The notes under the pieces were generated by a model. The model was not told the DNA's origin, did no database searches, and saw nothing but the letters and a program-made list of their open reading frames with translations. 45,040 bases of DNA from Haloferax larsenii JCM 13917. Its GTDB lineage: Archaea > Halobacteriota > Halobacteria > Halobacteriales > Haloferacaceae. The position numbers were made by a program, and so were the translations under genes. This document shows positions 1 to 45,040 of this stretch, piece by piece (positions within the stretch are counted from its first letter, which is position 1; each line of letters begins with the position of its first letter). The stretch is from positions 8,823 through 53,862 of the forward strand of contig NZ_AOLI01000034.1 of assembly GCF_000336955.1 (NCBI RefSeq), given 5' to 3'.

Positions 1-1
1 C

Positions 2-364
2 CCCGAACTCGCCATCCTCGGCGGGCAGAAAATCATGGCCGACCGTACCTACGGCGTTCTCGCGAACGGTGTGGTCGTCGGCTTCATCGCCATCGTTCCC
101 TTCCTCAACAAAGGAAGCGCCAGACGCCCGGTCGAAGAGCCGTTCTGGGCGGCCGTCGGCGTCTTCGGTGTGGTCTTCGCGCTGACCATCTCGCTGTTGG
201 CGGTCAAGAACCTCATGCCGATGAACGTCGACCTGCTGTTCGACCTGACGTTCCTGCTCCCAATCGTCCTCGGCATCGTCACCTACGCGGTGCTCAAGAC
301 GATGCAAGAGGGATACATGTACAACCTCAACCGCCGCTACTACCGGCTCAGACCGCCACGATAG
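2..364 (+). CDS. cytochrome b C-terminal domain protein (petD-like), 5' truncated by contig start
   Basis: This is the C-terminal part of a cytochrome bc-type quinol oxidase subunit carrying the last transmembrane helices. The frame is open from base 2 and gives 120 residues. They match residues 135 to 254 of the complete petD at 38219-38983, with 12 substitutions by my count (about 90 percent identity). The ATG at base 35 is internal, so the real start lies outside the window. Two or three hydrophobic helices are visible, and the protein ends in the same Arg/Tyr-rich tail as the complete copy. It is therefore a second paralogous petD, on the opposite strand. Whether a petB partner lies upstream cannot be seen. 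Bases 1-120 differ from the other copy at one position only, which probably explains why the assembly stops here. Confidence 0.9.
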   Translation, partial: PELAILGGQKIMADRTYGVLANGVVVGFIAIVPFLNKGSARRPVEEPFWAAVGVFGVVFALTISLLAVKNLMPMNVDLLFDLTFLLPIVLGIVTYAVLKTMQEGYMYNLNRRYYRLRPPR

Positions 365-374
365 GGGCTTTTGG

Positions 375-680
375 TCACGGGACCGCGACGCTGGTCCTGT
401 ACACCGACCCGTCGTAGCGGACGTAGCCGGGGTCGATGAACTCGTTTCGGTCGGTTCCCTTCTGAATCGTCGCGCCACCGTCTGTTTTGAGCGCCTGCTG
501 GAACACCGACTGCTGCTCCGGTGAGAGGTTCTCGAACGAGACGGCACCCTCGCCCGCCGGCAGTTCGTCGACCGCCTCGACGGTCAACTGGCCCGTCCCG
601 TTGCTCCCGCCGAGACAGCCCGCAGAGAGCACGACGAGCACGACGACGAGTGAAACGGTGACCGAACCGGTGAGTCGCAT
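375..680 (-). CDS. small haloarchaeal lipoprotein, uncharacterised
   Basis: A 101-residue protein with an N-terminal hydrophobic stretch ending in a lipobox (LSAGC, Cys22), so a membrane-anchored lipoprotein facing outward is likely. The mature part has no motif I recognise. Its C-terminal half (NEFIDPGYVRYDG, then a short tail) is shared with the protein at 819-1124, which makes the two tandem paralogs. Start is ATG at 680. A TATA-like element at 702-708 (complement) lies about 26 bp upstream, which fits a leaderless transcript. It is convergent with the petD fragment, with a gap of only 10 bp. Function is unknown. Confidence 0.75.
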   Translation of the reverse strand: MRLTGSVTVSLVVVLVVLSAGCLGGSNGTGQLTVEAVDELPAGEGAVSFENLSPEQQSVFQQALKTDGGATIQKGTDRNEFIDPGYVRYDGSVYRTSVAVP

Positions 681-701
681 GCCCGACGGTCCACCGTTAG
701 G

Positions 702-708
702 AATAAAA
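702..708 (-). promoter_or_regulatory. TATA-like box of the small lipoprotein gene
   Basis: The complement reads TTTTATT, centred about 26 bp before the ATG at 680. This is the usual haloarchaeal spacing for a leaderless mRNA. Confidence 0.5.
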
Positions 709-730
709 GTGACTCCGGTTGCGCTGCGAC

Positions 731-796
731 ATTCGAGACGCGAACGTGTCGTGACAGTCGAGATACGAATGCATTCGACGGTCGAGACGTGAACGG
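731..796. repeat. imperfect tandem repeat, about 24 bp x 2.7
   Basis: Units start at 731, 756 and 780 with cores TCGAGACGCGAACG, TCGAGATACGAATG and TCGAGACGTGAACG. The repeat lies just downstream of the stop of the gene at 819-1124 and upstream of the promoter of the gene at 375-680. It is one of several post-stop duplications in this window. Confidence 0.6.
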
Positions 797-818
797 CAGA
801 AAATCCGCGTGCGACGAC

Positions 819-1124
819 TCAGTTCGACGTGACGGTCGTCTTGTAGATGCCACCGTCGTAGCGGACGTAGCCGGGGTCGATGAATTCGTTACGCGCGGCT
901 TCGTTCGGTAGTTCGACGCCGTCTCCCGTCTGGAGCGCCTCTCGGAAGGCCTCGCGTTGGTCGGGGTCGAGGTTGTGGAAGGAGACTGCACCCTGTCCCT
1001 GCGGGAGGTCGTCTACCTGTTCGACGGTCAGCGTTCCTGCGGACCCGCCCAGTATTCCGAACGCGACCACGGCCACGACGGCCACGACGACGACACCGGC
1101 GACAGTTCGGCCATCGAGTTCCAT
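819..1124 (-). CDS. small membrane-anchored protein, paralog of the neighbouring lipoprotein
   Basis: A protein of about 101 residues with an N-terminal transmembrane helix (Val/Ala-rich) but no lipobox cysteine. The rest aligns with the protein at 375-680. Shared segments include LTVEQVDDLP versus LTVEAVDELP, GAVSF and RNEFIDPGYVRYDG. The two genes are a tandem duplication whose membrane anchors have diverged, one being lipid-anchored and one a helix. An alternative ATG lies two codons upstream, at 1130. The conserved YVRYDGxxY tail suggests a common structural role, but I cannot assign a function. Confidence 0.72.
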   Translation of the reverse strand: MELDGRTVAGVVVVAVVAVVAFGILGGSAGTLTVEQVDDLPQGQGAVSFHNLDPDQREAFREALQTGDGVELPNEAARNEFIDPGYVRYDGGIYKTTVTSN

Positions 1125-1203
1125 AGCCATCGCTCGGCAGTCAGGACAGATAGCGGCTGCGAAACTGTGCTGGGATTCGAGGGTAAAATCTCGCTCGGGA
1201 GAC

Positions 1204-3294
1204 TTACTGGACCTTGGTACCGGGGACGGCGTCCTCGTAGGTCGTCAGCAGGTCGGCCTGCTCACCTGCGGCCAACAGCATGCCGTTGGACTCGGTGCCG
1301 AACAGCTCGGCCTTTTCGAGGTTGGCGACGATGATGACCTTCTTGCCAGCCAGTTCCGAGAGGTCGTGGAGCTGTTTGATTCCGGCGACGATTTGACGCT
1401 CTTCGACGCCGATGTCGACGGTCAGCTTGGCGAGTTTGTCGGCTCCGTCGATGCCTTCGGCGTCGAGAATCTCGCCGACGCGAAGGTCGAGGTCCTGGAA
1501 CTCCTCGAAGGAGATGCGGTCGTCGGCGATGGGTTCGAGGTCAGAGTCGGCTTCCATATCGTCGTCTGCGTCCTCCTCCGCCTCGTCGCTTTCGGATTCC
1601 GTCGCAGCGACGCGCTCGGCGAGCTTTTCGTTGAGTTCCTCGACGCGGTCGTCTTCGATTTTCTCGAAGAGCGCTTCGGGTTCGTCGAACGACGCTGCCG
1701 GGGCCTCGAAGGCTACATCGACGCCGACGTCCGCGACAGCGCCGTCTTCGCCGAGTTGCTCCCAGAGCGCCTGCATCTTGTCGGGTGCGACGGGCTGGAA
1801 GAGGACGGCGACGGCCTTCGCAATCTGGACGCAGTCGCGGATGACCTGTGCGGCGGTCTCGGGGTCCTCGTCGGTGAGCTTCCACGGTTCGTTCCGCTGG
1901 ATGTACTCGTTGCCGAACTGCGCGAGGCGGACCGCGGCGTTGCCGGACTTCCGAATCGAGTAGTCGTTGATACCGGCTTCGAACTCCTCGATGGCTTCCT
2001 CGATACGGTCGCGGACTTCGGCGGAGAGGTCTGCTTCCGGCGTCCCCTCGAAGTTGCGGTAGGCAAAGAGCATCGAGCGGTAGAGGAAGTTGCCGACGGT
2101 GCCGACGAGTTCGTTGTTCACGCGCTCTTGGAACTTCGACCACGAGAAGTCCACGTCCTGCTGGAACCCGCCGTTGGTGGCGAGGTAGTAGCGAAGCAGG
2201 TCGGGGTGGAAGCCCTCGTCGAGGTACTCGTCGGCCCAGACGGCGCGGTTGCGCGACGTGGAGAAGCCTTTGCCGTTGAGCGTGATGAAGCCGGAGGCCA
2301 TGACGGCGCGCGGTTCCGTGTAGCCCGCGCCTTTGAGCATCGCCGGCCAGAAGACGGTGTGGTGCTGGATGATGTCGCGGCCGATGATGTGGACGATATC
2401 ACCGCCGGATTCGGAGCCTTCCGACTCCTTCCACGCGGCCTCCCAGTCGAAGGTGTCGGCACCGACGCGCTCTGTGTACTGCTTCGTCGAGGCGATGTAT
2501 TCGATAGGCGCGTCTACCCAGACGTAGAGGACGAGTTCGCCCTCGTCGTCGTCGGGGTAGTCGATACCCCAGTCCATGTCGCGGGTGATACACCAGTCTT
2601 GCAGTTCGCCCTCTATCCACTCGCGCGGCTGGTTCTGCGCGTTCGAGGTGCCTTCGAGGCGGTCGATGAACTCCTGAAGGTACTCTTGGAGGTCCGAAAC
2701 GGCGAAGAACTTGTGTTCGCGCTCGCGGTACTCCGCGGGGTTGCCGGTGCGAACCGACGTCGGGTTCTCGATTTCGCCGGGTTCGAGGTGGCGACCACAG
2801 CCTTCGTCACACTCGTCGCCGCGGGCGTGTGCGCCGCAGTACGGGCAGGTCCCCTCGACGTAGCGGTCGGGGAGCCACTGGTCCGCGTCGGGGTCGTAGG
2901 CGACCGGAATCTCTTTTTCGTAGACGTAGCCCTCGGCTTCGAGCGTGCGGACGATTTCCTGCGTCAGTTCGGTGTTCGTCTCGTCGTGGGTGTGGCCGTA
3001 GTTGTCGAAGTCGATGTTGAACCGCGGGAACGTCGCCTCGTACTTCTCGTGGTGGCGAAGCGCGAACTCCTCGGGTGTGACGCCCTCTTCTTCGGCGTTG
3101 ACGGCGACCGGGGTGCCGTGCATGTCCGAACCGCTGACGAAGGCGGTCTCTTGGCCGAGTGTTCGCAGCGAGCGACTGTAGATGTCGCCGCCGACGTACG
3201 TTCGAAGGTGGCCGATGTGGAGGTCGCCGTTGGCGTAGGGCAACCCGCACGTCACCACCGCTGGGTTTTGTGTGGGGAAATCCTCGTGACTCAT
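1204..3294 (-). CDS. metG: methionine--tRNA ligase
   Basis: A class I aminoacyl-tRNA synthetase of 696 residues that charges tRNA-Met in the cytoplasm. The HIGH motif is at residues 26-29. A zinc knuckle uses Cys150, Cys153, Cys162 and Cys166. The KMSKS loop appears as KGFSTS at 342-347, the STS variant usual for this family. The anticodon-binding helical domain follows, then an acidic linker near 560-590. The last ~105 residues are an EMAP/Trbp-like tRNA-binding OB fold (from ISFEEFQDLDLRVG), typical of dimeric MetRS. Length is normal. The start is the ATG at 3294. About 29 bp upstream a TTTA element lies inside a perfect inverted repeat (3315-3331), suggesting a promoter that gives a leaderless mRNA. 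The downstream gene on the same strand is the small anchored protein, and the upstream one is the LiaF-like protein. Confidence 0.97.
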   Translation of the reverse strand: MSHEDFPTQNPAVVTCGLPYANGDLHIGHLRTYVGGDIYSRSLRTLGQETAFVSGSDMHGTPVAVNAEEEGVTPEEFALRHHEKYEATFPRFNIDFDNYGHTHDETNTELTQEIVRTLEAEGYVYEKEIPVAYDPDADQWLPDRYVEGTCPYCGAHARGDECDEGCGRHLEPGEIENPTSVRTGNPAEYREREHKFFAVSDLQEYLQEFIDRLEGTSNAQNQPREWIEGELQDWCITRDMDWGIDYPDDDEGELVLYVWVDAPIEYIASTKQYTERVGADTFDWEAAWKESEGSESGGDIVHIIGRDIIQHHTVFWPAMLKGAGYTEPRAVMASGFITLNGKGFSTSRNRAVWADEYLDEGFHPDLLRYYLATNGGFQQDVDFSWSKFQERVNNELVGTVGNFLYRSMLFAYRNFEGTPEADLSAEVRDRIEEAIEEFEAGINDYSIRKSGNAAVRLAQFGNEYIQRNEPWKLTDEDPETAAQVIRDCVQIAKAVAVLFQPVAPDKMQALWEQLGEDGAVADVGVDVAFEAPAASFDEPEALFEKIEDDRVEELNEKLAERVAATESESDEAEEDADDDMEADSDLEPIADDRISFEEFQDLDLRVGEILDAEGIDGADKLAKLTVDIGVEERQIVAGIKQLHDLSELAGKKVIIVANLEKAELFGTESNGMLLAAGEQADLLTTYEDAVPGTKVQ

Positions 3295-3314
3295 ATGTGT
3301 CGTGTATCTCGGAT

Positions 3315-3331
3315 GCGGGCCTAAAGCCCGC
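3315..3331 (-). promoter_or_regulatory. inverted repeat around a TATA-like core upstream of metG
   Basis: On the minus strand GCGGGC-TTTAG-GCCCGC is a perfect 6-bp inverted repeat. Its centre, CTTTAG, sits about 29 bp before the metG ATG, where a TATA box is expected. It could be an operator over the promoter, or an RNA hairpin if transcription starts further upstream. Confidence 0.4.
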
Positions 3332-3349
3332 CGGTACGGATGTGTCTGT

Positions 3350-3495
3350 CAGTCGATGCGGAGACGGCCCGGGGTTCGCCGGGTTCGGACTCGCCGTGTG
3401 TTACCGCGGCGAGCACCGAGAACGGGTCCACCCGTGGCTAAAAGGAAACGCGCATGCGCATGTTGTCGGGGAGGCCCGTCGCTGTCACACCGAAA
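3350..3495 (-). ncRNA. candidate structured RNA or long structured metG leader
   Basis: This 264-bp gene-free stretch (3295-3558) holds three consecutive strong inverted repeats: ACGGG/CCCGT at 3422-3435, CTCGCCG/CGGCGAG near 3390-3412, and CCCGG/CCGGG near 3368-3383. Outer GACGG/CCGTC pairing is possible. On the minus strand a good TATA box (TTTTATAT) lies near 3514-3521, which places a start near 3490. The second stem contains CGCCGCGGTAA at 3401-3411, the core string of the 16S rRNA 530 loop. It is not tRNA, SRP RNA or RNase P RNA as far as I can tell. The strand is inferred from the TATA box only. A plain long 5' leader of metG is the main alternative. Confidence 0.3.
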
Positions 3496-3558
3496 CGAAA
3501 GCAGAGGGCGAATATAAAATGTCGGGCTTACTACCGTCGACGGCCAGCGACGCCGAGT

Positions 3559-4236
3559 TCAGTCTTTGACCGTCACGCCACCGAAGGCACAGAAGCCCGA
3601 GACGACGAGGTCTACCGAGTCGTGGGTCGGTTCCTGTCTCGGCCGTTCGTCTTCGACACCGCCGAGGACGGGCAACACGTCCAGTTGGACGTTCCAGTCG
3701 CGCGGAACGACGACTTCGACGCCACCGAACAGGCACGTCGTGTTCACCCGGACCGGACTGTCGAGTTCGACCACGTCGCGGAGGTCGAGGTCGACACCGC
3801 CGAAGAGCGCGGTGATGTCGCCACCGGCGAACCGGCCAGTCGTCGCGCGTGCTTCGCGCCCGCCGAAGACGGCGACGAGGTCGACACGGTCGCCCGTGAT
3901 GGGTTCGACGGACGAGCGGAATCGGCCGAGTGCCATCGAAAGCCCGAGGATGACGAGCAGGACGGGCCAGAACGACACGAGTTGCGACCCGGTCACGACG
4001 TCGAGCGCGACGGCTTGCCACGCTCCCGCGACGGTGATGAGGACCAGCGGGCCGCCGACGTTGCGGAAGCCGCTGGCGACGAGCGCGTAGACGCCCGCGA
4101 GGACGAACAGTGACGGGACATATCGGAGGAGCCCGGTCGTGTCGTAGAGACCGGTGGTGTTCGCGAGCAGTACGAGGCCGACGACGACGATTGCGCCCCC
4201 GACGACGACCTGATTTGAAATGCGTCTGTAGGCCAT
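3559..4236 (-). CDS. LiaF-like multi-pass membrane protein
   Basis: A 225-residue protein with about four transmembrane helices in the first ~115 residues. A beta-rich C-terminal domain follows, with repeated FGG turns (VAVFGGREA, TALFGGVDL, CLFGGVEV, CAFGGVTV). That repeat is the hallmark of the LiaF/YvqF C-terminal domain (DUF2154), described in bacteria as a membrane-stress sensor and regulator of a histidine kinase. No kinase gene is adjacent, so a stress role here is only inference. I chose ATG 4236 (MAYRRISNQ) over a GTG 16 codons upstream. The longer version would run up to the 28-bp tandem repeat at 4287 and add a non-conserved-looking N-terminus. Confidence 0.75.
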   Translation of the reverse strand: MAYRRISNQVVVGGAIVVVGLVLLANTTGLYDTTGLLRYVPSLFVLAGVYALVASGFRNVGGPLVLITVAGAWQAVALDVVTGSQLVSFWPVLLVILGLSMALGRFRSSVEPITGDRVDLVAVFGGREARATTGRFAGGDITALFGGVDLDLRDVVELDSPVRVNTTCLFGGVEVVVPRDWNVQLDVLPVLGGVEDERPRQEPTHDSVDLVVSGFCAFGGVTVKD

Positions 4237-4286
4237 GGTTCTAGTACACGGCACTGAGAGATAACCCAGACTGCCGATTCTCACAT

Positions 4287-4397
4287 CTTGAGGGGAAACA
4301 GTCAGACTCGGCGCTTGAGGGGGAAACAGTCAGACCCGGCGCTTGAGGGGGAAACAGTCAGACCCGGCGCTTGAGGGGGAAACAGTCAGACCCGCGG
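4287..4397. repeat. 28-bp tandem repeat, four copies
   Basis: Copies are at 4287-4313 (27 bp, variant), 4314-4341, 4342-4369 and 4370-4397 (last bases diverged). The unit begins CTTGAGGGGGAAACAGTCAG. The second and third copies are identical. It lies in the 190-bp gap between the DedA-like gene, whose stop is at 4427, and the start of the LiaF-like gene. It is the cleanest tandem array in the window. No known element resembles it. Confidence 0.9.
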
Positions 4398-4426
4398 ACG
4401 AGAATTCGCGTCCGCGCTGTCGCGGC

Positions 4427-4993
4427 TCAGATAACCGCCGCGATGGCCTCGATACCGACGAGCGTCACGATGAGACGGCCGCAGGAGCCGACGAACGTCG
4501 CCGCGGCGAACTTGAGGTAGTCGTCTTCGAGGACGGCGAAGGCGTAGATAGAGAGCGTGTCGGGGAACCCGGGGACACAGAGGGCGGCGGCGAGCCCGGC
4601 GAAGCCCCAGTTTTGGGCGATTTCGACCGCCTTTCGTTCGGACCACCCCATCACGTCGACCGGGAGTCGCGCGAGGAATCGCTCGAAGTAGCCCGACTCT
4701 TTCGTCTCGCGGCCGATATGGAACGCGAAGACGCTGCCAGCCGACTTGCCCGCGCCGCTGACGAGGATGATGAGCGCGAGGCGGGCACCACGGGACAGGC
4801 CGAGGTCGAGCGGTGCCGCGAGGACGATTTCGCTCACGCCCGGAAGCGCGAACGCGATGAGAAACGAGTAGACGAAGATGATTGCCAATCCGACCCACCC
4901 GGTCGCCGTCTCGACGAGCGACGAGAGCCACGAGAAGTCGGGGAAAACACCGAGTGTCAGGTCAGCGAGCGACACGAGCGCGTCCAGAGTCAC
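4427..4993 (-). CDS. DedA/VTT-domain family membrane protein
   Basis: A 188-residue integral membrane protein resembling the SNARE-associated/VTT (DedA, YqaA) family. Visible features are an N-terminal helix, a long re-entrant-like region (FALPGVSEIVLAAPLDLG), a glycine-rich SGAGKSAGSVFAFHIGR segment, and a C-terminal part with PGFPDTLSIYAFAVLEDDY. DedA proteins are linked to phospholipid scrambling and undecaprenyl or polyprenyl phosphate recycling in other organisms. That role is family knowledge and is not shown here. The VSGAGKS string is a helix segment and not a P-loop. The gene follows mfnA on the same strand with a 44-bp gap, and the 28-bp tandem repeat begins just past its stop. Confidence 0.75.
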   Translation of the reverse strand: MTLDALVSLADLTLGVFPDFSWLSSLVETATGWVGLAIIFVYSFLIAFALPGVSEIVLAAPLDLGLSRGARLALIILVSGAGKSAGSVFAFHIGRETKESGYFERFLARLPVDVMGWSERKAVEIAQNWGFAGLAAALCVPGFPDTLSIYAFAVLEDDYLKFAAATFVGSCGRLIVTLVGIEAIAAVI

Positions 4994-5037
4994 ACCAGAA
5001 GGTCACAACTAGGCGGATGTAAGCTTTCAGGTTCGGG

Positions 5038-6111
5038 TCAGTTACGCGCAGGCGCGCGTGAGATATCGTCGAGGTCGGCGAGGAACGCCCGAAGCGACTC
5101 CCGAGTGACGTGCGGCATGCAGACGACGCGGAGTTCGCCCGAAGCAGTTCGCGAGATGCGCCACCCAAGGTCGCGAAGCGAGTCGAATTCGGGTTCGGGA
5201 AGACGCGCGGCGACAAGCGGGAGTTCCGGTTCGACCGCGTCGTACCCGCGGGCGACGAGTTCGTTGTAGAACCAGTTCGCGTTCGCCTGCTGGCGCTCGT
5301 ACGTGTCGCGGTAGCCGTCGGGCCACAGTTCGCGCATCGCGGCTGCGGCGGACGCGACGCCAGCGCCGCTTCGCGTGCCCGTGAGGCTCGCCTGCGACGC
5401 GGATTCGAGATACGGCGTGTCCACCGCGAGCGCGTCGAGAACCTCCTTATTGCGGAACAAGAGTCCGCCCGCGGGGACGACCGCCTGCCCGTACTTGTGG
5501 GGGTCGATAGTCATGGAGTCGACTGGCGCGTGGGCGAACGACCACTCGTGGTCGGTAAAGGGGAGGATGAAGCCGCCCCACGCGGCGTCGACGTGCATGA
5601 GCGCGCCGACGTCGTGTGCGATGTCGGTCAGTTCGGGAATCGGGTCGACGCGGCCGAACTCGGTCGTGCCGGCGACGCCCGCGACGAGAATCGTGTGGTC
5701 GTCGACCGCTCCGCGGACCGCCTCGGTGTCGGCCCGGTAGTCGCCGTCGACCGGGACGATTCGCAACTCGACGCCGAGTACGTCCGCGGCCTTCTGGAAA
5801 CTGAAGTGGATGCTCTCGGGTGCGACGACGTTCGGGTCGTCGTCTCGGACGAGATTTCGCGCGGCCCGGATGGCCTGAATATTCGCCTCTGTGCCACCGC
5901 TGGCGATGTAGCCGTGTGGCTCGTCGAGGCCGGTTATCTCCCCGAGGGATGCGAGGGCGTCCTCCTCCTGGGCGGCCACCGCTTGGTAGGTGGCTGGGTC
6001 GCCGGGATTCGTCGCCAGAAATCGTTCTGCGGCCTCGCGGGCGGCCGGATGTGGCTTCGTGCACATCGACGAGAGGACGCGGTCGAATTGTTGCGGTGCC
6101 GCGCGCTGCAT
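5038..6111 (-). CDS. mfnA: tyrosine/L-aspartate decarboxylase MfnA-type (PLP)
   Basis: A group II PLP-dependent decarboxylase of 357 residues. Visible are the substrate/PLP segment SGGTEAN (71-77), the PLP-ring aspartate in HVDAAWGG (173-180), and the Schiff-base lysine K206 in DPHKYGQ. Archaeal MfnA enzymes decarboxylate tyrosine for methanofuran or aspartate to beta-alanine for coenzyme A. Haloarchaea lack methanofuran, so aspartate decarboxylation is the more likely job. The start is ATG 6111, giving [16 protein letters not shown], the usual beginning for the family. A TTTACTGG element about 27 bp upstream suits a leaderless transcript. Length is normal and catalytic residues are intact. 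Confidence 0.92.
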
Positions 6112-6197
6112 GCATCTCTGTATATGGGCCCCCAGTAAATCGGTTCCGCTCCAGTACGACAGGGTGGCTCACTGCGAACTCGATGTCGAGTTCACGT

Positions 6198-6935
6198 TCA
6201 TCCCACGGCCAGCGTCGAGAGAAACAGCGTCGCGTTGTACAGTGCGTGAACCGCGATGGGAACGACGATATTTCCGGTCCGTTCGTAGACGGTCCCGAGG
6301 ACTGCACCGACGAGAAACAGCGTCGTGAGCGGGACGACCACGAGCACGCCGCCTCCGATGAAGTTGAACACGTGAAGCGACGCGAAGATGGCGCTGGCGA
6401 GTGCAATCGCGCCGACGGGGCCGAACGTCGCCCGAAGTCGCCCTTGGACCGCGCCGCGAAAGAGCAGTTCCTCGCCGGGCGCGATGACGAAGATAGAGAG
6501 GAGCGCGAGCGCGACGAGTAGCCGAGGGTCTGCCGTCCCGGATGCACCGAAGACCGACCGAAGCGGGCTGAGGTCGACAACGGTCGACGCGACGAGGAGA
6601 ACCGCGACAGCAGCGAAACTCCCGCCGAGTCCGACGGCGACCCACGTGAGGTCGCGTCGCGTAGGGGTTCGAATCGGCACTCCATCGAGGAGTGTCACGG
6701 CGGCGAGCACACCGACGATGGCGAAGCCGAGCTGAGAGGGTAGCAACGCGACCAGAAGAACGACTGATGGCTCTTCGGCGAGCGGGATGCCGAGTGCTAG
6801 CAAGGGCACGAACGCCGCGATAGTGAGGACGACCCCGAGCGCGAGACCGGCGACGACGATGGCGAGTGCCACGGCGACGGCGCGAACGTGGGCGAGGACG
6901 CCCGTGCGGGAGGGTACCGCTGCGATGGAGGGCAT
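6198..6935 (-). CDS. CPBP family intramembrane glutamic protease
   Basis: A 245-residue polytopic membrane protein of the CAAX/Abi (CPBP, Rce1-like) family. The three catalytic motifs are present: EELLFRG (Glu155, Glu156, Arg160), FASLH (Phe184 to His188) and HALYN (His230 to Asn234). Seven to eight hydrophobic helices can be counted. Family members cleave prenylated or other membrane peptides, and in bacteria some give bacteriocin immunity. The substrate here is unknown. The gene stands alone between mfnA and ppsA on the same strand with gaps of about 90-100 bp, so it is probably transcribed separately. Confidence 0.88.
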   Translation of the reverse strand: MPSIAAVPSRTGVLAHVRAVAVALAIVVAGLALGVVLTIAAFVPLLALGIPLAEEPSVVLLVALLPSQLGFAIVGVLAAVTLLDGVPIRTPTRRDLTWVAVGLGGSFAAVAVLLVASTVVDLSPLRSVFGASGTADPRLLVALALLSIFVIAPGEELLFRGAVQGRLRATFGPVGAIALASAIFASLHVFNFIGGGVLVVVPLTTLFLVGAVLGTVYERTGNIVVPIAVHALYNATLFLSTLAVG

Positions 6936-7037
6936 GGGAGACAGACGAATCGGTCAGCCTAGAGAGACGACGGTGACGGACAAAAAGGCGGGCGTCGAGT
7001 GTTCGAAGTTCGATACCGAAAAACCGCGCGCCGCGGC

Positions 7038-9305
7038 TTAGCGAACCGAGTCGAGGATGAGGCGCTGTTCGACGCGCTTGACCTCGTGTTGGACGTCGCG
7101 GACGGCGTCGATGTTCGCCGAGATGGAACTGACACCCTCGTCGACGAGGAACTGGACCATCTTCGACTTCGAGCCGGCCTGGCCGCAGATACTCGTCTTG
7201 ACACCCTCTTCGCGGCACGTCTCGATGGTGTCGCCGATGAGTTTGAGCACGGCCGGGTGGAGTTCGTCGTAGAGGCCGGCGACGTGCTCGTTGTTGCGGT
7301 CCACCGCGAGCGTGTACTGGGTCAGGTCGTTCGTCCCAAAGGAGGCGAAGTCGATGCCCGCGTCGGCGAGTTCACGGATGCCGAGCGCCGCGGCGGGGGT
7401 TTCTATCATGACACCCCACTCGCGCTTGTCGGGGTCGATGCCCGCTTCTATCATGTGCTCTTTCGCGCGGAGTACGTCCTCGGCGTCGTTGACGAGGGGG
7501 AACATGATTTCGACGTTGTCGTACCCCATGTCGAACAGTCGCCGGAAGGCGTCGAGTTCGAGGCGGAAGATGTTCGGATTGTCGAGGCCGCGACGGATAC
7601 CGCGGTAGCCGAGCATCGGGTTGTGCTCGCGCGGTTCGTTCTCGCCGCCTTCGAGTTGGCGGAACTCGTCTGTCGGCGCGTCGAGCGTCCGGACGCGGAC
7701 GGGTCGCGGGTAGAACTCCTCTGCGACCTCGCGAACGCCGGAGATAATCTCGTCGACGTAGGCGCGCTCGCCGTTCTGCTCGATGTAGCGCTCGGGCGTC
7801 TTGCCGAGCGTCAGCACCATGTGCTCGATGCGGAGCAGGCCGACGCCGTCTGCGCCGGTTGCCGCAGCGCGTTCCGCGGCTTCCGGAATCGACACGTTGA
7901 CCTTGACTTCCGTCGCGGTCATCGGCTTGACTGGCGTCTTCGGACGCGCTTCTTCGACGGGTTGGCGCTGCTTCTCTTCGGGTTCTTCGCCCTCGCGGAT
8001 GGTCCCTTTGTCGCCGTCGATGGTGATGACCTCGCCGTCGGAGATTGTTTTCGTGGCCTCGCCGGAGCCGACGACGGCCGGAACGCCGAGTTCGCGCGAG
8101 ACGATGGCGGCGTGGGAGGTCATTCCGCCCTCGTCGGTGACGATGCCGGCGGCGCGTTTCATCGCGGGCACCATGTCGGGCATCGTCATCTCGGTGACGA
8201 TGATGTCGCCTTCGCCGACCTGGTCGAGGTGGTCGAGTTTCGTGACGATTCGGGCGCGTCCCGAGGCGATACCAGGGCTTGCGCCGAGACCGCGAAGCAT
8301 GACGTCGCCATCTCCGGACGAGGAACTGCTCGCAGTCTCGGCAGCACCGCCGTCACCGTCGCCCGAGATGGTCGTAATCGGGCGCGACTGGAGCATGTAG
8401 ACTTCGCCGTCGTAGACGGCCCACTCGACGTCCTGTGGGGCGTCGTAGTGGTCTTCGACCAACTCGCCGAGTTCGACGAGTCTGTCGAGTTCCTCGTCCG
8501 AGAGCACGCGGGCGTGGCGCTTCTCGTTCGGCACCTCGCGGTCGACCGTCTCGCCGGTCTCCTCGTCGCGGATGCACATCATCTTCTTGTCGGCGATGGT
8601 GGCCGTCTCCACGTCGCCGGTCTCGCGGCTCACGACGTAGTTGTCGGGCGAGACGGTACCGGAGACGACGGCTTCGCCGAGGCCCCAGGCGGCTTCGACG
8701 ATAATCTGCTCGTCACCCGTCGAGGGGTGGCGAGTGAACATCACGCCGGACTTCTCGGAGTCGACCATCTGCTGGACGACGACCGCGATATCGACCTTAT
8801 CGTGGGGGAAGCCCTTCCGGTTGCGGTAGTAGATTGCGCGCTCGGAGAACAGCGAGGCCCAGCACTCCTTGACGCGTTCGAGGAGGGCTTCCTCGGTGAC
8901 GTTGAGGAACGTCTCTTGCTGTCCCGCGAAGGAGGCGTCGGGGAGGTCTTCCGCCGTCGCAGAGGAGCGAACCGCGACGAACGCGTCCCCTTCGCCGAGA
9001 CTGCCGTACGCGTCGAGAATCTCCTCACGGACGCTCTCGGGCATCGGCGTCTCCATGATGAGTTCGTGTGCTGCCTCGTGAGCCGCTTTCAGCGCCGCAG
9101 AGTCTTCGTGGTCGACGTCAACCGCGGAGAAGAGTTCGTCGTCGATTCCGGAGTCCTCGATGAAGGAACGGTACGTGCCCGCCGTCACGACGAACCCCGG
9201 CGGGACCGGAAGCCCCGCGCTCGTAAGTTCGCCCAGTGACGCGCCTTTGCCGCCGACCAAGTCGAGGTCGTCGGCCCGTACGTCGTCCAGCCAGACTACA
9301 GCCAT
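7038..9305 (-). CDS. ppsA: phosphoenolpyruvate synthase
   Basis: Pyruvate, water dikinase (755 residues) converts pyruvate and ATP to phosphoenolpyruvate, the entry to gluconeogenesis. The order is an N-terminal ATP-grasp/PPDK nucleotide domain (from LVGGKGASLGEL), a linker rich in Ser/Gly near 315-335, a swivelling phosphohistidine domain with GGMTSHAA (His398), and a C-terminal TIM-barrel PEP-binding domain with RVRTLDAPTDEFRQLEG and the catalytic Cys707 in CGQAGSK. All key residues are present. I chose the ATG at 9305 (MAVVWLDD) over an in-frame start 37 codons upstream. A TATA-like element at 9330-9337 and a strong AT-rich one at 9358-9371 precede it, and a TrmB-like site at 9373-9388 suggests control by sugar availability. 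Confidence 0.96.
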   Translation of the reverse strand: MAVVWLDDVRADDLDLVGGKGASLGELTSAGLPVPPGFVVTAGTYRSFIEDSGIDDELFSAVDVDHEDSAALKAAHEAAHELIMETPMPESVREEILDAYGSLGEGDAFVAVRSSATAEDLPDASFAGQQETFLNVTEEALLERVKECWASLFSERAIYYRNRKGFPHDKVDIAVVVQQMVDSEKSGVMFTRHPSTGDEQIIVEAAWGLGEAVVSGTVSPDNYVVSRETGDVETATIADKKMMCIRDEETGETVDREVPNEKRHARVLSDEELDRLVELGELVEDHYDAPQDVEWAVYDGEVYMLQSRPITTISGDGDGGAAETASSSSSGDGDVMLRGLGASPGIASGRARIVTKLDHLDQVGEGDIIVTEMTMPDMVPAMKRAAGIVTDEGGMTSHAAIVSRELGVPAVVGSGEATKTISDGEVITIDGDKGTIREGEEPEEKQRQPVEEARPKTPVKPMTATEVKVNVSIPEAAERAAATGADGVGLLRIEHMVLTLGKTPERYIEQNGERAYVDEIISGVREVAEEFYPRPVRVRTLDAPTDEFRQLEGGENEPREHNPMLGYRGIRRGLDNPNIFRLELDAFRRLFDMGYDNVEIMFPLVNDAEDVLRAKEHMIEAGIDPDKREWGVMIETPAAALGIRELADAGIDFASFGTNDLTQYTLAVDRNNEHVAGLYDELHPAVLKLIGDTIETCREEGVKTSICGQAGSKSKMVQFLVDEGVSSISANIDAVRDVQHEVKRVEQRLILDSVR

Positions 9306-9329
9306 GTGGTATCCGTATGGTCCCACACA

Positions 9330-9337
9330 CCGATAAA
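9330..9337 (-). promoter_or_regulatory. TATA-like element for ppsA
   Basis: The complement CTTTATCGG lies about 27 bp before ATG 9305, consistent with a leaderless mRNA. A second, more AT-rich candidate (TTATTTTTTATTC, complement of 9358-9371) would give a leader of about 30 nt. Confidence 0.45.
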
Positions 9338-9372
9338 GAAGTTTGCGAACGTCACATCTGTGAATAAAAAAT

Positions 9373-9388
9373 AACTCGCGGGCGAGTA
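9373..9388. promoter_or_regulatory. TrmB-like operator upstream of ppsA
   Basis: AACT-N7-GAGTA on the plus strand (TACT-N7-GAGTT on the minus) differs by one base from the haloarchaeal TrmB consensus TACT-N7/8-GAGTA. The core ACTCGC-GG-GCGAGT is a perfect inverted repeat. TrmB is known to activate ppsA and other gluconeogenic genes in Halobacterium and Haloferax. The site abuts the AT-rich promoter candidate, on its upstream side. Confidence 0.5.
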
Positions 9389-9713
9389 TGAAATTGTTGC
9401 AGGAACCGAAATTCAAGGGATTCAGCCCTCATACCGGGCGACGACGCGGGGATTGCAGGAGACTTTCCGAACGTTAGTCTGGAAACCCAATGTATCTTCG
9501 GGTTCGACCAGCAGTATCCAAAATCGAGGACCCGTTGGGAGACGCGAAGAGCGAATTCGAGACCGAGCCTAGGGCCGTAGTTCGGGTGCGGGTTTGGAGG
9601 CGTAATTCGGGAGTGGATTTGGAGGCGTAATTCGGGAGCGGGCAACGCGACAGCCGCGACAAGACGGGACGGGTAGCGAGGGGTTCTTGGTTGCTCGTCA
9701 CCATATTGCTAGC
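9389..9713. other. gene-free region between ppsA and the J-domain gene
   Basis: About 325 bp without a convincing gene. It holds a 25-bp tandem repeat near 9593-9642. Open frames on the minus strand across 9352-9645 and 9474-10073 have low-complexity translations and no start signals, so I do not call them. There is no recognisable insertion-sequence end. Confidence 0.5.
9577..9642. repeat. 25-bp tandem repeat, two full copies plus a partial one
   Basis: Full copies are 9593-9617 and 9618-9642, differing at two positions. The unit starts TTTGGAGGCGTAATTCGGGA. A partial, diverged copy (GTAGTTCGGGTGCGGG) precedes them at 9577-9592. Located upstream of the J-domain gene. Confidence 0.8.
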
Positions 9714-10313
9714 GTGCTCCCGGAGTGGGTCTTTCTGCTCCCGTCGTGGCTCGTCGTCGGCCTCGTCGTGGGCGCGGTGGCCTCGGTCGTGGTCGCCGGA
9801 ATCTTCGTCGTCGGCAATCGCCTCTTTCCGGAGCCGCGGGTCTCGTCCGCGACTCGCGTCGACGGCGTGGGTCGCCGCCGGTACGAAATCCGCGACTATC
9901 TCACGGCCATCGACGAGCGATTCGTCGAGGACCAGCGCATCAACGACGAGGAGGTCGCGTTTTTCCTCCCCGAGCGTGGCGTCGCCATCACGTTCGACGC
10001 ACAGGCGTTTTTCCGACTCGAACGCGCCGGTGTCTACACCGTGCTGTGCGAACACGAGATGCCGGGCCACCAACTCGGGCGACGACTCCCGTTCGACGTG
10101 CCCACTATCGAACCGGAACTAGCCGACCTCGACGACCCCGTCTCGGCCGCGTTCGACAGACTCGGCGTCTCGCCGAACGCGTCGTCGGGAACGGTCCGCG
10201 ACGCGTATCGGAAACAGGTAAAAGACGTGCACCCGGACCACGGCGGCGACAGAGAGAGCTTCCGACAGCTTCGTGAAGCGTACACGATGGCGCGTGACCA
10301 CGCCGAGGACTAA
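9714..10313 (+). CDS. membrane-anchored J-domain protein
   Basis: A 199-residue protein with one N-terminal transmembrane helix (VVGLVVGAVASVVVAGIFVV). A middle domain of about 100 residues follows (RRYEIRDYLTAIDERFVED), which I do not recognise. The C-terminal ~50 residues are a DnaJ domain carrying the HPD tripeptide near residue 173 (VKDVHPDHGG). J domains stimulate the Hsp70 (DnaK) ATPase, so this looks like a membrane-tethered co-chaperone. I prefer the GTG at 9714, giving MLPEWVFLLPSW, over a TTG nine codons upstream. No chaperone gene is adjacent. A 25-bp tandem repeat begins directly at its stop codon. Confidence 0.82.
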   Translation: MLPEWVFLLPSWLVVGLVVGAVASVVVAGIFVVGNRLFPEPRVSSATRVDGVGRRRYEIRDYLTAIDERFVEDQRINDEEVAFFLPERGVAITFDAQAFFRLERAGVYTVLCEHEMPGHQLGRRLPFDVPTIEPELADLDDPVSAAFDRLGVSPNASSGTVRDAYRKQVKDVHPDHGGDRESFRQLREAYTMARDHAED

Positions 10314-10363
10314 GCTGGCTTTCTGCGCTGAGGACGACGCTGGATTTCTGTGCCGAAGACGAC
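10314..10363. repeat. 25-bp imperfect tandem duplication after the J-domain gene
   Basis: 10314-10338 and 10339-10363 share GCTGG.TTTCTG.GC.GA.GACGAC. It starts at the base after the TAA stop. It belongs to the set of post-stop duplications in this window. Confidence 0.75.
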
Positions 10364-10393
10364 GCTGTCGCTCCCCGCCGAGTGCGTCCTCGC

Positions 10394-11173
10394 TTACGGT
10401 TCCGTGACTTCGAACACCACGCCCGCGTCTCGGAGCGCGTCCGTCACGCGCCCGGAGGTGTCGGTGCTGGCGACGACCACAGCGTCGAGGCCGCGAGCGG
10501 CGGCGTCCGCTGCGACTTCTCCCGGTGCGAACCACGTGGCGACCTCGACGTCTTCTTTCCGGCAGGCGACCACGGCCTCGACGCCGCTCGCGACGACGAT
10601 ATCTGCCTCTGCACACCGCTCTGCGAACGCATCGAGGTCGGTTTCTGAACTGCCGCCGAGTCGGGCTGGATGGATTTGCAGGACGCTCACGGCACCGGGT
10701 TCCATCTCGATGACGCCCTCGAAACCAGTGACGCTCACGTCTCCGCCTGCCTCGGCATCGGTGGTCGCGACGCCGACTGCCGGGCCGTCCTCCCCCGGTT
10801 CGGCGTGGAGAAGACCGTCCCGAAGCGAGAGCGTCACCGTCTCACCCGACGACACGTCGTCGGTGGCGATGGCGGCGTCTTCGTTCACGCTCTCCAGTAC
10901 GTCGTCGGTGACGTGGTCGGCGAATCGCTGGAGGGCGCGGACCTCACGAAAGAGCCAATCGACGCCTTCCTTGGTGACGCGGTAGCGCGAGCGACCCTCT
11001 TTTTCGACCAGTTCGTCTTCGACGAGGCCGCGGATGTACTCCGAAACGGCCTGACTCGTCACGCCGACGGCCTCGGCAATCTCGCCTTGGCTCACGGCCG
11101 GTTGGCGCTCGGCAATCTCGGCGAGGATGCGGAGTCTCGTCGCTGTACGCTTGTCCTCGAGGGCACCGCTCAT
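10394..11173 (-). CDS. winged-helix transcriptional regulator with a C-terminal sensor-like domain
   Basis: A 259-residue cytoplasmic DNA-binding protein. Residues ~10-75 are a MarR/ArsR-like winged helix (RLRILAEIAERQPAVSQGEIAEAVGVTSQAVSEYIRGLV, with the wing at RSRYRVTKEG). The middle (105-170) is beta-rich and acidic. The C-terminal ~80 residues alternate beta and alpha (ADIVVASGVEAVVACR, GLDAVVVASTD), like a small Rossmann or periplasmic-binding-like fold. Haloarchaea carry conserved proteins of this architecture, but the ligand and regulon are not known to me. A TATA-like box at 11196-11204 lies 26 bp before the ATG. The gene is divergent from the metallophosphoesterase, with about 115 bp between starts. 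Confidence 0.8.
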   Translation of the reverse strand: MSGALEDKRTATRLRILAEIAERQPAVSQGEIAEAVGVTSQAVSEYIRGLVEDELVEKEGRSRYRVTKEGVDWLFREVRALQRFADHVTDDVLESVNEDAAIATDDVSSGETVTLSLRDGLLHAEPGEDGPAVGVATTDAEAGGDVSVTGFEGVIEMEPGAVSVLQIHPARLGGSSETDLDAFAERCAEADIVVASGVEAVVACRKEDVEVATWFAPGEVAADAAARGLDAVVVASTDTSGRVTDALRDAGVVFEVTEP

Positions 11174-11195
11174 TATCCGGTAGAAGGACCGGTTT

Positions 11196-11204
11196 CATAA
11201 AAAA
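11196..11204 (-). promoter_or_regulatory. TATA-like box of the winged-helix regulator gene
   Basis: The complement reads TTTTTTATG, centred 26 bp before ATG 11173, consistent with a leaderless transcript. Confidence 0.5.
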
Positions 11205-11287
11205 GGCCCGCGCTCCAGCGGCGTCAGCGTCGGAGTGCCCGCTTGGCGTGGCGGAGACGCTTTGTCGCCACCCCCGTTATCTCCCGT

Positions 11288-11980
11288 GTGCTCAGTGTCG
11301 CTGTGCGTGACCGCGCTGTCTACCTCCCGGAGGCCGACGCTGTCGTCGTCGCCGACCTCCATGCTGGCCGCGCCGAGGCTTCAGACGTGTCGTTCCCGCT
11401 GGGTGAGCGTGCGGACCTCAGCCAGCGACTCGACGCGCTGTGTGAGGAGTTCGAACCGGCGGAAGTCGTCTTCGCCGGCGACGTCCTCCACCGCTTCGAC
11501 CACGTCTCGTCCCGCGTTTCCGAGACGGTCGAATCACTCGTCGAGACGTGTCGCGACGCCGGGTCGCGCCCCGTATTCGTCGCGGGGAACCACGACACCG
11601 TCCTCGCCGACGCGTGGCCGGGCGACATCCACGACGAGTACAGACTCTCGGACGATACACTGGTTTCGCACGGCCATCGCCATCCCAATGGTTCGTCGCA
11701 CCTCCACGTCATCGGACACGACCACCCGACAATCACTATCGACGGTCGGACGCGACCCTGTGTGCTCTACGGTCCCGACGCGTACCGCGGCGCGGACGTG
11801 CTGATACTTCCGTCGTTCACCCGGTTGGCTGGCGGCGTCGAAGTCAATCAGATGCGGGCCAGCGATTTTCAATCGCCACTGGTCGAGGATGCGGGCGTGT
11901 TTCGGCCACTCGTCCGCGACGAGGACGCGGGCGAGACGCTCACGTTCCCGCCGCTGCAGAAACTGCGCCGGATGCTCTGA
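11288..11980 (+). CDS. calcineurin-like metallophosphoesterase
   Basis: A 230-residue cytoplasmic protein with the complete dinuclear-metal phosphoesterase signature: ADLHAG (Asp23, His25), FAGDVLHRF (Asp65), GNHDT (Asn101, His102), SHGHRH (His128, His130) and VIGHDHP (His144, His146). The architecture fits the COG1407 ICC-like family of DNA/nucleotide phosphoesterases. In bacteria relatives are sometimes fused or linked to Lhr helicases, which are absent next door. I used the GTG at 11288 (MLSVAVRDRA). A TTG start 15 codons upstream would add an Arg-rich stretch with no family support. The substrate is unknown. Confidence 0.85.
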   Translation: MLSVAVRDRAVYLPEADAVVVADLHAGRAEASDVSFPLGERADLSQRLDALCEEFEPAEVVFAGDVLHRFDHVSSRVSETVESLVETCRDAGSRPVFVAGNHDTVLADAWPGDIHDEYRLSDDTLVSHGHRHPNGSSHLHVIGHDHPTITIDGRTRPCVLYGPDAYRGADVLILPSFTRLAGGVEVNQMRASDFQSPLVEDAGVFRPLVRDEDAGETLTFPPLQKLRRML

Positions 11981-11993
11981 GATGACGGGCTGA

Positions 11994-12029
11994 GGACCGA
12001 GAATTTGGGGTCGCTGAGAATTTTGAGGG
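11994..12029. repeat. imperfect tandem duplication between two convergent genes
   Basis: 11994-12010 (core CCGAGAATTTGGGG) and 12011-12029 (core GCTGAGAATTTTGAGGG) are related units. They lie 14 bp past the metallophosphoesterase stop and 17 bp from the cosT stop. Confidence 0.45.
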
Positions 12030-12045
12030 CGCAGAGGACAGTTGC

Positions 12046-14385
12046 TCAGTGCTGTTCGTCGGGTTCCCCGGTGGCCGTGTCCACGTCGCCCTCGCCACCG
12101 TCAGCCGCGACGGAAGCGGGCTCCTCGGCGTGGACTTGTTCTGACTCGGTGGTCTCGCCCGCGTCAGAGTCCTTCTCACCGGTGTCTACACTGGACTCGA
12201 AGTGTTCGAGCATGGACTGCAACTCCATGGAGCGGGCCGCGAGGCGGTCGATTTGCGAGGCCACGTCCTCAGTCACCGATGCGCCTTCGTCGGCCGCGGT
12301 GGCGACGGTCTCGGCTTCGGCGGTCGTCTCCTCGGAGATAGCAGAGATGTGGTCGACCATCTCTGCGACCTGCTGGGTGGAATCCGCTTGGCTGTCGGTC
12401 GCGTGGGTAATCTCCTGGACGCCGTCGTGGGCGTTTTCGATACCATCGACGATTTCGTCGAAGGCGTCGACCGCTTCGTCCACGCTGTTGCTCCCTTCGG
12501 AGACGTGGTCGCTCATCTCGTGGATACGGTCGACAGACGTGTTCGTTTGGTCTCTGAGTCCGGCCAGCAGTTCGGAAATTTCCTGGGTCGCCTCGCGGGT
12601 CTCCTCCGCCAGGTCCTTGACTTCGGCGGCGACGACAGCGAAGCCTTCGCCGGCGTCTCCCGCTCGTGCGGCCTCGATAGACGCGTTGAGCGCGAGGATG
12701 TTCGTCTGGTCGGCGATGTCCTCGATGAGCGTGACGACCTCTCCGACTTGGGCCATCTGCTCGTCGAGTTCTTCGATTGCGCCAGCGGTCTCGTCGCTCG
12801 CGGCCTCGATGGTGTTCATCTTCGCAAGCGCGTCCTGCCCGAGGTCGTGGCCGACACGACCGCGACTCGCCACGTGGTCGAAGGTGTCTGCGACCTCGTT
12901 CGCCGAGGCGGCAATCTCCTCGATAGTGGCCGACAGCGTGCTCATCTCGTTGGCGACGCCGTCGAGTTTGTCGGCCTGCTCGACCGTGCCGTCTGAAATC
13001 TCGCGAATCGATTGGTTGACCTCAGAGGTAGCTTCGGTCACTCTGTCGGCACCGTCGGACACCTGCTGGCTCGCCTCGACGACGTCGTCGGCGAAGGTCT
13101 GCACCTGCGCGACCGTCGCTTCGAGGTCGTCGAGCATCTGGTTGAACGCGATGCCAATCGCTTCCATCGCCTCGTTTTCGGAGTGGGTGTCGACTCGCCG
13201 AGAGAGGTCGCCAGCGGCGGCCTCCTGCATCGCGTCTTCGTACGCCTCGGCCTTGCGCTCTAGCGTCTCGTTCAACTCGCGCGCGGCGGACATGCGTTCG
13301 ACGAGTGAGTCGCGCATCCCCGCAATCGAGTCGTACAGGACGCCGAGTTCGTCCTCGCGGTCAGATTCGAGCGTCACGTCGTAGTCACCGGCCTCGATGT
13401 CGCGGGCGCAGTCCGAGAGCTGTGAGAGCGACGATGCGGTCCCGCGTCCAATGGTGCCGCCGAGGACGACGACGCCCCCGAGCGCGATGCCGATGAAGAC
13501 CAGGATACCGTTTCGCACGTCCGAGACGACTTCGTACGCGCTCGACGTCGGCGTGTGCTTGACGAGAATCCAGTCGGTACCTTGGATGGGCGCGTAGGCA
13601 GCCACGTAGTCAGCGTCGAGTTCTTGTTCTTTCGCGCCGTCGGTGATGAATCCCGATTCCCCGCGTGCGCCCTGCTCGATTGCCGTCGACGACGCGTTCT
13701 CGTCGGCGAGGTACGACGTGAGCCGTTTGTCTTCGTTGCGGGCGAAAAGCACCTTGCCGCCGGAATCGACGACGTAGGTGAAACTCCCGTTGTCGGCCGC
13801 GTTGAACTGCGACGAGAGGTCGCTGACGTCGACGGTGATGACGACGGCACCGTTGAAGACGCGGTTGACGGGGCTGACGAACGCCACGACGGTCTTTCCG
13901 TTTTCGTTCACGTACGGGTCCGAGACGTACACCGACTCGAAGTTCGAGAACCCGAGGCGTCCGAACCACGGTTGCGACGAGAGGTCTTTGCCGACCGCGG
14001 CGTCGCTGGTACTCGTGACGACAGTCCCCTCGCGGGTGTCGATGTAGTGGACAGACTGCGTCCCGGTCGGGAGCTTCTTCGACATCTCGCTTCGCAGGTA
14101 CGACTGAATCGCCGCGTTGTCGCCGGAGCGGAGCGTCGGGTGGTCGGAGAGCATCCGAGTGACTGCGACGTGGCGCTCGCGCCACTGTCCGATAGACGAC
14201 GACTCCGCCTCGGCGCGGGCGGTGAGGTCGGCGCGCACGTCACTTTTGATAGTGCTCTCTGTCTGGCCTTGCACGCCGACGCCAACGACGGCGATGAGGA
14301 CGACGATGACGAGCAACGCGAGCGCGAACTTCAGGAGGTACGATTCCCGGATTCGGCTCGGGAGAACGCGGTCGAGTCTGCTCAT
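12046..14385 (-). CDS. cosT: methyl-accepting chemotaxis transducer, CosT-like
   Basis: A 779-residue halobacterial transducer. TM1 is near residues 17-38. An extracellular dCache-like sensor domain spans ~40-290. TM2 is at 292-312. HAMP follows from 313, then a second HAMP-like linker and a cytoplasmic MCP signalling domain. The hairpin tip ([20 protein letters not shown]) couples to CheA/CheW. Glu/Gln-rich heptads that could be methylated flank the tip. The ATG overlaps the stop of the upstream binding-protein gene by four bases (ATGA), so the pair is translationally coupled. Halobacterium salinarum uses the same pair (CosB-CosT) for attraction to compatible osmolytes of the betaine family. 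The same role here is inferred from family and gene order. Confidence 0.85.
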
Positions 14386-15353
14386 ATGATTCCCTCCGAA
14401 GTCAGGAACTCGCGGGCGACGACCTGTGGGTCGGCACCGTCGAGAGCGACCTGTTTGTTCAGGGCCTGCATCGTCTCGTTGTCCTTCAACGCGGGGCCAA
14501 TCTTCGAGAGGACCGTTCGAATCTCTGGATGTTTCTCGAACGTCTCTTTGCGTCCAATCGGGACGGGGTTGTACACCGGGAAGAAGTTCTGGTCGTCTTC
14601 CAGCGACTCCAGTCCGTAGACCAGAATTTGCGGGTTCGTGGCGAAGCCCATCCCGACGGCGGCCATGTCGGTCCGAAGGAACTCGTAGGTCAACCCGGAG
14701 TCCACGACTTCGATGTTGTCTTCCCACGCCGCGAGCGCGTCGTCTTCGAATCCGTAGTAGTCAGCGAGTCCCGGCCAGCCGTCAGAGCGCCCGAAGAACC
14801 CCTCTCCGAGGACGATTTTGTCTTCGATATTCCCGGAGTTGACGTGCTCTGCGAGGTCGCTGATGCTTCGCACGCCGGTCTCGTCCATCCACTCCGGTGA
14901 CGCCAGAAGCGCGTAGGTGTTGTCGAACAGTCCGCGGTCGAGGGCTTCCAGTCCGTGTTCGTCGCGGATTTCGGTCTTCATATCGTCGTAGAGTGTCGCC
15001 GGGTCCGACGGCGACGACTCGTGTTGCGGTGGGTAGAAACTCCAAATCGTCCCCGTGTAGTCCCAGTAGAGGTCCAGCGACGATTCGAGAAGGCCGCCCC
15101 AGACGGCACTCGACCCACCGTACCTCGTCTCGTCGACAAGCGGCACTTCGGTCGTCGCGGTGATGGCTTCGTACGCCATGTAGCCGAGAATGACGTTCTC
15201 AGTGAACGATTTCGAACCGATAGTGACTGCTGTACCGTCTCCCGACGAGGACGTGTCCCCGCGACTCCCAAGACACCCCGTAATCGAAGCGAGCGATGCA
15301 CCCGCACACAGTGCACCACCTCCACGAAGCGTCTGTCTCCTAGTAACCCGCAT
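14382..15353 (-). CDS. cosB: compatible-solute binding lipoprotein, CosB-like
   Basis: A 323-residue OpuAC-type substrate-binding protein for betaine-like quaternary ammonium solutes. It has a twin-arginine signal ([12 protein letters not shown]) followed by a lipobox (SITGC, Cys27), so it is exported folded and lipid-anchored. The mature part begins with the family motif [17 protein letters not shown]. Aromatic residues that could form the ammonium cage include Trp80s-90s ([19 protein letters not shown]). No ABC permease or ATPase is nearby, so the protein probably serves the adjacent transducer and not transport, as described for CosB in Halobacterium. I chose ATG 15353. An earlier in-frame start would bury the Tat signal. 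A TATA box at 15377-15385 and a perfect palindrome at 15396-15415 precede it. Confidence 0.87.
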
Positions 15354-15376
15354 ACAGAAGGAGTAAAAATATCTGG

Positions 15377-15385
15377 TAAATAAAT
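15377..15385 (-). promoter_or_regulatory. TATA box of the cosB-cosT operon
   Basis: The complement ATTTATTTA is centred about 28 bp before ATG 15353. The surrounding 15354-15460 is markedly AT-rich for this genome. Confidence 0.6.
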
Positions 15386-15395
15386 CCGAGCCGGC

Positions 15396-15415
15396 GGTTA
15401 TCGAAACCGATAACC
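15396..15415. promoter_or_regulatory. perfect 8-bp inverted repeat upstream of cosB
   Basis: GGTTATCG-AAAC-CGATAACC. It ends about 10 bp upstream of the TATA box, where haloarchaeal activators or repressors often bind. It is a good operator candidate for osmolyte or general regulation. A second, weaker inverted repeat (AAACTT-N5-AAGTTT, 15444-15460) may be the terminator of the upstream flavoprotein gene. Confidence 0.55.
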
Positions 15416-15521
15416 TTTTGTACAATGAAATAACAACTACTCGAAACTTATTTCAAGTTTATTCGGAGTTCGTACTGGTCCCCATCGCTCGGTTTGCACG
15501 ACGAGAAAATCGATTCCGGGG

Positions 15522-16802
15522 TCAGTTCGGGAGGTCTCGACGAACTGCGTCGGCCGCCTCGCGACCGCTTCGCATCGCGCCGTGAATCGACGACCACGTG
15601 GTGTAGTCGCCTGCGAGGTAGGTTCGACCGTTCGGGTCACGAGCGTCGGGAAGCGAGTCGTGGACGCCCGGCGGTTGGGAGAACTGCGCGAAGGAGACGT
15701 AGTCGGTGTGGAGCAGTTCGAGGTCGTCGAAGTAACGTTCGGGGTACCACGCTTCGAGCGTCCGGCGCGTCTTCTCGAAGAGAGAGTCTTCCGACTCGTC
15801 CTGCACGGCGGAGCCCAAGAACGTCGCGTTCAGGAGTTCCGTCCCGCCGGGTGCGTACTCGGGGGCGACCGTCGAGAGTGGAACGATGGTGTTGGGGTCG
15901 GGGTCGGCGACGTTGAGCATGATGCGTTTTCCGGCGTCGAGACCGCTGTCGGTCGGGAGCGTGTAGTACTGGGTGACACAGCCGCGCGCGTCGGTCGGAA
16001 TCGACTCGACGCCCGTGAGTCGCCGGGCCTCTTTCGGGTCGGTCGCGACGACGAGCGCGTCGGCTTCGATTGACTCTCGCCCGGTCGTCACGACCGCGCC
16101 GCCGGCGTCGCTCTGAAGCGATTCGACGCGCTCGCCGAGGCGGATGGTTGCCCCCTCGTCGCGGGCGCTGTCGGCGAGTTGCTCGGGGATAGCCTGCATT
16201 CCAGCGGCCGGAACGGCGGTCGACCCGGTCGAGAGCATCTTGAAGGTGTACTCGAAGACGCGCTTCGACGTGGAGAGCGACCGGTCGAGCGTGATGCCAC
16301 CGTAGAAGGGTGCGACGAAGTGCTCGATGTAATCCTCGGAGAAGCCCCAGTCGCGGAGGTGTGCCCGGATGCTCCGGTCGGGACCGTCGAATATCTCGGC
16401 TTCGTCGCGGGTGCTCACGTCCTGTCTGAGAGCGAGCGTCCGAAGCTTGTCGCTCGTCGTGATTTCCGGGTTCCGAAGCGAGTCGACCACGCTTTCGATG
16501 TCCCGAAGCGGGTCCGAGAGGACCGAGCGACGACTCGGCCGACAGAGCGTCGCACCCGGCGTGAACCGCCGCAGGTCGAGGGCGTCGAGGTCGAGTTCAC
16601 GTCGAACCGAGGGGTAGTCGGTCAGGAGGACCTGAAACCCGCGGTCGAGCGTGAAGCCGTCCTTGGTCCGGGTTCGAACGCGACCACCGACTTCGTCACG
16701 ACGTTCGACGACGGTGACGTCTGCCCCGTCGGCGGCGAGGTGGCGTGCGGCGACGAGTCCCGCGAGTCCCGCGCCAACAACCACGATGTGGCTATCGTCC
16801 AT
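15522..16802 (-). CDS. NAD(P)/FAD-dependent amine-oxidase-like oxidoreductase
   Basis: A 426-residue flavoprotein of the protoporphyrinogen oxidase/phytoene desaturase superfamily. The N-terminal FAD-binding dinucleotide fold is clear (VVVGAGLAGLVAARHL, then the acidic end VVERRDEVGGRVRTR). The C-terminal FAD motif is YLAGDYTTWSSIHGAMRSGREAA. The middle contains DPKEARRLTG and a substrate domain of the desaturase type. Relatives act on carotenoids or amines, and the substrate here is unknown. I used ATG 16802 (MDDSHIVVVGAG), because a start nine codons earlier adds nothing related to the fold. The gene is divergent from the threonine-synthase-like gene, with 94 bp between starts. Confidence 0.85.
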   Translation of the reverse strand: MDDSHIVVVGAGLAGLVAARHLAADGADVTVVERRDEVGGRVRTRTKDGFTLDRGFQVLLTDYPSVRRELDLDALDLRRFTPGATLCRPSRRSVLSDPLRDIESVVDSLRNPEITTSDKLRTLALRQDVSTRDEAEIFDGPDRSIRAHLRDWGFSEDYIEHFVAPFYGGITLDRSLSTSKRVFEYTFKMLSTGSTAVPAAGMQAIPEQLADSARDEGATIRLGERVESLQSDAGGAVVTTGRESIEADALVVATDPKEARRLTGVESIPTDARGCVTQYYTLPTDSGLDAGKRIMLNVADPDPNTIVPLSTVAPEYAPGGTELLNATFLGSAVQDESEDSLFEKTRRTLEAWYPERYFDDLELLHTDYVSFAQFSQPPGVHDSLPDARDPNGRTYLAGDYTTWSSIHGAMRSGREAADAVRRDLPN

Positions 16803-16896
16803 ACCCGGTCTCTCGGACGGGCGACACAAAGCCCCTGCGGGTGTCCGCCGTCGGCCGACGAGAAGGGCTTAGTCCCTCCCCCCGTAAGGGCCGCCT

Positions 16897-18066
16897 ATGC
16901 AACCGTCCGACACGTTCTCTGGGCTGGAGTGTACGGAGACCGGCACCGAATACGACGCCGACGTGACCGGTCGCAGCGAGGCCGGTGCGCCACTGGACCC
17001 GACGTACGACCTCGGTGCGGTCGATTGGGACGCCGACACGCTCGCCGGTCGAGCGTTCGACTCGATGTGGCGCTACCGCGAACTGCTTCCCTTCTCCGAC
17101 CCCGTAACCGCGAACGAGGGGGCGACCCCACTGGTCGAAGCGTCCACTCTCGGCGACGAGGCCGAGGTGGGAACGCTGCTCATCAAGGACGAAGGGCGAA
17201 ACCCCACGGGGACGTACCTCGACCGTGGGTTCTCTCTTGCGGCGACGGCCGCCCGTAACGCCGAGGCCGAGGTTGTCGCGCACGCCTCTCCCGGCAACGG
17301 TGCCCAGTCGGCGGCCTCCTACGCAGGCCTCGTCGATGTCCGCTCCTATGGGTTCGTCCCCTCGCGGACGCCGTTCCCGAACAAGGCGATGGTGAACGTC
17401 CACGGCGGCCAGATGAAGGTCGTCGGCGGGCGCTACCCGGACGCGCTCTCGGCGCTCCACGAGCAACTCAAGAGCGACTGGTACACGCTTCAGGAGTTCG
17501 ACAACCCGTACCGACACGACGGGGCGAAGACCATCGCCTACGAAATCGCCGAGCGACTCGAGTGGTCGGTCCCCGACTGGGTCGTCGTCCCCGCTGCGAC
17601 GGGTGAACTCGTCTACGGCGTCTTCAAGGGCTTCCGCGACCTCGCCGAACTCGGCCTCGTCGAGAACGTGCCCCGACTGGTGGCGGCGCAGTCTGCTGGC
17701 TGTGCACCCATCGCCACCGCGTGGGAGGCCGGAAACGACGACACCGAGGCGTGGAACCACCCAGACACCATCGTCGGCGAACTGGAGATCCCCGACCCCG
17801 AAGGCGGGGCGCTCGCACTTCGCGCTATCGAGGAAACAGGCGGTCTCGCGGCGTCCGTCAGCGACGACGACGCCCTCGAATCGGCAGTCACCGCAGCGCA
17901 AAAAGCGGGTGTCGAAGTCGGCGCGGCAGGTGGTGTCGCGCTCGCGGCCGTCTGGGACCTCGCAGACGAGTTCGACGACGAAGACACCGTGGTCGTCGTC
18001 AACACCGAGTCGGGGTCGAAGAACGCCGACATCCTTCGGAGCCACCTGATGGGACAGGGAATCTAA
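16897..18066 (+). CDS. threonine-synthase-like PLP-fold protein lacking the catalytic lysine
   Basis: A 389-residue fold-type II (tryptophan synthase beta-like) protein most similar to threonine synthase. The family motif NPTGSFKDRG appears as NPTGTYLDRG (103-111). The lysine that forms the Schiff base with PLP is leucine at residue 108, encoded by CTC at 17218-17220. The serine/asparagine loop is PGNGAQSAASYAG. The glycine-rich phosphate loop is reduced to PAATGELVYG, and the C-terminal TGHG is NTESGSK. The rest of the fold is well kept, with no frameshift and normal length. It therefore seems to be a maintained protein that is probably not a threonine synthase. It could be a pseudoenzyme, a regulatory subunit or an enzyme with other chemistry. 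A CTTAG element about 26 bp upstream may be its TATA box. Confidence 0.85.
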   Translation: MQPSDTFSGLECTETGTEYDADVTGRSEAGAPLDPTYDLGAVDWDADTLAGRAFDSMWRYRELLPFSDPVTANEGATPLVEASTLGDEAEVGTLLIKDEGRNPTGTYLDRGFSLAATAARNAEAEVVAHASPGNGAQSAASYAGLVDVRSYGFVPSRTPFPNKAMVNVHGGQMKVVGGRYPDALSALHEQLKSDWYTLQEFDNPYRHDGAKTIAYEIAERLEWSVPDWVVVPAATGELVYGVFKGFRDLAELGLVENVPRLVAAQSAGCAPIATAWEAGNDDTEAWNHPDTIVGELEIPDPEGGALALRAIEETGGLAASVSDDDALESAVTAAQKAGVEVGAAGGVALAAVWDLADEFDDEDTVVVVNTESGSKNADILRSHLMGQGI

Positions 18067-18137
18067 CGACTACGACGGAAATCCCCCGAATCGGGCTTTC
18101 AAACCGGGTTCTCTCCCGTCAAACTCCTCCATCAGGT

Positions 18138-18146
18138 ATTTGTTTT
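18138..18146 (+). promoter_or_regulatory. TATA-like box of sirR
   Basis: ATTTGTTTT, about 25-27 bp before ATG 18167. It runs directly into the palindrome at 18145-18158. Confidence 0.5.
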
Positions 18147-18158
18147 AGACGCGTCTAA
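18145..18158. promoter_or_regulatory. perfect 14-bp palindrome, likely metalloregulator operator
   Basis: TTAGACGCGTCTAA is its own reverse complement. It sits between the TATA-like box and the start codon of sirR, which begins 8 bp later. The TTAG...CTAA ends resemble operators of DtxR/IdeR/MntR regulators, so autoregulation by repression is the simplest reading. Confidence 0.7.
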
Positions 18159-18166
18159 TCCGGGGT

Positions 18167-18871
18167 ATGTTGAGCGACGTGATGGAGGATTATCTGAAGG
18201 CAATTTACTCGCTTCAGATGGAACACGGCCCGCCGGTATCCACGTCAGATATCGCGGAGTACCTCGGGAAGACGCCGCCGACGGTGACGAGCATGGTCGG
18301 GAAACTCGAAGAACGAGGACTGGTCGAACGCGAGAAGTACAAGGGGGTCGAGTTGACCGACGAAGGAGAGACCGTCGCACTCGAAGTGCTTCGACACCAC
18401 CGCCTGTTGGAAGCGTATCTCACGGAACACCTCGATTACTCGTGGAGCGAGGTTCACGAGGAAGCGGACGCGCTCGAACACCACATCAGCGAAGAGTTCG
18501 AACGGCGCGTCGCGGCCGCCCTCGGGAACCCGAAAGTGGACCCCCACGGCGACCCGATTCCGAGCGCCGACCTCACTCCTCCCGACTCGTCGGGTCTTTC
18601 GATGCTCTCCGACCACGGGGTCGGCGACACGGTCGTCGTCTGCCGAGTCAGCGACCGCAACCCCGAAGAACTGGAGTACCTCTCCGAGGCGGGCATCACT
18701 CCGGGGACGACTATCGACGTGACCGACATCGCACCCTTCGGGATGGTCACGGTGCGCGTGGTCGAAACCGAATCCGAACAGAGCCTTCCCGAATCCGTCG
18801 CTCGCACCATTCGCGTCCGAGAACCTGACGGCGACTGTCAGGGCGAGGACGAAGAGGTGTCCATGGCGTGA
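18167..18871 (+). CDS. sirR: DtxR/MntR-family metal-dependent repressor
   Basis: A 234-residue metalloregulator. The winged helix is at ~5-65 (STSDIAEYLGKTPPTVTSMVGKLEERGLV). The metal-binding dimerisation domain is at ~70-135 (RHHRLLEAYLTEHL, HEEADALEHHISEE, DPHGDPIPS). A FeoA-type SH3 domain is at ~143-217. Asp8 in VMEDYLKAIY matches the manganese-selective Asp8 of Bacillus MntR. Iron-type DtxR has methionine there. The GTGA overlap with the GDT1-type transporter gene downstream, and a perfect palindrome over its own promoter, support a manganese-responsive autoregulated operon. Haloarchaeal orthologs are named SirR. Whether it senses Mn, Fe or both must be tested. Confidence 0.92.
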   Translation: MLSDVMEDYLKAIYSLQMEHGPPVSTSDIAEYLGKTPPTVTSMVGKLEERGLVEREKYKGVELTDEGETVALEVLRHHRLLEAYLTEHLDYSWSEVHEEADALEHHISEEFERRVAAALGNPKVDPHGDPIPSADLTPPDSSGLSMLSDHGVGDTVVVCRVSDRNPEELEYLSEAGITPGTTIDVTDIAPFGMVTVRVVETESEQSLPESVARTIRVREPDGDCQGEDEEVSMA

Positions 18872-19563
18872 CCTCGTGGGGAGAGATTCTCGTCGTCGCG
18901 CTCGTCGCTCAGTTGGCTGTGCTCCCCGGTGAGAAAGTCCAGTTTATCATCGCCGGACTCTCGACGCGATTCGACCCCAAAGTCGTCGTCGCGGCGGCGG
19001 GGTCGGCGTTCGCTCTCTGGACCGCGCTCGAAATCGTGCTCGGACAGGCGCTTAAGAACGCCCTCCCACCGGTCGTTCTCGATTCGATTACGGCGATACT
19101 GTTCGGGCTCTTCGCAGTGTTGTTGATTCGGGCCGCACCGTCCGGTTCTGACTCTGCCCCGGCGACTGACGGCGGTTTCGCGGACGACGATTTCACGCCG
19201 ACCGTCTTCGGTCACGAACTCACGAGCACCCGGTTCGGCGGGTTCTTCCCCATCTTTGCGATGATGGCGGCCGGTGAGTTCGGCGACAAGACACAGTTGG
19301 TGACTATCGGACTCGCCGTGCAGTACGGTGCACACCCGGCAATCTGGGCCGGTGAGATGCTCGCAATTATCCCCGTGAGCATCGCCAACGCGTACTTCTT
19401 CCACCGGTTTTCGGACCGCTTCGACGAGCGCAAGGCCTACCTCGGTGCCGCAGGGCTGTTCGCCTTCTTCGCCGCCGATACGGTACTTGCCATCGTCACT
19501 GATTTCTCGGTGTGGGAGACGCTCGTCGGAACCGTCTCTGACGCGATTCTCTCGCTCGTCTGA
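18868..19563 (+). CDS. GDT1/TMEM165 (UPF0016) family divalent cation transporter
   Basis: A 231-residue membrane protein with six predicted helices in two homologous halves. The second half carries the family motif E-x-G-D-K-T as EFGDKTQ (137-143). In the first half the expected motif is reduced to PGEKVQ (20-25), so the usual pseudo-symmetry of the cation site is lost. Family members move Mn2+ or Ca2+ (Gdt1, Mnx), typically exporting manganese from the cytoplasm. GTG at 18868 overlaps the sirR stop by four bases (GTGA), which implies translational coupling. An effluxer made together with an MntR-type sensor is a sensible unit for manganese detoxification. That function is inferred from the family and the context. 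Confidence 0.85.
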   Translation: MTSWGEILVVALVAQLAVLPGEKVQFIIAGLSTRFDPKVVVAAAGSAFALWTALEIVLGQALKNALPPVVLDSITAILFGLFAVLLIRAAPSGSDSAPATDGGFADDDFTPTVFGHELTSTRFGGFFPIFAMMAAGEFGDKTQLVTIGLAVQYGAHPAIWAGEMLAIIPVSIANAYFFHRFSDRFDERKAYLGAAGLFAFFAADTVLAIVTDFSVWETLVGTVSDAILSLV

Positions 19564-19629
19564 CGCTCGGACGCGCCGGTTCCATCGCTTTCGCGTCATT
19601 TTTCACGGTTTCGCGCCCAAGAATAGTCG

Positions 19630-20310
19630 ATGTCAACGCTCCCATCACTCGGTGCCGGGTTAGTGTTCGGCCTCGCCCTCGCAGCGCCTCCCGGCCCGAT
19701 GAACGCAGTCATCGCCGAGGAGAGCGTCGTCCGCGGCTGGGCTGCCGGGGCGCGTGCCGGACTCGGTGCGATGAGCGCCGACGCGCTGTTTTTCGTGCTC
19801 GCTGCGCTCGGTCTCGTTGCCTTCGTCGAGCAGTTTCCGACCGTTCGAGGCGTGATGGTCGGTGCTGGCGGTGTTCTCATGCTCTACTTCGCCTACGGTG
19901 CTGCACAGGAGACGAGTACGACCTTCCGTGAGGCTGCCGACCACGACGCCGACAGCGCCGGTTTCACGAAAGCGTTCGTGCTCGCGCTGACGAACCCGTA
20001 TCAGATTCTCTTCTGGCTTACTATCGGCGTCGGCTTGCTCGAAACCGGCACTGTCGACGTGCTCTCACACATGCCCTACGTCGGCGCGTCGCTCACGAAC
20101 CTCCTCATCGTCGAGACGGGGACGCCAGCGCTCATCGTCGGCTTCTTCGGTGGAATCGCCATCTGGGCGACTGGCTTCCCCGCAGCACTCGTCGCGGCCG
20201 AACAGCGTGTCGATTCGTTCGCCCCCGCAGTTGCGGCTCTCAGCGCCGTCGTCCTCGGCGGTTTCGGCGTCTTCTTCCTCTGGGACGCGATGCAGGCACT
20301 CGTCCTCTGA
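19630..20310 (+). CDS. LysE/RhtB-family amino acid exporter
   Basis: A 226-residue protein with six transmembrane helices and the family signature near the N-terminus (LALAAPPGPMNAVIAEESVVRGWAAG). A conserved FVLALTNPYQILFW segment sits in the fourth helix, as in LysE translocators. Members export basic or other amino acids. The substrate cannot be read from the sequence. A TTTTTCAC element about 28 bp before the ATG suggests its own promoter, 66 bp after the GDT1 gene. It could still be co-transcribed with the manganese operon. A 20-bp tandem duplication follows shortly after its stop. Confidence 0.85.
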   Translation: MSTLPSLGAGLVFGLALAAPPGPMNAVIAEESVVRGWAAGARAGLGAMSADALFFVLAALGLVAFVEQFPTVRGVMVGAGGVLMLYFAYGAAQETSTTFREAADHDADSAGFTKAFVLALTNPYQILFWLTIGVGLLETGTVDVLSHMPYVGASLTNLLIVETGTPALIVGFFGGIAIWATGFPAALVAAEQRVDSFAPAVAALSAVVLGGFGVFFLWDAMQALVL

Positions 20311-20320
20311 GGACGACGCT

Positions 20321-20360
20321 TCGCTTCGAAAGAGCGTCTTTCGCTTCGAAAAAGAAGAGC
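20321..20360. repeat. 20-bp imperfect tandem duplication after the LysE-type gene
   Basis: 20321-20340 and 20341-20360 both start TCGCTTCGAAA and then diverge. It lies 11 bp past the stop of the exporter and 23 bp before the stop of the convergent hydrolase gene. Confidence 0.6.
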
Positions 20361-20382
20361 TGGCTGGTGCTTCTCCGTCAGT

Positions 20383-21255
20383 TCAGATGTCGCGGACGAT
20401 GTCGTCAGCGATAGTGTCGAGGTAGTTACCGTGGTCGTCGCCGACTTGACTCTCGACGTCGCGGTCAGTGTAGTTCGCCGCCGACGTGTCGCCACCTTCG
20501 AGGCCGGTCTCCCCGAGTGCCTGGTCGAACTCGATGGTGTTGTAGACCCACTGGAGGACGTCGTCGGCCGCGTTGTAGTAGTTGTAGACGTGTCCGGCGC
20601 TCTCTTGGATGGCCTCGTACGTGTCGCGGCCTTCCTCTTTTCCGGGCACCTCGTTGTCGGTGGCGGCTCCGAAGGGGTGCATCGTCTCGATTGTGTACCC
20701 CGAGTCGGTCCACGCGCTGCGACTGTCGAGCGTCCGAAGCGCACTGAAGATGACCTGCGCGCCGAGTGAGTGGCTGGTGAACCGAACTGTCGTCCCGGGC
20801 GAGGCACGCTTCACGTCGAGTGCGAACTGTGCGAGTTTCCGACCGTTCTTTTGGGCGATTTCTTGGGCTTCGAACCAGCCGAACTCCCAGCCGTCGCCTT
20901 TGTCGCTGTCCCACGTGTACCCGACGACTTCACAGTCGTATCCGGCTTCGGTGAGTTTCGTGTCGGCCTTCGCTATCTTTTCGAGGGCGTCCTGTTCCGG
21001 GTTGTCGCTGTTTTTGTCCCACCCGTGAGCGAACACGAAAACCTCGGATGCGCTCCCGGAGTCGACGACGGGAACGTCACCGGAGGTGTCGTACCCCCGT
21101 GCCGTGTGGCCGGACGTGAGATTCGCGTCGTCGTCGAAGTGGTCCCGAGTCGAAATGTACGGCGTCGATGCCGCCGCTCCGGACGTGGCACCGAAGACGG
21201 TCAATCCTGCGAACGTTGCTGCTGTCGTCTTGAGGAATCGTCGTCTGCTTGCCAT
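20383..21255 (-). CDS. Tat-exported alpha/beta hydrolase (lipase/esterase-like)
   Basis: A 290-residue secreted protein with a twin-arginine signal (SRRRFLKTTAATFAGL) and an Ala-rich cleavage region near residue 30. The alpha/beta hydrolase core shows the oxyanion segment VFAHGWDKNS and the nucleophile elbow TSHSLGAQV (GxSxG-type, with Ser in SHSLG). An acid and a histidine are expected in the C-terminal third, but only DDHGN stands out. It may be an extracellular lipase or esterase. Two starts are possible, ATG 21255 (chosen, standard Tat spacing) or ATG 21270. A TTTATC element about 50 bp upstream fits either. The gene is divergent from egsA. Confidence 0.8.
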   Translation of the reverse strand: MASRRRFLKTTAATFAGLTVFGATSGAAASTPYISTRDHFDDDANLTSGHTARGYDTSGDVPVVDSGSASEVFVFAHGWDKNSDNPEQDALEKIAKADTKLTEAGYDCEVVGYTWDSDKGDGWEFGWFEAQEIAQKNGRKLAQFALDVKRASPGTTVRFTSHSLGAQVIFSALRTLDSRSAWTDSGYTIETMHPFGAATDNEVPGKEEGRDTYEAIQESAGHVYNYYNAADDVLQWVYNTIEFDQALGETGLEGGDTSAANYTDRDVESQVGDDHGNYLDTIADDIVRDI

Positions 21256-21412
21256 GGTATGCTCACCCATATGACGATGGGTATCTTCTGTGCACACCGG
21301 AACATGATAAATCAAACTACGGTCTGGTACACTGACTAATACACACATGGGCGCGGCTGGATACCCTCCCGAGACGAGAAACACTATGAACCATCGTGGC
21401 CGACTCTCGGCT

Positions 21413-22459
21413 ATGTTCGACAAATCGACGTGGATAAAGCTCCCGCGGAACGTCCTGCAGGGCCACGGCGTGCTCGACGACCTCGCCGACGCGGTCGCCG
21501 ATCTGTACCTCTCGGGCGACCCGCTTCTCGTCACGAGTCCGTCGCCCGAGCGCATCGCAGGCGACCGCGTGCGGGCGCAGTTCGACGACGTCGCCACGGT
21601 CTCTCTGGACCGCGCGAGTTTCGAGTCGGTCGAACGTGTCGTCGAGGTCGGCCGCGAGCACGACGCGGGCTACCTCATCGCCCTCGGTGGCGGGAAGCCA
21701 ATCGACGTGGCGAAGATGGCCTCCGACGAACTGAACTGCGGTTTCGTCTCGGTTCCGACCGCTGCGAGTCACGACGGCATCGTCTCCGGGCGCTCGTCGA
21801 TTCCCGAGGGCGACACCCGTCACTCGGTCGCTGCCGACCCGCCGCTTGCAGTCGTCGCCGACACGGAACTCCTCGCGGAGTCGCCGTGGGAACTCACGAC
21901 CGCCGGCTGCGCCGACATCATCTCGAACTACACGGCGGTCAAAGACTGGGAACTCGCCCACCGCCTCAAGAACGTCGAGTACTCCGAGTACGCGGGCGCG
22001 CTCTCGCAGATGACCGCCGAGATGCTCGTCCAGAGCGCGGACTCCATCAAACCGGGTCTCGAAGAGTCCGCGTGGATTGTGACGAAGGCGCTCGTCTCCT
22101 CCGGCGTCGCCATGTCTATCGCCGGGTCGTCTCGCCCCGCGTCGGGCGCGGAGCACCTCTTTTCGCACCAACTCGACCGCATCGCCCCCAATCGTGCCCT
22201 CCACGGCCATCAGGTCGGTGTCGGCTCGATTCTGACGGAGTACTTCCACAGCGGTCCCCGCGGCGAGTGGCAGGACATCCGCGACGCGCTCTCGACAGTC
22301 GGCGCGCCGACCACGGCAGACGACCTCGGCATCGACGACGAGACGGTCATCGATGCGCTCACGACCGCCCACGAGATTCGCGACCGCTACACTATCCTCG
22401 GCGACGGCGTCAGCGAGGATGCGGCTATCGAGGCGGCGACAATTACGGGCGTTATCTAG
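21413..22459 (+). CDS. egsA: sn-glycerol-1-phosphate dehydrogenase
   Basis: This enzyme reduces dihydroxyacetone phosphate to sn-glycerol-1-phosphate, the backbone of archaeal ether lipids. The 348 residues belong to the iron/zinc-dependent alcohol dehydrogenase-like family: NAD(P) loop GGGKPIDVAK (92-101), substrate segment TAASHDGIVSGRSSI (117-130), and the zinc ligands Asp168, His248 (SGAEHLFSH) and His264 (HGHQVG). I used ATG 21413 (MFDKSTWIKLPRNVL), the usual family start. Starts at 21347 or 21386 would add a non-conserved tail. It is an essential housekeeping gene and a strong marker for archaea. It is convergent with nothing nearby, and a short T-run just after the stop may end transcription. 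Confidence 0.96.
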   Translation: MFDKSTWIKLPRNVLQGHGVLDDLADAVADLYLSGDPLLVTSPSPERIAGDRVRAQFDDVATVSLDRASFESVERVVEVGREHDAGYLIALGGGKPIDVAKMASDELNCGFVSVPTAASHDGIVSGRSSIPEGDTRHSVAADPPLAVVADTELLAESPWELTTAGCADIISNYTAVKDWELAHRLKNVEYSEYAGALSQMTAEMLVQSADSIKPGLEESAWIVTKALVSSGVAMSIAGSSRPASGAEHLFSHQLDRIAPNRALHGHQVGVGSILTEYFHSGPRGEWQDIRDALSTVGAPTTADDLGIDDETVIDALTTAHEIRDRYTILGDGVSEDAAIEAATITGVI

Positions 22460-22715
22460 AACCCACCTTTTTACGCCTCGGGTCGCGGAGCGACCACTCG
22501 GCGCAAAAACCTGGAGGGAAAAAGGCCGCAACTCGCTCACTTCGTTCGCTCGTCGCGGTTCGACATGGTGTCAGTACCGCCGACACTCACACCCGCTCAC
22601 ACTACCGTCCATCAGACACCACCACCGCTCATCACTGTCTATCGGCCCTCATCACCTTCAACCACCTCCATCTCGAACCCGAAGAGGCAAGACGGCTCCT
22701 TCCTAACCCCCGGCC
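22460..22715. other. gene-free region downstream of egsA with hairpins and a C-rich stretch
   Basis: Contents in order are a T5 run (22467-22471), a perfect hairpin GGTCGC-GGA-GCGACC (22481-22495), a region with near-palindromic GCTCACTTCGTTCGCTC typical of haloarchaeal intergenic DNA, and a strongly C-rich, G-poor stretch (about 22570-22680) with loosely repeated CCGCTCAYCAC words. No gene is seen. Confidence 0.5.
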
Positions 22716-23345
22716 ATGGCAACTGCGAGCGCCGATAACCCGCTGAAGGAACACGCCGCGGCCGTGACCGCCGTCCTCTCGGTCGTCGGCTACACGGTCG
22801 TCGTCGGCACCTTCCTCGGGTGGGTCCCCGGCACTGTCTTCCCAGAGTTGTCGCTCGAACAGGTAAACCGCCTCTCGGACGCTATCGCCGTGGTGAACAC
22901 GCTGAACGTCTTCGTCATCGCGATGGGGTGGCGCTGGATTCGCCGCAACGAGGTCCGAAAGCACAAGCTGGCGATGATAACGTCGTTCACGCTCATACTC
23001 GTGTTCCTCGTGATGTACCTCACGAAAATCGGCGGCGGCGGCACCAAGGAGTTCGTCGGCCCGGCGTTCGCGTACTACCCGTATCTGGCGATGCTGGCGA
23101 TTCACATCATCCTCTCTATCGTCTCGGTGCCGGTGGTCCTCCACGCGCTCGTCCTCGGTTTGACCCACTCCGAACGCGAACTCAGGACCGAGACGCCACA
23201 CCGGAGAGTCGGCCGCATCGCCGCGGGAGCGTGGCTGCTCTCGCTCGCACTCGGCGTCGTCACGTACCTGCTTCTCAACCACGTCTACGGCTGGGAGTAC
23301 GTCGTCTCGCGGGCGGCCGCGCTCGTCGTTCCAGTCGTTGTCTGA
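22716..23345 (+). CDS. DUF420 family membrane protein
   Basis: A 209-residue protein with five to six transmembrane helices. Conserved histidines sit in helices (RKHKLAMI, LAIHIILSIVSVPVVLHALVLG, LNHVYGW). This matches DUF420, whose bacterial member CtaM (YozB) is needed for assembly of heme-copper oxidases. A role in respiratory oxidase biogenesis is possible, given the bc cluster elsewhere in the window, but no oxidase gene is adjacent. Start is ATG 22716. A 22-bp tandem duplication begins directly at the stop. Confidence 0.82.
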   Translation: MATASADNPLKEHAAAVTAVLSVVGYTVVVGTFLGWVPGTVFPELSLEQVNRLSDAIAVVNTLNVFVIAMGWRWIRRNEVRKHKLAMITSFTLILVFLVMYLTKIGGGGTKEFVGPAFAYYPYLAMLAIHIILSIVSVPVVLHALVLGLTHSERELRTETPHRRVGRIAAGAWLLSLALGVVTYLLLNHVYGWEYVVSRAAALVVPVVV

Positions 23346-23385
23346 GTCGGCGGCGGCGGTCGCCTGACTCGGCAGCGACGGTCGC
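23342..23385. repeat. 22-bp imperfect tandem duplication at the DUF420 stop
   Basis: 23342-23363 and 23364-23385 share CTGA.TCGGC.GCG.CGGTCGC, followed by a weaker third copy. The first unit includes the stop codon itself, at 23343-23345. Confidence 0.65.
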
Positions 23386-23428
23386 TTGACCCGATAGCGA
23401 CGCCCCGTCCAGAACCGAAAGCTGTGGA

Positions 23429-23436
23429 TTTTTATT
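23429..23436 (+). promoter_or_regulatory. TATA box of the glycosyltransferase gene
   Basis: TTTTTATT, centred about 26 bp before ATG 23459. Confidence 0.6.
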
Positions 23437-23458
23437 GCATCGCGTAGTGGCGGCGAAT

Positions 23459-24517
23459 ATGAGAGTCGCGCTCGTCTCGATGTACACGACGCACCACGAA
23501 GAGACGGGGGCGACGAGACGGACGCGACGGACTGCCGAACTGCTCTCCGACCGGGGGCACGAGGTGGTCGTCCTCTGTTCGCAGTGGTGGGACGGCGAGG
23601 TGCCGGAGTTCGAGCACCAGAACGTGACCTACCGCCGCGTGACCGAGTCGCCGTCGGTGGGTGCGTTCGCCTCGAAAGTCCCCTTCGTTCTCCGCGACGT
23701 CGCGCCCGACGTGATTCAGGTGGCGAGCTACCCGCCGTCGCACGTCTCGGCGGTCAAGACCGCGGCACGATTCCTCCGAACGCCGGTCGTCGCCGACTGG
23801 TGGAACCGCGACGACCGGGGCGGAAACCGGTCGTATCGGCGGGCCGCGAAGTCCCCCGACGCGGTCGTCGTCCCCTCCGAGATGATTCGCACGCAGGTCC
23901 GCGAACTGGGCGCGTCGGCCGACGCGACGCGCCTCGTTCCAGAACCGCTCAACATGGGTCTCGTCCGCGATGCACCCGTCAAGGAGGTCGCAGACGTGGT
24001 CTACGCCCGCGACCTCGACGAACACGCGAACGTCGAGAGCTTCCTGCTCGCACTCGCCGAACTCCGCGACAAAGACTGGAATGCGGTCGTCATCGGCGAC
24101 GGTCCCGAGCGAGGGACGGCCGAGCAGACGGCCCGCGACCTGCGCATCGACGACCGCGTGGAGTTCCTCGGCGAACTCCCGGCCGAGAAGGCAGTCCCGA
24201 TTATGAAGGGCGCACACGTCTTCGCGCAGACGGCGACGGTCGAACCATTTGCGACGAACCTCCTGTGGGCGCTCGCCTGCGGGTGCGTCTGCATCGTCGA
24301 GTACCAGGCGCGGTCGTCGGCCCACGAACTCGTCGAAGGCCGCGAACGCGGCTCGCTCGTCACGAACCCGCAAGAACTCGCCGACGAAATCGTCGCCGCC
24401 CGCAGGTTCGACCACGAGACCGTAGACGATGACTTCTCCCACTACGACTTCCGTACCGTCGTCGACCAGTTCGAAGACGTGTATCGGACGGAAATCGACG
24501 ACTACGGCTTCTTCTGA
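23459..24517 (+). CDS. GT4-type glycosyltransferase, variant active site
   Basis: A 352-residue GT-B fold glycosyltransferase. The N-terminal domain (MRVALVSMYTTHHEETGATRR) has the acceptor-side glycine loop region. The C-terminal domain shows VVIGDGPER, RVEFLGELP and the donor-binding segment VEPFATNLLWALACGC. In GT4 enzymes this segment is E-x7-E (EPFG....EA). Here the second glutamate is tryptophan, so donor binding may differ. It probably builds surface or lipid-linked sugars in the cytoplasm. I chose ATG 23459 over one eight codons upstream because the TATA box at 23429-23436 fits it exactly. No sugar-nucleotide genes are adjacent. Confidence 0.85.
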   Translation: MRVALVSMYTTHHEETGATRRTRRTAELLSDRGHEVVVLCSQWWDGEVPEFEHQNVTYRRVTESPSVGAFASKVPFVLRDVAPDVIQVASYPPSHVSAVKTAARFLRTPVVADWWNRDDRGGNRSYRRAAKSPDAVVVPSEMIRTQVRELGASADATRLVPEPLNMGLVRDAPVKEVADVVYARDLDEHANVESFLLALAELRDKDWNAVVIGDGPERGTAEQTARDLRIDDRVEFLGELPAEKAVPIMKGAHVFAQTATVEPFATNLLWALACGCVCIVEYQARSSAHELVEGRERGSLVTNPQELADEIVAARRFDHETVDDDFSHYDFRTVVDQFEDVYRTEIDDYGFF

Positions 24518-24547
24518 CGGCGCTCGTTTCTGGCGGCGCTCGCTTTC
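24515..24547. repeat. 16-17-bp tandem duplication at the glycosyltransferase stop
   Basis: TGACGGCGCTCGTTTC at 24515-24530 and TGGCGGCGCTCGCTTTC at 24531-24547. The first unit includes the TGA stop (24515-24517). Confidence 0.6.
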
Positions 24548-24623
24548 CAGTGAACCGAAGCAGCGAGAGAGTCGGACAGCACCGCCGCTCGCGGTCGGTG
24601 ATAATTGAAGAGAGACGGCGAGA

Positions 24624-25253
24624 TTACTCGTCTATCTCGTAGTCGCCGCCGTACTTCATGAAGAAGTACGCGAGGCCGAGCGTCGCAACCATCGCGAACG
24701 AGGTGGCGACGCCGAGTGCCTTCGCACTGTCCGGGACGCTCGGGAGGTTCGCACCCCCGCCACCGCCACCGACTTCGACGGTCGCGACGTCGCCGCCGAC
24801 GGCGACTGCGCCCTTCATGCCGAGTGCCTTGTGCGGTTCACAGAAGTACTTCGAGATGCCAGCGTCACCCTCTTCGAAGGTGTACTCGTAGGTCGTTCCG
24901 GCTTCGGCGACTGCCGCGCCGGAGTCGAGGCTCGCGGGGCCTTCTTCCATCTTGACGTTGTGGCCGCCGCCCTCGCCGGTCCATTCCCACGTCACTGTCG
25001 TTCCGGGGTCGACCCAGATGCCAGCGGGAGCGAACGCGAGTGCGCCGCCGTTCCCCTCAGCACCAACCTCGATGGTGACTTCGCTTTGGCCGCGGAGGTC
25101 TTCGTAACCCCCGTCGATACCGTCGAGCCAACCGCCGAAGTCGGGTTCTTCCGTCTGCGCCGCGGCCGTACCCGAGGTGGCGGCAACCGCCGCGCCACCA
25201 GCGGCCGCCCCGAGGAACGCCCGCCGAGACATATCCACGTTGCCGTCGGTCAT
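24624..25253 (-). CDS. halocyanin-type blue copper protein (stand-alone copy)
   Basis: A 209-residue membrane-bound cupredoxin that carries electrons outside the cytoplasmic membrane. A Tat signal (SRRAFLGAAAGG) precedes the copper domain, which has ligands His98 (GGHNV), Cys138 (KYFCEPH), His141 and Met146. A Gly-rich hinge and a C-terminal transmembrane helix (AMVATLGLAYFFM) follow. About 125 residues of the copper domain differ from the halocyanin at 40178-40834 at only some six positions, while the signal peptides and C-terminal anchors are different. ATG 25253 is used. An alternative ATG seven codons downstream (25232) would start right at the Tat motif. It stands alone and may serve the second, partly visible petD copy or a terminal oxidase. 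Confidence 0.92.
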   Translation of the reverse strand: MTDGNVDMSRRAFLGAAAGGAAVAATSGTAAAQTEEPDFGGWLDGIDGGYEDLRGQSEVTIEVGAEGNGGALAFAPAGIWVDPGTTVTWEWTGEGGGHNVKMEEGPASLDSGAAVAEAGTTYEYTFEEGDAGISKYFCEPHKALGMKGAVAVGGDVATVEVGGGGGGANLPSVPDSAKALGVATSFAMVATLGLAYFFMKYGGDYEIDE

Positions 25254-25374
25254 GTCCGGCGCTTGGTGTGGGCCTGTAGTGAATACTTTGGTTCTCGTCC
25301 GTCACCACCCACGGGGCGGACCTCAATTTACAGGGCCGCAGCTCCCGCCGGAAGAAAAAATCGCCGCAATAAGT

Positions 25375-25414
25375 GTCGAGGCTGTGCAGTGTCCGTCGAG
25401 GCTGTACAGCGTGT
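25375..25414. repeat. 20-bp tandem duplication past the M42 peptidase stop
   Basis: 25375-25394 and 25395-25414 share GTCGAGGCTGT.CAG.GT. It lies 13 bp downstream of the stop of the minus-strand aminopeptidase gene. Confidence 0.7.
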
Positions 25415-25427
25415 GCCCGGACGCAGT

Positions 25428-26474
25428 TCAGAGCGTGTAGTCGAACTCGCCCGTCTCGCTGTCGAGGAAGGCGGTCAGGAGGTCGATGTAGGCCTCGACG
25501 TCGTCTTTGTGGACGCTCTCTGTGACCGTGTGGAGGTAGCGCGTCGGCATCGAGATGGCACCGACGGGCTTCGCGCCGTAGGTGTTCTGGAAGCCGCCGG
25601 TGTCCGTGCCGCCCGCGGGAAGTAGTTCCATCTGGAATGGGATGTCGTTCTCTTCGGCGACCGCGCGGAGTCGGCGGTGGACTTTCGGGTTCGCGATGGC
25701 GCTGGAGTCTTTGAGCTTGATGCCCGCGCCCTCGCCGAGTTTCGTGACGTGGTCTGCGGGGTCGAAGCCGGGGACGTCGTTCGCGACGGTGGTGTCGAGA
25801 CCGAGCGCGAGGTCGGGGTCGAGGTCGACGCCGAGTGCCTGCGCGCCGCGGAGGCCGACTTCTTCCTGGACGGTCGCCGCGAAGTGGATGGTGACGTCGG
25901 GGTTCTCGATGCGCTTTGCGGCTTCGAGCATCGCGAACAGACAGACGCGGTCGTCGATGGCCTTGCCCGTGACGTGGTCTCCCATCCGGACGGTCGTCTG
26001 CTGCATCGTCACGAGGTCGCCGACGGACACCTTCTCTTCGACCGTCTCGCTCGGAAGCCCGAGGTCGACGTACTCGTCTTCGACCTTCGGTTCTTTCTTC
26101 TTCTGCTCTTCAGTGAGCGTGTGCGGGGGAACAGAGCCGATGACGCCCGTGAGGTCCTCGTCGTCGGTGTGGACGGTGACGCGCTGGGCCTTCAACACGC
26201 GGGGGTCCCAGCCGCCGAGCGCGTCGAGTTGGAGGAAGCCGTCGTCGTTGATGTGGCGGACCATGAAGCCGATTTCGTCCATGTGGGCGGCGACGGCGAC
26301 TTCGTAGTCGCTCGACCCCTCGATGGTCCCGACGACGTTCCCCATCGCATCGACGCGAACGCGGTCTGTCGTCTCTTCGAGGGCTGCGCGTACGATGGTG
26401 CGAATGCGGTCTTCGTACCCGGGGACGCCGCTGGTCTCGGTGAGTTCTTTCAGTTTGTCGAAATCGAAGTTCAT
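25428..26474 (-). CDS. M42 family tetrahedral aminopeptidase
   Basis: A 348-residue cytoplasmic metallopeptidase of the TET/FrvX family that trims peptides released by the proteasome. Metal and catalytic residues are visible in VAAHMDEIGFMV (His-Asp), GKAIDDRVC (bridging Asp), VQEEVGLRGA (catalytic Glu pair) and LGLDTT. The C-terminal His is in TRYLHTVTESV. The short PDZ-like insertion domain expected for M42 lies at roughly 75-165. I used ATG 26474 (MNFDFDKLKELTETSGVPG). A CTTATCTA element about 27 bp upstream supports a leaderless message. The gene is divergent from the MTH865-like gene. Confidence 0.92.
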   Translation of the reverse strand: MNFDFDKLKELTETSGVPGYEDRIRTIVRAALEETTDRVRVDAMGNVVGTIEGSSDYEVAVAAHMDEIGFMVRHINDDGFLQLDALGGWDPRVLKAQRVTVHTDDEDLTGVIGSVPPHTLTEEQKKKEPKVEDEYVDLGLPSETVEEKVSVGDLVTMQQTTVRMGDHVTGKAIDDRVCLFAMLEAAKRIENPDVTIHFAATVQEEVGLRGAQALGVDLDPDLALGLDTTVANDVPGFDPADHVTKLGEGAGIKLKDSSAIANPKVHRRLRAVAEENDIPFQMELLPAGGTDTGGFQNTYGAKPVGAISMPTRYLHTVTESVHKDDVEAYIDLLTAFLDSETGEFDYTL

Positions 26475-26605
26475 GGTTGTGCATGATTTGCCACTGTAGA
26501 TAAGTCCATCAGTCTCGACCGAACGTTCGTCACGTCCTAACAAACACCAAACGAGTTGTTGGTTGTTCCGGAACCCTTTTGGAGTTCACCGCGGACGTAG
26601 CGTGT

Positions 26606-26863
26606 ATGTCAGATGTCGAATCCCAGCTCCGCGAGCAGTTCATGGACGCGTTCGAAAACGCCAGCTTCCCCGTGAACAACCAGATGTCGCTCGTTCCCGC
26701 GCTCCCGAACGGCCCCGGCACGAAGTTCGAAGCCGGCGACACGACGATTACGGCGATGGAACTCGCCGCAAAGCTCGGCAAGCACCAGGACTTCCCGTAC
26801 GAAGACGCCGAGAGTCTCGTCGACGACGTTATCGCGGGACTCAAGGAAGAAGGGATGATTTAA
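26606..26863 (+). CDS. MTH865-like family small protein
   Basis: An 85-residue protein (MSDVESQLREQFMDAFENASFPVNNQMSLVPALPNGPGTKF..., DVIAGLKEEGMI). It matches the MTH865-like family of archaeal proteins, whose founding structure from Methanothermobacter is an EF-hand-like or helical fold of unknown function. The PVNNQMSLVPALPNGP segment is the conserved core. Start is ATG 26606. A longer frame from 26579 lacks support. The next gene begins 16 bp after its stop, so the two may be co-transcribed. Confidence 0.85.
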   Translation: MSDVESQLREQFMDAFENASFPVNNQMSLVPALPNGPGTKFEAGDTTITAMELAAKLGKHQDFPYEDAESLVDDVIAGLKEEGMI

Positions 26864-26879
26864 TCACGGCACCCACGCC

Positions 26880-27602
26880 GTGACGCACACGAAGCGAACG
26901 CTCTGGGAACGGTGGGTCGACCGCTTCGTCGACACCACCGACCCGATACCACTTTTCGAGACAACCGACGACAGAACAGTCCAGACTATCGAGTACGGCC
27001 GGTCGAACCGTCCTGTACTCGAACGAGGCCACCGCATGGAGCGTGTCCTCCGCGAAGCCGGTGGCAGTGTCGTCGCCGACCACGAGCGACAGGCTGGTCG
27101 CTACGAAGGGCTTGTCTACATGATGTACACCCTCGACGGCGACGTGGTCGTTCCGCGATATCTCGGCAAGTGCGGGAAGTTCGGCGCGTCGGGAACCGCC
27201 CTCAACAGCAACCTCAAGAGCGTCGAGACGAACGACGGAAAACTCGCACGTTGGGGATACGGCCGATACTACCACTTCGGCGACCTCTCTGCGGCGGTGT
27301 TCACCGACGACGGGCCGGGCAAGTACGACCGGTGGGTCTCGGAGTTGTTCGAGTCGACCGAACCGCTTCGCCTTCGCGAGCCGGTCTACTTCTGGGTCGA
27401 ACCGTGGGAAGTCGGCACCGAAGGACCGTATCCAGACACTCGGCCGTACCTCGAAGAACTCGAATACCAACTCATCGGCATCGCGTTCGAACTGTTTCCC
27501 GAGCGACTCTTGAACACCGAGGGCGTGCCGACGAACCCCGAGGCGTACGCGAAGATGCGCGGCTGGACCGACCGTGAAGATACGAGACTCTCGGACTTCT
27601 GA
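26880..27602 (+). CDS. uncharacterised protein, possible GIY-YIG-like fold
   Basis: A 240-residue soluble acidic protein starting at GTG 26880. I do not recognise the family with certainty. The segment LVYMMYTLDGD...RYLGKCGKFG (roughly 78-104) resembles the first strands of GIY-YIG nucleases (GxYxxY, then YxGK). A glutamate near the end (ELEYQLIGIAFELFPERLLNTEG) could be the metal ligand. Trp/Tyr content is high (GKLARWGYGRYYHFGDL, VYFWVEPWEVG). There is no transmembrane segment or signal. It follows the MTH865-like gene by 16 bp and precedes the S9 peptidase by 41 bp. If the fold is right, it may be a nuclease for DNA repair or restriction, but this is inference. Confidence 0.6.
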   Translation: MTHTKRTLWERWVDRFVDTTDPIPLFETTDDRTVQTIEYGRSNRPVLERGHRMERVLREAGGSVVADHERQAGRYEGLVYMMYTLDGDVVVPRYLGKCGKFGASGTALNSNLKSVETNDGKLARWGYGRYYHFGDLSAAVFTDDGPGKYDRWVSELFESTEPLRLREPVYFWVEPWEVGTEGPYPDTRPYLEELEYQLIGIAFELFPERLLNTEGVPTNPEAYAKMRGWTDREDTRLSDF

Positions 27603-27643
27603 CACCCAAACCGATTTCTCGCCACCGCGCCAACACTGGTGGT

Positions 27644-29446
27644 ATGCGAACCTACGACATCGAGCGGTATCTCAACATCAGGAGCGCGTACGGTGCCTCC
27701 TTCGCGCCCGACGGCGAGCGCCTCTCGTTTCTCATGGACACGACGGGCGTCCCGCAGGTGTGGACTGTCGACGAACCGGGTGCGTGGCCCGAACAGCGCA
27801 CCTTCTACGAGGAGCGCGTCACGTTCGCGTCGTGGTCGCCGGAGAACCACGAGGTCATCTTCGGGATGGACAAGGGCGGAAACGAGCGCCAGCAGTTGTT
27901 CCGCCTCGAACCCGATACGGGCGTCATCGACGACCTGACACAGAGTCCCGACGCCAAACACCGCTGGGGCGGGTGGAGCCACGACGGCGAGCAGTTCGCC
28001 TTCACGTCGAACCGTCGGGACAACTCGGTCTTCGACGTGTACGTACAGGACCGCGACGCGACGGAAGCCGACGCTCGACTCGTTCACGAAGGTGACGGGT
28101 GGCTCACGCTCGGTGGCTGGTCCCCCGACGATTCGAAACTCATCGTCGCCGAAGCGTACTCGAACTTCGACCAAGACGTCTCCGTCCTCGACCTCGCGAC
28201 GGGCGAACTGACGCATATCACGCCCCATCAGGGGACCGTTCGGTTCCAGAGCGCCACGTGGGGGCCGGACGGCGAGAACGTCTACATGGTGTCGGACCGC
28301 GCCAGCGACACGCTCGAACTCGTCCGCTACAGTCTCGACTCGGGCGAGTTCTCGCTCGTCGAATCCGGCGGCGACTACGAAATCGAAGGCGTCGGCATCG
28401 ACGAAGACTCGCGGCGCATCGTCTACGCCCGCAACGTCGAGGGGTACACCGAACTCACGTTCGGCGAACTCACCGCCCCGGACGAAATCGACGCGTATCC
28501 CGAACCGAACCTCCCGAGGGGAGTCGCGGGCGGAATCTCGTTCTCACCGGACGGCGACCGCGCTGCCGTCACCGTCACCGCGAGTGCTGACACCGCGAAC
28601 GTCTACGTCGTGGACCTCAAGACCGGCGAGGCGGAACGCTGGACGCGTGCGGCGACAGCGGGCATTCCGAGAGACACGTTCGTGCCGCCGGAACTCGTCC
28701 ACTACCCGACCTTCGACGGCCGCGACATCCCGGCGTTCTTCACTCTGCCAGAGGAGTCGCCAGAAGGCGAGACACCGGTCATCGTCGACATTCACGGCGG
28801 TCCGGAATCGCAGCGCCGACCCTCCTTTTCGGCGGTCAAGCAGTACTTCCTCTCGCGGGGGTACGCCTACTTCGAACCGAACGTCCGCGGCTCTGCGGGC
28901 TACGGCAAGGCCTACGGCCACCTCGACGACGTGGAAAAGCGAATGGATTCCGTCGCCGACATCGAGGCGGCGGTCGAGTGGCTCCACGACCATCCGGCGG
29001 TCGACCCCGACAAAATCGTCGCCATGGGCGGGTCCTACGGCGGATTTATGGTTCTCGCGTCGATGACCGAGTACCCCGACTTGTGGGCCGCTGGCATCGA
29101 CATCGTCGGCATCGCCAACTTCGTCACGTTCCTCGAAAACACAGGTGATTGGCGGCGCGAACTCCGCGAGGCCGAATACGGCTCTCTCGAAGACGACCGC
29201 GAGTTCCTCGAATCCATCTCACCGGTAAACAACATCGAGAAGATTCGTGCCCCGCTGTTCGTCCTCCACGGTGAGAACGACCCGCGCGTGCCCGTGAGCG
29301 AAGCGCACCAACTCGTCGAGGAGGCACGCGAGCACGCCCACGTCCGCGAACTCATCTTCGACGACGAGGGACACGGCTTCTCGAAGCTCGAAAACCGCAT
29401 CGAAGCGTACTCCCAAATCGCCGACTTCCTCGACGAGTTCGTCTAA
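27644..29446 (+). CDS. S9 family prolyl oligopeptidase / acylaminoacyl-peptidase
   Basis: A 600-residue serine peptidase. Residues 1 to ~350 form a beta-propeller with repeated SPDG and WSPD motifs that filters substrates. The C-terminal alpha/beta hydrolase carries the triad Ser464 (GGSYGGF), Asp546 (HGENDPRVP) and His577 (DEGHGF). The oxyanion region is DIHGGPESQ. No signal peptide is seen, so it probably degrades small peptides in the cytoplasm, perhaps downstream of the proteasome along with the M42 and M28 enzymes in this window. Start is ATG 27644. Length and residues are normal for the family. Confidence 0.93.
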   Translation: MRTYDIERYLNIRSAYGASFAPDGERLSFLMDTTGVPQVWTVDEPGAWPEQRTFYEERVTFASWSPENHEVIFGMDKGGNERQQLFRLEPDTGVIDDLTQSPDAKHRWGGWSHDGEQFAFTSNRRDNSVFDVYVQDRDATEADARLVHEGDGWLTLGGWSPDDSKLIVAEAYSNFDQDVSVLDLATGELTHITPHQGTVRFQSATWGPDGENVYMVSDRASDTLELVRYSLDSGEFSLVESGGDYEIEGVGIDEDSRRIVYARNVEGYTELTFGELTAPDEIDAYPEPNLPRGVAGGISFSPDGDRAAVTVTASADTANVYVVDLKTGEAERWTRAATAGIPRDTFVPPELVHYPTFDGRDIPAFFTLPEESPEGETPVIVDIHGGPESQRRPSFSAVKQYFLSRGYAYFEPNVRGSAGYGKAYGHLDDVEKRMDSVADIEAAVEWLHDHPAVDPDKIVAMGGSYGGFMVLASMTEYPDLWAAGIDIVGIANFVTFLENTGDWRRELREAEYGSLEDDREFLESISPVNNIEKIRAPLFVLHGENDPRVPVSEAHQLVEEAREHAHVRELIFDDEGHGFSKLENRIEAYSQIADFLDEFV

Positions 29447-29548
29447 TCGGTCCTTCGAGGTCGCTCTTTTCGGACCACCGATTCGAGAATGTCAATACAG
29501 AGAGTAGACGAAACCGTTTACTTCGGGCCACGGTTCACCGCCTGATAC

Positions 29549-29977
29549 ATGAGCGGCTACGACCGGACGCCCGACCGTGACGACACTGCCGTCGTCGGTG
29601 CCAGAATCGGGGCACGAATAACTGACACACTCATCGTGTTGGTGTTCATGTTCGCACTGAGCGTTCCACTCGGCGACGCGGCTGGTGGGTCTCGGCCATA
29701 CGGTGACCTCTTGTTCCTCGTCGTGGCTTTCGTGTACTCCTTCTTGCTCGAAGGGCTGTGGGATGGACGGACACTCGGGAAGCGCCTGTTCCAAATCAAA
29801 GTCGTGACAGTCGACGGCGACGCCTGTGACCTCACATCGTCGCTGGTGAGAAACGTGCTCCGCGTCGTCGACGCTATCCTCTATTACCTCGTTGGCTTTG
29901 TTTCGATGGCTCGCACCGACAGACGACAGCGCCTCGGTGACATCGTCGCCAGTACCGTGGTCGTCCGCGACCAATAG
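29549..29977 (+). CDS. RDD family membrane protein
   Basis: A 142-residue protein with three to four transmembrane helices and the three signature motifs of the RDD family: GARITDTLIVLVFM (Arg-Asp pair as R..D), TLGKRLFQIKVV and RRQRLGDIVASTVVV. The family function is mostly unknown. Some bacterial members work as Na+(Li+, K+)/H+ antiporters, which would make sense in a halophile but is not shown here. A GTTTACTT element about 30 bp before the ATG is the likely TATA box. Confidence 0.88.
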   Translation: MSGYDRTPDRDDTAVVGARIGARITDTLIVLVFMFALSVPLGDAAGGSRPYGDLLFLVVAFVYSFLLEGLWDGRTLGKRLFQIKVVTVDGDACDLTSSLVRNVLRVVDAILYYLVGFVSMARTDRRQRLGDIVASTVVVRDQ

Positions 29978-30049
29978 TGGTCAGCAGTCGCACGGTAAAC
30001 TGCCTTATCTTCCGTTAGAGTCAAACCACGGCACGCCGAAGCTCTGTCC

Positions 30050-30469
30050 ATGAGCGCGGACTCGGAACAACAGACTATCCGGTGTCTCATCGCGAAGGTG
30101 GGACTGGACGGGCACGACCGTGGAGCACACGTAATCTCTCGCGCCTTCCGCGACGCGGGATTCGAGGTCATCTACTCGGGCCTCCACCGTGCCCCAGACG
30201 AGATTATTCAGGCGACGGTCCAAGAGGACGTCAACGTGCTCGGGATTTCTATCCTCTCGGGCGCGCACAACACGCTCGTCCCGAAGGTGATGGACGGCCT
30301 CGAAGAGTACGGCGCACTCGACGACACGCTCGTCATCGTCGGCGGCATCATCCCCGAGGAAGACCGACCGGGACTGCTCGAAGAGGGCGTCGACGCCATC
30401 TTCGGCCCCGGGACGCCGATGCAGGAGACCATCGACTTCGTGAAGGAAAACGCACCCGAGCGGACGTGA
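30050..30469 (+). CDS. mcmA2: methylmalonyl-CoA mutase, cobalamin-binding subunit
   Basis: A 139-residue B12-binding domain with the lower-ligand motif DGHDRG (Asp20, His22, Gly25 in DxHxxG) followed by the SGLH...GISILSGAH and VGGIIPEED/FGPGT segments of the C-terminal domain of methylmalonyl-CoA mutase. Archaea encode this domain as a separate small subunit that joins a large catalytic subunit, which is not in this window. The complex interconverts succinyl-CoA and methylmalonyl-CoA in propionate metabolism and in the methylaspartate cycle of haloarchaea. The MeaB gene follows 2 bp after the stop, which supports this over other B12-dependent mutases. Confidence 0.92.
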   Translation: MSADSEQQTIRCLIAKVGLDGHDRGAHVISRAFRDAGFEVIYSGLHRAPDEIIQATVQEDVNVLGISILSGAHNTLVPKVMDGLEEYGALDDTLVIVGGIIPEEDRPGLLEEGVDAIFGPGTPMQETIDFVKENAPERT

Positions 30470-30471
30470 CG

Positions 30472-31560
30472 ATGAATCAGGCGGCGGAATCCGACCTCGT
30501 CGAGCGACTCCTCGACGGCGAACACCGGGCGCTGGCGCGCGTCATCACGAAGATAGAGTCGCGTGCACCCGGCTACCGCGACATCATCTCCGACATCCAC
30601 TCACACACGGGCCACGCCTCGGTGGTCGGCGTCACCGGCAGTCCCGGTGCCGGCAAATCCACCCTCGTCGACAAACTCGCCAAGTTCTACCGCGACCGAG
30701 GCGAGACCGTCGGTGTCATCGCCGTGGACCCCTCCTCGCCCTACACGGGCGGGGCGGTCCTCGGCGACCGCATTCGCATGGCTTCGAACGTCGGCGACAT
30801 GGACGTGTTCTTCCGGTCGATGAGCGCGCGCGGCCAACTCGGCGGCCTCTCGACTGCGACGTCTGACGCCGTCAAAGCGCTCGACGCGTTCGGCAAAGAC
30901 CGCATCATCATCGAGACCGTCGGCGCGGGCCAAAACGAAGTGGACGTCGTGAAGACGGCCGACACGGTGGTCGTCCTCGTCCAACCCGGCAGCGGCGACG
31001 ACGTGCAGATGCTGAAGGCTGGCATCCTCGAAATCGGCGACGTGTTCGTCGTCAACAAAGCCGACATGGCCGGCGCGTCGCGCACGGTCGCCGAGCTAGA
31101 GGAGATGATTCACCTCCGCGACGACCCGCGGGCGAACCTCGATACGGGCCACCACGGCCACGACGCGTTCGACGACGACCACGGCTCGGAGACTGACACA
31201 GACGGGACCGACGAGGCGACCGACGCGGACAGCGAGCCCCCGAGTTGGACGCCGCAGGTCGTCGAGACAGTCGCCACGCAGGGTGAGGGAATCGAAACCC
31301 TCGTGGACACGCTGGACGACCACTACACCTACCTGACCGACTCTGGCGAGTTGGACGAAAAGGCCCGACAGCGCGCCGCCGAGGAGATTCGCCAACTGCT
31401 CCGAAGCGACGTGGGTGAACTGCTCGAACGGGAACTTGACGCACAGGGCGGCGTCGACGACTTTGCGGCCGCTGTGGTCGAAAAGGAGACAGACCCGTAC
31501 GCCGTCACCGAGGAGGTTCTCGAACCGCTCCGTGACTGTCTCGGCGACCGCGACGACTGA
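30472..31560 (+). CDS. meaB: MeaB/ArgK-family GTPase, mutase chaperone
   Basis: A 362-residue G3E P-loop GTPase that gates cobalamin loading and protects methylmalonyl-CoA mutase. Walker A is GSPGAGKST (56-64). Switch and Walker B regions include VDPSSPYTGGAVLGDR and IETVGAGQNEVD. The guanine specificity motif is NKAD. A highly acidic insertion rich in Asp/His/Ser/Thr (around residues 220-250) interrupts the usual C-terminal region before WTPQVVETVATQGEGI. This fits halophilic adaptation. The start is ATG 30472, 2 bp after the mutase subunit stop, in a clear operon. The conventional dimerisation helices follow at the C-terminus. Confidence 0.93.
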   Translation: MNQAAESDLVERLLDGEHRALARVITKIESRAPGYRDIISDIHSHTGHASVVGVTGSPGAGKSTLVDKLAKFYRDRGETVGVIAVDPSSPYTGGAVLGDRIRMASNVGDMDVFFRSMSARGQLGGLSTATSDAVKALDAFGKDRIIIETVGAGQNEVDVVKTADTVVVLVQPGSGDDVQMLKAGILEIGDVFVVNKADMAGASRTVAELEEMIHLRDDPRANLDTGHHGHDAFDDDHGSETDTDGTDEATDADSEPPSWTPQVVETVATQGEGIETLVDTLDDHYTYLTDSGELDEKARQRAAEEIRQLLRSDVGELLERELDAQGGVDDFAAAVVEKETDPYAVTEEVLEPLRDCLGDRDD

Positions 31561-31637
31561 CGCGGCCGCCCGGCGTTCTGTGAGGCCACACCGATTCCGG
31601 CGGGCGAATTAAGGCCTCAGCGCACTATCTGGATGAC

Positions 31638-32564
31638 ATGAAACTCCGACGAGCTATCGGTGCGCTCACTGCCGGTGTCGGTGTCGCTGCTGTCGCGAAC
31701 GCCGCTCTCTCGAAGCGTGCCGGACCCCTCGAACCGCCGCTTTCTGGCGACCACGGAACCTACCGCTGGCGCGGGATGTCCGTCTCGTACGTCGAGGCGG
31801 GCGACACGGACGCCCCGACGCTTGTCCTCCTCCACGGCGTCAACGCCGCCGCGTCGTCGGGCGAATTCCGGGAGGTGTTCGACGACCTCGCCGAGGACTA
31901 CCACGTCGTCGCACCCGACCTGCCCGGATTCGGCCTCTCGGACCGCCCGGCGCTGTACTACTCTGCGACCCTCTACGAGGACTTCGTCGGCGACTTCCTT
32001 TCGGAGTACGACGACCCGGCCGTCCTCGCGTCGTCGCTCACCGCGTCCTACGCTGTCGCGGCGGCCGCCCGCGACGACGTTTCGGTCTCTCGGTTCGTCC
32101 TCGTCTGTCCGTCCGAGCGCGGCGGTCCCGAACCGAAAGAGTGGCTCCGCGAACTCTTCCGCGCACCCGTCGTCGGCCAAGCGGCGTTCAATCTCGTCGC
32201 GTCGCGGCCGTCGATTCGGTACTTCAACGACGACCACGGTTACTACGACTCCTCGAAGGTGAGCGAGGAGTGGGAAGACTACGAGTGGCGGACCGCACAT
32301 CAGGAGGGCGCGCGGTTCGCCCCGGCGTCGTTCATCTCCGGGTATCTGAACTCCGAGATAGACCTCGAAGCGGCCCTCTCTGACCTCGACGTGCCGACGA
32401 CGCTCGTCTGGGGTCGCGAGAGCGACATCACGCCGTTGAAACAGGGTCGAGAGCTCGCAGAGGCGGCAGATTGTACGCTCGTGGTGTTCGACGACGCGAT
32501 GCTCCTGCCCCACGTGGAGTTCCCGGCCGCTTTCGTCGACACGGTCCGCGACGCGCTCGTGTGA
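31638..32564 (+). CDS. alpha/beta-fold hydrolase with membrane anchor
   Basis: A 308-residue alpha/beta hydrolase preceded by a short hydrophobic N-terminus (LTAGVGVAAVANAAL) that may be an anchor. The oxyanion motif LLHGVNAAASS and the PDLPGFGLSDRP loop are clear. The nucleophile elbow is ASSLTAS, a weak version of GxSxG with Ala and Thr in place of the glycines. The acid is probably in GRESDITPL, and the histidine is in LPHVEFPAAF. Substrate is unknown. The following gene starts inside its stop codon (GTGA), so the two are coupled. An AATTAAGG element about 27 bp upstream may be the promoter. Confidence 0.85.
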   Translation: MKLRRAIGALTAGVGVAAVANAALSKRAGPLEPPLSGDHGTYRWRGMSVSYVEAGDTDAPTLVLLHGVNAAASSGEFREVFDDLAEDYHVVAPDLPGFGLSDRPALYYSATLYEDFVGDFLSEYDDPAVLASSLTASYAVAAAARDDVSVSRFVLVCPSERGGPEPKEWLRELFRAPVVGQAAFNLVASRPSIRYFNDDHGYYDSSKVSEEWEDYEWRTAHQEGARFAPASFISGYLNSEIDLEAALSDLDVPTTLVWGRESDITPLKQGRELAEAADCTLVVFDDAMLLPHVEFPAAFVDTVRDALV

Positions 32565-32776
32565 CCGTGTTCGAGGAACTCGCCCTCCTCGACCTCGTGT
32601 CGATTCTCCTCTACGGAGCCATCGGGTTCCTCGCACTCGGCTTTTGGCTGTGGATTGCCGGGTCTCGTCTGTTGGGCTGGCCCTCGCCACGCAACGTTGT
32701 ACAGGAACACGACGCTGCACTCGACCGTGAGACGACACTGGACCGCGATGCGGGGTTTGACCGCGACGCTGAGTAA
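32561..32776 (+). CDS. small single-helix membrane protein with C-terminal hexapeptide repeats
   Basis: A 71-residue protein with one transmembrane helix (VSILLYGAIGFLALGFWLWIAG), a short linker, and an acidic tail made of three six-residue repeats (LDRETT, LDRDAG, FDRDAE) encoded by 18-bp units at 32720-32773. GTG 32561 overlaps the stop of the hydrolase by four bases (GTGA), which I take as decisive for the start. It is probably a membrane partner of the hydrolase. I recognise no family. Confidence 0.72.
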   Translation: MTVFEELALLDLVSILLYGAIGFLALGFWLWIAGSRLLGWPSPRNVVQEHDAALDRETTLDRDAGFDRDAE

Positions 32777-32866
32777 CTGCGATGCAGCGGAATCACGGAG
32801 CGTCGCGACCGAGTGAGCGCCGAAAAAAGCCGGTTTCTGAGACGAGCGGCCGGGTGACCGGGTGGC

Positions 32867-33247
32867 CTACTTGTCGGCCGGTCGGAACACGAGCAGTCTG
32901 TCGCCCGACGTGGCGTTTTCGCCCACGTCGGCCGTGACCTCCATGCCGACGTCGACTGCCGATGGGTCGGCGTCGCGCAACACGCCCGTGAGTCGGACGG
33001 GGCCGAACGACACGATGGCGGTCACGTACGGTGCCTCGTCGGCAAACGTCGGGGCCGGGACGTGAACCTCGGAGTAGGTGACGATTTCGCCCGTCTCCGA
33101 CAGCGGTTCTTCGGTGAGCTCTGACGACCCGCAGTGTGGACACGAGCGCCGAGGCGGGAGCGACCCGTGTCCGTCGGGGCACGCGAGGTAGTAGCCGTCT
33201 CCCTCCGCGATGGCGGCCAGCCACTCGTCGTAGCCAGTGTCTGCCAT
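32867..33247 (-). CDS. DUF35 zinc-ribbon/OB-fold acyl-CoA-associated protein
   Basis: A 126-residue protein. The N-terminal rubredoxin-like zinc ribbon has Cys23, Cys36 and Cys39 plus His27 as possible fourth ligand (CPDGHG...SCPHCG). It is followed by an OB fold (IVTYSEVHVPAPTFADEAPYV). DUF35 proteins bind acyl-CoA and bridge thiolase to a partner such as HMG-CoA synthase in archaea. The ATG overlaps the thiolase stop by one base (TGATG), so the two are stoichiometrically coupled. The expected fourth cysteine is missing, which is common in the family. Confidence 0.88.
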   Translation of the reverse strand: MADTGYDEWLAAIAEGDGYYLACPDGHGSLPPRRSCPHCGSSELTEEPLSETGEIVTYSEVHVPAPTFADEAPYVTAIVSFGPVRLTGVLRDADPSAVDVGMEVTADVGENATSGDRLLVFRPADK

Positions 33248-34413
33248 CAGTTCATCACCTCCAGCACGTGGACGACCGCACTGGACACGGTCCCACCCGC
33301 GTTGTGGGTGACGCCGACTTCCGCATCCGGGACGGCGTCGCTGTTGGCGTGGTCACCGCGCAGGAGCTTCGTCATCTCGACGAGTTGCGCCGTGCCCGTC
33401 GCGCCGACGGGGTGGCCCTTCGCCTTCAGCCCGCCCGAGAGGTTCACCGGGAGGTCGCCGTCGCGGGTCGTCTCGCCGCGGGCGGCAGCACCGATGCCCT
33501 CGCCGGGTTCGTAGAAGCCGAGCGATTCGAGTGCCAGCACTTCAGCGATGGTGAAGCAGTCGTGGACTTCCGCTACGTCGACATCGTCGGGCGAGATACC
33601 GGCGTCCGCGTAGGCCATCTCAGCAGCCTTCGTCGCGGCGGGCGTCTGTGCGACGTATTCGCGGTCCTGAAGCGCGGCCTTGTCGCCGCCCTGTCCGGTT
33701 CCGGTGACAGAGACTGGCGCGTCGATGCCGTGTTTGTCGGCGTACTCGCCGCTGACGAGGACGATGGCGCTCGCCCCGTCGGTGATGGGACAGGCGTCGT
33801 AGAGGTGCAGCGGGTCGGCGACGACGGGGCTTTCGAGGGCGTCGTCGAGCGTGATTTCGCGGTGGAACTGCGCGTACTCGTTTTTCATCGCGTTAGCGTG
33901 GTTCTTCACCGCGATGTGGGCGAGGTCCTCGTTGTCGCCGCCGAACTCGTCGAAGTAGGCGCGGGCCATAAGCGCGTACGCACCTGGGAAGGTGACGCCC
34001 GCGCGGACTTCGAACAACTCGTCGGCTGCGATGGCCAGCGATTGGGTGACCTTCGCAGTCCCGAGGTTGTTCATCCGTTCCATTCCACCGGCGAGGACGA
34101 CGTCTGCGCCGCCGCCTCGAATCGTCTGGACGGCCTGCCGGAAGGCGACGCCGGCGGATGCACACGCTTGTTCGTATCGCGTCGAGGGACACTCCAGCCC
34201 CGCGGCCTCGGCCATCACGGGCCCTTGGTGGCCCTGCGACTCGGCCAGTTCTCCCATGAAGTTCCCGTAGAAGATGCTGTCGTAGTCGTCACGAGAGACA
34301 CCGGACTCGTCCCGGGCGGCGAGCGCTGCCTCGGCAAACAGGTCTCGACCGGTCCGCTCGGGGTGGTTCCCGAACTTGGTCAATCCCACACCGGCGATTC
34401 GCACGTCTTTCAT
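33247..34413 (-). CDS. thiolase (acetyl-CoA C-acyltransferase family, SCP-x-like)
   Basis: A 388-residue thiolase-fold enzyme. The acylated nucleophile is Cys84 (YEQACASAG). The catalytic His motifs are EVHDCFTIAE and KAKGHPVGATG, and the C-terminal HNAGG replaces the usual second Cys motif, as in SCP-x type archaeal thiolases. It condenses or cleaves acyl-CoAs, and with DUF35 it forms the complex seen in archaeal acetoacetyl-CoA/HMG-CoA synthesis. No HMG-CoA synthase is adjacent, so a role in fatty-acid or other CoA metabolism is equally possible. Start is ATG 34413. The cap and dimer regions have normal length. Confidence 0.9.
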   Translation of the reverse strand: MKDVRIAGVGLTKFGNHPERTGRDLFAEAALAARDESGVSRDDYDSIFYGNFMGELAESQGHQGPVMAEAAGLECPSTRYEQACASAGVAFRQAVQTIRGGGADVVLAGGMERMNNLGTAKVTQSLAIAADELFEVRAGVTFPGAYALMARAYFDEFGGDNEDLAHIAVKNHANAMKNEYAQFHREITLDDALESPVVADPLHLYDACPITDGASAIVLVSGEYADKHGIDAPVSVTGTGQGGDKAALQDREYVAQTPAATKAAEMAYADAGISPDDVDVAEVHDCFTIAEVLALESLGFYEPGEGIGAAARGETTRDGDLPVNLSGGLKAKGHPVGATGTAQLVEMTKLLRGDHANSDAVPDAEVGVTHNAGGTVSSAVVHVLEVMN

Positions 34414-34557
34414 GGATTATTGTACGTGATAGATGGCCCTTGAACTTGCCGTTACTCTGTAAACGTCCAGCCGACCGGCGGATACTAACGAGCACACTGC
34501 TCTAACGCGCGGTGGCCGGCGCTCGCGCCGAAAACCCACCCGACTGCGCCGCCATCG

Positions 34558-34570
34558 CAAAAATTACCCC
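34558..34570 (+). promoter_or_regulatory. TATA-like region of the M28 peptidase gene
   Basis: CAAAAATTACCCC, centred about 28 bp before ATG 34592. Confidence 0.45.
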
Positions 34571-34591
34571 CCGACCGCGTGACCTGCGCGT

Positions 34592-35899
34592 ATGAGTGAC
34601 TGGATTGGTGATACCTTCACGAGCGACGTCGGCTGGACGCACCTCGAACGCTTGGTCGACATCGGCAATCGGATGGCCGGGTCGCCCGGCGAGCGCGAGG
34701 CGATGGAGGCGACGCGCGACGCCCTCGAATCTGTCGGCGCGCGCAACGCCCACATCGACTCGTTCGACATTCAGGGCTGGGAACGCGGCGACAGCGCCAT
34801 CTTCGCACACAACACGACACAGGAGTGTATCGCGCTCCCGCGCAGCCCCTCCGAAACCGCGACGGGCGAACTCGTCGACCTCGGCTACGGGCTTCCGGAA
34901 GACTTCGACCGCGACCTCTCGGGCAAGGTCGTCGTCGTCTCTTCGACCGTTCCCGACCACTACGACCGCTTCATCCACCGCCGAGAGAAGTACTACTACG
35001 CGGTCGAGGCCGGTGCAGAGGCGTTCGTCTTCGCCAACCACGTCCCCGGTCAACTCCCGCCAACCGGAAGCGTCGGTACCGCGGAGGCACCAATCGGTGA
35101 CATCCCGGCCGTCGGCGTGAGCAAGGAAGTCGGTGCGCGACTCGGTCGCCGGTTCGAGGGCGAGGAAGTCACCGTGGAAGTGACCTGTGAGACACCAGCG
35201 ACCGACAGCGGGAACGTCCACGCGGAACTCGGCCCCGACACCGACGAGGAAGTACTCGTCACGAGCCACCTCGACGCCCACGACATCGCGGAGGGGGCGA
35301 TGGACAACGGCGCTGGCACCGCGATGGTCGTCGAACTCGCCCGCGCACTCGCCACCCGCGAGGACGAACTCGAAACGCGCGTCCGATTCGTCTGCTTCGG
35401 CTCCGAAGAAGTCGGTCTCGTCGGCTCCGAACACGAGGCGACGCGACTGGGCGACGACCGTGAAAACGTGAAAGCCATCGTCAACAACGACGGCGTCGTC
35501 GCCGGGCGGACGCTCAAACTCCACACCCACGGCTTCGACGAACTCGAAGCGACGGTCCAGACGGTCGAAGACCGCTTCGACCACGACATCTCGACGATTC
35601 CGGAGCAACTCCCGCACAGCGACCACTGGCCGTTCGTCGCCTACGGCGTTCCCGCCTTCATGGTCGGCAGCGAGCGCGAAGGACGTGGACGCGGTTGGGG
35701 GCACACCCACGCCGACACCATCGAAAAACTCGAATCGCGGACGCTCCGCGAGCAGGCGATTCTCCTCACCGAACTCACCGTCGAACTCGCACGCGAGGAC
35801 CGCGAGATTCCCCACGTCGACCCCGACGACATCGCCGCGGCGCTGGAAGACGAAGACCAAGCCGAGGGGATGAAGGTCACCGGCGACTGGCCGTTCTAA
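34592..35899 (+). CDS. M28 family zinc aminopeptidase with PA domain
   Basis: A 435-residue co-catalytic dizinc peptidase. The zinc ligands and catalytic acids are visible: SHLDAHD (His226), AMDNGAG (Asp238, bridging), FGSEEVGLVG (catalytic Glu and ligand Glu), NNDG and a final histidine in GHTHADT. A protease-associated domain is inserted at about 85-200 (SGKVVVVSSTVPDHYDRF to VGVSKEVG). No signal peptide is found, so it probably acts in the cytoplasm. Together with the S9 and M42 genes it forms a loose group of peptide-trimming enzymes in this region, but they are not in one operon. Confidence 0.92.
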   Translation: MSDWIGDTFTSDVGWTHLERLVDIGNRMAGSPGEREAMEATRDALESVGARNAHIDSFDIQGWERGDSAIFAHNTTQECIALPRSPSETATGELVDLGYGLPEDFDRDLSGKVVVVSSTVPDHYDRFIHRREKYYYAVEAGAEAFVFANHVPGQLPPTGSVGTAEAPIGDIPAVGVSKEVGARLGRRFEGEEVTVEVTCETPATDSGNVHAELGPDTDEEVLVTSHLDAHDIAEGAMDNGAGTAMVVELARALATREDELETRVRFVCFGSEEVGLVGSEHEATRLGDDRENVKAIVNNDGVVAGRTLKLHTHGFDELEATVQTVEDRFDHDISTIPEQLPHSDHWPFVAYGVPAFMVGSEREGRGRGWGHTHADTIEKLESRTLREQAILLTELTVELAREDREIPHVDPDDIAAALEDEDQAEGMKVTGDWPF

Positions 35900-35947
35900 C
35901 GACCGCGACTGTGCTCCCTCGCGCCGTTCGGTTCGAACCACGAGGGC

Positions 35948-35954
35948 TTTTATT
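35948..35954 (+). promoter_or_regulatory. TATA box upstream of the leader ORF and NAD-kinase-like gene
   Basis: TTTTATT, centred about 26 bp before the ATG at 35977, the position expected for a leaderless transcript beginning at that leader ORF. Confidence 0.55.
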
Positions 35955-35976
35955 CGGGGCGGCGTAGCACGTGACG

Positions 35977-36012
35977 ATGCGCAAGGGCCGTGCCGCAGGA
36001 GGGCGGCGATGA
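35977..36012 (+). CDS. 11-codon leader ORF overlapping the NAD-kinase-like start
   Basis: ATG 35977 to TGA 36012 encodes MRKGRAAGGRR. Its TGA overlaps the ATG of the next gene (ATGA at 36009-36012). The sequence AGGAGGG (35997-36003) inside it is a strong Shine-Dalgarno for that ATG, 6 nt away. The TATA box places the transcript start at or near this leader ATG. It looks like a leaderless mini-gene that couples translation to the downstream gene. Whether the peptide acts or the codons serve only as a ribosome feeder is unknown. Confidence 0.5.
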   Translation: MRKGRAAGGRR

Positions 36013-36764
36013 GACTCGCCGTTACCGGTGACGAGTCGGTCGTCGGGGCGATTCGAGCCACTGGTGCGACGGTGGTCGACCCCGACGAAGCGACGAGTAG
36101 CGATATCGTCGTCGCGGTCGGCGAGGAAGCGGTCGTCGACGCCGCACTGGACTCGTCCGCCCCGGTGCTTCCGGTCGATTGCGGCACGCCGTGGTCGGTC
36201 CCGCGTCGCGTCCTCGGCGACACCGTGGACTCGCTTCTCGCAGGAGACATTCGAGCGGTCGACCACCCGATACTCTCTGTCGGTGTTGGCGACGACCACG
36301 TCGGGCGGGCGCTGTTCGACGTCATGCTCGTCACCAGCGAACCGGCGCGAATCTCGGAGTACGCGGTTGCCCACCGACGACGGGGTGAGTCAGTCCTGAA
36401 CGACCACGACGAGAACAACCGCGACGTGGCGGCCGACGCGACTGCGGTATCAGGCGAGTGGCGAGTCGCCGACGAGTTCCGCGCCGACGGTGTCGTCGTC
36501 GCCTCGCCGCTCGGGAGTAGCGGCTACGCCCGTGCTGCGGGTGGGTCCGTCGTCGGCGTCGGCGCGGGGCTCAGCGTCGTGCCTGTGTCGCCCTACGCGA
36601 CCCGGACCGACTCGTGGGTGTTCGACCCGCCGCTTCGCCTCTCGGTCGAACGCGACGACGCCCCCGTCTCGCTCGTCGTCGACGACACGGTCGCCCGTCC
36701 CGTCGCCCCGCACGAATCAGTCGTCGTCGAAGTCGTCGAAACGGCGTCGCTCCTCGTCGGCTAA
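36009..36764 (+). CDS. NAD-kinase-like protein with degenerate active site
   Basis: A 251-residue protein whose C-terminal half has the NAD kinase substrate motif as VVVASPLGSSGYARAAGG (162-179; compare TPTGSTAY with GGP) and the following beta-sandwich with VVPVSPYATR. The N-terminal nucleotide motif GGDGT, with its catalytic Asp, is absent. The matching position reads VVAVGEEAVVDAA (34-46). The Rossmann half is also short. It may bind NAD or a related ligand without phosphorylating it. A genuine NAD kinase would be expected elsewhere in the genome. Translation begins at ATG 36009 with a strong ribosome-binding site inside an 11-codon leader ORF. Confidence 0.7.
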   Translation: MRLAVTGDESVVGAIRATGATVVDPDEATSSDIVVAVGEEAVVDAALDSSAPVLPVDCGTPWSVPRRVLGDTVDSLLAGDIRAVDHPILSVGVGDDHVGRALFDVMLVTSEPARISEYAVAHRRRGESVLNDHDENNRDVAADATAVSGEWRVADEFRADGVVVASPLGSSGYARAAGGSVVGVGAGLSVVPVSPYATRTDSWVFDPPLRLSVERDDAPVSLVVDDTVARPVAPHESVVVEVVETASLLVG

Positions 36765-36824
36765 CTGAGGCGCTTCGAGGCGTTCGCCGCACGCGCCGCG
36801 CTCGCCTGCGTATTCGAGTCTCTA

Positions 36825-36890
36825 CTGGCACGCTACTCTTACCGGCACGCTACTCTTACCAGCACACTACGCTACAGCACGCTATCGGCA
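36825..36890. repeat. 17-bp tandem repeat, about four copies
   Basis: 36825-36841 and 36842-36858 are near-identical (GGCACGCTACTCTTA). 36859-36874 and 36875-36890 are diverged copies. The array lies in the 180-bp gap between two convergent genes, 61 bp past the NAD-kinase-like stop. Confidence 0.75.
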
Positions 36891-36944
36891 GCTACCGCAC
36901 ACTCGTCGCTGCGGACTTCGAAGAGAAAACGACCGACGCGGGGC

Positions 36945-37388
36945 TCAGATGACGGCGTTCCAGACGTCGGCGATGAGGAAGAAGAGGCTCTGGTACGCGG
37001 CGTACAGAAGCACGATTGCCGACGCCGTGAGGCCACCGTTCGGTCGGTCGAGCGGACGACCGTTCCGCGCTTCGACCTTGCGGGCTTCGAACTCGAAGAA
37101 GTCGGTGAGGAACATCCCGAGGACGAGGACGGTCAGCACCATCCCGCCGTGCGGTTCGAGGAGCAAGAAGAGAAACGACGTGACGACGAGCGCGCCGCTC
37201 GTCAGCGTGTGCGGCAGGTACCGCGAGAGCGCCTCTTCGCCACCTTCCTCCGCTTGTCGAACGTGTGCCTTGTGTCCGAGGAAACGGGTCGCCAGGTTTG
37301 CCACCACGAGCGCGAGCGCGATGTGAGGCACAACCGGTTCGACCGCCGCCAACTGGTCGAGCGGGACGAGGAACTGTAGTGGTTGCAT
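36945..37388 (-). CDS. bc-cluster membrane protein (haloarchaeal, 147 aa)
   Basis: A 147-residue protein with four transmembrane helices (IALALVVANLATRFLG, LTSGALVVTSFLFLLL, MVLTVLVLGMFLTDFF, TASAIVLLYAAYQSLFFLI). It is the last gene of the petB/petD cluster. In Haloferax annotation this position is, from memory, a DUF7313-type protein. The conserved FFEFEARKVEARNGRPL loop between helices is cytosolic or external by prediction only. It is likely an accessory or assembly subunit of the cytochrome bc complex, based on gene order. No heme-binding motif is evident. A gap of 130 bp separates it from the previous gene. Confidence 0.72.
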   Translation of the reverse strand: MQPLQFLVPLDQLAAVEPVVPHIALALVVANLATRFLGHKAHVRQAEEGGEEALSRYLPHTLTSGALVVTSFLFLLLEPHGGMVLTVLVLGMFLTDFFEFEARKVEARNGRPLDRPNGGLTASAIVLLYAAYQSLFFLIADVWNAVI

Positions 37389-37518
37389 ACAGGATTCTCA
37401 GAGCGAGACTCATTAGAGTTTTTCCAATCAGTCGCGGTTCACCGACGCGAAAGCAGCCGCTATCTTGAGGGCGTTCTTATACACCGAGAGAAGAAAGACG
37501 AAAAAGACCGCGTGGTTC

Positions 37519-37800
37519 TTACTGTGCGTTCTTCCGCTCTTCGAGGGCGTCCATCACCTGGCGACCGGCCGGGATGAGGACCCAGAACGTGAGCGTCCCG
37601 AGCAGCGCGAACCAGAGGAACGCGTCCATCAGGGTGATGCCGATGAGGTTGAAGATTCCCTCTGTCGCCCCGGACTGAAGCGGCTCGATGAGCTGCTCCG
37701 TGCTCTCGAAACTGCTCGTCCGGTACCACGACGCAAGCACCATCCACGCGAGACCGGCCCCGGTCAGGATACCAAGCCCTTTGATGAATTCGTCAGCCAT
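37519..37800 (-). CDS. bc-cluster small membrane protein (93 aa)
   Basis: A 93-residue protein with two transmembrane helices (GILTGAGLAWMVLASW and DAFLWFALLGTLTFWVLIPAG) and a basic/acidic C-terminal tail. From memory it corresponds to a DUF7314-type family conserved next to haloarchaeal petB/petD. I used ATG 37800 (MADEFIKGLG), which overlaps the preceding gene's end by 8 bp. A longer frame from 37851 would run well into that gene. It is a probable accessory subunit of the quinol-oxidising complex. Confidence 0.75.
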   Translation of the reverse strand: MADEFIKGLGILTGAGLAWMVLASWYRTSSFESTEQLIEPLQSGATEGIFNLIGITLMDAFLWFALLGTLTFWVLIPAGRQVMDALEERKNAQ

Positions 37801-38179
37801 TGTTCGAATCTTCGCCGGAGTCCTCTTGAGACTTTCCCATTCCACGAGCACGGAACCGAGTCCCGAGTGTGTACACTACCGCCCCGAACGCGATACTCGT
37901 CAGTCCGATGACGGCGAAGACCGTACTCAGGATTCCGTCCGCAACGCCGACACCTACGGCCTGAAACAGACTCGCCGTGAGCGACCGCAGCGCGCTCACT
38001 TGCAGCGTCGCTGCGTCGAGAAAGACGAATCCGAGGACGACGGCGACGACGGCGATGAGCGTCGAGAAGACGGTTATCGTCTTGTAGAGCCGCATCGGAA
38101 CGACGATATCGCGGCGACCACGACGGGACGCACCGCCGTCCGTGGCCTCGGTTCGACTGGTCGCGTCGCTATCTGTCAT
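37793..38179 (-). CDS. bc-cluster membrane protein (128 aa)
   Basis: A 128-residue protein: a charged N-terminus (about 25 residues) followed by two transmembrane helices (ITVFSTLIAVVAVVLGFVFL and GILSTVFAVIGLTSIAFGAVVYTLG), then a short Gly/Ser/Asp tail. From memory it is a DUF7315-type haloarchaeal family. Only 39 bp separate it from the petD stop, and it overlaps the next gene by 8 bp. Gene order suggests a structural or assembly part of the cytochrome bc complex. No cofactor motif is visible. Confidence 0.75.
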   Translation of the reverse strand: MTDSDATSRTEATDGGASRRGRRDIVVPMRLYKTITVFSTLIAVVAVVLGFVFLDAATLQVSALRSLTASLFQAVGVGVADGILSTVFAVIGLTSIAFGAVVYTLGTRFRARGMGKSQEDSGEDSNNG

Positions 38180-38218
38180 TGGTGACTCTACGAAGGGATA
38201 GTTGGTAGTGGTTCCGCT

Positions 38219-38983
38219 CTATTTCGGCGGACGAAGCCGGTAGTAGCGGCGGTTGAGGTCGAACATGTAGCCCTCACGCATCGTCTTGAGCACCGCGTAG
38301 GTGATGGTCCCGAAGACGATGGGGAGCAGGAACGTCAGGTCGAACAGCAGGTCAACGTTCATCGGCATGAGGTTCTTGACTGCCAACAGCGAGATGGTCA
38401 TCGCGAAGACCACGCCCGAGATGCCGATTGCCGCCCAGAGCGGTTCTTCGACGGGACGCCGCGCGCTTCCTTTGTTGAGGAAGGGGACGATGGCGATGAA
38501 GCCGACGACCACACCGTTCGCGAGAACGCCGTAGGTACGGTCGGCCATGATTTTCTGCCCGCCGAGGATGGCGAGTTCGGGGTTCAGCGGGTTGAGCTTG
38601 AGCAGCCCGAACGACCAGTAGAGGTACCAGTCGGGCAGGATAATCGCCGGCGTCTGACTCGGGTTCGCGGGCGCGCCGATGTGTGGTGGCATCGTCGCCG
38701 CGAGGAACAGAATCATTCCGACGAAGAACGACGCAATCGAGAGGTTCCGAACCGTCTCGTGTGGCCACGTCGGGAACGCGAGCACGTCGCGCTCGACGTA
38801 GTCGGACTCCGTGCGGAGGTCCTGATCTTCACGCCGGGAGCGCTCGAAGTACTCGTACGTCAGTCGGGACAGCCCAGTCTTTCGAGCCTTGCGCTCGCTC
38901 CACGTGGGCGTCTCGTTGTCCGGGGCGACGATGCCCCCGCCGTCCGTTCGAACTTCCTTGGGTTGGGATTCGTTGTCGCTCAT
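38219..38983 (-). CDS. petD: cytochrome b C-terminal domain subunit
   Basis: A 254-residue subunit that completes split cytochrome b. A charged N-terminal part of about 75 residues is followed by transmembrane helices, with the quinol-oxidation-site motif PDWY at 117-120 (PEWY in most organisms). I prefer ATG 38983 because AGGTGAT just upstream matches the Shine-Dalgarno complement. A GTG at 38992 would add three residues. It forms the Qo site with PetB. A second copy with about 90 percent identity in the last 120 residues sits at the left end of the window, on the opposite strand. Confidence 0.93.
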   Translation of the reverse strand: MSDNESQPKEVRTDGGGIVAPDNETPTWSERKARKTGLSRLTYEYFERSRREDQDLRTESDYVERDVLAFPTWPHETVRNLSIASFFVGMILFLAATMPPHIGAPANPSQTPAIILPDWYLYWSFGLLKLNPLNPELAILGGQKIMADRTYGVLANGVVVGFIAIVPFLNKGSARRPVEEPLWAAIGISGVVFAMTISLLAVKNLMPMNVDLLFDLTFLLPIVFGTITYAVLKTMREGYMFDLNRRYYRLRPPK

Positions 38984-38993
38984 TTCTATCACC

Positions 38994-39788
38994 TTAGTGC
39001 GGCTCCGCGATGCCCTGCACCCACACGATGCCGATGTGGATCGCGATGAGCGTCGTCACGACGAAGGGGAGCAGGAAGACGTGTAGGATGTACATACGCT
39101 GGAGCGTCGCCTGACTCAGCGTGAAGCCGCCGAACAGGAGCTGTGCGACCCACTCACCGGCGAGCGGAACGGACAGCGACATTTCGACGCCAATCTGACC
39201 GGCCCAGAAGGCCAGCTGGTCCCACGGCAGGAGGTACCCGGTGTACCCGAACACCATGGTCAGACTGATCAGGACGATGCCGAGCAGCCAGTTCAGTTCG
39301 CGCGGTTCCTTGTACGCGCCCGTGAAGTACACACGGAGCATGTGCAGGAACACTGCGGCGACCATGACTTGTGCCGCCCACCGGTGGACGGACCGGAGCA
39401 TGAAGCCGAACTGGAGGTCGCGCATGATGAATTCGATACTGTTGTAGGCCGTCGTCGGGTCACCCGATGTCGCCGGGGAGTAGTAGAACCCGAGGAGTGC
39501 ACCACTGATGGCTGCGACGACGTACGCGAGCGTCGAGAAGAGCCCGAGCGTGTACAGCGGGTACCAGTACCAGAACTTGTTGTCCAAGTTGTACTGCTCA
39601 GTGTGGCTCTTGGGCATCTGGAGGTTGACTCTGTAGTAGAGCGTCTCCAGCAGCTCGAGGTAGTCGACGATGCGAAGTCGCTTGTCGAGCCAGATGAGCG
39701 TGGTGAGGAAGGTGGCCTCGATTGGTGTGAGGTCCTTCTTCTTCATCCAGGCCTTGTGGTCGTGGTCGTCTTTGCGTTCGAGACTCAT
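38994..39788 (-). CDS. petB: cytochrome b N-terminal (b6-like) subunit
   Basis: A 264-residue diheme cytochrome b6-type subunit. Heme ligands are His135 and His149 in one helix and His236 and His251 in the other. The second pair is spaced by 14 residues, the spacing of cytochrome b6 and not mitochondrial cytochrome b (13). A conserved GYTGYLLPWD motif follows helix C. A charged 55-residue N-terminal extension precedes the first helix. It carries electrons across the membrane in the quinol:halocyanin-type oxidoreductase. It lies 3 bp after the upstream stop and 10 bp before petD, in one operon. Confidence 0.95.
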   Translation of the reverse strand: MSLERKDDHDHKAWMKKKDLTPIEATFLTTLIWLDKRLRIVDYLELLETLYYRVNLQMPKSHTEQYNLDNKFWYWYPLYTLGLFSTLAYVVAAISGALLGFYYSPATSGDPTTAYNSIEFIMRDLQFGFMLRSVHRWAAQVMVAAVFLHMLRVYFTGAYKEPRELNWLLGIVLISLTMVFGYTGYLLPWDQLAFWAGQIGVEMSLSVPLAGEWVAQLLFGGFTLSQATLQRMYILHVFLLPFVVTTLIAIHIGIVWVQGIAEPH

Positions 39789-39791
39789 GGT

Positions 39792-40178
39792 TTATCGCTT
39801 GTAGTAGGGGTACACCGCGCGCTTGACCTGTTCCCACGCGCCGTCACCGAGCGTGTTCCCGTCGACGTCCTCCTCGCGGACGTAGAGGTCTTCCCATTTG
39901 CGACGCCGCTTCTTGACGATCATGACGTCTGGGAGGAACTCCTTGCGGTACAGTGCGAGGATGAACGCGAGGTCCACGAAGATGACGGCGAGGATACCAC
40001 CGAGGAACATGTTACCCGTGTCCGTCAGGCCCCACCCGGAGACGAATCCGTAGGTGAAGAGGAAGACGAACACGACCTCGATAATCGTCAAGAGGACGAT
40101 TGCGATGGCCGCCGCAGTGCTCTCGCGTGCCGGTTCGTATCGGTGTATATCGCCGTACGTGCTTCCTGTCGAGGACAT
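39792..40178 (-). CDS. bc-cluster membrane protein (128 aa)
   Basis: A 128-residue protein with two transmembrane helices (AAAIAIVLLTIIEVVFVFLFTYG and MFLGGILAVIFVDLAFILAL) and a basic/Tyr-rich C-terminal tail (KKRRRKWEDLYVREED). From memory it is a DUF7318-type family. Its ATG overlaps the halocyanin stop by one base (TAATG) and its own stop lies 3 bp before petB, so it is translated together with both. It may anchor or dock the halocyanin to the cytochrome b core. That is inference from gene order only. Confidence 0.78.
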   Translation of the reverse strand: MSSTGSTYGDIHRYEPARESTAAAIAIVLLTIIEVVFVFLFTYGFVSGWGLTDTGNMFLGGILAVIFVDLAFILALYRKEFLPDVMIVKKRRRKWEDLYVREEDVDGNTLGDGAWEQVKRAVYPYYKR

Positions 40179-40834
40179 TATTCGCCACCTCCAGTGTTAC
40201 CCGTGTTGGGCGACTCGCCGTATTTCAGGATGTAGAACGTGTAGACGAGCGTGACGATGATTCCGAGGATGGTCGCCGACCCGACCCAGTGTGCCTGAAT
40301 CGGTACACCGAGTTCGTGAAGCTCCTTTCGTCCGCCACCGCCACCGACTTCGACGGTCGCGACGTCGCCGCCGACGGCGACTGCGCCCTTCATGTTGAGT
40401 GCTTTGTGTGGCGCACAGAAGTACTTCGAGATGCCAGCGTCACCCTCTTCGAAGGTGTACTCGTAGGTCGTTCCGGCTTCAGCGACTGCCGCGCCGGAGT
40501 CGAGGCTCGCGGGGCCTTCTTCCATCTTGACGTTGTGGCCACCGCCCTCGCCGGTCCATTCCCACGTCACTGTCGTTCCGGGGTCGATCCAGATGCCAGC
40601 CGGGGAGAACGCAAGTGCGCCACCGTTTCCGGAGGCACCAACCTCGATGGTGACTTCGCTTTGGCCGCGGAGGTCTTCGTAGCCTCCCTCGATACCGTCG
40701 AGCCAACCACCGAAGTCGGGTTGCACCTGCGCACCACCGCCGCCGCCTTCCTCTGAAGCCGCAGCGGTCCCGGCGGCAGCGGTCGCGGCGGCTGTGGCAC
40801 CGCCAGCCGTTCGGAGAAACTCCCGCCTTTTCAT
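40178..40834 (-). CDS. halocyanin-type blue copper protein of the bc cluster
   Basis: A 218-residue membrane-bound cupredoxin at the position where a Rieske protein would be expected in a bc operon. It has a Tat-like signal (KRREFLRTAGGA). The type 1 copper ligands are His100, Cys140, His143 and Met148. A Gly-rich hinge (GGGGG) and a C-terminal transmembrane helix (ATILGIIVTLVYTFYIL) follow. The copper domain is nearly identical to that of the stand-alone halocyanin at 24624-25253. It probably accepts electrons from the cytochrome b complex on the outer face. A GTTTAAG element about 28 bp upstream may be the promoter of the downstream genes. Confidence 0.92.
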   Translation of the reverse strand: MKRREFLRTAGGATAAATAAAGTAAASEEGGGGGAQVQPDFGGWLDGIEGGYEDLRGQSEVTIEVGASGNGGALAFSPAGIWIDPGTTVTWEWTGEGGGHNVKMEEGPASLDSGAAVAEAGTTYEYTFEEGDAGISKYFCAPHKALNMKGAVAVGGDVATVEVGGGGGRKELHELGVPIQAHWVGSATILGIIVTLVYTFYILKYGESPNTGNTGGGE

Positions 40835-40918
40835 ACAGCCGTTCGTCAGGATGCCTCGCGCTTAAACCCACCGACTATGCCGTCACGGAGGGTGATTCGA
40901 GGACGCAAAGAAGAGCGG

Positions 40919-41749
40919 TTACTGCCCCTCAGAATGAGGGGTATCGTTCGTCGGCGACTCGACGAGCGGCTCTATTTCGGCGTCGTCGAATTCGGGAAGG
41001 AACGCTGGGCGCTCTCCTTCTTCGAGCCCGATGACGCGGAGACGGTCGCGGTACTCTTCGGCCCGGAATCGGTCGGACAAGCGCGCGTTCGCGACGACGA
41101 CAAAGAGGAAGATGCCGACGAGTAGGAAGCCGAAGCCAGCAATCGGCGCGGCGATTGTCTTCGGACTCGGAAGCCACGGCCACGACGCGATGAGTGCGAG
41201 CCCGCCGAGTACCTGTCCAAATGCGACGATTTGGAGCATCTTGTTCCCGAAGTCGCCCGTTCCCTGTGCGACTTCGTCGGGGGCGGGTAGTGTGACGTTC
41301 GCCGGCGCACTGTTGACCTCGAAATCGTCCATCGAACAGAGCGCGACCGTCGGTTTCACGTCACGGAGGACGGTTCCCTCGCCTTCGACGCTTCCGTCCG
41401 GGTAGACGACTGCGTACCCTTCGTCGGAGTACGCGAGAATCCGTGGCGCTCCGTCTTCGGTGACGCGTTCGAGGACGGCGAACACCTCGCGAATCGCGAC
41501 GCGGTAGCGAAGCTCTTCTTCGACGCGGTCGAGTAACTCCTCGCCGACAATCCACGAGTCGGGGTCGAAGGCGGCTTCCCACTCTTCGACGGACATCTCG
41601 GCCATATCGGCCGGGCCGAAGTTGTCGAAGTCGTACTTCGACTCCACCTCGCGGCGGAGTGCTTCGAGTTCGTCCTCGGACACCGCGTCGTCGACACCCG
41701 CCTCGGACGACTCGGGTCCCTCAGCCGGTGCGGAAGACGAATCTGCCAT
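40919..41749 (-). CDS. bc-cluster membrane protein with acidic N-terminal domain (276 aa)
   Basis: A 276-residue protein. The acidic soluble N-terminal part (~1-175) contains WEAAFDPDSWIVGEELLDRVEEELRY and RILAYSDEGYAVVYPDGSVEG. Two transmembrane helices follow (KMLQIVAFGQVLGGLALIASW and IAAPIAGFGFLLVGIFLFVVV), and then an acidic C-tail. From memory it is a DUF7319-type family. I used ATG 41749 (MADSSSAPAEG) over a much longer open frame with unsupported composition. It precedes the halocyanin by 84 bp on the same strand and probably belongs to the same cluster. Function is unknown, and a sensor or assembly role is only a guess. Confidence 0.78.
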   Translation of the reverse strand: MADSSSAPAEGPESSEAGVDDAVSEDELEALRREVESKYDFDNFGPADMAEMSVEEWEAAFDPDSWIVGEELLDRVEEELRYRVAIREVFAVLERVTEDGAPRILAYSDEGYAVVYPDGSVEGEGTVLRDVKPTVALCSMDDFEVNSAPANVTLPAPDEVAQGTGDFGNKMLQIVAFGQVLGGLALIASWPWLPSPKTIAAPIAGFGFLLVGIFLFVVVANARLSDRFRAEEYRDRLRVIGLEEGERPAFLPEFDDAEIEPLVESPTNDTPHSEGQ

Positions 41750-41905
41750 TGCCCGGGGTAAGTCCCACGAACCTAAACGTGTTCCGACCCGTGCGGGTCG
41801 CCACCGGCGTCTGTCTACCCGAATCGACTGCCAAAATTGGTCTAGCGCTCGAATGGGAATCACCGCATCGGTTCCTTTAGGCCGACCGGGTTCTAACGCC
41901 GGGCG

Positions 41906-42388
41906 ATGGCAGACGAGACGACCTTCGCGACGCTCGCCGCGGTCACCGTCACGGCCAGTCTTCCATTCTACCTCTACGGTGCGTGGATTATGATAGACGC
42001 CGAGACGGTGTCGTGGGACGTGCTCGTCTACCACCTGAAAATCATCTTCCCGGGACTCATCCTGAACACCGTCCCCGTCGTGACGTGGATGCTTCCCCGA
42101 CTGTTCGAACAACTGAGCGGCCTCACTGCTCTCCACGCTATCCTCGGATTACAGGCGTACGCGATGCTCGTGTTCGCGCTCACGGGTATCGTCCGTATCT
42201 TCCAAGTAAAGTGGAAAGCTGACCTGTATCGCGACCCCGACCAGGATATCGCTCTCGACGACCTCCACGAGAACATGGGTGCGTGGCGCGGGCGTCTCAG
42301 AGTCGGCGTCTTCGGCTACGTTATCTTCTGGTTCCTCGCGTGGATACTTGGTGTATACCGGTACGTGACGGGCTATATCCTAGTCTGA
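41906..42388 (+). CDS. bc-cluster-linked four-helix membrane protein (160 aa)
   Basis: A 160-residue membrane protein with four hydrophobic helices (FATLAAVTVTASLPFYLYGAW, LKIIFPGLILNTVPVVTWML, ALHAILGLQAYAMLVFALTG, VFGYVIFWFLAWILGVYRYVTG). Conserved His residues (YHLKIIF, TALHAILG, DLHENMG) could bind heme or metal. It is divergent from the acidic membrane protein, with 156 bp between the starts. From memory it matches a DUF7321-type family. It may be another accessory factor for respiratory electron transfer, but only the neighbourhood supports this. It is convergent with nth, with 20 bp between stops. Confidence 0.78.
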   Translation: MADETTFATLAAVTVTASLPFYLYGAWIMIDAETVSWDVLVYHLKIIFPGLILNTVPVVTWMLPRLFEQLSGLTALHAILGLQAYAMLVFALTGIVRIFQVKWKADLYRDPDQDIALDDLHENMGAWRGRLRVGVFGYVIFWFLAWILGVYRYVTGYILV

Positions 42389-42408
42389 CCCGAAAACTCC
42401 CCGCGAGG

Positions 42409-43092
42409 TCACCACTGTTCTGCGCTGGCGAGGTCTACGCTGTGGTCGAGTTTTGACGACGGACAGATGTCTTCGAGAACGCAGTCGTCGCAGTCTGGGT
42501 TGCGGGCGTCACAGACGGCGCGCCCGTGGCTGATGAACAGGTGGGTGAACTGCTGCCAGTCCGACTCGGGGACGACCGGCATGAGGTCTTCTTCGATGCG
42601 TTCGGGGTACTCCTCTTCGGTGAGGCCGAGTCGCCGCGAGAGTCGCTGGACGTGGGTGTCGACGACGATTCCCTCGACGATGTCGTGGCCGTGCTGGAGG
42701 ACGACGTTCGCGGTCTTACGGCCGACGCCGGCGAGGTCGGTCAGTTCGGACATCGTATCCGGCACCTCGCCGTCGTGTTTCTCGACGATGTCGGTGCAGG
42801 CGCTTCGGATGTACTTCGCCTTGTTGTTGTAGTAGGTGATGGAGTTGATGTCCTCGGCCAACTCGTCTTGGTCGGCGTCGGCGTACTCTTGGGGACCGTC
42901 GTACTTCTCGAACAACTCCGCTGTGACCTTGTTGACGCGCTCGTCGGTACACTGCGCGGAGAGCATGACTGCGATGAGGAGTTCGAGCCGGTTCGAGTAG
43001 GAAAGCGAGATGGTGGTGTCCGGGTACTCCTCGTACAATCTGTCGAGGACTTCCTCGGCTTGCGCCTCGCGGGAGTCGAGTGGCGTGCCCAT
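42409..43092 (-). CDS. nth: endonuclease III
   Basis: A 227-residue DNA glycosylase/AP lyase that removes oxidised pyrimidines. The helix-hairpin-helix LAGVGRKTANVVL carries the catalytic Lys126, and the catalytic Asp145 is in VVDTHVQRLSRRLGL. The C-terminal 4Fe-4S cluster has the canonical spacing C-x6-C-x2-C-x5-C (Cys194, 201, 204, 210). I used ATG 43092 (MGTPLDSREAQ). The open frame reaches 43257, but the extra 55 residues are low-complexity and overlap the divergent DUF998 gene. All essential residues are intact. Confidence 0.95.
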   Translation of the reverse strand: MGTPLDSREAQAEEVLDRLYEEYPDTTISLSYSNRLELLIAVMLSAQCTDERVNKVTAELFEKYDGPQEYADADQDELAEDINSITYYNNKAKYIRSACTDIVEKHDGEVPDTMSELTDLAGVGRKTANVVLQHGHDIVEGIVVDTHVQRLSRRLGLTEEEYPERIEEDLMPVVPESDWQQFTHLFISHGRAVCDARNPDCDDCVLEDICPSSKLDHSVDLASAEQW

Positions 43093-43231
43093 ACCAGTGG
43101 GTGCGACCGATTCGATTTCAGTTGTTCGGGTTGAGGCGGATGGTCGGCGGCCCCAATCGGTTCTCATCGACTGAGAGCCATCGCGTTCGAAGTTCTCTCT
43201 GCCGCGCGTCTGTACTAGTGAGGGAATACCC

Positions 43232-43921
43232 ATGACAAACTCGACACGACCACACACACAGGCGACACAGCACGCATCGGAGTCACGAGTCGTCTACGGC
43301 GTTGCTCGCCAGCGGTTCCTCGCTGGCGCGCTGTTGTTCCTCTTCGGACTCGTCGCCCTCATGGGAATCATCACCGCCGAGGCGTTCTATCCCGGGTACA
43401 ACGCCGGTGTACAGGAGATTAGCGACCTCGGAGCGACGAGACCACCGAACAGCGTCATCCTCCAGCCGTCCGCGTCGATTTTCAACACGACGATGATGGT
43501 CTCGGGCGTGCTCGCCCTCGCGGCGACGTACTTTGTACACCAGGCATTCCGTGACCGCGTGGTTACCGTCGCCCTCGGACTGCTCGGCCTCGGCGTCCTC
43601 GGCGTCGGTGTCTTCGACGGCAGCGAAGCCCCGATGCACGGGATATTCGCACTGCTGACGTTCTTCTCCGGCGCGGTGTCGGCAGTCGTCGCGTCCCGCG
43701 TAATCGAGACACCGTTCAAGTATCTCTCTGTCGCAGTTGGGGGATTCGTCCTCCTGCTTCTTGGGAGTCTCATCGTGTTGGGGCTGCTCGGTATCCCACA
43801 CCCACTGGCGTTCCTCGGGATGGGTGGCGTCGAACGGTACGTCGCGTATCCGACGCTCCTCTGGACGCTCGGGTTCGGTGGCTATCTGATGGCTCCGGTC
43901 CCCGAGCAGGACGCGGCGTGA
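43232..43921 (+). CDS. DUF998 family membrane protein
   Basis: A 229-residue protein with six to seven transmembrane helices. The segment after the first helix (FYPGYNAGVQEISDLGATRPPNS) is the signature of DUF998, a family of unknown function. Other conserved parts are SASIFNTTMMVSG and FDGSEAPMHG. Possible roles in lipid or membrane biology are not established. The ATG at 43232 starts after an acidic/Thr-rich N-terminus. It is divergent from nth and followed by a 45-codon gene on the same strand. Confidence 0.85.
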   Translation: MTNSTRPHTQATQHASESRVVYGVARQRFLAGALLFLFGLVALMGIITAEAFYPGYNAGVQEISDLGATRPPNSVILQPSASIFNTTMMVSGVLALAATYFVHQAFRDRVVTVALGLLGLGVLGVGVFDGSEAPMHGIFALLTFFSGAVSAVVASRVIETPFKYLSVAVGGFVLLLLGSLIVLGLLGIPHPLAFLGMGGVERYVAYPTLLWTLGFGGYLMAPVPEQDAA

Positions 43922-43973
43922 CGCCGCTTCTAGTTCCGGTGCTCGACGGTGCCCGCGCCGACGAAGACCAACG

Positions 43974-43980
43974 ATTTATC
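43974..43980 (+). promoter_or_regulatory. TATA-like box of the 45-codon membrane peptide gene
   Basis: ATTTATC, centred about 28 bp before ATG 44005. Confidence 0.5.
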
Positions 43981-44004
43981 ATTGACGACTGCGACACCCC
44001 AACC

Positions 44005-44142
44005 ATGTCTGCGATGGAACTCCCCGGTCGTCGTGAAGCGTGGCTGACCGCGGCAGCGACGCTCGGCGGGTACGGTCTCATCCTCGCCGGAATGTTCGTT
44101 GCCCTGTTCGTGCTCCCGTTTGTCGTCGTGACGGCGCTTTGA
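44005..44142 (+). CDS. 45-residue single-helix membrane peptide
   Basis: A 45-residue protein: a short amphipathic start (MSAMELPGRREAWL) and one or two closely spaced hydrophobic stretches (TAAATLGGYGLILAGMFVALFVLPFVVVTAL). The frame is open back to a GTG at 43918, but ATG 44005 is favoured by a TATA-like box 28 bp before it (43974-43980). Small haloarchaeal proteins of this type are common and mostly unstudied. No function can be assigned. It ends 10 bp before a pair of hairpins that probably terminate transcription. Confidence 0.6.
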   Translation: MSAMELPGRREAWLTAAATLGGYGLILAGMFVALFVLPFVVVTAL

Positions 44143-44145
44143 CAC

Positions 44146-44191
<46 letters not shown>

Positions 44192-44286
44192 GTCGTCGCT
44201 GACGGACACACCGCTCGTCGGTCACTGCTGGTGCTTAGTGTGTCGAGCCGGCTGAAAAGTCGATTGAGACGAGGGGAAGAATCCGG

Positions 44287-45003
44287 TTACGCGAACGCGC
44301 GCGAGATTTCTGCGCCGTCGTCTGCTTCCTTCTGAATCTTCTCCCAGGCAGAGACGAAGTCCTGCATGTAGATTTCCGTGCGGTCGTCGCGGATAGCGAA
44401 CATCCCGGCTTCCGTACAGACGGCCTTGATGTCGGCACCGGAGGCGTTCTCGGCCATCTCGGCGAGTTCCACGAAGTCGACGTCGTCGGAGACGTTCATC
44501 TTCCGGGTGTGAATCTGGAAGATTATCTCACGGCCGTCCTCGTTCGGCTTGGGCACCTCGATGAGGCGGTCGAACCGACCGGGGCGGAGGATAGCGGGGT
44601 CGAGCATGTCGAAGCGGTTGGTCGCTGCGATGATGCGGATGTTCCCGCGTTCGTCGAACCCGTCCATCTCCGCGAGGAGTTGCATCATGGTCCGCTGGAC
44701 CTCGGCGTCGCCGGAGGTTTTCGAGTCGGTCCGCTTCGACGCGATGGCGTCGATCTCGTCGATGAAGATGACTGCCGGTTCGTTCTCGCGAGCGACTTCG
44801 AACAGGTCGCGAACGAGCTTCGCGCCCTCACCGATGAACTTGTGCACCAGTTCGGACCCGGCCATCTTGATGAACGAGGCGTTGGTCTGGTTCGCGACGG
44901 CCTTCGCGAGCATCGTCTTCCCGGTGCCCGGCGGCCCATAGAGCAGGACGCCCGACGGCGGGTCGATACCGACCTTCTCGAACATCTCGGGGCGGTCGAG
45001 CGG
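44287..45003 (-). CDS. pan: proteasome-activating nucleotidase, C-terminal part
   Basis: About 238 residues of an AAA+ ATPase that unfolds proteins for the 20S proteasome. The N-terminal coiled coil and OB fold lie outside the contig. Present are Walker A (GPPGTGKT), Walker B ([11 protein letters not shown]), the pore-2/sensor region ([15 protein letters not shown]), sensor and Arg-finger region (ILRPGRFDR) and the C-terminal helical domain ([24 protein letters not shown]). Real sequence ends at the Pro codon at 45001-45003 ([12 protein letters not shown]). The residues before it (MYKRQ-type) come from the adapter. The C-terminus is RAFA, which lacks the classical HbYX (Leu-Tyr-Arg-like) tail used to dock on the 20S gate. 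Confidence 0.93.
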
Positions 45004-45040
45004 CTGTCTCTTATACACATCTCTGATGGCGCGAGGGAGG
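45004..45040. other. Nextera adapter sequence, not genomic
   Basis: Bases 45004-45022 are CTGTCTCTTATACACATCT, the Tn5 mosaic-end used in Nextera libraries. Bases 45023-45040 match the rest of the early Nextera/454-compatible adapter. Translation across it gives the MYKRQ and MCIRDS strings known as adapter artefacts in protein databases. Confidence 0.97.

Follow-up and report, generated by a model that had tools for sequence, protein, structure and literature searches.

A threonine synthase-like protein without the PLP lysine in Haloferax and other haloarchaea: a probable conserved pseudoenzyme

Results

The locus and its gene

The window, that is, the whole stretch of DNA that was analyzed, comprises 45,040 nt of Haloferax larsenii JCM 13917 (contig NZ_AOLI01000034.1). 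It holds an intact gene with a threonine synthase fold that lacks the lysine of the PLP Schiff base (Table 1). The translated open reading frame (16897-18066, + strand) contains ...LLIKDEGRNPTGTYLDRGFSLAA..., and residues 102-111 (17200-17229) of the protein are NPTGTYLDRG. In the phmmer alignment, Leu108 was paired with the Lys of NPTGSFKDRG in the threonine synthase structures 2zsj, 1uim, and 2d1f. The translation and this alignment confirmed what an earlier note, made from the sequence alone, had read at the site: NPTGTYLDRG for NPTGSFKDRG, with Leu at Schiff-base position 108. The same note had described the gene as full-length and unbroken, in agreement with the 389 residues and the complete fold of the AlphaFold2 model (pLDDT 91.6, pTM 0.92).

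The best Foldseek matches of the model were threonine synthases (top PDB entry, Arabidopsis thaliana 2c2b; E = 5e-29, TM = 0.87), which places the protein in the tryptophan-synthase-beta (fold-type II) fold. Membership of the Pfam family PALP (PF00291) was also evident (211 bits; cut-off 35). The nearest NCBIfam model was PRK08197 threonine synthase, for which the score of 289 bits fell below the cut-off of 303; the score on TIGR00260 was 140.6 bits (cut-off 167). Thus, of what marks a threonine synthase (EC 4.2.3.1), the protein has neither the Schiff-base Lys, nor the Gly-rich phosphate loop, nor the equivalog score.

Table 1. Genes and protein features at the locus (positions numbered within the window)
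Feature	Position	Strand	Evidence or remark
FAD-dependent amine oxidoreductase, divergent neighbor	15522..16829	-	Pfam Amino_oxidase, 193 bits
Threonine-synthase-like fold-type II gene without the PLP lysine	16897..18066	+	389 aa, ATG start, PALP PF00291
Degenerate N-terminal zinc ribbon	16930..16989	+	CxxC...CxxC in Lys-bearing relatives; Cys12 alone left
Leu108, codon CTC at the Schiff-base lysine position	17218..17220	+	phmmer alignment to solved threonine synthases
SPGN, SxGN loop, residues 131-134	17287..17298	+	Asn134 kept; Pro replaces Ala132 of Lys-bearing relatives
Former PLP-phosphate loop P232-L238, PAATGEL	17590..17610	+	phmmer alignment: corresponds to PVGNAGN in the threonine synthase structures
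E295, G303, G304 (ELEIPDPEGG)	17779..17808	+	Newly invariant in the Lys-less Haloferacales clade
C-terminal tail D378-I389 (DILRSHLMGQGI)	18028..18063	+	Nearly invariant with or without Lys
DtxR-family metalloregulator with FeoA domain, downstream neighbor	18167..18871	+	Pfam Fe_dep_repr_C, Fe_dep_repress, FeoA; synteny
GDT1-family cation/proton antiporter, downstream neighbor	18868..19563	+	Pfam GDT1; synteny

Lys-bearing relatives at a shared locus

Other haloarchaea have Lys-bearing relatives that were approximately 50% identical to the window protein, carried FKDRG and the loop YPTGGGVGL(V/I)G, and scored 375-386 bits on PRK08197 (cut-off 303). The AlphaFold2 model of a Lys-bearing relative (pLDDT 81.8) was too uncertain around the site. 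A common locus, consisting of a divergent FAD amine oxidoreductase gene, the window-type gene, a DtxR regulator gene, and a GDT1-type transporter gene, was found in several genera; it held a Lys-bearing copy in Haloarchaeobius (L120) and a Lys-less copy in Haloferax. Another conserved neighborhood, in Natrialbaceae, was common to Lys-bearing Natrialba and Lys-less Natrinema. Because the locus is common to both forms, the Lys-less gene corresponds in position to the Lys-bearing one and is not a stray duplicate.

The FAD amine oxidoreductase gene adjoined Lys-bearing and Lys-less copies alike, in about half of the 80 named loci. Since this gene and those of SirR and GDT1 also flank Lys-bearing copies, the neighbors are uninformative on a new role, and the functional hint that might be drawn from them was dropped. 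The DtxR regulator, with its fused FeoA domain, and the adjacent GDT1-type antiporter gene are likely to form a metal-homeostasis unit. Several Haloferacaceae genomes (G015, G016, G018, G023, G029, G030, and G031) have a second, Lys-bearing copy (L047-L054 without L052); these copies clustered with those of other families rather than with the Lys-less copy of the same genome, which gives the impression that the active form was acquired anew.

Absence of the lysine across relatives

The gene was present in all 15 Haloferax genomes searched, with Leu at site 108 in 14 and His in one (H. marinum). Within the family of the window genome, 34 of 35 genomes gave a full-length copy and none of the 34 had Lys; the copy of the 35th was truncated before site 108 and was left out of the Lys count. 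Among 61 Lys-less sequences, the site was occupied by Leu (21), Thr (13), Ala (9), Tyr (6), Val (5), Arg (3), or others (4). The conserved trait is the absence of lysine and not leucine itself, and the conserved Leu108 that the earlier note expected was not observed. Lys-less copies were also common in other haloarchaeal families (codes f4 and f12; L156-L173), in which the loops varied (e.g., PVGHG and PTGEG).

Repeated loss of the lysine

For the later trees, the lysine column was removed together with 14 other active-site columns, so that convergence could not pull Lys-less sequences together. A first tree, which used all columns except 108, required four changes at the site, whereas the 82-sequence tree with the 15 active-site columns removed required six. 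A single Lys-less clade was rejected on the latter (log-likelihood difference 289, p-AU = 5e-78). The enlarged tree, with additions mainly from 19 more genomes, required 10 changes, nine of which were forced by supported branches; there, the Natrialbaceae copies formed one supported clade in which both states, with and without Lys, occurred. A single origin of the Lys-less state was thus ruled out, both by the AU test and by at least nine changes on supported branches.

Clear local losses were seen in Halobacterium salinarum (Lys to Arg, compared with Halobacterium sp. TGN-42-S1), in Halococcus, in a Natrialbaceae group, and within one genus (L156 vs. L157). Because the outgroups have Lys, and the residue belongs to the mechanism of the whole superfamily, the changes at site 108 appear to be mostly losses, with loss rather than gain as the main direction. 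Two sequences, L089 (Natrinema salsiterrestre) and L159 (G228), had Lys back at the site together with a degraded, non-GGG phosphate loop. The return of Lys would be odd if the position were irrelevant; their phosphate loops stay unrestored, and the change was probably a chance reversal of the letter only.

Changes that accompanied the loss

Residue counts were compared between 38 Lys-bearing and 61 Lys-less sequences, with L089 and L159 set aside. The phosphate-loop GGG was found in 38/38 Lys-bearing sequences and 1/61 Lys-less sequences, Ala132 in 38/38 and 10/61, and Phe107 in 38/38 and 9/61, respectively. Ala132 and the GGG loop changed with the lysine in all six informative independent tree pairs (median P = 0.03). 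Judged from these residue patterns, the parts of the catalytic apparatus are lost together. The phosphate loop is PVGNAGN in canonical enzymes, PTGGGVG in Lys-bearing relatives, and PAATGEL in the window protein; for this loop, the suggestion that other cofactor loops were also altered was right.

New residues were fixed in the Lys-less Haloferacales. Glu237, within the former phosphate loop, and Glu295, which replaces the Gly295 of Lys-bearing copies, were each present in 39/39 Lys-less Haloferacales sequences, as was Gly303; Gly304 was present in 38/39, and Gly346 was also newly invariant in this clade. A phosphate loop that holds a glutamate would be expected to disfavor a phosphate. The change from Gly295 to Glu was not retained as a general accompaniment of Lys loss: it occurred in Haloferacales and Natrinema, but in only one or two of the six independent pairs.

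Compared with the Lys-bearing relatives in the alignment, the Lys-less clade showed no new conserved lysine. K97, K163, K211, K244, and K375 are conserved in the Lys-bearing relatives as well, and Lys97 is invariant both in these and in canonical enzymes. All candidates for a relocated lysine are therefore ancestral, including Lys97, which had been proposed for that role. Because Asn134, K97, R206, Q265, D323, and K375 are kept in the pocket of the window protein, some residual or altered chemistry would be possible.

Four or five zinc-ribbon cysteines were found in 38/38 Lys-bearing sequences, whereas one or none was left in 12/61 Lys-less sequences, including all Haloferax; the N-terminal zinc ribbon is gone in Haloferax and its close kin. 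In the C-terminal tail motif, DxLRSHLMGxG, each of D378, S382, L384, and G388 was present in 61/61 Lys-less copies; an argument from this retained tail presupposes that the tail is more than structural.

Selection on Lys-less copies

Values of dN/dS were calculated by NG86 over dS of 0.1-1.3. The median dN/dS was 0.117 in Lys-less Haloferax and 0.108 in Lys-bearing Natrialba, and it was 0.168 in Lys-less Natrinema and 0.107 in Lys-less Halococcus. Lys-less groups other than Haloferax ranged from 0.107 to 0.254, compared with 0.08-0.21 for Lys-bearing groups. The window gene is under purifying selection and is not decaying. Two marks of a pseudoenzyme were thus observed: the catalytic residue is missing in an intact, conserved gene, and purifying selection continued after the loss, in Haloferax as in other Lys-less groups.

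Threonine synthases of the genome and the H. volcanii counterpart

A canonical ThrC is encoded elsewhere in the same genome (L067; 271 bits on TIGR00260, cut-off 167) and was 35% identical to the window protein. Two further Lys-bearing paralogues were found, L066 (G000:C14:276044-277156) and L151 (contig C27; G000:C27:23556-24605). The former is threonine-synthase-like, falls below both threonine synthase cut-offs, and has the loop PVSSGGHASG; the latter is a fourth threonine-synthase-like Haloferax paralogue, with FPTGSFKDRG, including its Lys, and the loop PLGHGTLFLG.

In H. volcanii, the gene should correspond to HVO_0818, identified by position: its neighbors would be HVO_0817, with the annotation flavin amine oxidoreductase (PMC4300041), on one side and the DtxR regulator SirR, HVO_0819 (PMC11349517), on the other. 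By position, these two are the counterparts of the oxidoreductase and SirR neighbors in the window. The gene and the large glutamate synthase gene were 46-57 kb apart in seven Haloferax genomes; this spacing fits HVO_0869 at 786,914 and an interpolated position of approximately 740 kb for HVO_0818. A transposon in H. volcanii thrC3 (HVO_2969, position 2,805,618) caused an auxotrophy that Gly, Ser, and Thr together relieve (PMC4300041). The gene disrupted in that mutant is not the counterpart of the window gene. Because the thrC3 mutant is auxotrophic although HVO_0818 should be intact, the Lys-less protein would not replace threonine synthase in vivo, if the assignment to HVO_0818 is right.

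Discussion

We consider it probable that the product of the window gene is a conserved pseudoenzyme whose role is non-catalytic and consists in binding a ligand or a partner. From its residues, the protein is predicted to form no PLP Schiff base and to have no threonine synthase activity, and its job is probably independent of the original PLP chemistry. The earlier note had argued for a conserved pseudoenzyme or a new activity and against a housekeeping threonine synthase, a reading that is supported by the Lys-less family, purifying selection, the sub-threshold PRK08197 score (289 vs. 303 bits), and the separate ThrC.

The following course of events may be proposed. The ancestor would have been a haloarchaeal PLP-dependent paralogue of the PRK08197 type, additional to the canonical ThrC, in which catalysis was combined with a second, non-catalytic role residing in the two-domain body and the C-terminal tail. 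With threonine supplied by the canonical ThrC, catalysis by the paralogue would have become dispensable; the PLP lysine and the Gly-rich phosphate loop would then have been lost together, repeatedly, while purifying selection continued to act on the body and tail. In Haloferacales, the emptied PLP pocket would have been rebuilt (Thr235-Gly236-Glu237, Glu295, and Gly303/304). The rebuilt pocket would most likely bind a small non-PLP ligand, perhaps an amino acid or amine, and the protein might then act as a ligand-gated regulator or scaffold. As a statement on the whole family, it is conceivable, although we hold this tentatively, that the PLP site was dismantled many times because the essential job is not catalysis, and that the Haloferacales pocket, with Glu237 and Glu295, is a ligand-sensing or PLP-free catalytic site.

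The main rival is a new enzyme, in which the rebuilt pocket would catalyze a reaction that needs no PLP Schiff base; Glu237 and Glu295 might, for example, serve as acid/base groups or bind a metal. The invariance of both glutamates throughout the Lys-less Haloferacales and a constraint equal to that in Lys-bearing enzymes are consistent with such an activity. However, the loss of the Lys in Natrinema, Halococcus, H. salinarum, and others was not accompanied by a gain of Glu237, and no cofactor or metal motif was recognized. With the new residues confined to particular lineages, one new chemistry does not account for the entire Lys-less set, and we regard a new enzyme as rather unlikely.

A protein that is still a PLP enzyme, with non-covalent PLP reacting directly with an amino substrate or with another lysine as the substitute, would be more doubtful again. 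Asn134 of the SxGN loop and the conserved K97, K163, K211, and K375 remain and would be compatible with it, but the Gly-rich phosphate loop is lost in 60/61 Lys-less copies, with a Glu in its place in the lineage of the window, and the conserved lysines are ancestral ones to which the Lys-less clade has added none. It is very improbable that the gene is a decaying threonine synthase relic heading for loss, as the disappearance of the Lys, the loop, and, in the sublineage of the window, the zinc ribbon and the longer branches of Lys-less clades might suggest: the frames are open and full-length in all Haloferax genomes searched, dN/dS is approximately 0.1-0.25 in Lys-less groups, and residues have become newly invariant beside a conserved tail. 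That codon 108 reflects a mistake in sequencing or assembly, a possibility for which a check of orthologs had been proposed, is practically ruled out by the absence of Lys from 15/15 Haloferax genomes and the entire family.

The preferred reading, a conserved pseudoenzyme, can be set beside known systems. PRK08197/NF006050-type relatives (e.g., L103 and L120) share with the window protein the fold, length, approximately 50% identity, C-terminal tail, and, in several genera, the locus, but they have FKDRG, the GGG loop, and the zinc-ribbon cysteines, whereas all three are absent from the window protein, which also falls below the family cut-off. Canonical ThrC (TIGR00260; L067; 1uim and 2c2b) has the same fold-type II fold, and its NPTG and SxGN motifs are partly kept; its catalytic Lys and the phosphate loop GNAGN are both missing from the window protein. 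In eudicots, the fold-type II PLP-family paralogue TSB-like lost its own catalysis and activates a partner, although the changes that gave rise to it affected two different key residues, A190 and E386, in another family and other organisms (PMC12727527). Rv3778c of Mycobacterium tuberculosis belongs to the PLP family, is conserved, lacks the Schiff-base lysine, and was judged likely to be non-catalytic; it is related to cysteine desulfurases (PMC12910592), whereas the window protein belongs to the threonine synthase family. The ornithine decarboxylase antizyme inhibitors are also PLP-superfamily pseudoenzymes (mentioned in PMC2748086). A search of the open-access literature found nothing on HVO_0818 or on haloarchaeal threonine-synthase pseudoenzymes.

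Pseudoenzymes of the PLP superfamily were already known; the novelty here lies in the repeated loss at a single conserved locus and in the rebuilt pocket. Similarity searches would label the Lys-less proteins as threonine synthase, with a risk of misannotation. Such proteins can also be overlooked because the rules of the B6 database discard sequences without the PLP lysine (PMC2748086).

The present family is a single syntenic one in which the same catalytic lysine was lost repeatedly, in recent and ancient events, among related culturable organisms. Pseudoenzymes are usually found as single events. Losses within Halobacterium and within one genus stand beside relatives that keep the Lys, and such losses make the role that an enzyme has besides catalysis directly testable; the predicted counterpart, HVO_0818, sits in the genetically tractable H. 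volcanii.
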